Shown here one piece after another: positions 1-40,818 of a stretch of 40,818 bases of DNA. The translations under genes were made by a program, and so were the position numbers. Positions within the stretch are counted from its first letter, which is position 1; the number at the start of each line of letters is the position of its first letter. This stretch comes from Acidobacteriota bacterium (lineage in GTDB: Bacteria; Acidobacteriota; Terriglobia; Terriglobales; Acidobacteriaceae), in contig JAJZDM010000022.1 in the NCBI GenBank assembly GCA_021806005.1, positions 1 to 40,818 of the forward strand, read 5' to 3'. The notes beneath the pieces were generated by a model. The model worked only from the letters and a program-made list of their open reading frames with translations, made no database searches and was not told the origin of the DNA.

Positions 1-8
1 GGCGGAGG

Positions 9-653
9 TCATTTGGTCTCCCCCCCGGCCGGCTCGCCGCTGGCCGGAGCAGCGGCTGCTGCCGCTGCTTTTGCGGCTGCCGCCGCAGCTGCAGCCGCCG
101 CGGCAAGCCTCTGCTTCTCTTTTTCCTTCTCCCGCTCCTGTGCCAGGGCGGCATCGACAGCCGCAGCCTCGATGGGGTGAATCTTGTTGTAATACTCGTT
201 GGACTTGGCCAGCTTGTCCTTGTGGTGGAGCAGGCCGCCGAAACGATCGTCCGAGCTCAACTCGAACTCGACGTCCATCTTGATGGCATCGAAAGGGCAG
301 ACCTCGACGCAAATCTGGCAGCTCATGCAGACGGAGACGTCGATATCGAACCTTACGGGATAGAACTGCAGCTTGCCGACGGCATCAGGCTTCTTGTCTT
401 TGCTCTTTTCGATGTAGATGCATTTGGGAGGGCACTCCTTCTCGCAGATCTGGCAAGAGACGCAGCGCAGGCCCTTCTCCCAGTCGTCGCCGTCATAGAC
501 CAGAAAGGGAAAGTCGCGGGTCCGCTCAATCTGTGGGATGCGCTCCTCAGGATACTGAACCGTAGTCAGGCGCTCTTTATTGACATAGCTTCCGAAGAAG
601 TTGCGCGCCGTCTCGGCAAGGCCTTTGATGATTCCTTCCCCTAGCACAGGCAC
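9..653 (-). CDS. nuoI: NADH-quinone oxidoreductase subunit I (complex I, two 4Fe-4S)
   Basis: NuoI carries clusters N6a and N6b, which pass electrons to NuoB in the peripheral arm of complex I. Two 4Fe-4S motifs are visible: C64, C67, C70, C74 and C109, C112, C115, C119, each of CxxCxxCxxxCP form. The 214-residue chain is longer than many NuoI proteins because of its C-terminus: a charged Glu/Lys helix at about 172-182, then 11 alanines, a lysine and 7 alanines (184-202), then a Pro/Gly/Glu end. The gene follows nuoD by 94 nt on the same strand. nuoE, F, G and H, which usually lie between D and I or just before I, are absent here. The ATG lies at 653 and the TGA at 9-11. Family assignment is secure; the role of the alanine tail is unknown. 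Confidence 0.95.
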   Translation of the reverse strand: MPVLGEGIIKGLAETARNFFGSYVNKERLTTVQYPEERIPQIERTRDFPFLVYDGDDWEKGLRCVSCQICEKECPPKCIYIEKSKDKKPDAVGKLQFYPVRFDIDVSVCMSCQICVEVCPFDAIKMDVEFELSSDDRFGGLLHHKDKLAKSNEYYNKIHPIEAAAVDAALAQEREKEKEKQRLAAAAAAAAAAAKAAAAAAAPASGEPAGGETK

Positions 654-747
654 CCCTCCACACTCTTTGAAGTCTTCATCCGATGGGACAACTCACCAGC
701 CCAACAGCAGCGATCCAGGATGGCTGCGAAGCTTTGCATCTTCAAAC

Positions 748-1908
748 TCAACGGTCTACCTCACCCAAAACGATATCCACGCTACCCAGGATGATGACGA
801 TGTCAGATACATTCTGACCCAGGCACATCTCTTCGAGCAGGGTCAGGTTGATGAGGCTGGGCGGGCGCACCCGGTAGCGGTAGGGATTCGGTCCGCCTTC
901 GCTGATCAGGTAAAAGCCCAGTTCGCCCTTGGGAGCCTCGATCCGTCCATAGGCCTCCCCGGCCTTGGGCCGGAAGTTGCGAAGCTTGGTATTTGGATCC
1001 ACGATGGGGCCGGCGGGCAGATCGCGCATCGCCTGTTTGAGGATCTCGATGGACTCACGCATCTCCAGCAGGCGCATCATGTAGCGATCGTAGACATCGC
1101 CGTGCTCTCCAAGGGGAACCCGGAAGGAGAAGCGGTCATAGATGCTGTACTTGTCGACCTTGCGCAGGTCGTAGTTGACCCCCGAGGCTCTGGCCATCGG
1201 GCCACTGATGCCAGCGGCGATGGCCTGCTGGCGGGTGACGATGCCGACGCCCTGCGTGCGCGCCATCAGGATCTCGTTGGTCCGGAGCAGGCGCTCGAAC
1301 TCGTCCAGGAAGCGCGGGAACCCATCAACAACCTTCCGGGCCTGTTCCATCCAGCCATCGGGAAGATCGCAGCGGCAACCGCCGAAGCGCATGTAGTTGC
1401 ACATCATGCGGGCGCCGGTGAGGGCTTCAAAGAGATCCAGAACCTTCTCCCGCTCGCGGAAGGCGTACATGAGAGGGGTTCCGCTGGCGCCCATATCCTG
1501 CAGGAGGAAGCCGATCAAGCCGGCGTGATTTTGTAGCCGAGTGAGTTCGCCGGTGATGACGCGGAGGTACTCGGCGCGTTCCGGCACCGAAATGCCTGCC
1601 AGTTGCTCCACGGCGAGCGCATAGGCCCAGTTATTGGTGATGGAGCAGATGTAATCGAGGCGATCGGTGTAGGGCATGGAGCCCAGATAGGTCTCGTTCT
1701 CGGCGATCTTCTCGTGATTGCGGTGCAGATAGCCAAAGACCGGCTTGAGTTTGACGACCCGTTCCCCATCCAGCACGATGTTCATGCGGAAGACGCCGTG
1801 TGTGGAAGGATGATGGGGGCCCATGGAGATCTCGAGCAGATCGCCATGGAGATGATCGTTGGCCGGTTTGGAGATCGTGTCGATGGAGGCTTCGGTCAGA
1901 ACGCTCAT
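748..1908 (-). CDS. nuoD: NADH-quinone oxidoreductase subunit D (49-kDa quinone-site subunit)
   Basis: NuoD, homologous to the large subunit of NiFe hydrogenases, forms the quinone pocket of complex I together with NuoB. The 386-residue length is normal for an unfused NuoD. Family signatures seen are MGPHHPSTHGVFR at about 29-41, GYLHRNHEKIAE at 59-70 and the C-terminal VDIVLGEVDR end. The hydrogenase-type cysteines are absent, as expected for NuoD. The ATG at 1906-1908 overlaps the nuoC stop by four bases (ATGA), which indicates translational coupling. It is not fused to nuoC, unlike E. coli NuoCD. Confidence 0.97.
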   Translation of the reverse strand: MSVLTEASIDTISKPANDHLHGDLLEISMGPHHPSTHGVFRMNIVLDGERVVKLKPVFGYLHRNHEKIAENETYLGSMPYTDRLDYICSITNNWAYALAVEQLAGISVPERAEYLRVITGELTRLQNHAGLIGFLLQDMGASGTPLMYAFREREKVLDLFEALTGARMMCNYMRFGGCRCDLPDGWMEQARKVVDGFPRFLDEFERLLRTNEILMARTQGVGIVTRQQAIAAGISGPMARASGVNYDLRKVDKYSIYDRFSFRVPLGEHGDVYDRYMMRLLEMRESIEILKQAMRDLPAGPIVDPNTKLRNFRPKAGEAYGRIEAPKGELGFYLISEGGPNPYRYRVRPPSLINLTLLEEMCLGQNVSDIVIILGSVDIVLGEVDR

Positions 1909-2558
1909 CTTGCTCCCTCTGCTTCGGAAGGTTCTCCCTGCGCCGCATAGTGGGCCTGGGTTCGCTTCAGCACCTCATCATGGGCGGTGGGTTCATACTC
2001 GTAGTCATCGGGATCGACGTAGTCCTTGCGCATGGGGAAGTCAGTAAAGCTGTCCCACATCAGCAGGCGGCGCAGGTCGGGATGGCCGTCAAAGAGAACG
2101 CCGAAGAGGTCATAGACCTCGCGCTCCTGAAAATCCGCGCTGCGCCAGACCGGAGTGAGGGATGGAAGGTGAACCCGCTCTGCGCGGTCCTCGGTGCGCA
2201 TGCGCAGCACCAGTGGGCCCTGGCGATCCTCCAGCGAAAAGAGATGGTAGACCACCTCCAGATAGTTGCCGGTGGTGGTCTTGATTACCTCTTCAACATC
2301 TTTCTCCACGCCATCGACGAGTTTTTTCGTCTTCTGTTTGGTGGAGATCTCCTTGAGGGGCCAATCCACGCCGGTGACATTGGAGCAGTAGTCGAAGCGC
2401 GGGCTGGCACCATCACGAAGAAAGCTGGCTACGGTGAGGGCGTGCTCTTTATCCACCAGCAGCGAATGCTGGCCGGAGGGGCTCCCGTTGGGGAGGATCT
2501 CCAGCGAGCAGCCGGGAACGTTTGCTTCGATTTGGGATTTAATCTCTTCCAGATTCAT
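1905..2558 (-). CDS. nuoC: NADH-quinone oxidoreductase subunit C (30-kDa subunit)
   Basis: NuoC is a peripheral-arm subunit that packs against NuoD and NuoI. The family signature [13 protein letters not shown] followed by [12 protein letters not shown] occupies about 141-167. A lysine/glutamate-rich segment at about 67-97 makes the N-terminal domain longer than in the shortest relatives. I place the start at the ATG at 2556-2558 (217 residues, MNLEEIKSQ...). An in-frame ATG at 2568-2570 would add only MQAR. The open frame extends further upstream but is antisense-like serine/proline-rich sequence inside nuoB and is not credible. The start overlaps the end of nuoB by about 20 nt, and the stop overlaps nuoD by ATGA. 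Confidence 0.93.
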
Positions 2559-3180
2559 TCTTGCCTGCATTCGAGATGTTGACCAGCGGAACCTGCCAGA
2601 TGGCGTCGTTCCGTGTGGGGGTGAGATCGTGCTCGCTGCACTCTGGCACGGTGAACTCGCTGGGCAGTTCTGCCTGGAGGTGGCGGGGGCGATCGGGTCC
2701 GGTGAGCTGCTGCTCGTCAATCTTGCGCTGCAACATCAAAAACGCGTCCAGCAGGGCCTCTGGACGCGGGGGGCAGCCGGGAATGTAGACATCGACAGGG
2801 ATGTAGCGGTCGATGCCCTTGAGCACGTTGTAGCCCTGCTTGAAGGGCCCGCCGGAGATGGCGCATGCTCCCATGGAGATGACGTACTTGGGCTCAGCCA
2901 TCTGGTTGTAGAGCCGCACCACCTGCGGGGCCATCTTCTTGGTGACGGTTCCAGCGACGATCATAAGATCGGCCTGACGTGGCGAGGGGCGGAAGACCTC
3001 CGCCCCGAAGCGAGCCAGATCATAGCGCGCCATAGTGGTTGCGATCATCTCAATGGCACAACAGGCGAGGCCGAAGTTGAGCGGCCAGATGGAGCTCTTG
3101 CGGCCCCAGTTGTAGAGCTCCTGCAGAGTGGTGGCGACTACGCCCTGGCGCCGCAACTCATTCTTTAGCTGTTCATCCAT
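2539..3180 (-). CDS. nuoB: NADH-quinone oxidoreductase subunit B (N2 cluster subunit)
   Basis: NuoB (PSST) holds the terminal cluster N2 that reduces quinone. From the ATG at 3180 (MDEQLKNEL...) the chain is 213 residues. The tandem cysteines in LACCAIEM are C40 and C41, with C106 in MGACAISGG and C136 in PGCPPRPE, which is the full N2 ligand set. The frame could start at 3228 with 16 extra residues; I prefer 3180 because family members begin close to this point and AGAAGG lies upstream. The C-terminus runs about 40 residues beyond the last conserved helix and overlaps the nuoC start. Confidence 0.94.
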
Positions 3181-3311
3181 GCCCTGGAACCTTCTGAAGT
3201 GAGTGTTCGATCGGTTTTGCAGCGCCAAGCCGACGCAGCTTGCAGTTTATTTTGACTAGTCGCATTGCCGGCCCGATGGCCGGTGGATGCCGGCCTGGTA
3301 CTGGCCGCAGG

Positions 3312-3683
3312 TCAACTCCAGGAGAGCACGTTCTTCTGGCAGGCCCAGACGAGCCCTTCCACCAGAAGGATCAGAAACACCAACATGGAGATGGACTGAG
3401 CCATGGTGAAGCCGCCAAACGCAACGGCGAACGGCAGCAGGAAGACAGCCTCCACGTCAAAGATGAGAAAGATGATGGCGTAGATGTAGTAGCCGGGCTT
3501 GAACTTGATCCAGGCATCTCCGTTGGACTCCAGGCCGCACTCGTAGATCGCGTTTTTGGTGGGACCTGATTTTTGCGGAGAGAACTTTTTGGCCCATACC
3601 CAAGCCAGAGCCAAAGGTCCGATGGCAAAACCGGCGCCAGCAATCAACAGCACGATGACGGGAAGGTACATGTGATTCGTCAT
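3312..3683 (-). CDS. nuoA: NADH-quinone oxidoreductase subunit A
   Basis: NuoA is a small membrane subunit of complex I at the junction with the peripheral arm. The 123-residue protein has three predicted membrane helices at about 7-30, 66-89 and 97-116. It has the conserved loop YECG (47-50) and the FDVE motif (75-78) at the second helix, where an acidic residue is functionally important in the family. It is the first gene of the minus-strand run A-B-C-D-I. Unlike the tight B-C-D junctions, a gap of about 130 nt separates it from nuoB. The divergent nifJ-type gene begins 104 nt away, so both are probably controlled from the shared region. Confidence 0.95.
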   Translation of the reverse strand: MTNHMYLPVIVLLIAGAGFAIGPLALAWVWAKKFSPQKSGPTKNAIYECGLESNGDAWIKFKPGYYIYAIIFLIFDVEAVFLLPFAVAFGGFTMAQSISMLVFLILLVEGLVWACQKNVLSWS

Positions 3684-3720
3684 AGCTCACTTCAACTTTA
3701 TCAGAGCCTTCGCAAAACAG

Positions 3721-3736
3721 TGTGACATTGATCACA
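3721..3736. promoter_or_regulatory. CRP/FNR-family operator between nuoA and the PFOR gene
   Basis: The 16-bp palindrome reads TGTGA, CATTGA, TCACA. Both half-sites match the E. coli CRP consensus exactly with the canonical 6-nt spacer. It sits in the 104-nt divergent region between nuoA and the PFOR gene. Toward nuoA, a GATAAA -10-like hexamer (plus 3697-3702) would place the site centre about 39-41 nt upstream of transcription start, close to the class II activator position. The regulator is not in the window. In this phylum it could be a CRP, FNR or Dnr-type protein, so the signal (cAMP, oxygen or redox) cannot be named. Confidence 0.7.
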
Positions 3737-3787
3737 ACAAGACATCTTGCTGCCCTTGAGAATGGTAGCTAAGAAACGGGGGTTACG

Positions 3788-6700
3788 TTGAATTCAGAAC
3801 ATTTAGAGATTGTTGACGGGAATCAGGCAGTGGCCGAAGTGGCTTACCGACTGGCGCAGGTGATCTCCATCTACCCGATCACGCCTTCCTCCACCATGGC
3901 GGAGTGGGCCGATCAGTGGAGGGAGCAAGGCCGCAGAAATCTCTGGGGACAAGTTCCGCTGATCGCCGAGATGCAGAGTGAAGGTGGGGCAGCGGGCGCG
4001 ATGCATGGCGCTCTGCAGGCCGGGTCCCTGAGCACGACGTTCACAGCCTCCCAGGGATTGCTGTTGATGATCCCCAATCTGTTCAAGATCGCCGGAGAGC
4101 TTACGGCGAACGTGATTCATGTAACGGCGCGATCCCTGGCCACGCATGCACTTTCGATCTTTGGCGACCACTCGGACGTGATGGCGTGCCGCTCGACGGG
4201 GTACGCGATGCTGGCCTCCGACTCGGTGCAGGAGGCGGGGGATCTTGCGCTGATTGCGCATCTGTCCACGATTGAGGCGCGGGTTCCGTTTCTGCACTTC
4301 TTTGACGGCTTCCGCACATCGCATGAGATCAACAAGGTCTTTGGCATCAGCGATGAGACGATCCGTGCGCTGCTGGACGAGAAGCTGGTGGATGCTCACC
4401 GGGCGCGGGCTCTGAGTCCGGATCGTCCGATTCTGCGCGGGACGGCGCAGAATCCTGATGTTTTCTTCCAGGCCCGTGAGGCATCGAACGCCTTCTATCT
4501 GGCCTGTCCGGAGATCGTACAGAGAAGGATGGACGACTTCGCCCGGCTGACGGGCCGATCCTACCATCTATTCGATTATCTTGGGGACCCCGAGGCGGAT
4601 CGGGTGATTGTGATGATGGGCTCTGGAGCGGGCGCGGCCGAGGAGGCCATCCTTCATCTGAATGCGCGAGGAGAGAAGCTCGGTCTGCTGAAGGTTCGTC
4701 TATACCGTCCGTTTGCCACGGAGGCATTTCTGAAGGCGCTTCCCAGCACGGTCCGGGCGATTGCGGTGCTGGACCGGACCAAGGAGCCGGGCGCGATCGG
4801 TGAGCCGCTCTACCAGGACGTGGTGACGGCGATCGGCGAGAGCATGCAGGCTGCAAGTCCGCGCTTTGGGCGGATTCCAAAGGTGATCGGGGGCCGATAT
4901 GGCCTCTCCTCCAAGGAGTTCACTCCGGCGATGGTGAAGGCGATCTTCGAGGAACTATGGAATCCGCAGCCGAAGAATCACTTCACGATCGGCATTCACG
5001 ACGATGTGACGCACACCAGTCTGGAGTACGACCCGAGCTTCTGCACGGAGGATCCACGCACCTTCCGCGCGTTGTTCTACGGCCTTGGATCGGATGGTAC
5101 GGTGGGTGCGAACAAGAACTCGATCAAGATTATCGGGCACGAGACGGCGAACGATGTTCAGGGCTACTTTGTCTATGACTCCAAGAAGTCGGGCTCGATG
5201 ACCACCTCTCATCTGCGTTTCGGACCGGCTCCGATCCGGTCCACCTACCTGATCACGCAGGCGAACTTTGTGGCGTGCCACAGCTTTCCCTTTCTGGAGC
5301 GGATGGACATTCTCTCCGCAGCAGCTCCAGGCGCGGTGTTTCTGTTGAATGCACCCTATGGGCCGGACGAGGTGTGGGCACATCTACCGCGCAAGGTGCA
5401 GGAGACGATCCTGGAGCGGCGGCTGGATTTTTATGTGATCGACGCCTATCGCGTGGCGCGCGAGACAGGGATGGGAAGCCGCATCAACACCGTGATGCAG
5501 GTCTGCTTCTTTGCCATCAGTGGTGTTCTTCCGATTGCAGACGCGGTTGAGCAGATCAAGAAGGCGATTCTGGAGACCTACGGCAAGCGCGGCAATGTGG
5601 TGCAGAAGAACTATGCCGCGGTGGACGCGGCGCTGGCGCATCTGGGTCGAGTGAAGGTGCCGGAGAGGGTGACGGCGACGTTTGATGTTCTGCCTATCTT
5701 TCCGTCAGCAGCTCCGAAGTTTGTCTCAACGGTGCTGGGCGAGATGGCGGCAGGCCGCGGCGATCTGCTGCCGGTAAGCGCACTGCCCCCGGATGGAACC
5801 TTCCCGACGGCGACCACGCAGTGGGAGAAGCGGAATATTGCGCAGACGATCCCGGTATGGGATGAGGAGCTTTGCATTCAGTGCGGGAAGTGCGTTCTGG
5901 TATGTCCGCACGCCGCGATCCGCGCCAAGGTCTTTGACAGCGCTCTGCTGGCCGATGCTCCAGGGAGCTTCAAGACCGCGAAGCCGAAGTGGCGCGGGAT
6001 GGAGGATAAGCTCTACAGCCTGCAGGTTGCGCCGGAGGACTGTACCGGGTGCCAGCTCTGCATGGAGACCTGTCCGGTGGTAAGCAAGGCGGAGCCCCAG
6101 AGCGACAAGGGTGAGGCGAGGCGCAAGGCGCTGAACATGGAGTTGCAGGAGCCCCTGCGGGTCTCGGAGGCTGAGAACTGGAGGTTCTTCGAGGGCCTCA
6201 CCACGGTGAACCGCGCAGCACTGTCGCACAACCAGGTGAAGGATATTCAACTGCTGGAGCCTCTGTTTGAGTTCTCGGGCGCCTGTGCCGGTTGCGGAGA
6301 AACGCCTTATATCAAACTGCTGACGCAGTTGTTTGGCGACCGGTTGTATATCGCCAACGCCACGGGCTGTTCCTCGATCTATGGCGGCAGCCTGCCCACG
6401 ACGCCGTACACGGTGAACTCCAGCGGACGAGGGCCCACGTGGTCCAACTCATTGTTTGAGGACAATGCGGAGTTTGGACTGGGAATTCGCCTGGCGCTGG
6501 ACCAGCAGAAGGATCAGGCGGAGGCGCTTGTGCAGCAACTGGCGGCGACGATCGGGGAAGAGCTGGTGGAGGCGACGCTAAGCGCTGATCAGTCTGCGGA
6601 ACCTGGGATTGAGCAGCAGAGAGAGCGGGTGAGGCAGATCCGCGATCGGCTTGCCGGAGTGGATACGCCGGAGGCGCGGCAGTTGCGGAGCCTGGCCGAT

Positions 6701-7435
6701 TCGCTGGTGCGCAAGAGCGTATGGCTTGTGGGAGGGGACGGCTGGGCCTACGATATTGGCTTTGGAGGCGTGGACCATGTTCTTGGCTCGGGGAAGAACG
6801 TCAAGATCCTGGTGCTGGACACGGAGACGTACTCTAACACGGGCGGGCAGATGTCGAAGTCAACACCACGAGGGGCTGTAGCCAAGTTTGCTTCGGGAGG
6901 GAAGTTGACGGGGAAGAAGGACCTGGCGATGGAGGCGGTGAGCTACGGCTCAGTCTATGTGGCCAGGGTAGCCATGGGAGGCAGCGACGTACAGACGGTG
7001 AAGGCGTTCCAGGAGGCGGAAGCTTATGACGGGCCCGCTCTGATAATCGCCTACAGCCAATGTATCGCCCACGGCTTTGATCTTGCTCAGGGGATGGATC
7101 AGCAGAAGAATGCCGTGCTCTCGGGGTACTGGCCGCTGGTGCGTTATGACCCGAGGCTGCCGGAGCAGGGGAAGAATCCTTTCCAGCTTGACTCCAGGCC
7201 GCCCTCGATAGCTTTGAAGGATTACTGCTATAAAGAGGCGCGTTACACGATGCTTCAGCGCAGTCATCCGGAGGTTGCCGAGCAGCTTCTGGAAGAGGCG
7301 GAGGACGACGTGCAGCGGAAGTGGCGCCTGTACTCGGAGTATGCATCCGGGCACAGTGTGCTTCCCGGCAACGCTCCCTCCGCTGAGGCCGGCTCCGTTG
7401 CAGCGGCGGCAGCGCTGGCCGGGCCCAAAGGATGA
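3788..7435 (+). CDS. nifJ: Pyruvate:ferredoxin (flavodoxin) oxidoreductase, single-chain
   Basis: This enzyme reversibly oxidises pyruvate and CoA to acetyl-CoA and CO2, reducing ferredoxin or flavodoxin in the cytoplasm. At 1215 residues it matches the homodimeric PFOR class. The pyrimidine-binding domain starts with YPITPSS at about 29-35. Two 4Fe-4S motifs follow: C696, C699, C702, C706 and C752, C755, C758, C762. The proximal cluster ligands are C833, C836, C861 and C1092. The TPP-binding stretch GDGWAYDIGFGG starts near 984. The start must be the TTG at 3788: an in-frame TAA at 3770 excludes longer forms, and the N-terminus then aligns with the family. A GGGGG run lies upstream. Pyruvate is the best substrate guess. 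Confidence 0.95.
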   Translation: MNSEHLEIVDGNQAVAEVAYRLAQVISIYPITPSSTMAEWADQWREQGRRNLWGQVPLIAEMQSEGGAAGAMHGALQAGSLSTTFTASQGLLLMIPNLFKIAGELTANVIHVTARSLATHALSIFGDHSDVMACRSTGYAMLASDSVQEAGDLALIAHLSTIEARVPFLHFFDGFRTSHEINKVFGISDETIRALLDEKLVDAHRARALSPDRPILRGTAQNPDVFFQAREASNAFYLACPEIVQRRMDDFARLTGRSYHLFDYLGDPEADRVIVMMGSGAGAAEEAILHLNARGEKLGLLKVRLYRPFATEAFLKALPSTVRAIAVLDRTKEPGAIGEPLYQDVVTAIGESMQAASPRFGRIPKVIGGRYGLSSKEFTPAMVKAIFEELWNPQPKNHFTIGIHDDVTHTSLEYDPSFCTEDPRTFRALFYGLGSDGTVGANKNSIKIIGHETANDVQGYFVYDSKKSGSMTTSHLRFGPAPIRSTYLITQANFVACHSFPFLERMDILSAAAPGAVFLLNAPYGPDEVWAHLPRKVQETILERRLDFYVIDAYRVARETGMGSRINTVMQVCFFAISGVLPIADAVEQIKKAILETYGKRGNVVQKNYAAVDAALAHLGRVKVPERVTATFDVLPIFPSAAPKFVSTVLGEMAAGRGDLLPVSALPPDGTFPTATTQWEKRNIAQTIPVWDEELCIQCGKCVLVCPHAAIRAKVFDSALLADAPGSFKTAKPKWRGMEDKLYSLQVAPEDCTGCQLCMETCPVVSKAEPQSDKGEARRKALNMELQEPLRVSEAENWRFFEGLTTVNRAALSHNQVKDIQLLEPLFEFSGACAGCGETPYIKLLTQLFGDRLYIANATGCSSIYGGSLPTTPYTVNSSGRGPTWSNSLFEDNAEFGLGIRLALDQQKDQAEALVQQLAATIGEELVEATLSADQSAEPGIEQQRERVRQIRDRLAGVDTPEARQLRSLADSLVRKSVWLVGGDGWAYDIGFGGVDHVLGSGKNVKILVLDTETYSNTGGQMSKSTPRGAVAKFASGGKLTGKKDLAMEAVSYGSVYVARVAMGGSDVQTVKAFQEAEAYDGPALIIAYSQCIAHGFDLAQGMDQQKNAVLSGYWPLVRYDPRLPEQGKNPFQLDSRPPSIALKDYCYKEARYTMLQRSHPEVAEQLLEEAEDDVQRKWRLYSEYASGHSVLPGNAPSAEAGSVAAAAALAGPKG

Positions 7436-7781
7436 TAATCGCACCGCGAATCCCCGCTCCGGATCACCGCGAAGGCGGATCGAGGGATGGCCTCGTGAAC
7501 CATCGCAAAAGTGGCGTGGAGCGGGGAGATTTGCTGGTTCGAAGGATTGAAAACAGAAGACGGATGGAACCGTTTCCCTTGCAGCACGACTTTTGAATAT
7601 TGGGCATTTCCAACTACACCGAAACGTGCGTCATAGCAAACTATTGTGTCCAGGGCATACAATTCCGGTGGTATAAAACGAGCCGGTTGCTGCAACGGCT
7701 GCGGGAATAAAACGCGAGTTTTCCTGCCCCCTCGACAATCTGCAGAACTCTATCGGCGCACCAAGATGGAAGGATTTATCA
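7436..7781 (+). other. 346-nt intergenic region between PFOR and korA
   Basis: No credible gene is seen on either strand. The first part carries the multi-branch inverted repeat annotated separately (7451-7527). Farther on, AGCCG...CGGCT arms around TTGC/GCAA form a short hairpin near 7681-7701. AT-rich -10-like hexamers occur at 7658-7663 (TACAAT) and 7672-7677 (TATAAA), but no convincing -35 lies at the right distance, so no promoter is assigned. AAGGA precedes the korA ATG. The length suggests korAB has its own promoter and a leader of roughly 100 nt or more. Confidence 0.6.
7451..7527 (+). ncRNA. Candidate structured RNA (multi-branch), downstream of PFOR gene
   Basis: A perfect 10-bp inverted repeat (7451-7460 with 7518-7527, TCCCCGCTCC/GGAGCGGGGA) encloses 57 nt that folds into further hairpins. 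One is 7462-7464 plus 7467-7470 with 7475-7481, having a GAAG loop and a two-base bulge. Another is 7481-7485 with 7491-7495 (CGAGG/CCTCG). A weak one is 7500-7503 with 7511-7514. The element begins 15 nt after the PFOR stop and ends 254 nt before korA. It could be the PFOR 3' end or processing structure, part of a korA leader, or a small RNA. I do not recognise an Rfam family with certainty. Confidence 0.4.
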
Positions 7782-9635
7782 ATGTCTACCACTAATCTTG
7801 AAGTTGAGAGTCTGCCCGCCGCAGACTCGATTGTTCACCCTAAAAAACTGGTGAACGATTTCACCATCCAGGTCGCAACGGTGAACGGATCCGGATCGCA
7901 GTCTGCGAACGGCATTCTTCTCCGCAGCATCTTCCGCATGGGGGTGCCGGTCTCTGGAAAGAACCTTTTCCCGTCCAACATTGCGGGCCTGCCCACCTGG
8001 TTTCTGATCCGGGCCAACCGCGATGGCTGGGTGGCGCGCAAGAGCCATGTCGACCTGCTGATCGCCATGAACCCGGAGACGGTGCTGGACGATATTCGCA
8101 AGCTACCAGCGGGGGGTGCTGCGATCTATGACGAGATCTTCCCGATAGGGGATCGGCGGGCCGATGTTGTGTACTATCCGGTTCCGTTCGATCAACTGGT
8201 GGCGGCGACCGGCGCGGAGATGAAGGTTCGCAAGCTGATCAAGAACATGGTCTACGTGGGCGTGGCGGCGCAGCTACTCTCCATAGACATGAAGGGGCTT
8301 GAGAGCATCGTTCGCCAGCAGTTCGCCAAAAAGGTGGCGGTGGCGGACTTGAACTGGAAGGCGGTTCAACTGGGCTTCGACTATGCCGCGAGCAAGCTGA
8401 CCAAGCAGGATGGTCTGGTTGTGGAGCCGATGAGCGCCACGCAGGGCAAGATCATCATTGACGGAAATGCGGCCTGCGCGATGGGTGCGATGTTCGCTGG
8501 CGTCACGGTGGTGAGCTGGTATCCGATTACGCCGTCCACGAGCGTGGTGGAAGACCTGATCAAGTACATGAAGAAGTATCGGGTGGAGAAGGACGGCAGG
8601 GCCACCTTTGCGATTGTGCAGGCCGAGGATGAACTGGCGGCGATCGGCATGGTGCTTGGGGCGGGATGGGCAGGAGCACGTTCGATGACGGCCACCTCCG
8701 GACCTGGAATCTCGCTGATGGCGGAGTTTGCGGGGCTGGGATACTTTGCCGAGATTCCTGGCGTGATCTTCGACGTGCAGCGCACGGGGCCTTCGACGGG
8801 GCTACCGACGCGTACGCAGCAGTGCGATATCGCCTTCATCTCCGGCCTTTCGCACGGAGACACCAAGCACGTGATGCTGCTTCCGGGCTCCGTGAAGGAG
8901 TGCTTCGAGCACGGCATTGAGGCTTTTGACCTTGCCGAGATGCTGCAGACTCCGGTCTTTGTGCTCACGGATCTGGACTTCGGCATGAACAACTGGATGT
9001 CCGAACCGTTCGAGTATCCAGAGAACCCGATCAACCGGGGGAAGGTGCTGAACGCGAAGCAGTTGGAGGAACTTGGCGAGTTTGCCCGCTATAAGGACGT
9101 TGACGGCGATGGCATTCCGTATCGGACGCTGCCGGGGACGAATCATCCCAAGGCGGCCTACTTTACGCGTGGCACGGGCAAGAATGAGAAGGCGCTCTAC
9201 TCCGAGAGGCCCGAGGACTATGCGTATAACATGGAGCGCCTGGCCCGCAAGTTCGAGACTGCCAAGACATTGGTTCCCAAGCCGGTGCTGAACGGCACGG
9301 GCAAGGAGAAGATCGGGATTATCGCATTTGGCAGCAGCGATCCGGCGGTGATGGAGAGCCGGGACCAGCTACGGCGCGAGGCCAGGATCGAAACCGATTA
9401 CCTGCGCCTGCGGGCTTATCCATTTACGCAGGAGGTGAGTGACTTTGTGGCTCGCCACGAGACCATCTACGTGGTGGAACAGAACCGCGATGGCCAGATG
9501 CTGAACCTGCTGAAGACGGATCTGGATGCATCCGAGGCTACCAAACTGCACTCGGTTACCTATTTTGCCGGCCTGCCGCTGGAAGCGCGCGTCGTTACCG
9601 AGGCCATTACCACCTATGAAGGAGCAAGGAAGTAA
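7782..9635 (+). CDS. korA: 2-oxoacid:ferredoxin oxidoreductase, gamma-alpha fused subunit
   Basis: This is the alpha subunit of a two-subunit 2-oxoacid:ferredoxin oxidoreductase, of the kind that converts 2-oxoglutarate and CoA to succinyl-CoA with ferredoxin reduction. The 617-residue chain fuses a gamma domain (about 28-205, with GSGSQSANG at 36-44 and the GLPTWF stretch) to the alpha pyrimidine-binding domain (YPITPSTS at about 247-254). The fused order is typical of KorA in aerobes and actinobacteria. There is no ferredoxin domain. AAGGA lies about 10 nt before the ATG. korB follows after 2 nt, so the two are co-translated. Substrate choice among 2-oxoacids is not provable from sequence. 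Confidence 0.92.
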   Translation: MSTTNLEVESLPAADSIVHPKKLVNDFTIQVATVNGSGSQSANGILLRSIFRMGVPVSGKNLFPSNIAGLPTWFLIRANRDGWVARKSHVDLLIAMNPETVLDDIRKLPAGGAAIYDEIFPIGDRRADVVYYPVPFDQLVAATGAEMKVRKLIKNMVYVGVAAQLLSIDMKGLESIVRQQFAKKVAVADLNWKAVQLGFDYAASKLTKQDGLVVEPMSATQGKIIIDGNAACAMGAMFAGVTVVSWYPITPSTSVVEDLIKYMKKYRVEKDGRATFAIVQAEDELAAIGMVLGAGWAGARSMTATSGPGISLMAEFAGLGYFAEIPGVIFDVQRTGPSTGLPTRTQQCDIAFISGLSHGDTKHVMLLPGSVKECFEHGIEAFDLAEMLQTPVFVLTDLDFGMNNWMSEPFEYPENPINRGKVLNAKQLEELGEFARYKDVDGDGIPYRTLPGTNHPKAAYFTRGTGKNEKALYSERPEDYAYNMERLARKFETAKTLVPKPVLNGTGKEKIGIIAFGSSDPAVMESRDQLRREARIETDYLRLRAYPFTQEVSDFVARHETIYVVEQNRDGQMLNLLKTDLDASEATKLHSVTYFAGLPLEARVVTEAITTYEGARK

Positions 9636-9637
9636 AC

Positions 9638-10684
9638 ATGGCGACCTCACCAGTTTCATCCACACCCACGCGGACCAATCAGATTGGCCTCGAGATTCTG
9701 GACTACCGGGGCAGCAAGTCAACGCTTTGCGCCGGATGCGGCCATAATGCCATTTCGGAGCGGCTGGTCGAAGCCTTTTACGAGATGGGCGTTGCGCCGG
9801 AGCAGGTGATGAAGATGAGCGGCATCGGCTGCTCCTCCAAGTCGCCGGCGTACTTCATGTCTCGTTCCTTCAGCTTCAACTCTGTGCACGGACGCATGCC
9901 GTCGGTAGCTACGGGAGCACTGCTGGCCAACAAGACGATGCGGTCGATTGGCATCAGCGGAGACGGAGACACGGCCTCGATCGGACTTGGGCAGTTCATG
10001 CACTTGCTGCGCCGCAACCTGCCCATCATCTACGTTGTCGAGGACAACGGGGTGTATGGGCTTACCAAGGGCCAGTTCTCGGCTACGGCGGATATCGGCT
10101 CAAAGCTGAAGACCGGCGTGGTGAATGATATGCAGCCGATTGACATCTGTGCGCTGGCGATCCAGATGGGCGCAACCTTTGTGGGCCGGTCGTTCTCCGG
10201 TGACAAGAAGCAGCTCTCGACGATGCTGAAGGCGGCGATTGCGCACAAGGGAACCGTTCTGCTGGACATCATCTCCCCTTGTGTCACCTTCAACGACCAC
10301 GAAGGCTCCACGAAGAGCTACAAGTACATGAAGGAGCACGATGAGGCGGTGAACGAAACCGGCTTTATCGCTCCATTTGAAGACATCACGGTGGAGTACG
10401 ATTCCAACACCACGGTGGATGTACAACTGCATGATGGTTCACATCTGCGTCTGCGCAAGCTGCATGAGGATTATGCGCCGACCAACAAGACGGGCGCGAT
10501 CAGCATGCTGACGGAGTCTCATGACAAGGGAGAGGTGCTGACCGGGGTCTTCTATGTGAATCCGGAGGGCATGGATTTTGTCACGCGGCTGAACATGATC
10601 GACGAGCCGCTGGCGATCGCACCCGAGGCTCGGGTGCGTCCCGGACGTGAGGTTCTCGCCGGGCTGATGCAGGAACTCGCGTAG
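9638..10684 (+). CDS. korB: 2-oxoacid:ferredoxin oxidoreductase, beta subunit
   Basis: KorB binds TPP and the single 4Fe-4S cluster and transfers electrons to ferredoxin. In the 348-residue chain the cluster ligands are C31, C34, C65 and a later cysteine, C215 (SPCVTFNDH). The TPP/Mg signature is GDGD at 108-111 with EDNGVYGLTKGQ at 135-146. The ribosome site GGAGCAAGGAAG lies inside the end of korA and the ATG is 2 nt past the korA stop. A strong hairpin follows downstream. The name korB reflects 2-oxoglutarate as the commonest substrate of this fused two-subunit type; branched or aromatic 2-oxoacids remain possible. Confidence 0.92.
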   Translation: MATSPVSSTPTRTNQIGLEILDYRGSKSTLCAGCGHNAISERLVEAFYEMGVAPEQVMKMSGIGCSSKSPAYFMSRSFSFNSVHGRMPSVATGALLANKTMRSIGISGDGDTASIGLGQFMHLLRRNLPIIYVVEDNGVYGLTKGQFSATADIGSKLKTGVVNDMQPIDICALAIQMGATFVGRSFSGDKKQLSTMLKAAIAHKGTVLLDIISPCVTFNDHEGSTKSYKYMKEHDEAVNETGFIAPFEDITVEYDSNTTVDVQLHDGSHLRLRKLHEDYAPTNKTGAISMLTESHDKGEVLTGVFYVNPEGMDFVTRLNMIDEPLAIAPEARVRPGREVLAGLMQELA

Positions 10685-10707
10685 CTTACCGCGCAGCGAA
10701 GACAGCG

Positions 10708-10739
10708 AATGGCCCTGGCCGGGTTCGGCCAGGGCCATT
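10708..10739. terminator. Perfect 13-bp hairpin between convergent korB and thiO
   Basis: AATGGCCCTGGCC (10708-10720) pairs perfectly with 10727-10739 around the 6-nt loop GGGTTC. It lies 24 nt after the korB stop and between convergent genes, the expected place for a bidirectional terminator. There is no real U-tract on either side, so intrinsic termination may be weak; it may instead protect 3' ends or assist Rho. Confidence 0.6.
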
Positions 10740-10760
10740 TGTCCCCAGGGCCATTTGTCC
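10729..10760. repeat. Tandem 16-bp direct repeat overlapping the korB hairpin
   Basis: CCAGGGCCATTTGTCC occurs twice in direct tandem (10729-10744 and 10745-10760) without mismatch. The first copy supplies most of the right arm of the hairpin, so the second copy could pair with the left arm instead, giving two alternative stems. It looks like a local duplication. Confidence 0.85.
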
Positions 10761-10809
10761 ATGGATGGGTTCTGAAGGTCCGGGCAACGTGAGAGTTCGG
10801 CACGGAGAC

Positions 10810-11856
10810 TCAGGACGTGGCGTGGAAGCGAAGCGGCGAGAAGGCGGAGAGATCCACGGCCGGGGACCTGCCCTCGAGCAGGTCTGCCATGACCACGGCG
10901 GTGGCGGGAGCGAGGAGAATTCCGTTACGGTAGTGTCCTGTGGCAACGAATCGTCCCGATTGCAGGCCTGATCCGAGCATGGGCAGCAGGTCGGGTGTAG
11001 CCGGGCGAAGCCCGGCCCAGGACTCGACGGTTGGAGCGTCATCGATGGAGCCCAGAGAGGGAATCAACGCCGCGGCCAAGGAGCGCAGTCCGTCCAGGTC
11101 GTGCTGGTTCACGGCGGTGTCAAAGCCGGCCTCTTCGACGGTGGCGCCGATGACCGCGGTGCCCGCCTGAGGGCCGTGGGTGCGGGGAACAATATAGATT
11201 CGCTCGCTGCGATGGACCTCCTGGAGGGGGTGCGAGGGAGAGATGCGAACGCGCAGCATCTGCCCCTTGCGGGGCGATACAGAGAGCGACTCCCCCTCAA
11301 GAAGGAGTGAGGTTTCAGATGTCCAGGCTCCGGTTGCATAGAGGATGGCCCTGGCTGCGAGGGAAGAGCCGTCTTCCAGCCGAAGACGGTTGCCGGACGC
11401 ATCGGTCTGGATGCTGGTAACGCGCGTGCTCTCCAAGAGTTGGATAGGGGTGGAACCGATGGCAGCCAGTAGCGCAACGGCGAGCTGCCGAGGGTCGATG
11501 GAGTGCTCGCTGAGACGAAGCGCCGGGCCCCCGGCGATGTACTGCAGCGTGGTCTCCGTCTGGAAGGGTACCTGGAGTCCGGAGAGCTGTTCGATGCGTC
11601 GCAGAAACCCGGGGTAGCGCTCAATGCTGAGATGGGAGAGATCGCGAAGACTCTCATGGTTACAAGGGTCGTCAGCGGCCAGCATGCCGGCAGCCGCGGT
11701 GGAGGCGGAGGCCAGACTCCGGCCACATTCGATGACGGTGACCGATGCTCCGCGATCGGCCAACTCGAGGGCGGTTGCAAGGCCAATCAGACCGGCGCCA
11801 AGGATCACAACATCACGGGCGCTGCTCAAGACGGTACGGGAGGTCTGAAGGTTCAT
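10810..11856 (-). CDS. thiO: Glycine oxidase ThiO (FAD-dependent, thiazole synthesis)
   Basis: ThiO oxidises glycine to dehydroglycine with O2, supplying the C2-N fragment of the thiamine thiazole ring. The 348-residue protein has the Rossmann FAD motif ILGAGLIGLATALELADRG at 18-36 (G20, G22, G25) with the acidic residue at VIE (41-43). It also has the C-terminal signature ESWAGLRPATPDLLPMLG and GHYRNGILLAPATA. Start ATG at 11856 is preceded by AGGAA. No other thi genes are in the window. It converges on korB, a TPP-dependent enzyme, which fits cofactor supply but is only a positional link. A D-amino-acid oxidase with other substrates is the main alternative. Confidence 0.85.
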   Translation of the reverse strand: MNLQTSRTVLSSARDVVILGAGLIGLATALELADRGASVTVIECGRSLASASTAAAGMLAADDPCNHESLRDLSHLSIERYPGFLRRIEQLSGLQVPFQTETTLQYIAGGPALRLSEHSIDPRQLAVALLAAIGSTPIQLLESTRVTSIQTDASGNRLRLEDGSSLAARAILYATGAWTSETSLLLEGESLSVSPRKGQMLRVRISPSHPLQEVHRSERIYIVPRTHGPQAGTAVIGATVEEAGFDTAVNQHDLDGLRSLAAALIPSLGSIDDAPTVESWAGLRPATPDLLPMLGSGLQSGRFVATGHYRNGILLAPATAVVMADLLEGRSPAVDLSAFSPLRFHATS

Positions 11857-12022
11857 ATGTTCCTATAAGATGCGGAAGCCGGCAAGGAGGGAGATATATC
11901 GATCTGCGATGTATGAAGATGGGTACCCGCGGGCAACACACCTGCCTGATCTGCATCTTATGTTGCAACGCGGTGCAGAGCAACAAGCTGTCAAAGTCAA
12001 ATTGGAGGCGGAGGATTACAGC
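11857..12022. promoter_or_regulatory. Divergent intergenic region thiO / coiled-coil gene
   Basis: This 166-nt region separates divergent starts and must contain promoters for both genes. I see no -35/-10 pair good enough to name and no clear palindrome. The plus-strand frame is open through it, but codon content and the strong GGAGGCGGAGGA ribosome site just before 12023 favour the later start. Confidence 0.4.
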
Positions 12023-12892
12023 ATGAGTCTTTTGGATGACAAGGAAGAAGGTACAACACAAGCGGAGCAGTATGGGGCGCATAAGCCGCCAAGCTGGCCC
12101 GCGGGGGCCGCGATTGGGGCTCTCCTGCTGGCAATCGGAGGCATCGCCTGGAGCTACTCTTTGCAGGGTCGTCTCGCCGACACAGAGTCAAAGCTGGCCT
12201 CTGCCGTTCAGCAGAATACTGCACTCTCACAGAAGATCGAAGACACCAACGAGCGCATGAAGGCGCAGGGGGATGCCCTGGCGCAGAGTGTGGGCCTTAC
12301 CCAGCAACAACTGCAGGACAAGTCCAACGAACTGGTTGCTGAGCAGCGCAGAGACCAGATCCGGACGGCTCGGCTGGCGCGGGAGCAAAAGGCGACGGAG
12401 GCCCAGGTCGGCGCAGTAAAGAGTGATGTCTCCGGCGTGAAGACCGACGTGGGAGGCGTGAAGACCGATGTGGCCAACACCCAGGCGGACCTGGCCGCGA
12501 CCAAGACCCAACTGACGCGGGCGATAGGCGATGCCGGCGTGATGAGCGGCCTGATTGCGAAGAACCATTCAGAGCTTGTCCAGTTGGAGCACCAGGGCGA
12601 TCGCAACTACTACGAGTTCACCCTGGACAAGGGTGCGCCGGCGAAGAATGTTGGCACGATCAAGGTCAGGCTGAGGAAGGTGGACTCGAAGCGCTCCAAG
12701 TTCACCCTCATCGTCAGTTCGGATGATCGGAACATTGAGAAGAAGGACCGGAATATCGATGAGCCCATCCAGTTTTACTCCGGCAAGACGCCACAGCTCT
12801 TCGAGATTGTGGTGAACGACATGACCAAGAAGACGGTCACCGGCTATCTGAGCACTCCCAAGAGCGCACCGTCACCGATCTCGGTTCCATAG
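12023..12892 (+). CDS. Membrane-anchored coiled-coil protein, unknown function
   Basis: This is an unrecognised 289-residue protein. A cytoplasmic N-terminus of about 25 residues precedes one membrane helix (26-46). A long Gln/Lys/Asp-rich coiled coil follows (about 48-188), with a seven-residue repeat around 137-165 (GVKTDVG GVKTDVA type, also a 21-nt DNA repeat at 12434 and 12455). The C-terminal domain at about 193-278 is predicted beta-rich, beginning NYYEFTLDKG, and ends in a Pro/Ser tail. The start at 12023 has a strong ribosome site; an upstream in-frame ATG at 11870 would add 51 unlikely residues. The layout suggests a periplasmic tether or scaffold. It is monocistronic, with a hairpin downstream. 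Confidence 0.75.
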   Translation: MSLLDDKEEGTTQAEQYGAHKPPSWPAGAAIGALLLAIGGIAWSYSLQGRLADTESKLASAVQQNTALSQKIEDTNERMKAQGDALAQSVGLTQQQLQDKSNELVAEQRRDQIRTARLAREQKATEAQVGAVKSDVSGVKTDVGGVKTDVANTQADLAATKTQLTRAIGDAGVMSGLIAKNHSELVQLEHQGDRNYYEFTLDKGAPAKNVGTIKVRLRKVDSKRSKFTLIVSSDDRNIEKKDRNIDEPIQFYSGKTPQLFEIVVNDMTKKTVTGYLSTPKSAPSPISVP

Positions 12893-12913
12893 GGATCTGG
12901 CTGGAGTGAACGG

Positions 12914-12944
12914 TGGGGCTGCACAGCGTCTCTGTGCAGCCCCA
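12914..12944. terminator. Perfect 13-bp hairpin between convergent genes
   Basis: TGGGGCTGCACAG (12914-12926) pairs fully with 12932-12944 around a 5-nt loop (CGTCT). It sits 21 nt after the stop at 12892 and 27 nt from the converging stop at 12972. No U-tract follows on either strand, so it is a bidirectional terminator candidate of the same kind as that behind korB. Confidence 0.65.
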
Positions 12945-12971
12945 GCGACGTTTGGGGAGGGGAAGATCTTG

Positions 12972-13565
12972 TCAGCGCAGGCTGACGGTGATGGGCTCGG
13001 TCTGGTGAAGGAACAACAGATTGAGGCTGGCAGATTTTTTTGCCTGCCAGTCCTTGAGGGAGGTTCGAGGGAACAGGAGGGTCAGGGTTCCAGAGCGCGT
13101 CGTCCCGGGAGGTATCGCTTGCTCGAGGGCGAGGGGCGGCGCCTGGGGAGTGCTGACCAGGGGGAGAATCCGGGGAAAGATCTCCTCCAGCCGCGGCAGA
13201 TCGGATGGAGCGATCACCGTTGCCTCCAGGGTTGTTCCATCGTCGGCGATCATGGTGGCGGAGGTGCTATCCAGGAAGATGGGAAGACGCAGCTTGTTGG
13301 TGATCGCCAGGGTAGCGACAGCGTAGACGTCATCTTCAGACTCTGGAGCCAGGCCGAGGATATGAACGGCCCTGCGCGGCGGCAACATCTGCGTGTGAGG
13401 TGCAAAGACCTCCATTTTCTGCAGGCTGACCTCGGGGGTTTTACGTGGATTCAAAGAAAGGACTGCAACGCCGATGGCCGCCATGATGGCGGTGGCGATG
13501 AGCAGCCTGGGGAGTAGCCGATTTCCGTCTCCGGGATGGGCAGGATGGAGCTTCGATAGGAGCAT
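12972..13565 (-). CDS. Membrane-anchored protein of unknown function
   Basis: This 197-residue protein is not recognised. A short basic N-terminus is followed by one membrane helix (about 19-38). The rest is predicted outside the membrane and beta-rich (about 45-197), with segments such as AVHILGLAPESEDDVYAVATLAITNK and a C-terminal strand ending in EPITVSLR. The texture resembles an FxLYD- or DUF2393-type immunoglobulin-like fold, but this is impression only. I chose the ATG at 13565 because GAGGAG lies about 9 nt upstream; the open frame upstream to 13880 overlaps the end of polX and is low-complexity shadow. It follows polX on the same strand with a 145-nt gap. Confidence 0.7.
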   Translation of the reverse strand: MLLSKLHPAHPGDGNRLLPRLLIATAIMAAIGVAVLSLNPRKTPEVSLQKMEVFAPHTQMLPPRRAVHILGLAPESEDDVYAVATLAITNKLRLPIFLDSTSATMIADDGTTLEATVIAPSDLPRLEEIFPRILPLVSTPQAPPLALEQAIPPGTTRSGTLTLLFPRTSLKDWQAKKSASLNLLFLHQTEPITVSLR

Positions 13566-13710
13566 GCTCTCCTCAGGATAGAGGAAGTGTGCTGCTGGTG
13601 TGATGCGGAGGCTCGAGTTCAGTGAGTGGCTGTAAGTGAAGGAGAGCGCCGCTGCAGGGCGGCTTTGGGCTGGCTCTGCAGGGAGAGGAGAGATCGAAGA
13701 GATCCTGAAG

Positions 13711-15612
13711 TTACTCCTGGTTTTTTGCTGCGTACAGAGGAGCGGAGGGGGTTCTGCGCAGAGCCGCCAGGAACTGGTGGACGGGAAGCGTATTGAGGAC
13801 GTCCGCGGCTTGAAGCCAGGCGCGGCGGAGCTGGACGATGCCGTAAGCCAGATGGTCGAGTTGTGCGGTGGTGTGGGCATCGGTATTGACGACGATCCGG
13901 CAACCGAGCTGCCGGGCCAGACGGAGGTTCAGGTCGTTGAGGTCCGCCCTCGCCGGCTGGGCGTTGTGCTCGACGGCGACGCCTGCCCGTGCACAGGCCT
14001 GCAGCACTGGGGTGAGTTGGAGCTTGTAGGGCTCACGCTCTAGAACCTTTCGCCCGGTGGGATGGCCCAGAATGTGAACGTACGGACTGTGCACCGCCCG
14101 AAGGATCCTTGCGGTCATCTCCTCTTCGGTCTGGTTGAAGCCGGAGTGAACGCTGGCGACGACGATATCCAGCCCGGCGAGTGTCTCGTCGGAGAGATCG
14201 AGTGTGCCGTCCGGGAGGATGTCCACTTCCACGCCGGCGAGGATGCGGAAGGGCGCGGTTGGCCTTGGTATCTCCGGTGCAGGATCGGTGGACGGGGGTT
14301 GGGCGGATGGGGGAGTGCGCAGCAGCCGCTGATAGCGCTCCCATTGCGGTCCGCGGCCGGCGGCGAACTCTTCGGCGAGATCCGTGGAGACCGCACGGAT
14401 GCGGTGCGCATGGGCAAGAGTGCGGGCGTCATCCATGCCGTTGGTCATGGCCAGATTCCGGGAGTGGTCCGTGATGGCGATGTACTCCAGGCCGCGCTCG
14501 ATGGCAGCCTCTGCCATCTCCCGGATGGAGTTGTGACCATCGGACTCGGTGGTATGCATGTGGAGGTCACCGCGGACCGCGGAGCGTTCAATGAGCCTGG
14601 GCAGCGCATGGGCCTCTGCCGCCTCAATCTCGCCGCTGTTTTCACGCAGCTCTGGAGGGATGAAATCGAGACCCAGAGCCTGGTAGATCTCCTGCTCCGT
14701 ACGGGAGGCGACCACCACGTTGTCTTCGAGTCGGAGCAGGGCATATTCGCTGAGCGTCAGGCCGTGCTTGATGGCACGCTGGCGCAGCGCCACATTGTGC
14801 ATTTTTGAGCCGGTGAAGTACTGCAGCGCGGCTCCGTAGCTGGAGCGGGGCAGGAGCCGCACGTCGACCTGGAGATTGTTATCCAGGGTGAAGCTGACCT
14901 TGTTCTGTCCTCTGGCGAGGAGTTTGTGGATTATCGGCAGGGAGGCAACGTGCTGGACAGCAGCGGCGACGACATCCGGTTCGCAGGCTGGTCCGGTGAC
15001 CAGCAGATCGAGATCGCCAACGGTCTCCCGACCGCGGCGCAGGGAACCGGCGGGGGTGATGGTCTCTATGCCCGGGAACCTGGCGATGAACTCGCGGATG
15101 CGCTCAGCGTATCCCTGTGCCACATCCGTCCGGAAGCGCGAAGAGTTCTTGCGATAGTCTTCGATGCCTTTGAGCAGCTTGTCCGTAAACTTCTGCCCCA
15201 TGCGCGGCAGGTGCAGCAGATCGCCGCGCCGGGCCGCATCCTCGAGAGCATCGACCTGTGAGATGCCGAGTGCGGAGTGGACCAGGGCGACGGTCTTTGG
15301 ACCCATTCCGGGTAGCCGGAGCAACTCCAGGATGGAGGGCTTATAACGCTCGAGCAGCTCCTCGCGCAGCGGAAAGGTGCCGGTGGCCACCATGTCACGG
15401 ATGTTGGTAGCCATCCCCTTGCCGATGCCGGGAATGGCGAGCAGAGCCTTGGGATCGGCGTCCTGGGCCGCGAGGGTCTCCAGTTGTGTTGTCTGCTGCT
15501 GGATTGCCTCCGCGGCGCGCCGGTAGGAGCGGATACGAAACGGATCGCCGGCATCGATCTCCAGCAGCGAGGCCGTCTCGTCCAGCAAGCGGGCAAGGGT
15601 GATGTTGTCCAT
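13711..15612 (-). CDS. polX: DNA polymerase/3'-5' exonuclease PolX (family X with PHP domain)
   Basis: This is a gap-filling family X polymerase with a C-terminal PHP nuclease domain, involved in base-excision repair. Helix-hairpin-helix stretches lie at about 59-66 and 100-106. Polymerase metal ligands are D200 and D202 (VGDLDLL) and D250 (VDVRLL). PHP residues are [12 protein letters not shown] (H351, H353), ITDHS (381-384), HILGHPTG and NTDAH near the C-terminus, so both activities look intact. At 633 residues it is longer than the roughly 570-residue Bacillus PolX; most of the excess is a Pro/Ser-rich insertion at about 415-455 inside the PHP domain. The ATG at 15612 has only a weak ribosome site. 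Confidence 0.93.
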
Positions 15613-15750
15613 AGGCCATCAAAGATCCCGGAACGATCCGCCAGGAGCGTGAGGGCCCGGGAGTCGTCTTCGATTGTAAGATGGCTGGTTGACGAGGCGC
15701 ACGGATGCCCGAGGCGCCTTTATAGGGGAGGTGGGTTTAGACGGGGGGGG

Positions 15751-15789
15751 AGAAAAGCCCTGCCCGGCGGGGCTCCTTGCTGCAAGGAG
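15751..15789 (-). terminator. Intrinsic terminator downstream of the cold-shock gene
   Basis: On the minus strand AGCCCCG (15768-15774) pairs with CAGGGCT (15756-15762) around a 5-nt loop, and TTTTCT follows at once, a proper U-tract. Just upstream on the same strand CTCCTT/AAGGAG (15784-15789 with 15773-15778) forms a second overlapping hairpin, so the two stems compete for two bases. It lies about 115 nt after the csp stop. Eight Gs (plus 15743-15750) follow. The rest of the gap 15613-15902 shows no gene. Confidence 0.65.
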
Positions 15790-15902
15790 GTTATCGCGTG
15801 AGAGGGGAAAGTGGGGCGAAGATGAATGATCCCTGCGGCTTTTCCGCGAGACGACACACCTCCACCACCTTCAACAGACGCTGCAGGAGCGGCGGATACG
15901 CC

Positions 15903-16118
15903 TTAGCCTGCTTTGGTGCGGACGACCTGGTCAGCTTGAGGTCCCTTGGTCCCTTGAATGACATCGAACTCGACTTCGTCGCCCTCTTTCAGTGTCTTGT
16001 AGCCATCCAACTTGATGGAACTGTAGTGTACGAAGACGTCGGGGCCGTCTTCGCGTCCCAGAAATCCGTAACCCTTTGCGTTGTTGAACCACTTCACCGT
16101 GCCTTTGTACTGTGCCAT
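15903..16118 (-). CDS. Cold-shock domain protein (CspA family)
   Basis: This is a single-stranded RNA/DNA-binding cold-shock protein acting as an RNA chaperone. The 71-residue OB-fold protein starts [16 protein letters not shown]1 is KGYGFLG (15-21) and RNP2 is VFVHY (28-32), and the chain ends with the usual Q-A-x-x-V-x strand and a short basic tail. Full length equals the family norm. The ATG at 16118 is chosen over in-frame upstream codons because family members begin here and AAGGGAA precedes it. It has a long leader with a 13-bp inverted repeat and its own terminator, so it is a monocistronic unit behind the Nudix gene. Confidence 0.95.
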
Positions 16119-16290
16119 GGGTTCCCTTACCATGCTCGAAATATCCTTACCGCTTGGGCGGAAGTTACTAGTAAGACGCAACTGGGAGCCGATAGGCGGT
16201 ATGGATCCTGCAGGAATTGAGAATTTCTGTTGCGAAGTTCCGGACCGCCTATCGGCGCAGGTTGCATGGTGGGGAGTAAGTGACTTTAAA
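16119..16290 (-). promoter_or_regulatory. Long structured 5' leader of the cold-shock gene
   Basis: About 170 nt separate the likely transcription start from the csp ATG. Within it GCCGATAGGCGGT (16188-16200) and its exact complement (16244-16256) form a 13-bp stem enclosing 43 nt, including the palindrome CCTGCAGG. Long leaders that refold with temperature are known for E. coli cspA mRNA; that this one does the same is inference. The stem lies 70-140 nt upstream of the start codon, so it would not itself cover the ribosome site. Confidence 0.5.
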
Positions 16291-16327
16291 GCATTGCTTT
16301 ACATGAAAATGACTGAGTCTTCATCAA
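16287..16327 (-). promoter_or_regulatory. Candidate csp promoter with overlapping palindrome
   Basis: On the minus strand TTGATG (plus 16322-16327), an 18-nt spacer and TGTAAA (plus 16298-16303) form a sigma-70-like promoter with 4/6 matches in each box. The perfect palindrome TAAAGCA-T-TGCTTTA (16287-16301) overlaps the -10 box and the expected start, a position suited to a repressor. The -35 box overlaps the stop region of the Nudix gene. Confidence 0.4.
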
Positions 16328-17037
16328 CTTGCATGCGAGCGAGTTTTTTTGCCGCCTGGCTTGAATCGGGCGCTGTGGAGGGACTGGTAGAGCAGAACGC
16401 CGATCAACGTCTTGCCATCTTCGATGCTTCCGGCGTGGATCAGGCGGATCACCTCGGAGAGAGGGGTCATGCACACCTCGATCTTTTCATCCTCCTCCGG
16501 TTGAGCCTCTCCCAGCGTCAGGTCCTCGGCGAGCAGGATGGTCATGGTTTCGGTGAGAAAGCCTGGGCTGGCGTAGTAGTTGGTGTGGCGGGACCAGCGT
16601 CGGGCACGATAGCCGGTCTCCTCGATAAGCTCTCGCTTCCCGGCGGGGATCAACTTTTCGCCCGGCTCGATGCGCCCCGCGGGCAGTTCGAGCATGAACT
16701 TGCCGGCGGCGTGGCGATACTGACGAATCAGCAGGATGCCGGGATCCTTTGGGTTGGTCTGATCGTCGACGGCCAGCACGACAACCGAACCGTTGTGGCG
16801 GATGAGGTCGCGGGTGGCCTTTACGCCGCCTGGTTCCAGAACGTCATCGGTTGTTACCCAGAAGGTTTTGCCTGTAAAGACGGTTCTGGAGGCGAGGGTC
16901 TGAGCGCGACCACGGAGCTTGCGCGGAGTGGGGAGCGCGGTTGCGGCGCTCTTGTTGGCGGGACGCGCGGATTTTGCGCGGCTCGAAGTGGCCGGGGAGT
17001 GAGAGCGGGAGGATGTCTGCCTGGTTTTGCGTGCCAT
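16324..17037 (-). CDS. Nudix hydrolase, ADP-ribose pyrophosphatase-like, with basic N-terminal tail
   Basis: This Nudix enzyme probably hydrolyses ADP-ribose or related nucleoside diphosphates. From the ATG at 17037 it has 237 residues. The Nudix box is complete at 121-143 (G, five residues, E, seven residues, RELIEETGY). The flanking strands (ILLIRQYRH, LELPAGRIEPGE, YYASPGF) are those of the ADP-ribose pyrophosphatase/NudF group. The first 40 or so residues are a Lys/Arg/Ser/Ala/Pro tail, not part of the fold and reminiscent of histone-H1-like tails. A TTG at 17076 would add 13 hydrophobic residues; I prefer the ATG, although neither has a clear ribosome site. It is divergent from bshC. Confidence 0.85.
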   Translation of the reverse strand: MARKTRQTSSRSHSPATSSRAKSARPANKSAATALPTPRKLRGRAQTLASRTVFTGKTFWVTTDDVLEPGGVKATRDLIRHNGSVVVLAVDDQTNPKDPGILLIRQYRHAAGKFMLELPAGRIEPGEKLIPAGKRELIEETGYRARRWSRHTNYYASPGFLTETMTILLAEDLTLGEAQPEEDEKIEVCMTPLSEVIRLIHAGSIEDGKTLIGVLLYQSLHSARFKPGGKKTRSHAS

Positions 17038-17249
17038 AAGGGTAAGGTACACGACCGCCAAAGAGAGGTAGCGCAAAAGATTGGCAGCGAGCGATCCGCG
17101 AGTTCAAACGGGTTATCCGAGAGACTGGAGTCGGTGAAGCGGTCCGGTTTCTACCCCGGTGAGGCTGCAGATCCGGATTCGCTGCATCGGTCCGGCGGCT
17201 GGTACATCCAAAAGACAGGAACAGGATGAGAGACTAAGACAGAGCCTGC

Positions 17250-18908
17250 ATGGACAGAGAGTGTTATTCCCTTTCAACGTTACCCGGCACGACGGCGCTA
17301 TTTCGCGACTTCATGGAGACGTCTGCCTCTTCAGAGCCCACACGGCTGCGACGCTGGTATCCAACCGATCCGTTCTCCATGGAGTGGGCGGGTTCATCGC
17401 CTGTACTGGAGGCTGAACAACGGGCCAACCTGGCCGATGCGCTGGCTGAGCAGGCCAGAGGCTTTGCTGCGGGGCCGGAGGCCCTGGCCAACATTGAGAG
17501 CGTGCGCCAGGGAGCGGCTGCCGTGGTCACGGGGCAGCAGGTAACGCTGTTCGGTGGGCCGCTGTTGACGCTATTGAAGGCTGCCACGGCGATTCGCAAG
17601 GCGGAGGATGCTACCCAGGCCAGCGGTCGAAAGCATGTACCCATCTTCTGGATGGCGAGTGAGGACCATGACCTGGCCGAGGCCGACCAGGTGACTTTCC
17701 CGTCCCGGATCGGGGAGCGGCGAACCGTGGAGACGCTGCGGTTGGGCCTGCAGCCGAGCCGCCCGCTTCCCGTTGGAGCGCTGCGGGTCGATGATGGCGG
17801 TGGAGCCGGAGGGGAGAGGCTGGAGTCTGCCCTGGACCGCGCCTGCGAGTTGCTGGGTTGGGCGCCGGTGTGCGATCTGCTGCGCGAGTGCTATGCGCCC
17901 GGAGCGACGATGGCCTCCGCCTTCGGCAGGCTGCTGACGCGGATCTTTGCGGCCCAGGGGCTGGTGGTGATGGATGCCGGTTCACGCCGGTTCCACGCGA
18001 TGGGCGCAGATGTTCTCCGGGCTGCCCTGGAGCGCGCCGATGAGCTGAGGGAGGCGCTGCTGGAGCGTTCGCTGGAGTTGCAGGGCGCCGGATATCATGC
18101 CCAGGTGCTGGTGACCCCGGACCATTCGCTGCTCTTTCTGATGGACAGGGAAAGCGGCGCCCGGCGACCGCTTCTGCGCTCTGCCGAGGGCGGATGGAAG
18201 GCGGGATCAAAGAGCTACACGACCGCGGATCTGCTGGAAGTGCTGGATGCGGAGCCCGAGCGGCTGAGCCCCAACTCTCTGCTGCGGCCGGTGTTTCAGG
18301 ATGCGATTCTGCCGACGGCAGCCTACGTGGGAGGTCCCGCCGAGGTGGCGTACTTTGCCCAGTGCGAGGTGCTGTACCGCAGTATCCCGGGCAGGGTGAC
18401 CCCGGTGCTGCCGAGGCTGATGGCGACACTGGTCGAGCCTTCGATTGCGAGTACGATGGCAGCCCACGAGTTGCAGCTTCCCCAGGTGTTTGAGGCGAAG
18501 ACGGACGCAGAGCTGGCGCAACGCCTGGGCGCGCGCGCCATGCCCATCGAGGGAAAGCGCCGGACGGCCGCGGTGGGTAACGCCCTGGAGGCCGAACTCG
18601 AAGCGCTGACCACGTACATGGCGTCGCTCAACGCCGACCTGGGCCGTGCCGCGACGGTATCTGCCAGCAAGATGCGGTACCAGATGAACCGGCTGCGGCG
18701 CATGGCGGCCAACTTTGAGGTGCAGAGGCAAGCGTCGCTGAACAAGCATGCATTGGCCATCATGATGAACCTGTTCCCGGAGGGGCATCTGCAGGAGAGG
18801 GTGATTGGGGGAGTCTGGTTCCTGGCCCGGCACGGAGAGGAACTGGCCTCACTGCTGGTTCGCCATGCCGCCGGGGAGTGTTCCGGACATCAAGTTGTAT
18901 ACCTGTGA
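17250..18908 (+). CDS. bshC: Putative cysteine ligase BshC (bacillithiol biosynthesis)
   Basis: BshC adds cysteine to glucosaminyl-malate in the last step of bacillithiol synthesis. At 552 residues the size fits the family (about 540). Signatures are the N-terminal YSLSTLPGTTALFRDF, VVTGQQVTLFGGPLLTLLKA at about 92-111, PIFWMASEDHDLAE at about 130-143, SPNSLLRPVFQDAILPTAAYVGGPAEVAYFAQ near 340-370 and a C-terminal coiled-coil helix pair. The ATG at 17250 fits the family N-terminus. The partner genes bshA and bshB are not in the window, as is usual since they are often unlinked. The organism therefore probably uses bacillithiol as its low-molecular-weight thiol. Confidence 0.92.
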   Translation: MDRECYSLSTLPGTTALFRDFMETSASSEPTRLRRWYPTDPFSMEWAGSSPVLEAEQRANLADALAEQARGFAAGPEALANIESVRQGAAAVVTGQQVTLFGGPLLTLLKAATAIRKAEDATQASGRKHVPIFWMASEDHDLAEADQVTFPSRIGERRTVETLRLGLQPSRPLPVGALRVDDGGGAGGERLESALDRACELLGWAPVCDLLRECYAPGATMASAFGRLLTRIFAAQGLVVMDAGSRRFHAMGADVLRAALERADELREALLERSLELQGAGYHAQVLVTPDHSLLFLMDRESGARRPLLRSAEGGWKAGSKSYTTADLLEVLDAEPERLSPNSLLRPVFQDAILPTAAYVGGPAEVAYFAQCEVLYRSIPGRVTPVLPRLMATLVEPSIASTMAAHELQLPQVFEAKTDAELAQRLGARAMPIEGKRRTAAVGNALEAELEALTTYMASLNADLGRAATVSASKMRYQMNRLRRMAANFEVQRQASLNKHALAIMMNLFPEGHLQERVIGGVWFLARHGEELASLLVRHAAGECSGHQVVYL

Positions 18909-18950
18909 TTTCTGTGTACAGGTGGAACGCTCCGGGCCATACTTTGAGGT

Positions 18951-19193
18951 ATGGCTTATCTTCTGGGATTGCCTCTTCTGCTGTTGATCCTGATCGGTGT
19001 GCTGACCATTTTCCTTCACTTTTTGCCGACGTTCATCGCCGGCTCCCGACATGTGAACAACTTCTGGTGGATTTTTCTGGTGAACCTGTTCCTTGGCTGG
19101 ACGCTGGTGGGGTGGGTGGTGGCCCTGCTGTGGGCGCTGCGCGATACTCCAAGGTTTGCTTACCGGTATGTTCCGCCGCCGTACAATCGTTAG
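18951..19193 (+). CDS. Small membrane protein, superinfection-immunity-like family
   Basis: This is an 80-residue protein with two membrane helices (about 4-30 and 38-63). The link SRHVNNFWWIFLVNLFLGWTLVGWVVALLWAL matches the pattern of the superinfection immunity (phage T4 Imm-like) family, in which Arg-His then Asn-Leu-x-x-GWT-x-x-GW is conserved. The C-terminus is Tyr/Pro-rich. GAGGT sits directly against the ATG, closer than ideal. Chromosomal members are common and their function is mostly unknown; the phage-exclusion role is known only for the viral relative. It follows bshC by 42 nt and precedes the next gene by 15 nt, so it is probably co-transcribed. Confidence 0.75.
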   Translation: MAYLLGLPLLLLILIGVLTIFLHFLPTFIAGSRHVNNFWWIFLVNLFLGWTLVGWVVALLWALRDTPRFAYRYVPPPYNR

Positions 19194-19208
19194 CTGAGGT
19201 TGTATGTC

Positions 19209-19517
19209 ATGGGATTGAGTGACCAGCCATTTGAGGTGATGTGCCCGGAGTGCGGTGGGATGCTGAAGATTGACCCGATCACCCGCGCGGTGATTGCGCA
19301 CACGCCGGCGCCGCGCAAGAAGACCTTCGACGATCTGGGTGCAGCGGCGAGGGCGCTCAAGGAGCAGGATGCGCGCCGGGAGTCGATCTTTGCCCAATCG
19401 GTGCAGGCGGAGAAGAACAAGGAAGACGTGATGGCCAAGAAGTTTGCCGAGGCGGTGAAGAAGGCCAAAGAGTCGCCTTTGACGGGAAAGCCGCTGCGGG
19501 ACTTCGATCTGGAGTAG
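19209..19517 (+). CDS. Small CxxC protein with charged helical tail, unknown function
   Basis: This 102-residue protein is not recognised as a named family. Near the N-terminus (about residues 11-18) it has a single CPECGG knuckle (one CxxC only), then a helix-rich Lys/Glu/Ala segment from about 37 to 88 that is likely a coiled coil, and a conserved-looking end SPLTGKPLRDFDLE. One CxxC could bind zinc only as a dimer, so metal binding is uncertain. I chose the ATG at 19209 with GAGGT about 9 nt upstream over the TTG at 19200. It lies 15 nt after the small membrane protein gene, probably the same transcript as bshC. Confidence 0.7.
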   Translation: MGLSDQPFEVMCPECGGMLKIDPITRAVIAHTPAPRKKTFDDLGAAARALKEQDARRESIFAQSVQAEKNKEDVMAKKFAEAVKKAKESPLTGKPLRDFDLE

Positions 19518-19579
19518 GCTTGCGGCGCGCTGCCGCCGTGGGAGATGAGACGCAGCAGCAGAATCGGTAAACTGGAGTC

Positions 19580-21448
19580 ATGCCGCCGATTCTGAGTGCC
19601 CAGGGTGTCTCGAAACGCTTTGGGGCGACACCCCTGTTTGAAGATATCTGCTTTGCCGTAAACGAAGGCGACCGTATCGGATTGATTGGTCCGAATGGGG
19701 CCGGAAAATCCACGCTGCTGGCCGTGCTTGCCGGTGAGGTTGAGCCTGATCGCGGAGAGATTTCGGTGCGGCGGCGGGCCCGGGTGGGCTACGTTCGCCA
19801 GATCTCAGAGTATGCAGCGGGACGCACGGTGCGCGGCGTGCTGGAGGCTGCGCTGCAGGGTGCGACAGGTGCGGCGCACGCCAATGTTGGGGAAGAAGAG
19901 AAGGAGCGCCGGTTACGCGAGACCCTGGGTCGAGCCGGTTTTGCCGATCAGGGTGCGGGCACGGCCAATCGCATGGACTCCGAGGCGGCCAGCCTCTCCG
20001 GCGGCTGGCGAAAGCGCCTGGCGATCGCCGAGGCCATGGTGACGGATCCGGATGTTCTGCTGCTGGACGAACCCACCAACCACCTGGACATGGAGGGAAT
20101 CGAGTGGCTGGAAGGCGTGCTGCGCACCGCTCGGTTTGCGTGCGTTGTGGTCTCCCACGACCGCTACTTTCTGGAGAACGTAGCCAGCGAGGTGGTGGAG
20201 TTGAATCGCATCTATGCCGAGGGGGTTCTGCGGGTGCGGGGGAGCTACTCGAAGTTTCTGGAGGGGCGCGAGCAGTATCTGGAGACGCAGAGCAGGATGC
20301 AGGAGAGCCTGCGCAACCGTGTGAAGACGGAGATCGAGTGGCTGCGGCGTGGCCCCAAGGCCCGCGCCACCAAGGCCAAGGCCCGGATCGACAACGCCCA
20401 CGAACTTATTGGCAAGCTGGCTGAGGTGGATGCCCGCACCCGCACGGCGAGCGCAGGAATCGAGTTCGCGACGACCGACCGGCAGAGCCGGAGGCTGATC
20501 TCCATGGAGGAGGTGAGCATCGTGCTGGGAGGCCGGGAGATTGTGGGCAGCGTCAGCTTTGGCGTGACGAACGGCATGAAGCTCGGTCTGGTGGGGCCCA
20601 ACGGGAGCGGCAAGACGACCATCCTGCGCGCCATCTCCGGTGAGGTTCCGATCGCCAGCGGCGAGGTCAAGCGAGCCCCGAACTTGCGGATCGTCTACTT
20701 CTCACAGATGCGCGAGATCGATACCTCCCTGACGCTGCGGCGGGCACTGGCTCCAGACTCGGATGCGGTGGTGTACCAGGATCGCGTTGTCCATGTAGCC
20801 AGCTATGCGGCCAGGTTTCTCTTTACCGGCGACCAGCTTAATCAACCCGTGGAACGGCTGAGCGGCGGTGAACGCGGCCGGGTGCTGATTGCCCGGCTGA
20901 TGTTGCAGCCGGCAGATGTGCTGATGTTGGACGAACCGACCAATGACCTGGACATTCCTACGCTGGAGATTCTGGAGGAGGCGCTGCTGGAGTTCAAGGG
21001 GGCACTGGTGCTGGTGACGCACGACCGTTACCTGCTGGACCGAGTCTCCAACCTGGTGCTGGGGCTGGATGGGCGGGGCCAGGCGCGGATCTTTGCCGAC
21101 TACATGCAGTGGGAGCAGTGGAAGGAGAGCGAGTCTGGAGATGCAGCGGGCGAGACGGCGGTGCAGGGCGCCAGGAAGCCCTCGAGCGTAGAGGCGGCTG
21201 CGGTATCCGCTCCGGCGGCGGCTCGCAAGAAGCTCTCCTACCTGGAGCAGCGCGAGTTCGACGGCATTGAGGAGCGGATTGACAAGGCGGACGAGCGTCT
21301 CGCCACCGCTCGCGGGAGACTGGAAGATCCGGCTGTGGTTACCGACCCAAGCCGACTTACCGAGGCCCTGACAGAGATGGAGTCTGCCCAGGCCGAGCAC
21401 GATGCGATCTACCAGCGGTGGGCCGAGTTGAGCGAAAAGGCTGGTTAG
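19580..21448 (+). CDS. uup: ABC-F family ATPase, Uup type
   Basis: This is a soluble ABC-F protein with two ATPase domains; the family acts on the ribosome and Uup also affects precise transposon excision and DNA branch processing. Domain 1 has Walker A GPNGAGKST (37-45), signature LSGGWRKRLAIAEAM and Walker B LLLDEPTNH. Domain 2 has GPNGSGKTT, LSGGERGR and LMLDEPTND. The inter-domain linker holds WLRRGPKARATKAKARID, typical of Uup. The C-terminal region (about 540-620) is a charged coiled coil after an Ala/Ser-rich hinge, the DNA-binding region in E. coli Uup. The 622-residue length matches. No membrane helices are present, so it is not a transporter. Confidence 0.92.
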   Translation: MPPILSAQGVSKRFGATPLFEDICFAVNEGDRIGLIGPNGAGKSTLLAVLAGEVEPDRGEISVRRRARVGYVRQISEYAAGRTVRGVLEAALQGATGAAHANVGEEEKERRLRETLGRAGFADQGAGTANRMDSEAASLSGGWRKRLAIAEAMVTDPDVLLLDEPTNHLDMEGIEWLEGVLRTARFACVVVSHDRYFLENVASEVVELNRIYAEGVLRVRGSYSKFLEGREQYLETQSRMQESLRNRVKTEIEWLRRGPKARATKAKARIDNAHELIGKLAEVDARTRTASAGIEFATTDRQSRRLISMEEVSIVLGGREIVGSVSFGVTNGMKLGLVGPNGSGKTTILRAISGEVPIASGEVKRAPNLRIVYFSQMREIDTSLTLRRALAPDSDAVVYQDRVVHVASYAARFLFTGDQLNQPVERLSGGERGRVLIARLMLQPADVLMLDEPTNDLDIPTLEILEEALLEFKGALVLVTHDRYLLDRVSNLVLGLDGRGQARIFADYMQWEQWKESESGDAAGETAVQGARKPSSVEAAAVSAPAAARKKLSYLEQREFDGIEERIDKADERLATARGRLEDPAVVTDPSRLTEALTEMESAQAEHDAIYQRWAELSEKAG

Positions 21449-21473
21449 AGCCCTCTCTGCCTGTCCGCCGCGC

Positions 21474-22781
21474 CTACGGTTTGTCCTGGCGCAGTATCTG
21501 GCCATTTTTCATGACAAAGACCGGATGGGTGAGGCCGCTGATATCCTGCAGCGGATCGCCGGGAACGGCGATGATGTCGGCGTAGAAGCCGGGCTTCAGT
21601 TGCCCGATCTGGTCTGTCCAGCGGAGCAGACGGGCTCCGTGGATGAGATCGGCGCGGAGTACGTCTGCCGGACGCATGCCGTACTTGACCATGAGCACGA
21701 ACTCCCGTGCCTGGGTGCCGTGCGGGAACGGGCCAACGTCCGAGCCCACCACGAAGGGAACGCCGGCGGCCATCTGCTTATGAAATTGCTCGGCATGATA
21801 GGCGAGCTCGCGACGAAAGATGGAACCATCCCCGCTGGGCGGATGGTTGGCGAAGTACTCCAGGATGGTGAAGGTGGGCACGGCATAGATCTGCTTTTCG
21901 CGCATGAGGCGCATGGTCTGCGGAGAGAGATCGTAGGCGTGTTCGATGCTGGCGACGCCGGCCTCCGCGGCATAGGATGCACCCGGCTCGCCCATGCAGT
22001 GTACAGCGACGAAGGATCCGGTGCGGTTGGCCTCGGTAACGGCGGCGGCAAGCTGCGCCTCACTGTACTGGTAGGGTGTGGTGAAGGTGTCGCCCTCGAG
22101 GTGGTCGCGTCCTGTCTCGTAGATCTTGGTGAAGTCCGCACCCTCCTTGCGCTGTTCGCGCATCACGGCCACGATTTGGTCGGCGGTGTTGGCGTAGTCG
22201 GCGTTGGAGAGCACGTGCTGTTCCGGGTTGAAGCCGATGGCGTCTTCATGGCCGCCAAGGATGTCGATGGCGTTACAGGAGACGCGCATGCGCGGTCCAG
22301 GGATCAGGCCGCTGTTGATGGCATGGCGCACGGCGACGTCGGCACACCTGGCTCCCTCAGTGCCCATGTCGCGCTCAGCGGTAAAGCCGGCCATCACATC
22401 GGCCCGGGCCGCGGCTGCCGCCTGCAGAGTGCGCTGGGGGATGGACTCCTGGACGGTCTGCAGACCCTCATTGCCGGGATGGAGGAAGAGGTGGGTGTGC
22501 GCGTCGATGAGCCCTGGCATCAGGGTGGTGTCCCCAAGATTGAGGATAGCGGCACCCTGAGGATGCGCAACGCTGACGCCCGCCGCTACGATGCGGTGGC
22601 CCTTCACCAGCACCTCGCCGGGAGAAAAGACCTTGCCGGCGTCCACATCGAGGATGCGGGCAGCGTGCAGCACGATGGCGTTGCCGTCCCCACTCGGTTG
22701 CATGGCGTGATCGGGCGATTGCTGGGCGGAGACAGCGAGTGCGCAGCCAGCCAAGGCGGCGAAGAGGATGGGGTTTTTCAT
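21474..22781 (-). CDS. Secreted metal-dependent amidohydrolase
   Basis: This is a 435-residue amidohydrolase-superfamily protein with a signal peptide (about 1-20, cleavage near SAQQ), so it acts in the periplasm or outside. The metal-site residues are present: HTH (H95, H97), a candidate carbamylated lysine K219 (GADFTKIYETG), H261 (VAVHCMG), H281 (SIEHAYD) and D348 (VVGSDVG). The pattern is that of the Xaa-Pro dipeptidase/imidazolonepropionase-like branch common in acidobacteria; peptides, N-acyl amino acids or mycotoxins are known substrates of relatives, and none can be chosen here. It is monocistronic, 26 nt from the converging uup stop. Confidence 0.85.
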   Translation of the reverse strand: MKNPILFAALAGCALAVSAQQSPDHAMQPSGDGNAIVLHAARILDVDAGKVFSPGEVLVKGHRIVAAGVSVAHPQGAAILNLGDTTLMPGLIDAHTHLFLHPGNEGLQTVQESIPQRTLQAAAAARADVMAGFTAERDMGTEGARCADVAVRHAINSGLIPGPRMRVSCNAIDILGGHEDAIGFNPEQHVLSNADYANTADQIVAVMREQRKEGADFTKIYETGRDHLEGDTFTTPYQYSEAQLAAAVTEANRTGSFVAVHCMGEPGASYAAEAGVASIEHAYDLSPQTMRLMREKQIYAVPTFTILEYFANHPPSGDGSIFRRELAYHAEQFHKQMAAGVPFVVGSDVGPFPHGTQAREFVLMVKYGMRPADVLRADLIHGARLLRWTDQIGQLKPGFYADIIAVPGDPLQDISGLTHPVFVMKNGQILRQDKP

Positions 22782-22926
22782 GGTGCAGAAAGGATACTCC
22801 AGGGCAGGCTTCCTGGTGGGTGGGAGTCCAGGCGAGGGCTTGATACGGCTCCTGCTCTATCCCCGGCATGGAGAGCGAGTTCCCAAGAGAGTTGCGCTGC
22901 CAACCTGGTGGATCCCCCAAAATAGT

Positions 22927-22972
22927 GACGCTCCCAGCCCTGGAGATCTTCCGATTCAGGACTGGGAGCGTC
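22927..22972 (-). terminator. Terminator hairpin downstream of the dinB-family gene
   Basis: GACGCTCCCAG (22927-22937) pairs perfectly with 22962-22972, and CCTG/CAGG inside extends the stem past a bulge. On the minus strand the stem is followed by ACTATTTTGGG, a modest U-tract, 35 nt after the stop of the DinB gene at 23007. The surrounding gap (22782-23006) holds no gene. Confidence 0.65.
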
Positions 22973-23006
22973 GATGGGCCGTAGGGGGCTGCTGGTTCGA
23001 GTTGAC

Positions 23007-23522
23007 TTAGCTGGGCATGGCCCACTGCTCATCCGCCGATGGGCCGTACAGGGCGGGTACAGGGATATCGTTGATGCGGAGGTAGACGCCGAGCTGCGCG
23101 GTGTGGTGAATGAGATGATTCATAAAGAGCCGTTTGTAGGTTCTAGAGCGGGATTCGTTCAGGATCATCTGCTGGCCAAAAGAGAACGGCCAGAGTGCTG
23201 CGAGGTGTTCATCGCTGGCCGAGGCCAGCGCGGCCCTGCAGCTTGCGGCGGATTCATCGAGGCGCGCCAGACACAGGTCTTTCGACTCAAAGACCAGCGA
23301 GGGATGTTTGCGGCTGGAGTTGGCCATGTCCATGCCGGCGTCTTCCATGATGTAGACGCCAAACAAGGGCAGTGTGGCACAGTGCATGGCCAGCTTGCCC
23401 AGGGGCATGGAGCGGGCGTGCGGCGCCCAGTCCGGCTTGTCGTTGGGCACCCGTTCCAGGGTGCGGCGGGTATTGGAGATCTCAACGTCAAAGTCTTCGA
23501 GGAGCAAAGCAGCGATGGACAT
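23007..23522 (-). CDS. DinB-family protein
   Basis: This is a 171-residue four-helix-bundle protein of the DinB/YfiT type. The metal-type histidines are visible: H47 in GKLAMHCA and the helix NHLIHHTAQLGVYLR (around 134-148), a strong family signature followed by the usual proline-rich end (NDIPVPALYGPSADE). Family members include thiol-dependent transferases that use bacillithiol or mycothiol; since bshC lies 4 kb away, a bacillithiol S-transferase role is plausible but not shown. The ATG at 23522 begins MSIAALLLEDF. Confidence 0.85.
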   Translation of the reverse strand: MSIAALLLEDFDVEISNTRRTLERVPNDKPDWAPHARSMPLGKLAMHCATLPLFGVYIMEDAGMDMANSSRKHPSLVFESKDLCLARLDESAASCRAALASASDEHLAALWPFSFGQQMILNESRSRTYKRLFMNHLIHHTAQLGVYLRINDIPVPALYGPSADEQWAMPS

Positions 23523-23581
23523 CTTCAGGATTTCTCCGCAGGAGAATTTACGTCACCAATACTACACCGCCGCGCGGAGGG

Positions 23582-24358
23582 TTAGATTCCAGTAACGTTA
23601 AAGCCACAGTCCACGTAGGTGACCCCGCCGGTCATGCCGCTGGAGAGGTCGCTGGCCAGGAAGAGAGCCACTTTGCCGACCTCCGGCTGCTCGATGTTCC
23701 GGTGCAGTGGGGAGCGTGCGTTGACAGCGTCCAGCAGCAAAGAGAAGTCGCCCACGCCCCGGGCGGCGAGGGTTCGGATGGGGCCCGCGGAGATGGCGTT
23801 GACACGAATCCCCTTGCTGCCCAGGGAGGCTGCGAGGTAACGCACGGTGGCCTCCAGCGCCGCCTTTGCTACGCCCATGACGTTGTAGTTGGGGAAGACC
23901 TTCTGGCTGCCGTAGTAGGTCATCGTCATGATGGATCCACCCTCGGTCATAAGAGGAGCGGCGGCGCGCGAGACCGCGATCAGAGAGTAGACGCTGACGT
24001 CATGGGCGATCCGGAAGTCTTCGCGCCGGGTGAGCAGAAAGTCGTTCTTCAGGGCATCCTGCGGTGCAAAGGCCACCGAATGGACCACAGCATGAATCAC
24101 AGGGAAGGTTTCGGCAATTTTGGCAAAGGCGGCATCGATCTCAGCGTCGATGGAGAGATCGCACTGAATGGCGAGCGCCGCGCCCTTCTGGCCAAGGGCG
24201 GCGATCAACTCCTCGGCCTCCTCGCGCAGGCGCTCGTTCTGGTAGCACAACACCAGGGTCGCGCCCGCATCGGAGAGCTTTTCCGCGATGGCATAGGCGA
24301 TGCTGCGCTTGTTGGCGAGGCCGAAGACCACGGCCACTTTGCCCTTCATATCGATCAT
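23582..24358 (-). CDS. fabI: Enoyl-[acyl-carrier-protein] reductase (NADH), FabI
   Basis: FabI carries out the last reduction of each fatty-acid elongation cycle. The 258-residue SDR-fold protein shows the cofactor motif GLANKRSIAYAIA (13-25) and SVAFAP. The active-site stretch is TYYGSQKVFPNYNVMGVAK, with Y148, Y158 and K165 corresponding to E. coli Y146, Y156 and K163, so the enzyme looks fully active and of the triclosan-sensitive class. The ATG at 24358 has AGGAG 9 nt upstream; the second ATG at 24349 is less well placed. It stands alone, 60 nt from the DinB gene on the same strand. Confidence 0.96.
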   Translation of the reverse strand: MIDMKGKVAVVFGLANKRSIAYAIAEKLSDAGATLVLCYQNERLREEAEELIAALGQKGAALAIQCDLSIDAEIDAAFAKIAETFPVIHAVVHSVAFAPQDALKNDFLLTRREDFRIAHDVSVYSLIAVSRAAAPLMTEGGSIMTMTYYGSQKVFPNYNVMGVAKAALEATVRYLAASLGSKGIRVNAISAGPIRTLAARGVGDFSLLLDAVNARSPLHRNIEQPEVGKVALFLASDLSSGMTGGVTYVDCGFNVTGI

Positions 24359-24496
24359 GCTGAAAACTCCTGACTGGCTGAAAAATCTAGGGAACTGAGG
24401 GTAAGGATAGCAGTTTCATGGATGCTTTGGCTGGGGGAGGATGTTCGCGACCTGGGCGTCTCTGGAGGGAATATCCGTGTCGGAGGCAGTCCGGCC

Positions 24497-24883
24497 CTAA
24501 CCATGCACGAGCCAGTCAAACTGCTCCTGGGTGAGTGGCACGACGGAGAGTCGAAACTGCCGGAACATCACGGAGCCGGCAAATACCCCTGCCTCCCGGA
24601 TCTCGGCCAGAGGCTTTTCGCGCTTCAGGCGCTTGTCTGCTTTAAGTCGCACCAGGGGGGTCTTCGGGTCGTTGGGATCGGTGGAGACAGAGAGGATCCT
24701 GGCGACGCCTACGGCAGATTTGCCGATGTTGGAGTGGTAGATGATGCAGGATTCTCCAGGCTTCATGTTGCGCAGCGTGATGAGCGCCTGGGGGTTCTTG
24801 ATCCCGTCCCACAGGGTTTCCCCGTCGCGCAGAAGATCGTCGAAGGAGTATTTATCCGGTTCTGTCTTGAGAAGGTAGTGCAT
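24497..24883 (-). CDS. EVE-domain protein
   Basis: This is a 128-residue single-domain EVE protein, a PUA-like fold that in relatives reads modified bases in DNA or RNA. Motifs are the N-terminal YLLKTEPDKYSFDDLL (3-18), WDGIKNPQALITLRNMKPGE and the IYHSN stretch, with VGVARI and the C-terminal PLTQEQFDWLV. The ATG at 24883 is preceded by GGGGAG; the open frame continues upstream only as non-credible sequence. It lies 71 nt after murI on the same strand and may share its transcript. There is no nuclease fusion or modification gene nearby, so a housekeeping role is more likely than defence. Confidence 0.9.
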   Translation of the reverse strand: MHYLLKTEPDKYSFDDLLRDGETLWDGIKNPQALITLRNMKPGESCIIYHSNIGKSAVGVARILSVSTDPNDPKTPLVRLKADKRLKREKPLAEIREAGVFAGSVMFRQFRLSVVPLTQEQFDWLVHG

Positions 24884-24954
24884 TACTCCCCAGTGTATTT
24901 GGTTTCGGAAAGAGTTCCGCATCCCGGCAGGAGAGAAGCCCTGGCAAGGAGATC

Positions 24955-25884
24955 TCAGCCGCCCAGGTCGAGCAGGTGTACGTTCGCCATCGGCTGACCG
25001 AGGAAGTGGCTGCCAAGACGCTGAAACTTCTCGACCGAGTCGGTGGCGTAGCACTCAAAGCTGCCTGCGGTCTGCGCTGCGTCCGTGGGGGCGGTGACTC
25101 CCATGGCAACAGCCGTTGCCTCCGCCGTCGCCTGCGCGGAGTCGATCACGCGAGCGTCCGATCCCAGTTCCCGAAGCATCGCCTGAATCGCTCCGGCGAT
25201 CAGCGGATAGTGGGTGCAACCGAGAAGAACCGCCCGGGGCCGACAGAGGGTCAGGGCCTGGGAGAGATAGATGCGCAGCACGGCCCGGGTGACGTCGTGG
25301 TCTGTCCAGCCCTCCTCCACCAGCGGAACCAGTAGCGGACAGGCTACCTCAAAGGCGCGCAGGCCGATGGCACGGCAAGCCTCCCGATAGGCGTGCGATT
25401 GCACGGTGGCCGAGGTAGCCAGCACCAGGACATCGCCGCCGGTATTGCGCAGTTCGCGCCCGACGGCCTGGGAACCGGGTTCGATGACGCCCAGGACAGG
25501 GACCCGGACCGCGCGCCGGATCTCGTCCAGCGCCAGAGCCGTCGCCGTATTGCAGGCGATCACGAGGTACTGGGAGCCGCTCTGTTCGAGGAAGCGCGCG
25601 CTCTCCACCGCATAGCGCGCGATGGTGGCCTGTGACTTGGCGCCATAGGGAAGACGGGCTGTGTCTCCCAGATAGATGTAGTGCGCGGAGGGAATCCTTG
25701 CGAGCAGGGAACGCAGGACGGTGAGGCCTCCGAAACCGGAGTCAAAGACACCGACGACGGGTTCCCCCGATGGGCGTTCCCGGACGCCGGGATCTGCTGC
25801 CGGGGCCGGGTTGGACACTCCAGATACTGCGGGCGTCGCTGGGGTCTTTGCTGCGTCGGCCTGATCCATACGTCCAGGGTTCAT
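24955..25884 (-). CDS. murI: Glutamate racemase
   Basis: MurI makes D-glutamate for peptidoglycan. Catalytic residues seen are the DSG motif (D48-S49 in VFDSGFGGLTVL), the cysteine pair C111 (ACNTA) and C223 (GCTHYPL), and H225. YLGDTARLPYG is also conserved. I chose the ATG at 25884 (309 residues; AAGGATG upstream), which leaves a 40-residue Pro/Ala/Asp-rich tail before the fold; an ATG at 25869 would shorten it by five. Longer starts overlap the preceding gene. It is the third gene of amidase-GerMN-murI, 28 nt after the GerMN gene. Confidence 0.94.
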   Translation of the reverse strand: MNPGRMDQADAAKTPATPAVSGVSNPAPAADPGVRERPSGEPVVGVFDSGFGGLTVLRSLLARIPSAHYIYLGDTARLPYGAKSQATIARYAVESARFLEQSGSQYLVIACNTATALALDEIRRAVRVPVLGVIEPGSQAVGRELRNTGGDVLVLATSATVQSHAYREACRAIGLRAFEVACPLLVPLVEEGWTDHDVTRAVLRIYLSQALTLCRPRAVLLGCTHYPLIAGAIQAMLRELGSDARVIDSAQATAEATAVAMGVTAPTDAAQTAGSFECYATDSVEKFQRLGSHFLGQPMANVHLLDLGG

Positions 25885-25912
25885 TGTTTGCACATCCTTG
25901 CCGACTCCGTAT

Positions 25913-26704
25913 TCATTGCGTGGTTGGGCCGGGGTCTTCACCGCCAGTAGAGATGGCGGCGTCGCGCACGGGGTAGACGCGCAGCAGGTCCGCATGACCG
26001 GCCAGCGTCTCCCGGGCCTGGCCATCCACCAGAAAGCGAACTTGCTCGATCTGCGGAAGGTTGGCGTGCAGGGTGCCGAGCATCGAGCGCAGGGTCAGTG
26101 ACTCGACCTCTACGCCCGACGGATGCTGGTTTACCCAAGAGCTGTGCAGGTCAATGACCGCCAGCGTGTCCCCGGAGTGCTTTGACTGAAGGGCTTCGGG
26201 ATCGCCGGACGGAACGGGTACGGTAGTGCGGTAGCCGGCCGCATTGGTCCCCGGTGACGCGGGATTCGCAACGTAGCCCACTACCGGCAGAGGGAGCAAG
26301 AAAACCTCTGCGACGGCCTGGCCGGGTGGTAGAGCGTGGGTTGAGTCCGGCAGCGCATACTCCGCGAGCAGGTGATCGAGGAGCGCTCGCGCTCGAGCAT
26401 TGGAGGCCTGCGGCAGCGCTATCTGGCGGGTCTCAGCCCGAATCGTTCCGTCCGCATCGTTGGCCAGATCCAGCGTAACGGTCTCGGCTACGGCGGTGGG
26501 AGCGTCGATGGGCAACTGGTCCGCGAGCGCCTCGATCCGCCCCCGTTCCCTGTGCCGCTCCATGGCCAGCAGAACACCCATGGCGAGGATGCACAGGATC
26601 AGGCACCAGAAGACGATGCGCTGGCGGCGCTGGATCTGCTGAAGCCCTGCATCGTGTGAGGGGATTTGGGTGAGATGGTTGCCTCCCTGGAGATCGCCTT
26701 TCAT
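25913..26704 (-). CDS. GerMN-domain membrane-anchored protein
   Basis: This is a 263-residue protein with a cytoplasmic basic start, one membrane helix (about 30-48) and an external GerMN-like domain. The domain features are ARALLDHLLAEYALP, ALPPGQAVAEVFLLP, a VIDLHSSW strand, and SLTLRSMLGTLHANLPQIEQVRFLVDGQ near the C-terminus. GerMN domains occur in spore germination proteins and in cell-wall-associated lipoproteins; here there is no sporulation context. The ATG at 26704 overlaps the upstream amidase stop by ATGA, so the two are made together, supporting a shared cell-wall role. Confidence 0.88.
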   Translation of the reverse strand: MKGDLQGGNHLTQIPSHDAGLQQIQRRQRIVFWCLILCILAMGVLLAMERHRERGRIEALADQLPIDAPTAVAETVTLDLANDADGTIRAETRQIALPQASNARARALLDHLLAEYALPDSTHALPPGQAVAEVFLLPLPVVGYVANPASPGTNAAGYRTTVPVPSGDPEALQSKHSGDTLAVIDLHSSWVNQHPSGVEVESLTLRSMLGTLHANLPQIEQVRFLVDGQARETLAGHADLLRVYPVRDAAISTGGEDPGPTTQ

Positions 26705-27621
26705 GGCTGCACTCCTGCTCGGCTGCGCGGCACCGTGGCCGGGTTGATGGCTGGGTTGATGGCGGCTGGGGCGGATGAGATCCGGGGCGGCGCCTGTACC
26801 TTGTTCTCCCAGACCAGCAGGGCACCGGCGATCGCCAGCGCGATGCGCTGTTGGTAGTCCGTCTGGTTAATGCTGTCCACATCCCTGGACGCAGGAGCCA
26901 GCTCTACCACCAGAGCGGGGCAGGTCAAGGAGTCCATCGGCCGCACCGAGGCGTTGCCGGTTACGAGAGGAACTTCTGAACGAGTCAGCGCACTGGCGAG
27001 CTCGTTCTCCAAAAGGACACTCTCTGAGACCCAGGCGGCCTGTGCGGTGAGCCATGGCGGCGTGGATGTCGCGCCAGAGGCCGCCTCCAGCTCGGAATCA
27101 TAGAGATGCACTCCATCTCCGGTGCCGCTGGCGTGCAGCAGCAGGCACGCCGCTGCATGCGCATGATTTGCAACTCCGGCGCGGTCATCCAGAGTGAGAG
27201 TTGCGGCGCCGGGCGAAGGCGCGGTCGGTGTGTCGGAGTCACGAGTCATCACGACGGTAAACCCGCGTGCGGAGAGCATCGCCCGCAGCCGGAAGGCGAA
27301 TGCCAGAGTGACATCCTTTTCTACGGTCGTGTCGCTGATCTGCGCTCCGCTGTCCGAGCCCCCATGCGCGGGATCGAGTACGATGACCCGACGATTGAGA
27401 GAGACCGGGGTGGGGGCGGGCGGGTTGATGGCGGCGATGCCTGAAGGCTGTGGGGGCGTGACGACTGAAGCTCTGCGGGGCTGGGTGCGCGATGTTCTGC
27501 TCGCCATGGACAGGGGCACTTTGGGAGCCGGCTGGATCTGTGCACGACCGGCGGGGGCGGCCAGAGCGAGCACGCCGGCTGTCAGAAGCCTGGCCGGGAT
27601 AAAAGATCGCAGAGCGTTCAC
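26701..27621 (-). CDS. N-acetylmuramoyl-L-alanine amidase (Amidase_3)
   Basis: This zinc amidase cleaves the stem peptide from muramic acid. The 306-residue protein has an N-terminal signal (about 1-27) and a Pro/Ser-rich linker to about 75. The catalytic domain has zinc ligands H86 (LDPAHGGSDSG), E101 (VEKDVTLAFAFRL) and H163, and catalytic E240 (ALVVELAP). The third motif reads LLLHASG where most relatives have SIHxN, so the histidine is kept but its neighbours differ. The C-terminal tail is Pro/Ala-rich and degenerate. It starts 106 nt from the divergent ruvC and is followed by the GerMN gene with an ATGA overlap. Confidence 0.88.
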   Translation of the reverse strand: MNALRSFIPARLLTAGVLALAAPAGRAQIQPAPKVPLSMASRTSRTQPRRASVVTPPQPSGIAAINPPAPTPVSLNRRVIVLDPAHGGSDSGAQISDTTVEKDVTLAFAFRLRAMLSARGFTVVMTRDSDTPTAPSPGAATLTLDDRAGVANHAHAAACLLLHASGTGDGVHLYDSELEAASGATSTPPWLTAQAAWVSESVLLENELASALTRSEVPLVTGNASVRPMDSLTCPALVVELAPASRDVDSINQTDYQQRIALAIAGALLVWENKVQAPPRISSAPAAINPAINPATVPRSRAGVQP

Positions 27622-27727
27622 GAGAACCTGTCAGCCTTTGCGGGGGAAGGGTGCATCTGTCTCCCTCGCGTTGATTGTATCGGGCGCGCCTGTTGGTTGC
27701 GAAGCTGCCCGGTTTAGACTCGTACCC

Positions 27728-28231
27728 ATGCGGGTGTTCGGTATCGATTGCGGAACGGAGCTGACCGGCTACGGCGTCGTGGAGGTCAGCAACGAGGCGC
27801 GCGGTTCCAGGCTGCGCCCTATGTGCGCGGGGGTGGTGCGGCTGAACAAGAGGGACCGCACGCCCAACCGCCTGCTGCAGGTTTATGTCGAACTCTCTGA
27901 TCTGCTGCAGCTCTGGCAGCCACAGGTGGTGGCCATTGAAGATGTGTTTTTCTCGGCCAACGCCAAGAGTGCTTTGAAGCTGGGCCAGGTGCGGGGCGTG
28001 GCCATGTTGGCCGCCGCCAGAGCCGGTCTGCCGGTGGCCGAGTATGCTCCGCTGACGATCAAAAGCTCAGTGGTTGGCTATGGCCTGGCGGCAAAGGAGC
28101 AGGTTCAGTTTATGGTGGCCCGTCTACTGGATCTGGACGAGGTTCCCAAGCCCGCCGATGCCGCCGATGCGCTGGCCATCGCCATCTGCCACATTCACCA
28201 TGCGCAGACCGCGGAGCAGATGTTTCGCTAG
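27728..28231 (+). CDS. ruvC: Holliday junction endonuclease RuvC
   Basis: RuvC resolves Holliday junctions with RuvAB. From the ATG at 27728 it is 167 residues, the usual length. The four catalytic acidic residues are D7 (GIDCGTELTGYG), E71 (VAIEDVFFSANAKSALKLGQVRG), D144 and D147 (KPADAADALAIAICH). The frame stays open upstream across the amidase gene, but that is shadow. No clear ribosome site is seen before the ATG. ruvA and ruvB are not adjacent. It converges with rsmA across a strong hairpin. Confidence 0.95.
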   Translation: MRVFGIDCGTELTGYGVVEVSNEARGSRLRPMCAGVVRLNKRDRTPNRLLQVYVELSDLLQLWQPQVVAIEDVFFSANAKSALKLGQVRGVAMLAAARAGLPVAEYAPLTIKSSVVGYGLAAKEQVQFMVARLLDLDEVPKPADAADALAIAICHIHHAQTAEQMFR

Positions 28232-28235
28232 CGGT

Positions 28236-28296
28236 GCCCTTTCAATAAGGGCTCCGTTCGATCCAGCGCTCGACGATCGTCGAACGCTGGATCGAA
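28236..28296. terminator. Double hairpin between convergent ruvC and rsmA
   Basis: GCCCTT (28236-28241) pairs with AAGGGC (28247-28252). Then a longer stem follows: TTCGATCCAGCG (28257-28268) pairs with 28285-28296, and CGAC-GAT-CGTCG inside gives a second stem. The elements begin 5 nt after the ruvC stop and end 36 nt before the rsmA stop. No U-tract is present, so this is a bidirectional terminator or 3'-end protector. Confidence 0.6.
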
Positions 28297-28332
28297 ACCA
28301 AACACCCAAGACCCTCCACCTCGGAAATGGCT

Positions 28333-29148
28333 TCAGGGTTGGATCTGCCGCGCCCCCTGCAGCGAGCGGTACAACTCCGCCATGGCCTCCAGTGGAACGG
28401 CCTCCGAGCGGGCCTGGGCGGCGATGCTCGCCGGCCAGGCGGTGGCGAGCTCCGTGGCAGAGTATCCGGCGGAGCGCAGATTATTGGCCAGGGTCTTCCG
28501 TTTCTGCGCAAAGCTGAAGCGCAGAAAACGGTTGAACGCGTCGAATGAGACCCGGAGTTCGGCAAAGCGGGGCGCAAAGTCCAGCCGAAGCACGGTGGAG
28601 TACACCTCCGGCGGAGGGTTGAACGCCCCGGGCGGCAGCGTGAAGAGAGGCGTGACGCGAGCATGAAGCTGGGTGATAGCCGAGAGGGCTCCATACTCAC
28701 TGTTTCCGGAGCCAGCGGCGATGCGTTCGGCCACCTCGCGCTGCATCATCACCACGGCTCGCGAAAGGATTCCCTGGCGGGCGGCTGCGAAGAGATGCAG
28801 CAGGATATCCGAGGTGATGTAGTAGGGAAGGTTCCCCACCACATCCAGAGAGGCGGTGTTCTCCAGCATCGCATGCAGATCCGAGGTCAAAATGTCCGCA
28901 TGGTGAATGGTGACCTGCGGCTGGTTGCGGAAGCGGAACTCCAACTCCCGCGCCAGGGCGGGATCGAACTCGATGCAATGCAGGCGTCCGCAGCGCGCGG
29001 CCAGATGTTCGGTGATGGCGCCGTGTCCCGGACCGATCTCCACGACAGTTTTCGGGCTCAGATCCCCGAGAGAGTCTGCAATGCGCAGGCATGCACCTTG
29101 ATCCACCAGAAAGTTTTGCCCCAGCTTCGGTTTTTTCTTTGTTGCCAA
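28333..29148 (-). CDS. rsmA: 16S rRNA dimethyladenosine transferase RsmA (KsgA)
   Basis: RsmA dimethylates two adjacent adenines near the 3' end of 16S rRNA during 30S assembly. The 271-residue length is normal. Motifs are the start KLGQNFLVDQ, the SAM-binding EIGPGHGAITEHLA (37-50), the acidic residue in CIEFDPA, the catalytic NLPYYITSDIL (about 106-116) and FNPPPEVYSTVLRL. It follows the permease gene by 27 nt on the same strand, so it is probably read from that transcript. Confidence 0.96.
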   Translation of the reverse strand: MATKKKPKLGQNFLVDQGACLRIADSLGDLSPKTVVEIGPGHGAITEHLAARCGRLHCIEFDPALARELEFRFRNQPQVTIHHADILTSDLHAMLENTASLDVVGNLPYYITSDILLHLFAAARQGILSRAVVMMQREVAERIAAGSGNSEYGALSAITQLHARVTPLFTLPPGAFNPPPEVYSTVLRLDFAPRFAELRVSFDAFNRFLRFSFAQKRKTLANNLRSAGYSATELATAWPASIAAQARSEAVPLEAMAELYRSLQGARQIQP

Positions 29149-29175
29149 CGTCAGGTGCTCCCCTGCTGCATTGCT

Positions 29176-30579
29176 CTATGATCTCTCTCCGGATGTCCCG
29201 GCTGAGTCTGCGGCTGCTGCTTCGCGCTGAAATAGAGAGTACAGCGGCACTCCGCAGAGGATGATCAGTGCGCCGATCAGGAACTGCCGCGGCTGGCTGA
29301 GAAGACTGAAGACAAGCAGGACCGCCGCAGCCAGGATGAACAGTGCCGGAACTACAGGATATCCCGTCACGCGGTAAGGCCGAGCCGCCTCCGGTTCGCG
29401 CCGACGGAATACGAAGACGGTTGCCGCTGTCAAAGCGTAGAAAAGCCACTCGGAGAAGATGGTCAGAGAGAAGAGCTCTTGAAAACGGTTGATCGCCAGC
29501 AGGAGAAAGGTGCTCAGTACAGCCTGCAGCAGCAGGCTCGTCCAGGGTGTCCGGAAGCGGGGATGGACGGCTTGCAGCAGGGAGGGAAACAAACGATCCC
29601 GAGCGGCGGCAAATGAAACGCGTGATCCGGAGAGCAGACTTCCCACCAGGGTTGCCCCGATGCTGACCACCATCCCAAGGGCGACCAGATCCGCACCCAG
29701 GTTCCCCGCCACCAGATGCAGCGCATCCGTTGCGGGCCGCGGAGAGGCTGCAATCGCCGCCGCGGGAAGCACGAACTGGATCGCCGCGTTGGTGAGCATA
29801 TACAGGCAGCCTACGATGGTGACCCCGCCGATGAGGGCCAAGGGCATCGAGTGCTGTGGTTTTTTTACTTCGCCGGCCAACTGGGATACATCCGACCAGC
29901 CATCATAGGCCCAGAGTACGGCGATGAGAGCTTCCATGAAGCCGGTGAAGCCTCCCCGTGCGCCGTGGTAGACGGAGTGGAAGTGGCGCCAGCTACCGTG
30001 CCGGATGCTGGCGAAGCAGATGCCGGAGATGACCACGACCATGGCCACCTTGAGCCAGGTCAGCAGCGTCTGAACCTCCGCCGTGTCGAGCGTGCTGTAG
30101 ATATTCAGCGCGGTTACGAGCCACACGACAAGGATCGCCATGATCTGGTTCCACTCGAGGTGAGCGACCGCCCGATGATCGAGGAAGGCGAAGAGAGGGA
30201 AGGTTCCAAGCACACGCATCAGACCCGCAGAGATGCTGGCAATCGATCCTGGCCGGGCGATCATGGTCCAGGTCCAGGTGTAGAGAAAGGCGGTCCGTGG
30301 ACCGTAGGCGTCGTGCAGGAACGCATACTCTCCACCCACTCGGGGCCGCAGCGCAGCAACCTCGGCGTAGGTCATGGCGCCAAACAGCGAGAGCAGACCG
30401 CCGAGGATCCACACGCCATAGACCATGCCGGTACTGCCGACCGCGACGGTGATTTCATGGGGAACCAGAAAGATTCCCGTACCAATGATGATGCCGACCA
30501 CGATCGACAGTGCGTGGGTCGCGGTGAGAACCCGCGGCAACTCCTGCTGGGTTGGTCTCTCTGCGGCTTTCTGAGCCAT
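29176..30579 (-). CDS. APC-superfamily amino acid permease
   Basis: This is a 467-residue inner-membrane transporter with about 12 hydrophobic helices. The first helix holds SIVVGIIIGTGIFLVPHEI, the unwound substrate-binding motif GxGIF of amino acid/polyamine permeases, followed by GALMTYAEV-type and GGEYAFLHDAYGP sequences. The C-terminal region has FVFRRREPEAARPYRVTGYP, typical of the LAT-like branch that handles neutral or aromatic amino acids. Substrate is not assignable. The upstream glycosyltransferase ends 39 nt before its start and rsmA follows, forming a minus-strand run. Confidence 0.9.
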   Translation of the reverse strand: MAQKAAERPTQQELPRVLTATHALSIVVGIIIGTGIFLVPHEITVAVGSTGMVYGVWILGGLLSLFGAMTYAEVAALRPRVGGEYAFLHDAYGPRTAFLYTWTWTMIARPGSIASISAGLMRVLGTFPLFAFLDHRAVAHLEWNQIMAILVVWLVTALNIYSTLDTAEVQTLLTWLKVAMVVVISGICFASIRHGSWRHFHSVYHGARGGFTGFMEALIAVLWAYDGWSDVSQLAGEVKKPQHSMPLALIGGVTIVGCLYMLTNAAIQFVLPAAAIAASPRPATDALHLVAGNLGADLVALGMVVSIGATLVGSLLSGSRVSFAAARDRLFPSLLQAVHPRFRTPWTSLLLQAVLSTFLLLAINRFQELFSLTIFSEWLFYALTAATVFVFRRREPEAARPYRVTGYPVVPALFILAAAVLLVFSLLSQPRQFLIGALIILCGVPLYSLFQREAAAADSAGTSGERS

Positions 30580-30618
30580 TGCAGGGAGGGTATCAGAGCC
30601 GCCGGTTGATTGCCGGAT

Positions 30619-32217
30619 CTAGAGGTAAAACCTTTCGTCGCGCCAGTGGAATGGAGCCGAAGCGCGTCTGCCGCGCAGCAGATAGATATTCCTTTGCCTC
30701 TCGAAGGGCATGGCGTAGGGAGTGTTCATCACGCCGACGATGGTCACGGATCTGTACTTGCGGAGCACTTCGGTGGGAGAATCTGCAATCACGGCGATCA
30801 CCAGGTTGGGATCGCATCCATGGATGCCCCAGAGCCAGTAGTTGTTCTGACCGCTGATGGCCGGTGGGAGATGCAGCCCCCAGCGTCTGCCCAGAAGATC
30901 AATTGCCCCGGCTTCGCCGTAGTTGCTGGCGAAGATGCAGACCCGCTGCTGGTCCTGGGGCGAGAGTTCCTGATAGGCGTGGGCGACGATCGCTACCTCG
31001 TGTCGCCAGCCGAAACGGTCCGCATAGAACTGGGGCAGCGGTCCGGTGGCAAAGGTCTCCATGCGGTCGCCGTGAAGGTGCAGCGCCGTGGTGTAGCGCA
31101 CCCAGGCAGCCGGGCGCAGAACGGGCGAACTCATGGGCAGAAGGATGAGGCTGGTTGTCAGCAGCAGGGACTCAAAGAGCGGAAAGGCTGCGATGCGCCG
31201 ACGCATCACGCGGGTGGAGGATGCAAAGCGCCGCTCCCAGGCGACACCGCCGGCGGCAAACAGCGCCGGATAGATCGGAGCCAGATAGTAGTCCTTGGCA
31301 TGCAGCAGGAACATCAGCGCGTAGAAGAGCAGGTAAGCGATGCCCAGCCACCGTCCGTCGCGGATCGACCGCGCGCGGAGCAGGGATACGATTCCCGGGA
31401 TCCAGATCAGAGAGTTGAGCGGCTGCATGATGGCAAACTGAGCGAGGAAGAAGCGGAGCGGGCCCAATACGATGTTCTTGTGCTCCCGTGCGCCGTTGCG
31501 CAGAAACTCCAGGGTGGGCCATTGGTTTTGGAGTTGCCACAGAAGGTTCGGCAGGGCGATGAGGATCAGCAGGGAGATGCCAAAGAGCGCCCACCGCGAA
31601 AACAGCACCCGGCGCTTTGAGGTGAACAGCAGGCCTGCCCCGACGGCCAGCAGGAAGAAGGCCATCGACGGCTTGTTGAGCAGGCCGACGCCCGCAGCCA
31701 CGCCAAAGATGGGCCACCAGAGCCACTCGGAACCCCCGCGCAGCAGGAGCAGCAGCGCCAGCACACAGGCCATCCAGAAGACCGGCTCAAAGGAGTTCAT
31801 GGAGAGAAATCCGTCGACGCCGATGAACTGAGGGCAGACGATGACGCTGAACATCGCCAGCGCCTGAGCGGGGCGCTCGCCACCCATGGCCCAGGTCAGG
31901 ATGCCGGTGAGAAATACGGTTACCGCTCCGGCTGCAGCGGAGAGGATGCGAATCGCAAAGACAGAGTCGCCGAAGAGCCACTCGCTCAGCCGGGCCTGCA
32001 AGGCGACGATCGGCCCATGGTCAACGTATCCCCAGGCGAGATGGCGTCCGCAGGCGATGTAGTAGAACTCATCCCGGAAGTAACCATATCCGAGATGGAG
32101 CGTCCAGAGGGTGAGAACGAACTGCAGCACCAGCTTGAGGAGAAAAGACAGCGTGGCGAGCTGCAGGGCGCTGCGCAGGGTCGGGTCGTCAGGTTGAACG
32201 GCGGCAGTCTCGGTCAT
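30619..32217 (-). CDS. GT-C family glycosyltransferase (GT39/ArnT-like)
   Basis: This is a 532-residue polytopic membrane protein of the dolichol/undecaprenol-phosphate mannosyltransferase type, which transfers a sugar from a lipid carrier outside the membrane. The first loop holds the catalytic-type acidic pair in GYFRDEFYYIACGRHLAWGYVDHGP (D49, E50). About eleven helices follow, then a soluble C-terminal domain of about 150 residues (from VRYTTALHLHGD). The start at 32217 (MTETAAVQ...) is preceded by GGGGT; the frame upstream overlaps the divergent gene and is not plausible. Acceptor unknown. Confidence 0.85.
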   Translation of the reverse strand: MTETAAVQPDDPTLRSALQLATLSFLLKLVLQFVLTLWTLHLGYGYFRDEFYYIACGRHLAWGYVDHGPIVALQARLSEWLFGDSVFAIRILSAAAGAVTVFLTGILTWAMGGERPAQALAMFSVIVCPQFIGVDGFLSMNSFEPVFWMACVLALLLLLRGGSEWLWWPIFGVAAGVGLLNKPSMAFFLLAVGAGLLFTSKRRVLFSRWALFGISLLILIALPNLLWQLQNQWPTLEFLRNGAREHKNIVLGPLRFFLAQFAIMQPLNSLIWIPGIVSLLRARSIRDGRWLGIAYLLFYALMFLLHAKDYYLAPIYPALFAAGGVAWERRFASSTRVMRRRIAAFPLFESLLLTTSLILLPMSSPVLRPAAWVRYTTALHLHGDRMETFATGPLPQFYADRFGWRHEVAIVAHAYQELSPQDQQRVCIFASNYGEAGAIDLLGRRWGLHLPPAISGQNNYWLWGIHGCDPNLVIAVIADSPTEVLRKYRSVTIVGVMNTPYAMPFERQRNIYLLRGRRASAPFHWRDERFYL

Positions 32218-32467
32218 GACGGGTACCCCAGCATACGCCGGAGGGCTCCGGGAAGTTCCCCGGCCACGCCCGGCGAGGGATGTTCGCGCTGGCGGGAGTT
32301 CGGGCTCCGGCAGATGGCGGAGACGGTAGATTTGGCCGACGGAGACAAAGACTGGCAGCCCCGGCTTCCGGGAACCGGGGCACAGGAGTGGGCGCGTTGA
32401 CAACAGACACCACCGAAGAGCGGTAGGATGCAATTGGGCCTGATACGCGGGTACAGGAGAGCTTTGG
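32218..32467. promoter_or_regulatory. Divergent control region, glycosyltransferase / acyl-CoA synthetase
   Basis: This 250-nt region must hold promoters for both genes. An exact TTGACA lies at 32397-32402, but no good -10 box is found 16-18 nt later (TAGGAT is at 21 nt). CCCCGG...CCGGGG arms make a 6-bp stem near 32360-32380. AGGAGAG ends the region before the plus-strand ATG. No coding sequence is supported inside. Confidence 0.4.
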
Positions 32468-34243
32468 ATGATCGATTTCTCGAAGCTGGAGTTTTCTACC
32501 ATCAACGAGTTGTTTGAGCGCATGAGCCACCGCGGCGCAACGCCTGTGGCGATGTGGAAGAGCGGCTCTGAGTGGAGAGAGGTTTCGTCGCAGCAGATGT
32601 ATGGGCGGGTACGGGCCCTGGTGGGGCTGCTGCAGCGCTGGGGGATCGAGCGCGGGGATCGCGTGGGGCTGGTGAGCGAGAATCGCTGGGAGTGGCCGGT
32701 GGTGGACTTTGCCGTGCTGGCGATCGGAGCCGTGGATGTTCCGCTTTACGAAACGCTGCTGCCGGATCAGATGGGAGCGATTCTGCGCGATGCCGGGGTG
32801 CGGGCGGTGATCGTATCCAATCGCATGCAGTACAAGAAGCTGGTTGCCTGTGCAGCGATTCCCACCCTGGAGTTTGTGGGGATTCTGGATGATCTGGAGT
32901 TGGAGAGGGTGGTGAACCTGGCGGAGATCTTCCGGGGCGCGACGGAGTTGGAGCAGCCGGATGCAGCTTTTGATGCGCTGCTGCAGCAGACCCGACCGGA
33001 GGATCTGGCGACGATCGTCTACACCTCCGGGACAACGGGCGACCCCAAAGGGGTGATGCTGACGCATCGCAACCTGACCGAGGATCTACGCTACTCCACC
33101 GTGGGGCTGCGAATCGGGGCGGGAGACCGGACGATCTCCTTTCTGCCCCTGAGCCACTCCCTGGCGCGGCATCTGGGATATGCCATCTACGGCCACGGAG
33201 GAGAGATCGCCTACCTGGCGAAGTTCGATGATCTGAAGGGCGCCATGCAGGCGGTGAAGCCGCAGATTTTTCTGGCCGTGCCCAGGGTATATGAAAAGGT
33301 TCGCCAAAGCACCGAGTCCCAGGCCAAAGGAGTCAAGAAGAGGATCCTGCATTGGGCGCTGCGTCAGGGGAAGAGACATCGCAAGGAACTGATGGAGGGA
33401 AGGACCCCGGGTGCTCCGGCCTGGAGGCTGGCCGACAGACTCGTCTACAGCAAGCTGAGGGCGGCCTTTGGCGGTGAGGCGAAGCTCTGGGTCTCCGGAG
33501 GTGCTCCGCTGGGAATGGAGTCTGCGGAGTGGTTCCTGGATATGGGGATCCGGATCTTTGAAGGATATGGCCTGACGGAGACCTCGCCGGTGGTTTCGCG
33601 CAATACCTTTGAGGACTACCGGATGGGCACGGTGGGAACGGTGATTCCCAACCTGGAGCTGAGGGTAGCGGAGGATGGAGAGATTCAGGTGCGGGGTGAG
33701 ACCGTCTTCGCCGGGTACTGGCTCAAGGAAGAGCTGACCAAGGCTGAGTTCACGGAGGATGGATGGTTCAAGACTGGAGATATCGGCGAGTACAAGACGG
33801 GGTTTCTCTCCATCACGGACCGCAAGAAGGAGCTGATCAAGACCAGCAGCGGAAAGTATATTGCGCCCCAGCCGATCGAAGGGAAGTTGAAGGCCGATGA
33901 ACTGGTGGGAAATGCGGCGGTGGTTGGAGACTCGCGCAAGTTTGCGGTGGTTCTGATCTCGCCGGACCTTCCGGCGCTGAGACGGTGGGCGGCTGAGCAC
34001 GGTGTCATCGCCGGCGATGCCGAGCAGTTGGTGCAGGACCCAAAGGTGAAGAAGCACTACGAGATGCTGGTAAAGCGCGTCAACGGCCAGTTGCAGGACC
34101 ATGAGCGGCTGAAGAGGGTGGGCGTGCTGCCCGACGAGTGGAGTATCGAGGGCGGCGAGTTGACGCCCAGCATGAAGCTGATGCGCAGGGTGATCCTTGA
34201 TCGGTACAAGGAGAGGATTGACACGCTTTATGGTGGGGAGTAG
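32468..34243 (+). CDS. Long-chain fatty-acid-CoA ligase
   Basis: This 591-residue AMP-forming acyl-CoA synthetase activates fatty acids for degradation or lipid use. The phosphate-binding loop is YTSGTTGDPKGVML (185-198). The adenine motif is EGYGLTETSP (365-374), the ATP/linker motif GWFKTGD (432-438), and the fatty-acid synthetase signature DRKKELIKTSSGKYIAP (451-467) has the linker lysine. A basic insert KGVKKRILHWALRQGKRHRKELMEG at about 288-311 is typical of the long-chain (FadD15/ACSL-like) branch. No membrane helix is seen. The ATG at 32468 has AGGAGAG upstream. Confidence 0.93.
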   Translation: MIDFSKLEFSTINELFERMSHRGATPVAMWKSGSEWREVSSQQMYGRVRALVGLLQRWGIERGDRVGLVSENRWEWPVVDFAVLAIGAVDVPLYETLLPDQMGAILRDAGVRAVIVSNRMQYKKLVACAAIPTLEFVGILDDLELERVVNLAEIFRGATELEQPDAAFDALLQQTRPEDLATIVYTSGTTGDPKGVMLTHRNLTEDLRYSTVGLRIGAGDRTISFLPLSHSLARHLGYAIYGHGGEIAYLAKFDDLKGAMQAVKPQIFLAVPRVYEKVRQSTESQAKGVKKRILHWALRQGKRHRKELMEGRTPGAPAWRLADRLVYSKLRAAFGGEAKLWVSGGAPLGMESAEWFLDMGIRIFEGYGLTETSPVVSRNTFEDYRMGTVGTVIPNLELRVAEDGEIQVRGETVFAGYWLKEELTKAEFTEDGWFKTGDIGEYKTGFLSITDRKKELIKTSSGKYIAPQPIEGKLKADELVGNAAVVGDSRKFAVVLISPDLPALRRWAAEHGVIAGDAEQLVQDPKVKKHYEMLVKRVNGQLQDHERLKRVGVLPDEWSIEGGELTPSMKLMRRVILDRYKERIDTLYGGE

Positions 34244-34418
34244 AGCTGCGGCAATCTTATGGTTGCGGCAGCATGCGGAGGCTTGCTGGGTGGAAAGAGC
34301 TCGCTATGCCCGGGCAGATCAGGTAGGGTGGTTCGTCCGGCGAGGTTTGCTTGCGTCGATAGCCGGGCGGAGCGCGTCTAATGTCCAGGCTGGATTCTGT
34401 GAGTGAGTTTTCAAGTTT

Positions 34419-34445
34419 GATTCGTGAGTGAATGGATTCGTGAGT
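34419..34445 (+). repeat. Short direct repeat at the start of the NAPE-PLD-like gene
   Basis: GATTCGTGAGT occurs at 34419-34429 and 34435-34445, 16 nt apart. Each copy contains GTG codons that could start translation, which makes the true start ambiguous. Confidence 0.8.
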
Positions 34446-35483
34446 TCTCTGAAGCGAGCAGAAAAAAAAGGACGCAGGTATCTGAATCCTGTATCCACGA
34501 CGACGGGCGGGCTGGGTCTGGTGTTGAAGGTGCTGCCCTTGTACTTAAAAAACCGGGCACAGGTGGAACCAAAGCATCTGCTGGGACCCTTCCACACCGA
34601 TACAACGATCTTCTCTGCCGAGCCAGCGAGCGGATTGCGCGTGACCTGGTTTGGGCACTCGTCCTCTCTTCTGGAGATGGATGGAATGCGCGTGCTGATG
34701 GATCCTGTATGGGAGCAAAGGACGAGTCCAGTTCCATTTTTCGGGCCAAAGCGGTTCTTTGCGCCCACCATCGAGGTAGAGAGGCTGCCCAGGCTTGATC
34801 TTGTGCTGATCTCACACGATCACTATGACCACCTGGGAGCGAAGACGGTTGCGCGGCTGGCCAGGGCCGATGCCACAGCCGGGGCGCGTTGGGTGACCTC
34901 GCTGGGCGTTGCCAGGCGGTTGCGCGGCTTTGGCGTTGCCGCAGAGAGGATCACGGAGCTGGATTGGACCGAGAGCGTAGAAGTGGGCGGGCTCAGAGTG
35001 ACGTCATGGCCGTCGCGGCACTTCTCCGGGCGCGGGGTGTTCGATCGGTACAAGACGCTTTGGGGATCGTTTGTCCTGGAGGGTCCGCGTCACAGGGTGT
35101 TCTACGGGGCGGACTCAGGATGGTGGGAGGGATTTGGAGAGATCGCCGACCAGTACCGAGCCCGGCCCGACGGACGCTCCCGGTTCTTCGATCTGACGAT
35201 GCTGGAGATTGGTGCTTTTCATCCGCTGTGGGGATCGATTCATCTGGGTCCGGAGAATGCTGTAAGAGCATTTGAAGCCATGAAGATACCGGACGGGTTG
35301 ATGATGCCCATTCACTGGGGGCTGTTCAACCTGGCGCTGCATGCCTGGAAGGAGCCGGTGGAGCGCATCGTCGAGCTGGCTGATCAGAGGGGCATCAAGC
35401 TGTGGCTGCCGCAGCCGGGCACTCCCACCGAGGTGATTGCCGGGGCGGAGTTGCGTTCAGGCTGGTGGCAGAGCGCCGGGTAA
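34428..35483 (+). CDS. Metallo-beta-lactamase-fold hydrolase, NAPE-PLD-like
   Basis: This is a 351-residue zinc hydrolase of the metallo-beta-lactamase fold. The ligand set is present: SHDHYDHLG (H130, H132, D134, H135), H198 (PSRHFSGRG), D229 (GADSGWW) and H296 (MPIHWG). The start LRVTWFGHSSSLLEMDGMRVLMDPVW and the length fit the NAPE-hydrolysing phospholipase D/RomA-like branch rather than beta-lactamases, so a phospholipid or N-acyl lipid substrate is plausible. Translation starts at a GTG: 34428 or 34440, both in frame, each within a repeated GATTCGTGAGT (34419-34429, 34435-34445), and no ribosome site decides between them. It follows the acyl-CoA synthetase by 184 nt. Confidence 0.85.
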   Translation: MNGFVSSLKRAEKKGRRYLNPVSTTTGGLGLVLKVLPLYLKNRAQVEPKHLLGPFHTDTTIFSAEPASGLRVTWFGHSSSLLEMDGMRVLMDPVWEQRTSPVPFFGPKRFFAPTIEVERLPRLDLVLISHDHYDHLGAKTVARLARADATAGARWVTSLGVARRLRGFGVAAERITELDWTESVEVGGLRVTSWPSRHFSGRGVFDRYKTLWGSFVLEGPRHRVFYGADSGWWEGFGEIADQYRARPDGRSRFFDLTMLEIGAFHPLWGSIHLGPENAVRAFEAMKIPDGLMMPIHWGLFNLALHAWKEPVERIVELADQRGIKLWLPQPGTPTEVIAGAELRSGWWQSAG

Positions 35484-35607
35484 CCCGCGGCGTTGCCGTT
35501 GTTCGGCGATGCTGGAGCAGCACCAAGGAGCAAAACCAGAGTTCTGTGTCTGGATCGCAAGGTCTGGGCGGCGGCTCTGTGTGCTCATTCTTTCTATCGC
35601 GGCTCCG

Positions 35608-36132
35608 TTATTTATAGATCAGATGGATGGTAGTCTCCGTGATTGGACATGCGACCGGAATGGCTGCCTTATCAAAAGAGGGTGGGGAGATGAAGACCCT
35701 GGGATTGGTTGAAAATCCGAAGCCCTTCTTGGGGATTCCGAAGAAGTTGCGGTCCATCTTATGGTCGCCGTTGGTGTCTGCCAGGGCAGCGATGGCGTAG
35801 CGCCCGGGCGGGACGTGGAGGGTGATGGTAGCCGAGGTTCCGGAGAAGGGATTTGGACTGTGGTAGAAGGCTTTCGTGTTGTCCTCCGGCCAGCCATTGG
35901 AGGAGGTGAACAGCGAGATGCCGGCGTCGCCCTTCTGGCTGCGGAAGCCGTCAACATGGATGACGAGGGTACATGCGCCTGAAACTCCAGCAGCCTGGGA
36001 ATGCCTGCCGCCAGAATTAATGGCAGGGGCAAAGGTGGTTGTGGTTATGCGGAGGCCGGCGAGTGCGGGTCGTCCGCACAGAAGAGAGGCAGCGGCCAGG
36101 AGTGCGGCGAGGGTGATGCGTGAGGGCTTCAT
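35608..36132 (-). CDS. DUF2141 secreted protein
   Basis: This 174-residue protein has a signal peptide (about 1-25, MKPSRITLAALLAAASL...). It has the DUF2141 pattern: a beta-sandwich ending in VPPGRYAIAALADTNGDHKMDRNFFGIPKKGFGFSTNP (about 115-150). The DTNGDHKMD segment looks like a calcium-binding loop. Function is unknown in the family, whose members are periplasmic or outer-membrane associated. The ATG at 36132 has GGGGAGAT upstream; longer frames cross the barrel gene. It is on the same strand, 77 nt after the outer-membrane barrel gene, so probably co-expressed. Confidence 0.85.
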   Translation of the reverse strand: MKPSRITLAALLAAASLLCGRPALAGLRITTTTFAPAINSGGRHSQAAGVSGACTLVIHVDGFRSQKGDAGISLFTSSNGWPEDNTKAFYHSPNPFSGTSATITLHVPPGRYAIAALADTNGDHKMDRNFFGIPKKGFGFSTNPRVFISPPSFDKAAIPVACPITETTIHLIYK

Positions 36133-36208
36133 GGATATCTCCCCGTACGGTAAGACGAGCGGCAGCGAAGACCTGGACCATGCTGCCGCCCGGAGATTTG
36201 AGAGAAGG

Positions 36209-36964
36209 TTATGGCTTCGCTGTCTTGAGGATGTTGTGCCCGAAGTGGAAGGCAGGTCCGATTGAATAGCGGTAGCTCCAGCCGCCGTTTGCCAGGATGG
36301 CATTGAAGGGATGGTTCCATACTGCATCCAGTTGCGCGCGAACGCCGATGTGCTTGGTGAGAGCGAACTCCGCACCGCCGCCAACGCCGTAGGCTCCTGT
36401 CCAGTCTGAGATTGTTCCCTGTGGCGAGATATAGTTGCCGGCTTCGAGCGCACCGACAACGATCACGTCATCCGTATTGCTGCGGGGGTTAGCGGTTGCG
36501 GAGAGACGGAAGGCGGCAAGGCTGGGGTGGATGAACAGGGTCACCTTGGAGAAGTGGCGATAGTTGAAGGTAGGCCCCATCGTAAAGGTCTGCGTGGTTG
36601 CCGAGATGGGGACATCGACGACATAGGAAGGAGAGAGAACTCCTGCCAGATACAACTCTTGAATGCCCTGTGCAACGGCTGGGCTGGCCATGCTGGCGAT
36701 CAGGCTTGTATTGCCGTACTGAACGCTGTAGTCAAAGCCTGCGCCCAGCCACGACCTAAGATCTTCTCCCGCCTGGAGATGAAATCCGTATTGCTGAATT
36801 CCGTTGAGTCCAGGGGTGTAAAGATCCGTAAAGCCGGTATAGACACCGTAACGGCCCACGTAACTCTGTTGCGCCGAGACTGCGGGTAGAACTGAGAGCG
36901 AGAGAACGAGCGCAATCAGCAGATAAAGAGGGTGACGATGGGTGAAGCGGACGGAGTGTGCCAT
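36209..36964 (-). CDS. Outer-membrane beta-barrel protein
   Basis: This is a 251-residue protein with a signal peptide (about 1-31, cleavage near VSAQQ) followed by alternating hydrophobic/polar strands of an 8-10-strand barrel (e.g. YVGRYGVYTGFTDLY, LGAGFDYSVQYG, FTMGPTFNYR, YSIGPAFHFGHN). Aromatic and glycine girdles fit an OmpA-like/porin-family outer-membrane fold found widely in acidobacteria. The end HNILKTAKP is not the usual terminal aromatic residue; the last strand stops nine residues earlier at HFGHN. The ATG at 36964 has GAGGT upstream. Function unknown. Confidence 0.8.
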   Translation of the reverse strand: MAHSVRFTHRHPLYLLIALVLSLSVLPAVSAQQSYVGRYGVYTGFTDLYTPGLNGIQQYGFHLQAGEDLRSWLGAGFDYSVQYGNTSLIASMASPAVAQGIQELYLAGVLSPSYVVDVPISATTQTFTMGPTFNYRHFSKVTLFIHPSLAAFRLSATANPRSNTDDVIVVGALEAGNYISPQGTISDWTGAYGVGGGAEFALTKHIGVRAQLDAVWNHPFNAILANGGWSYRYSIGPAFHFGHNILKTAKP

Positions 36965-36991
36965 GGTAGACCTCGATAAATTGGAGCAGTA

Positions 36992-37858
36992 CTACGGTTT
37001 TGAACCGTTGAGTTGTGGCAGGAGGTTGGATAGAAACGCAGAGACAGCCTTCAGGACACCCTCAGATTGCTCCCGGTGCGGGAGGTGGCCTGTGTTGGGA
37101 AAGCTTTGGTGCTGCAGATGGGGGATCGACTCTCGAAGAGAGTCCAACTGCCGGGTGGTTCCGAACTCATCCTGTTCGCCCTGGAGGGCCAGGACGGGAC
37201 AGGTGACGAGGGGCAGGAAGTCGCGAAGAGGAAAGATCTCCTTGGCCAGTCCTGCAGCCCATTGAGCCCAGGCGTAGAAGACGTCATCGGGCTGCTGGTG
37301 GTACTGGGCGAGGCGCTCCTGAAGTTTGCTCCCGGGGTAAGCCTCCGCCATCTTCCGGATAAGGCCGCCGGCGGCGCCGGTGGCGATCACGAAGGGGCTC
37401 TCCAGGATCAGCGCGCGGATGTCTTTGGAGCCAGCGCCGTTCGAGTCTGCGTTGCCAGGTTTGGCCCCGCGGGTAGTAGCTGCATACAGAAGCGCGATAC
37501 CGGCGCCTTCACTGTGTCCGTAGAGTACGGGGTCGATGACATTGAAGTGATCCAGCAGGGCCGGGATTACCTCCTGGACCTGCCGAAGGTAGTCAGCGTC
37601 GGTACGTTTGGAGAGCGGTCCCTCGGAGTTGCCATGGCCGGCGCGAGAGTAGGCGATGACGTTGTAGCCTGTAGCCCGGACAAGGTCGTGGGGAAAGGTC
37701 TTCCAGTAGCTGACCGAGCCCAGCGCCTCATGCAGCAGCAGGATGCTGCCCCGGGCGGAGGGAAGCCAGTAATGTGCCACCTCCGTGCGCTTGCCGCCCA
37801 GAACCAGGTGTTGCTGCTGGGTGTGGACGGCTTGGTTGGTGATCGCAGGCGCGTTCAT
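36992..37858 (-). CDS. Alpha/beta hydrolase
   Basis: This is a 288-residue alpha/beta-hydrolase. The nucleophile elbow is GHSEGAG with S116, the acid is probably D230 (QGEQDEFG) and the base H258 (NTGHLPH); the oxyanion region is LLHEALGS. The sequence resembles esterase/haloperoxidase-type enzymes; substrate unknown. Its ATG overlaps the stop of the acyl-CoA synthetase by ATGA at 37855-37858, so the two are translationally coupled, which suggests a fatty-acyl or thioester substrate. The outer-membrane barrel gene follows 27 nt later on the same strand. Confidence 0.88.
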   Translation of the reverse strand: MNAPAITNQAVHTQQQHLVLGGKRTEVAHYWLPSARGSILLLHEALGSVSYWKTFPHDLVRATGYNVIAYSRAGHGNSEGPLSKRTDADYLRQVQEVIPALLDHFNVIDPVLYGHSEGAGIALLYAATTRGAKPGNADSNGAGSKDIRALILESPFVIATGAAGGLIRKMAEAYPGSKLQERLAQYHQQPDDVFYAWAQWAAGLAKEIFPLRDFLPLVTCPVLALQGEQDEFGTTRQLDSLRESIPHLQHQSFPNTGHLPHREQSEGVLKAVSAFLSNLLPQLNGSKP

Positions 37859-39597
37859 AGTGTCTCCATCCAGATGAGCTTCTGCTGGGAGGATTCCCAG
37901 GCAGCGAAGCGGGGGGAGAGACGCTGTTCGAGAGCGGCCCGGCGGACCTTCAACGTGGGGGTAAGAAGCTGGTTGTCAACCGTCCAGGGTTGCTCGGAGA
38001 TCACAAGAAAGCGCAGTTGTTCGTGATGCTCCAGTTGGGCGTTGACCGACTCGATCTCCGCGGTAAGTTTGGCTTCAATGCCGGCGCGCTCCCCGGTATC
38101 CGCGATCTGCCGGCGCAGGGCAGGCGCCAGCACCGCCATGGCGAAAGGAGCTGTGAGTCCGTTGCCGAAGACCGCGACGGACTCGAAGAGGTACGAGACG
38201 GCCAGCAGTTTTTCAATCTGGCCGGGAGCGACGTACTTTCCTTTGGAGGTTTTGAACTCGTCCTTGATGCGGCCTATCAGGCGAAGCCGGCCAAGGCTGT
38301 CGATCTCCCCGCGGTCGCCGGTGCAGAAGAAGCCGTCCTCCGTAAAGACCTCCCGCGTGAGCTCCGGGTTGCGGTAGTAGCCGAGCATGTTCATGGGACC
38401 CTTGATTTGAACTTCGCCGTCAGGGGAGATTCGAGTGAGCGCCCAGGGACTGGCGTTGCCGACGTAACCGAGCCGTGCCTGGCCGGGCAGAGGGGCGTGC
38501 GTGATTCCGGTCTCGGTCATGCCGTAGCCCTCCACGAAGTTCAGACCCAGCCGCAGATACCACTGGATGATGGCCACTGGAGTTGCCGCACCCCCGGAGC
38601 AGATCAGCCGGGTCTCGCTGAGGCCGAGGCTGGAGGTGATCTTTTTGCGAATGATCCGGTTGATGATTGGAAGGGAGAGCAGAAGATTGAGTTTCTTCTC
38701 GTGAATCTTTTCAAAGACACTCTGCTGAAACCGGATGTAGAGACGCGGAATGGAGAAGAAGAGCGTGCAGCGGGAACGGGTGAGATCCGTGATGAAGGTG
38801 GGCAATCCCTCACTGAAGAAGATATGCATGGGAACGGTGAGGGAGTTCATCTCCACGATGGCGCGCTCGGCTACATGAGCCAGAGGAAGGTAGGAGAGGA
38901 TTCGATCCAGGCCGGTGTCCGGGTTCACGCCGAAGGATGGCTCCATGGACTTGCCCATCAGGCTGAGGGAGCGGAAGGACTGCATCGCGCCCTTGGGCTC
39001 CCCGGTGGTCCCGGAGGTGTAGATGATGGTGGCGACATCGCCAGCGTCCCGGATGGGTTCGCCCTGAAGAGGGGCCTCGCTGGCCAGGATCTGAGACCAT
39101 AAGACGCTTCCCGGGGGCGTGTTCCCGGCCGTGCAGTTGGGAAAGGCGATGTAGGGGAGGCGGTCGAAGAGCTCCTGGCCGAGTGGAAGCGGGTGATCCA
39201 TTTGACCAATAAAGCAGGCAACGGCCTGGCTATGACGGATAAGCATGGCCAGGGAGGCGTCATTGGCGGTGGTGAACAAGGGGACGCTGACGTGGCCTGC
39301 CATCCAGATGGCGAAGTCCGCCATGATCCACCAGGCACAGTTCTTGCTGAGGATGGCGATGTTGGAGCCAGCCGGCCAGCCCTGAGCCTGGATCCATGCC
39401 GCGATGCGGCGGACATCCTGCATGGCGCTGGACCAGGTCCAGTTGAGGACCTCTCCGTTGAGCGGCTGGGTGAAGAGCGGTTGCGATGGCACGGTGCGTG
39501 CGATCGCATAGATTCGCTGCAGGGGTAGATCGCTATCGGGTAGTGCGGGGCCCACGGAGTTTTGTGCGGAGAGGTGGGCTTGGTCAAGGGAGAGCAT
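37855..39597 (-). CDS. AMP-binding acyl-CoA synthetase (long-chain type)
   Basis: This is a 580-residue adenylate-forming enzyme for a fatty or other carboxylic acid. Motifs are YTSGTTGEPKGAM (193-205), EGYGMTETG (356-364), FFCTGDRG and the linker GRIKDEFKTSKGKYVAPGQIE (442-462) with its lysine. It shares only general family features with the first synthetase at 32468, so it is not a recent duplicate. I chose the ATG at 39597 because GGAAGGAAA lies directly upstream; an extra 14 residues from 39639 have no such site. It is coupled to the alpha/beta hydrolase and divergent from the dehydrogenase at 39757. Confidence 0.92.
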   Translation of the reverse strand: MLSLDQAHLSAQNSVGPALPDSDLPLQRIYAIARTVPSQPLFTQPLNGEVLNWTWSSAMQDVRRIAAWIQAQGWPAGSNIAILSKNCAWWIMADFAIWMAGHVSVPLFTTANDASLAMLIRHSQAVACFIGQMDHPLPLGQELFDRLPYIAFPNCTAGNTPPGSVLWSQILASEAPLQGEPIRDAGDVATIIYTSGTTGEPKGAMQSFRSLSLMGKSMEPSFGVNPDTGLDRILSYLPLAHVAERAIVEMNSLTVPMHIFFSEGLPTFITDLTRSRCTLFFSIPRLYIRFQQSVFEKIHEKKLNLLLSLPIINRIIRKKITSSLGLSETRLICSGGAATPVAIIQWYLRLGLNFVEGYGMTETGITHAPLPGQARLGYVGNASPWALTRISPDGEVQIKGPMNMLGYYRNPELTREVFTEDGFFCTGDRGEIDSLGRLRLIGRIKDEFKTSKGKYVAPGQIEKLLAVSYLFESVAVFGNGLTAPFAMAVLAPALRRQIADTGERAGIEAKLTAEIESVNAQLEHHEQLRFLVISEQPWTVDNQLLTPTLKVRRAALEQRLSPRFAAWESSQQKLIWMETL

Positions 39598-39641
39598 CGA
39601 TTTCCTTCCAAATTCCTTAACGCAGGGTAAGATAACCAAAA

Positions 39642-39658
39642 GTGACGACGTCTGTCAC
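39642..39658. promoter_or_regulatory. Candidate operator in the acyl-CoA synthetase/SDR divergent region
   Basis: The palindrome GTGAC-GACGTCT-GTCAC lies 45 nt before the synthetase start and about 100 nt before the dehydrogenase start. On the minus strand GTGACA (with 18-nt spacer to TATCTT) could be the synthetase -35, so binding would block it. The site resembles no operator I can name; a TetR-like lipid regulator is the typical partner of such cassettes. Confidence 0.4.
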
Positions 39659-39756
39659 CTCCATTTTTTTACACTGCCTTTGCAGGGTGAGGACGGGAGG
39701 GCAGAATCACAGAAAACAATGGATCTGTGAGACGTTGTCGAAAGCGAGCGTTCGAC

Positions 39757-40575
39757 ATGGATACGTTGCAGGGTAAGACACTCTTTATCACCGGGGCGAG
39801 CCGCGGAATCGGGCTGGCCATTGCGTTGCGGGCGGCGCGGGATGGGGCGAAGGTGGTGGTTGCGGCCAAGACCGTAACCCCGAATCCCAAGCTTCCTGGC
39901 ACCATCTACACCGCGGCAGAGTCCATTGAGGTTGCGGGCGGCAGCGCACTGGCGCTCGAACTGGATATACGCGATGAGGAGCAGGTGCATCGGGCAGTGG
40001 AAAGAGCGGCGACGCACTTTGGCGGGATCGATATTCTGGTGAATAACGCCAGCGCGATCAGCCTGACGGGAACCGCCGATACCGCGATGAAGCGCTTCGA
40101 CCTGATGATGGGGGTTAATGCTCGTGGCACCTTTGTCTGTTCGCAGGCCTGTCTGCCCTATCTGGCCAAGGCGGAGAACCCGCACATCCTTACGCTTTCA
40201 CCGCCGTTGAATATGCAGGCCAGATGGTTCAAACATCATGTGGCGTACACCATGGCGAAGTACGGAATGAGCATGTGTGTTCTGGGGATGGCGGAGGAGT
40301 TTCGCTCACAGGGGATTGCGGTGAATGCGTTGTGGCCGCGAACCATAATTGCCACGGCGGCGCTTCAGGTGATTCCTGGAGCACACCCCGAGCTCGGGAG
40401 GACGCCGGAGATCATGGCCGATGCGGCCCACTGGATTCTGACCCGGGAGAGCCGGGCGACAACAGGGAACTTCTTTATCGACGAGCAGGTGCTCTTGCTT
40501 GCCGGAGTAACGGATCTCTCCGCATACGCGGTGACTCCGGGAGAACCGCTTCAGACGGACCTGTTTCTGGACTGA
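39757..40575 (+). CDS. Short-chain dehydrogenase, HSDL2-like
   Basis: This is a 272-residue classical SDR using NAD(P). Cofactor motif TGASRGIG (12-19), NNAS (96-99), catalytic S148, Y164 and K168 are all present. The stretch LSPPLNMQARWFK (147-159) followed by HVAYTMAKYGMSMCVLGMAEEF is the signature of the hydroxysteroid-dehydrogenase-like-2 subfamily, linked to peroxisomal fatty-acid metabolism in animals. Substrate here is unknown, but the neighbours point to lipid catabolism. I use the ATG at 39757; a GTG at 39727 would add ten Arg-rich residues. The ribosome site is weak in both cases. Confidence 0.88.
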   Translation: MDTLQGKTLFITGASRGIGLAIALRAARDGAKVVVAAKTVTPNPKLPGTIYTAAESIEVAGGSALALELDIRDEEQVHRAVERAATHFGGIDILVNNASAISLTGTADTAMKRFDLMMGVNARGTFVCSQACLPYLAKAENPHILTLSPPLNMQARWFKHHVAYTMAKYGMSMCVLGMAEEFRSQGIAVNALWPRTIIATAALQVIPGAHPELGRTPEIMADAAHWILTRESRATTGNFFIDEQVLLLAGVTDLSAYAVTPGEPLQTDLFLD

Positions 40576-40818
40576 GATGTTTTGCGAGGACGCCCTGGGC
40601 CGTGGCCGGCGCGGAGGGGCGGCGCTTCCAGTTCGGGAAGTCCGGATCGCGGATGATTCAAGGGCGGTTGCAGGCGATGTTGCAGGGAAGCTGCGGGTTG
40701 CGTCCCTGTGATCCAGCCGATTCGAAGCGCCTTCAAACGTGGTTCGCCGCTGCTTTTCGAATCAAAGAAGAATGCATATTCTGTGGAATAATGATGCGTT
40801 TAGAAGCTGACTGGCTCA
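40576..40818. other. Terminal 243-nt stretch without a defined gene
   Basis: I see no supported gene. AGAAT-GCAT-ATTCT arms (about 40769-40782) lie just ahead of an ATG-ATG at 40791-40796, which opens a frame running off the window edge (MMRLEADWL...). That could be the start of a downstream gene, but nine codons are not enough to judge. A minus-strand frame at 40551-40736 looks like a shadow. Confidence 0.35.

Follow-up and report, generated by a model that had tools for sequence, protein, structure and literature searches.

Linked ferredoxin oxidoreductases and a NuoEFG-less "2M" complex I in Acidobacteriaceae: a candidate module for ferredoxin respiration

What feeds electrons to a complex I that has no NADH module? 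This question is raised by a locus in an Acidobacteriaceae (Granulicella-type) draft genome. The window, that is the whole stretch of DNA analyzed, is one complete contig of 40818 bp (C196). An initial annotation had described nuoA-B-C-D followed by nuoI, with 94 nt between nuoD and nuoI, and a divergent PFOR and korAB pair. We confirmed both observations: the nuo genes all lie on the minus strand, and the oxidoreductase genes on the plus strand (3788-10684). The run begins with nuoA (3312..3683; NF005839, 91 bits, below its cut-off), followed by nuoB (2539..3180; NF011394, 351 bits, above cut-off), nuoC (1905..2558; TIGR01961, 111 bits, cut-off 122), nuoD of the 2M type (748..1908; NCBIfam NuoD models, at most 462 bits) and nuoI (9..653; NCBIfam NuoI models, below cut-offs, together with alignment to E. 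coli NuoI and a contig overlap described below). Alignment also supports nuoB and nuoC and was used to set their starts, an ATG at 3180 for nuoB (longest ORF start, 3228) and 2558 for nuoC (longest ORF, a TTG start at 2720).

The divergent genes encode a single-chain pyruvate:ferredoxin (flavodoxin) oxidoreductase of 1215 aa (PFOR, 3788..7435; TIGR02176, 1755 bits, cut-off 911) and the alpha (korA, 7782..9635; TIGR03710, 567 bits, cut-off 483) and beta (korB, 9638..10684; TIGR02177, 205 bits, below the subfamily cut-off of 262; NF008820, 196 bits) subunits of a 2-oxoacid:ferredoxin oxidoreductase, whose substrate is probably 2-oxoglutarate. No ferredoxin gene was found in the locus, and candidates elsewhere in the genome scored below the curated cut-off.

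Because the window is a full contig, the break at nuoI simply marks where the contig stops. C196 overlaps contig C6 by 334 nt (99.1% identity), and C6 overlaps C101 by 337 nt (98.8% identity). C6 completes nuoI and continues with nuoH, nuoJ, nuoK, nuoL and the start of nuoM1; C101 resumes with the last part of nuoM1, followed by nuoM2 and nuoN. These overlaps place nuoH in the same run as nuoA-B-C-D-I and leave nuoE, nuoF and nuoG out of it. The annotation had wrongly counted nuoH among the missing genes, and we reject its absence. The suggestion that H, J-N and EFG might lie beyond the window held for H and J-N only: extension past position 1 revealed no nuoEFG in the operon, one of the two observations that had been named as contrary to the proposed locus. 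The full order A-B-C-D-I-H-J-K-L-M1-M2-N was found in 37 of 71 loci with nuoA (including L089 and L123, despite a long nuoC-nuoD gap), the others being cut or rearranged. An assembly or binning artefact is unlikely, since the order recurs in records not titled as MAGs, namely Granulicella sp. L46 (L069), with the same layout including PFOR/KOR, and Bryocella elongata (L076), where the agreement covers the nuo genes alone. The gene layout around nuo, PFOR and kor is real.

The run is a "2M" complex I: nuoM is doubled, nuoH is kept and nuoE-F-G are absent. The two NuoM stand in one operon, L-M1-M2-N, which spans C6 and C101 here and is a single piece in relatives. Orthologues of its NuoD (76-94% identity) were found in 19 other genomes out of 61. 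When the genome's own NuoE, NuoF and NuoG were used as queries, none of the 103 sequences scanned (14 of them duplicates) gave a match. The annotation had proposed to look for nuoEFG elsewhere in the genome, and they are indeed present on contig C144, within a second, canonical nuo set that holds the genome's sole NuoF. Neither this set nor the second nuoM was visible to the annotation. NuoI, which has two CxxCxxCxxxCP [4Fe-4S] motifs and a C-terminal tail rich in Ala and Lys, is presumed to be the electron entry subunit.

The membrane arm has features of its own. A lateral-helix insertion of about 26 residues in NuoL is given as a 2M trait (PMC9040806, in the part covered). Anchor spacing showed this lengthening in our set: 75 residues in 13 of 19 2M rows (five had no anchor match and one gave 110), compared with 46 for E. 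coli NuoL and 51 for the genome's own canonical NuoL. We also examined retention of the E144/K234 ion pair of NuoM, a test of this analysis that is not known to define 2M complex I. The extra NuoM does not keep the pair: NuoM2 retains E144, K265 and E407, while K234 is replaced by Leu in 43/43 M2 rows and position 150 is Lys in 43/43. The lysine of TM7 is thus lost and one in TM5 gained in every row, and the swap is fixed in rows from two phyla. Current models of proton pumping give a Glu-Lys residue pair a central place (PMC9271201, in the part covered), and NuoM2 offers a natural variant of that pair. On a quick NuoD tree, Acidobacteriota and Verrucomicrobiota (35 and 35 rows, with seven more in no group) were split on one branch with one change (support 93). 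Repeated exchange between the two phyla is thus unsupported; there may have been one old transfer.

Is the association with PFOR and KOR more than a peculiarity of one contig? Counting adjacency at >50% identity and in assessable loci only, we found PFOR or KOR adjoining nuoA in 29 of 37 acidobacterial loci, so that the lack of conservation named beforehand as contrary evidence did not occur. Four arrangements were seen: divergent PFOR-nuoA (22 loci, korA or korAB visible in 15), divergent korAB without PFOR (five), co-directional korAB (one) and co-directional korA-korB-PFOR-DHO_dh (one). Among the similarity-picked matches listed, none of the 20 assessable verrucomicrobial loci had PFOR or KOR beside nuo. 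In the 28 genomes of the genus set, PFOR was present in 13/19 with 2M NuoD and 0/9 without, and KorA (at least 66% identity) in 16/19 and 1/9, the single exception being a genome that is 67% complete. PFOR and KOR lie on other contigs than nuo in two genomes (G016, G027). PFOR and window-type KorA are both missing from three of the 19 2M genomes of this set (G009, G015 and G025, 94-100% complete), and together with the verrucomicrobial loci these genomes imply that the 2M complex must be capable of working with another donor. Conversely, KOR does not depend on the 2M complex, since 31 of the 33 genomes outside the genus have KorA matches of at least 45% identity and only one of these has 2M NuoD. 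At least one of them, G053 (L063), does have another nuo set with no E, F or G matches.

The two transcripts share a promoter region with an exact Crp/Fnr-type palindrome, TGTGA-N6-TCACA (3721..3736), a sequence that Bacillus Fnr reads. A sigma-70 promoter scan of positions 3500-3950 found none. Allowing at most one mismatch in the 10 half-site letters, the palindrome recurs in 22/22 divergent PFOR-nuoA loci, its half-site columns being 95% conserved vs 49% for the flanks; it was not found upstream of nuoA in five of six KOR-only loci, nor in L128. Of 18 such sites in the genome, only seven, counting the window's, could be linked with energy metabolism or with a regulator: besides the window's, they lie near OGDH E1/sucA (C166), citrate synthase/gltA (C193), the small subunit of a [NiFe] hydrogenase (C76), an NrfD/Fe-S module on C22 (at a distance of about 600 bp) and two Crp/Fnr regulators that carry N-terminal cysteines. 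Among eight Crp/Fnr family matches, three of the five read (those on C186, C39 and C142 fall outside the five) have N-terminal cysteines and a RETxxR recognition helix, judged by the Crp recognition residues. The regulator may be an oxygen-sensing Crp/Fnr factor. The low-oxygen use proposed in the initial annotation is supported by the palindrome and met by mixed evidence from expression in Acidobacterium capsulatum. In the covered part of that study (PMC11636273), transcripts of nuoABC of the 2M set and of por are higher at low O2, and yet the 2M and canonical sets show "similar expression patterns", and aceEF goes up along with por.

We propose that the locus is a module for ferredoxin respiration, probably used at low oxygen, in which electrons would pass from PFOR/KOR to ferredoxin, to the 2M complex I and to quinone with proton pumping; we give this reading a probability of roughly 0.55. 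PFOR and KorAB would oxidize pyruvate and, probably, 2-oxoglutarate, and transfer the electrons to ferredoxin instead of NAD+. Ferredoxin, the donor that the linked genes suggest, would deliver them to the twelve-gene complex at the exposed clusters of NuoI, and they would continue through NuoB to menaquinone, the quinone of Acidobacteria. Protons would be pumped by four antiporter-like subunits (L, M1, M2 and N). Given the redox potentials of the ferredoxin, NADH and menaquinone couples, the drop from ferredoxin to menaquinone is larger than that from NADH and would fund the extra pump; the forward direction and the proton stoichiometry are inferred. One Crp/Fnr factor, acting at the single nuoA-PFOR palindrome, would govern both transcripts together. 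The counterpart route would consist of PDH and 2-oxoglutarate dehydrogenase together with the canonical complex I, which takes NADH. Both PDH E1 and OGDH E1 are encoded in the genome, which makes PFOR/KOR alternatives, and we reject them as the sole route from pyruvate and 2-oxoglutarate.

A broader version is more tentative, and we would not yet bet on it: that aerobic soil Acidobacteria hold a complete, co-regulated second respiratory route, which at low oxygen replaces PDH/OGDH by PFOR/KOR, NADH by ferredoxin and the canonical complex I by a four-pump one, and that NuoM2 is a rebuilt pump, the lysine partner of its coupling glutamate having shifted to helix 5 from its place in helix 7, with a proton stoichiometry or coupling unlike any studied complex I.

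The best surviving alternative, which we nevertheless consider unlikely, is that the system runs in reverse: the proton-motive force would drive electrons from quinol to ferredoxin, and PFOR/KOR would act as pyruvate and 2-oxoglutarate synthases in anaplerotic CO2 fixation. The reactions of PFOR and KOR are reversible. Reverse use has been put forward for the Nitrospira 2M complex (PMC6606698, PMC12342949), and a comparative paper reads acidobacterial korAB and por as carboxylating (PMC5900883), all as far as the covered parts go. Against this, two enzymes of the oxidative cycle, citrate synthase and OGDH E1, are encoded in the genome with the same operator type nearby. That operator type, like some of the expression data from A. 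capsulatum, points to low O2, where proton-motive force would presumably be scarce. A search for ATP-citrate lyase, a test for the reverse TCA cycle, gave no match, and the control of this search was silent as well.

Somewhat less probable still is that the 2M complex is fed by NADH through a NuoEFG module borrowed from the canonical set on C144. The presence of those three genes makes this conceivable, a partnership with a stand-alone NuoF has been suggested for the 2M complex of Nitrospira moscoviensis (PMC6606698), and the A. capsulatum 2M enzyme is called a NADH dehydrogenase (PMC11636273), again in the parts covered. However, the NuoD proteins of the two complexes are merely 44-48% identical over their aligned parts, no E, F or G accompanies the 2M set in the sequences scanned, and the linked enzymes are of the ferredoxin type.

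Least probable of all is a lineage accident, one family's inherited gene order with no electron transfer from PFOR/KOR to the complex: distances of PFOR and KorA track NuoL distances (Mantel r 0.74 and 0.89) and, more loosely, NuoD distances (0.48 and 0.57), as expected of a block that is inherited vertically, and adjacency vs none takes just three changes on the NuoD tree, but the genes stayed together while order and orientation shifted (five states, seven changes, 54 rows), the neighbors past korB differ between most loci, one conserved palindrome is common to both sides, and PFOR/KOR are absent from genus-set genomes without the 2M complex, with the one incomplete exception.

The ferredoxin-fed reading makes this locus a testable candidate for what feeds a complex I without NADH module: the linked genes and the conserved palindrome that both sides share suggest a donor, and cultured strains of the family exist. 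Should the reading be true, common soil bacteria that possess PDH, OGDH and an NADH complex I also maintain a ferredoxin-based respiration. The PFOR/KOR linkage, the shared operator and the NuoM2 lysine swap are apparently new: in the literature searched we found no report of any of them, and the swap might stand in Chadwick et al. (2018), which lies outside the literature covered.

The 2M complex I itself is already known, this family included. Papers that cite Chadwick et al. (2018) describe it, in their covered parts, for Nitrospira, Chloroflexi and A. capsulatum, and it has a second NuoM, a longer NuoL lateral helix and, in some lineages, no NADH-module subunits, all as here. The enzyme of A. 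capsulatum is from the same family and is likewise a second complex I with duplicated nuoM; it differs in being described as a NADH dehydrogenase, with ferredoxin absent from the main text and no statement on gene neighborhood in the text covered (PMC11636273). In Nitrospira clade 3, E, F and H are missing and nuoG is present in an enlarged form (PMC6606698, in part), whereas here nuoH is kept and nuoG has no match. A partly covered account of a strict anaerobe also presents a complex I without NuoEFG, for which PFOR and ferredoxin are proposed donors and which makes menaquinol, but it has one NuoM, and its donor was proposed from co-expression, not gene linkage. In Chloroflexus aurantiacus (PMC3150298, in part), a second cluster likewise has two nuoM and no nuoG beside a complete 14-gene set, and PDH/PFOR and KDH/KFOR pairs occur in one genome; nuoE and nuoF are, however, still assigned to that cluster, korAB and por lie at other loci by their locus tags, and the organism, a phototroph, belongs to another phylum. 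Complex_I_3 of Candidatus Manganitrophaceae (PMC9040806, in part) shares extra ion-pumping subunits and the 26-residue lateral-helix insertion, and differs in having five pumping subunits, an MrpD-like protein replacing NuoL and a proposed reverse operation for autotrophy. Compared by description with the published 2M complexes, the acidobacterial locus stands apart by its linked ferredoxin oxidoreductases and the palindrome that they share with nuoA.

The window is contig C196 in full, part of a 4.16 Mb genome of 212 contigs that is 97% complete, and its named relatives are Acidobacteriaceae listed as Granulicella, Bryocella or 'Acidobacteria bacterium'. It carries nuoA, nuoB, nuoC, nuoD and nuoI on the minus strand and, on the plus strand, genes for a pyruvate:ferredoxin oxidoreductase (PFOR, 1215 aa) and a 2-oxoacid:ferredoxin oxidoreductase (KOR; korA, korB). 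We measured the same 94 nt between nuoD and nuoI that the initial annotation had given. At its left end the window shares 334 nt with contig C6 (99.1% identity), on which nuoI ends and is followed by nuoH, nuoJ, nuoK, nuoL and a partial nuoM1; C6 in turn overlaps C101 by 337 nt (98.8% identity), where the end of nuoM1 is followed by nuoM2 and nuoN. The few differences in these overlaps suggest that the contig breaks are due to strain variation. This twelve-gene order, that of a complex I with two NuoM (2M complex I) and no nuoEFG, is unbroken in close relatives such as L065 and L066 (NuoD 94% identical) and lies in one piece in Granulicella sp. L46 (L069). All twelve genes keep it in 37 of the 71 nuoA-bearing loci listed, the remainder being cut or rearranged; two of the 37 (L089, L123) have a long nuoC-nuoD gap. 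The own NuoE, F and G found no match as queries in the 103 sequences scanned (14 of them duplicates). In the 2M operon of some Verrucomicrobia (L115, L123, L089), nuoC and nuoD lie about 2 to 9 kb apart, and in the verrucomicrobial locus L101 (4876-16281) a nuoABCD of 2M type precedes a second set, nuoABCD-H-I-J-K-L, that is dissimilar to it. Elsewhere in the scanned part of the window the genes are of ordinary kinds, among them those for a PolX-type polymerase (13711-15612) and for two AMP-binding enzymes; a BshC gene (bacillithiol synthesis) lies at 17250-18908.

The linkage of PFOR or KOR to nuoA recurs well beyond this genome. We listed 87 distinct loci, of which 71 hold nuoA and 57 are assessable, having either a match above 50% identity or no less than 3 kb upstream. 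PFOR or KOR adjoins nuoA in 29 of these 57, a fraction that describes a similarity-picked set, including the best 80 matches listed, and not nature. Four arrangements are seen: divergent PFOR (22 loci), divergent korAB alone (5), co-directional korAB (L104), and a co-directional korA-korB-PFOR-DHO_dh run into nuoA (L128). Beyond the divergent PFOR, korA or korAB is visible in 15 loci; of the other seven, L079 and L093 have no KOR in the 8 kb view and five are cut early. All 29 linked loci are acidobacterial by title or kinship, and the 28 unlinked ones comprise 8 acidobacterial and 20 verrucomicrobial loci. Two verrucomicrobial loci have distantly related genes nearby, L106 (korA-like, 29%) and L109 (PFOR-like, 32%). 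A dihydroorotate-dehydrogenase-like gene (PF01180), of an ORF family common to nine loci, lies in the PFOR-nuoA interval of L128 (6986-8002) and in the PFOR-korA interval of L078 (3320-4591). Three KOR-only loci have an acyl-CoA-dehydrogenase-like gene with korAB (L104:2940-4133, called by Pfam; L062:3688-4881 and L137:3606-4931, called by clustering), which may be another electron source.

The genus set comprises 28 genomes with the own genome counted, and 2M NuoD is present in 19 of them (at least 76% identity; next matches at 50%). In raw counts of these related genomes, PFOR occurs in 13 of the 19 and in none of the nine without 2M NuoD, and KorA (at least 66% identity) in 16 and one, respectively, the latter being G010, which is 67% complete. 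The genomes G009, G015 and G025 have the 2M complex with neither PFOR nor this KorA; G016 and G027 carry PFOR and KOR on contigs other than that of nuo, and in G004 korAB adjoins nuo with PFOR elsewhere. The korA gene is in pieces in G007 (two pieces, C1:1476221-1478067) and in G012 (L072, on C221, where PFOR also has one stop), through decay or sequencing error. Outside the genus, KorA-type matches of at least 45% occur in 31 of 33 genomes versus 2M NuoD in G035 only; KOR therefore also works without the 2M complex.

On a quick NuoD tree (54 rows, with three assessable loci lacking a row), the five arrangement states take 7 changes and adjacency alone takes 3. Genes past korB are unlike between most loci, shared content being confined to the window and L067, to L048, L068 and L070, and to L062 and L137. 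Distances of PFOR and KorA track those of NuoL (Mantel r 0.74 for PFOR and 0.89 for KorA, with 15 loci in each case) and, more weakly, those of NuoD (0.48, 18 loci; 0.57, 19 loci), with 0 of 2000 permutations as high in each comparison. The PFOR/KOR-nuo block has thus mostly been inherited as one.

The nuoA-PFOR interval contains an exact Crp/Fnr-type palindrome, TGTGA-N6-TCACA (3721-3736). With up to one mismatch, 0.86 matches are expected by chance in the window alone, so such a match is no surprise there. At least nine of the ten palindrome letters are nevertheless found in all 22 divergent PFOR-nuoA loci of the picked set, with column conservation of 95% in the half-sites, 52% in the spacer and 49% in the flanks; the loci are related, and choosing positions by their best score biases these figures somewhat towards the site. 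L067 (korAB only) has nine letters, the five remaining KOR loci and L128 at most eight, and 3 of 38 loci without PFOR/KOR neighbours reach nine. In the own genome, TGTGM-N6-TCACA occurs at 18 places (33 strand hits, versus 5 for a backward control); ORFs were listed around all 18 and Pfam was run on ten. Seven places, the nuoA-PFOR site included, are tied to energy metabolism or regulators. Of the other six, one is 31 bp upstream of a 2-oxoglutarate dehydrogenase (OGDH) E1 ORF (C166); one precedes citrate synthase, with a fumarase-like ORF, by eye, on the opposite side; one precedes the gene of a [NiFe] hydrogenase small subunit; one is separated by about 600 bp from an NrfD/4Fe-4S pair; and two belong to Crp/Fnr regulators (C193, C208), before the gene or in its start region. 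The remaining 11 lack an informative neighbour, fall within ORFs or have neighbours without an assigned identity; among them, a place on C95 is followed by an ORF in which CxxCH motifs were spotted by eye. Five of eight Crp/Fnr family matches were read, and three (C193, C208, C166) combine cysteine clusters at the N-terminus with a helix RETxxR, which, from Crp recognition, we take to fit TGTGA. We infer that these cysteine-bearing regulators sense oxygen. On C166 (L154:1270-5272), the regulator gene lies upstream of the OGDH E1 gene, with TGTGA-N6-TCACA between them.

The NuoL of the 2M complex keeps E144, D178, K229, H254, H334, K342 and D400 in nine aligned rows (E. coli numbering). Two anchors around its lateral helix stand 75 residues apart in 13 of the 19 2M rows (no anchor hit in five, and a reading of 110 in one); the corresponding spacing is 46 in E. 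coli and 51 for the canonical NuoL of this genome. At sequence level, this agrees with the 26-residue lateral-helix insertion reported for such enzymes in PMC9040806. NuoM1 has E144 and K234 in 46 of 46 rows. NuoM2 keeps E144, K265 and E407, and has Leu at position 234 and Lys at position 150 in 43 of 43 rows, a count that leaves out L063, whose row has K234 and M150 and stems from the operon of a different family. E. coli and the own canonical NuoM have Met at position 150, and M1 has Ala. Because K234 is lost and K150 gained, and E144/K234 form the ion pair of published models (PMC9271201), NuoM2 may pump via a rebuilt pair or couple differently. NuoI keeps both [4Fe-4S] motifs and, in both phyla, has a long Ala/Lys/Glu-rich C-terminal tail (window:9-653, L069, L104, L118, L140), which might help to dock ferredoxin.

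We favour, at roughly 55%, a ferredoxin-respiration module under oxygen-dependent control, close to the initial proposal of a ferredoxin-fed complex I: PFOR and KorAB would put electrons on ferredoxin, from which they would enter the 2M complex at NuoI and reduce quinone with pumping. Ferredoxin-like genes lie outside the locus, on C82, C143 and C145, with scores under the curated cut-off. Since PDH E1 and OGDH E1, of the NAD-linked counterparts, are present, the PFOR/KOR-2M route is an alternative one. A further KorAB pair lies on C63 (44210-47175; L152), its KorA 31% identical to that of the window, and C57 holds a hydrogenase-4-like set. A more tentative reading is a co-regulated second respiratory route for low oxygen, with NuoM2 as a lysine-moved pump of different stoichiometry or coupling. 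Confidence in both readings is lowered by mixed expression evidence from Acidobacterium capsulatum: according to PMC11636273, por and the nuoABC genes of the 2M set have higher transcript levels at low O2, yet aceEF rises as well, and the 2M set has expression patterns resembling the canonical set, whose nuoE-N fall. The 2M complex could possibly run in reverse, a mode that PMC6606698 and PMC12342949 propose for Nitrospira. It could possibly also borrow an NADH module; the sole NuoF of the genome belongs to a second, canonical nuo set on C144, where nuoC, D, E, F, G, H and L, M, N were seen.

In a partial literature search, which is no proof of novelty, we did not find the conserved linkage in four arrangements, the common palindrome or the fixed NuoM2 lysine swap. 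The 2M complex I, the EFG-less complex I and PFOR as a proposed donor of the latter are each already in print.
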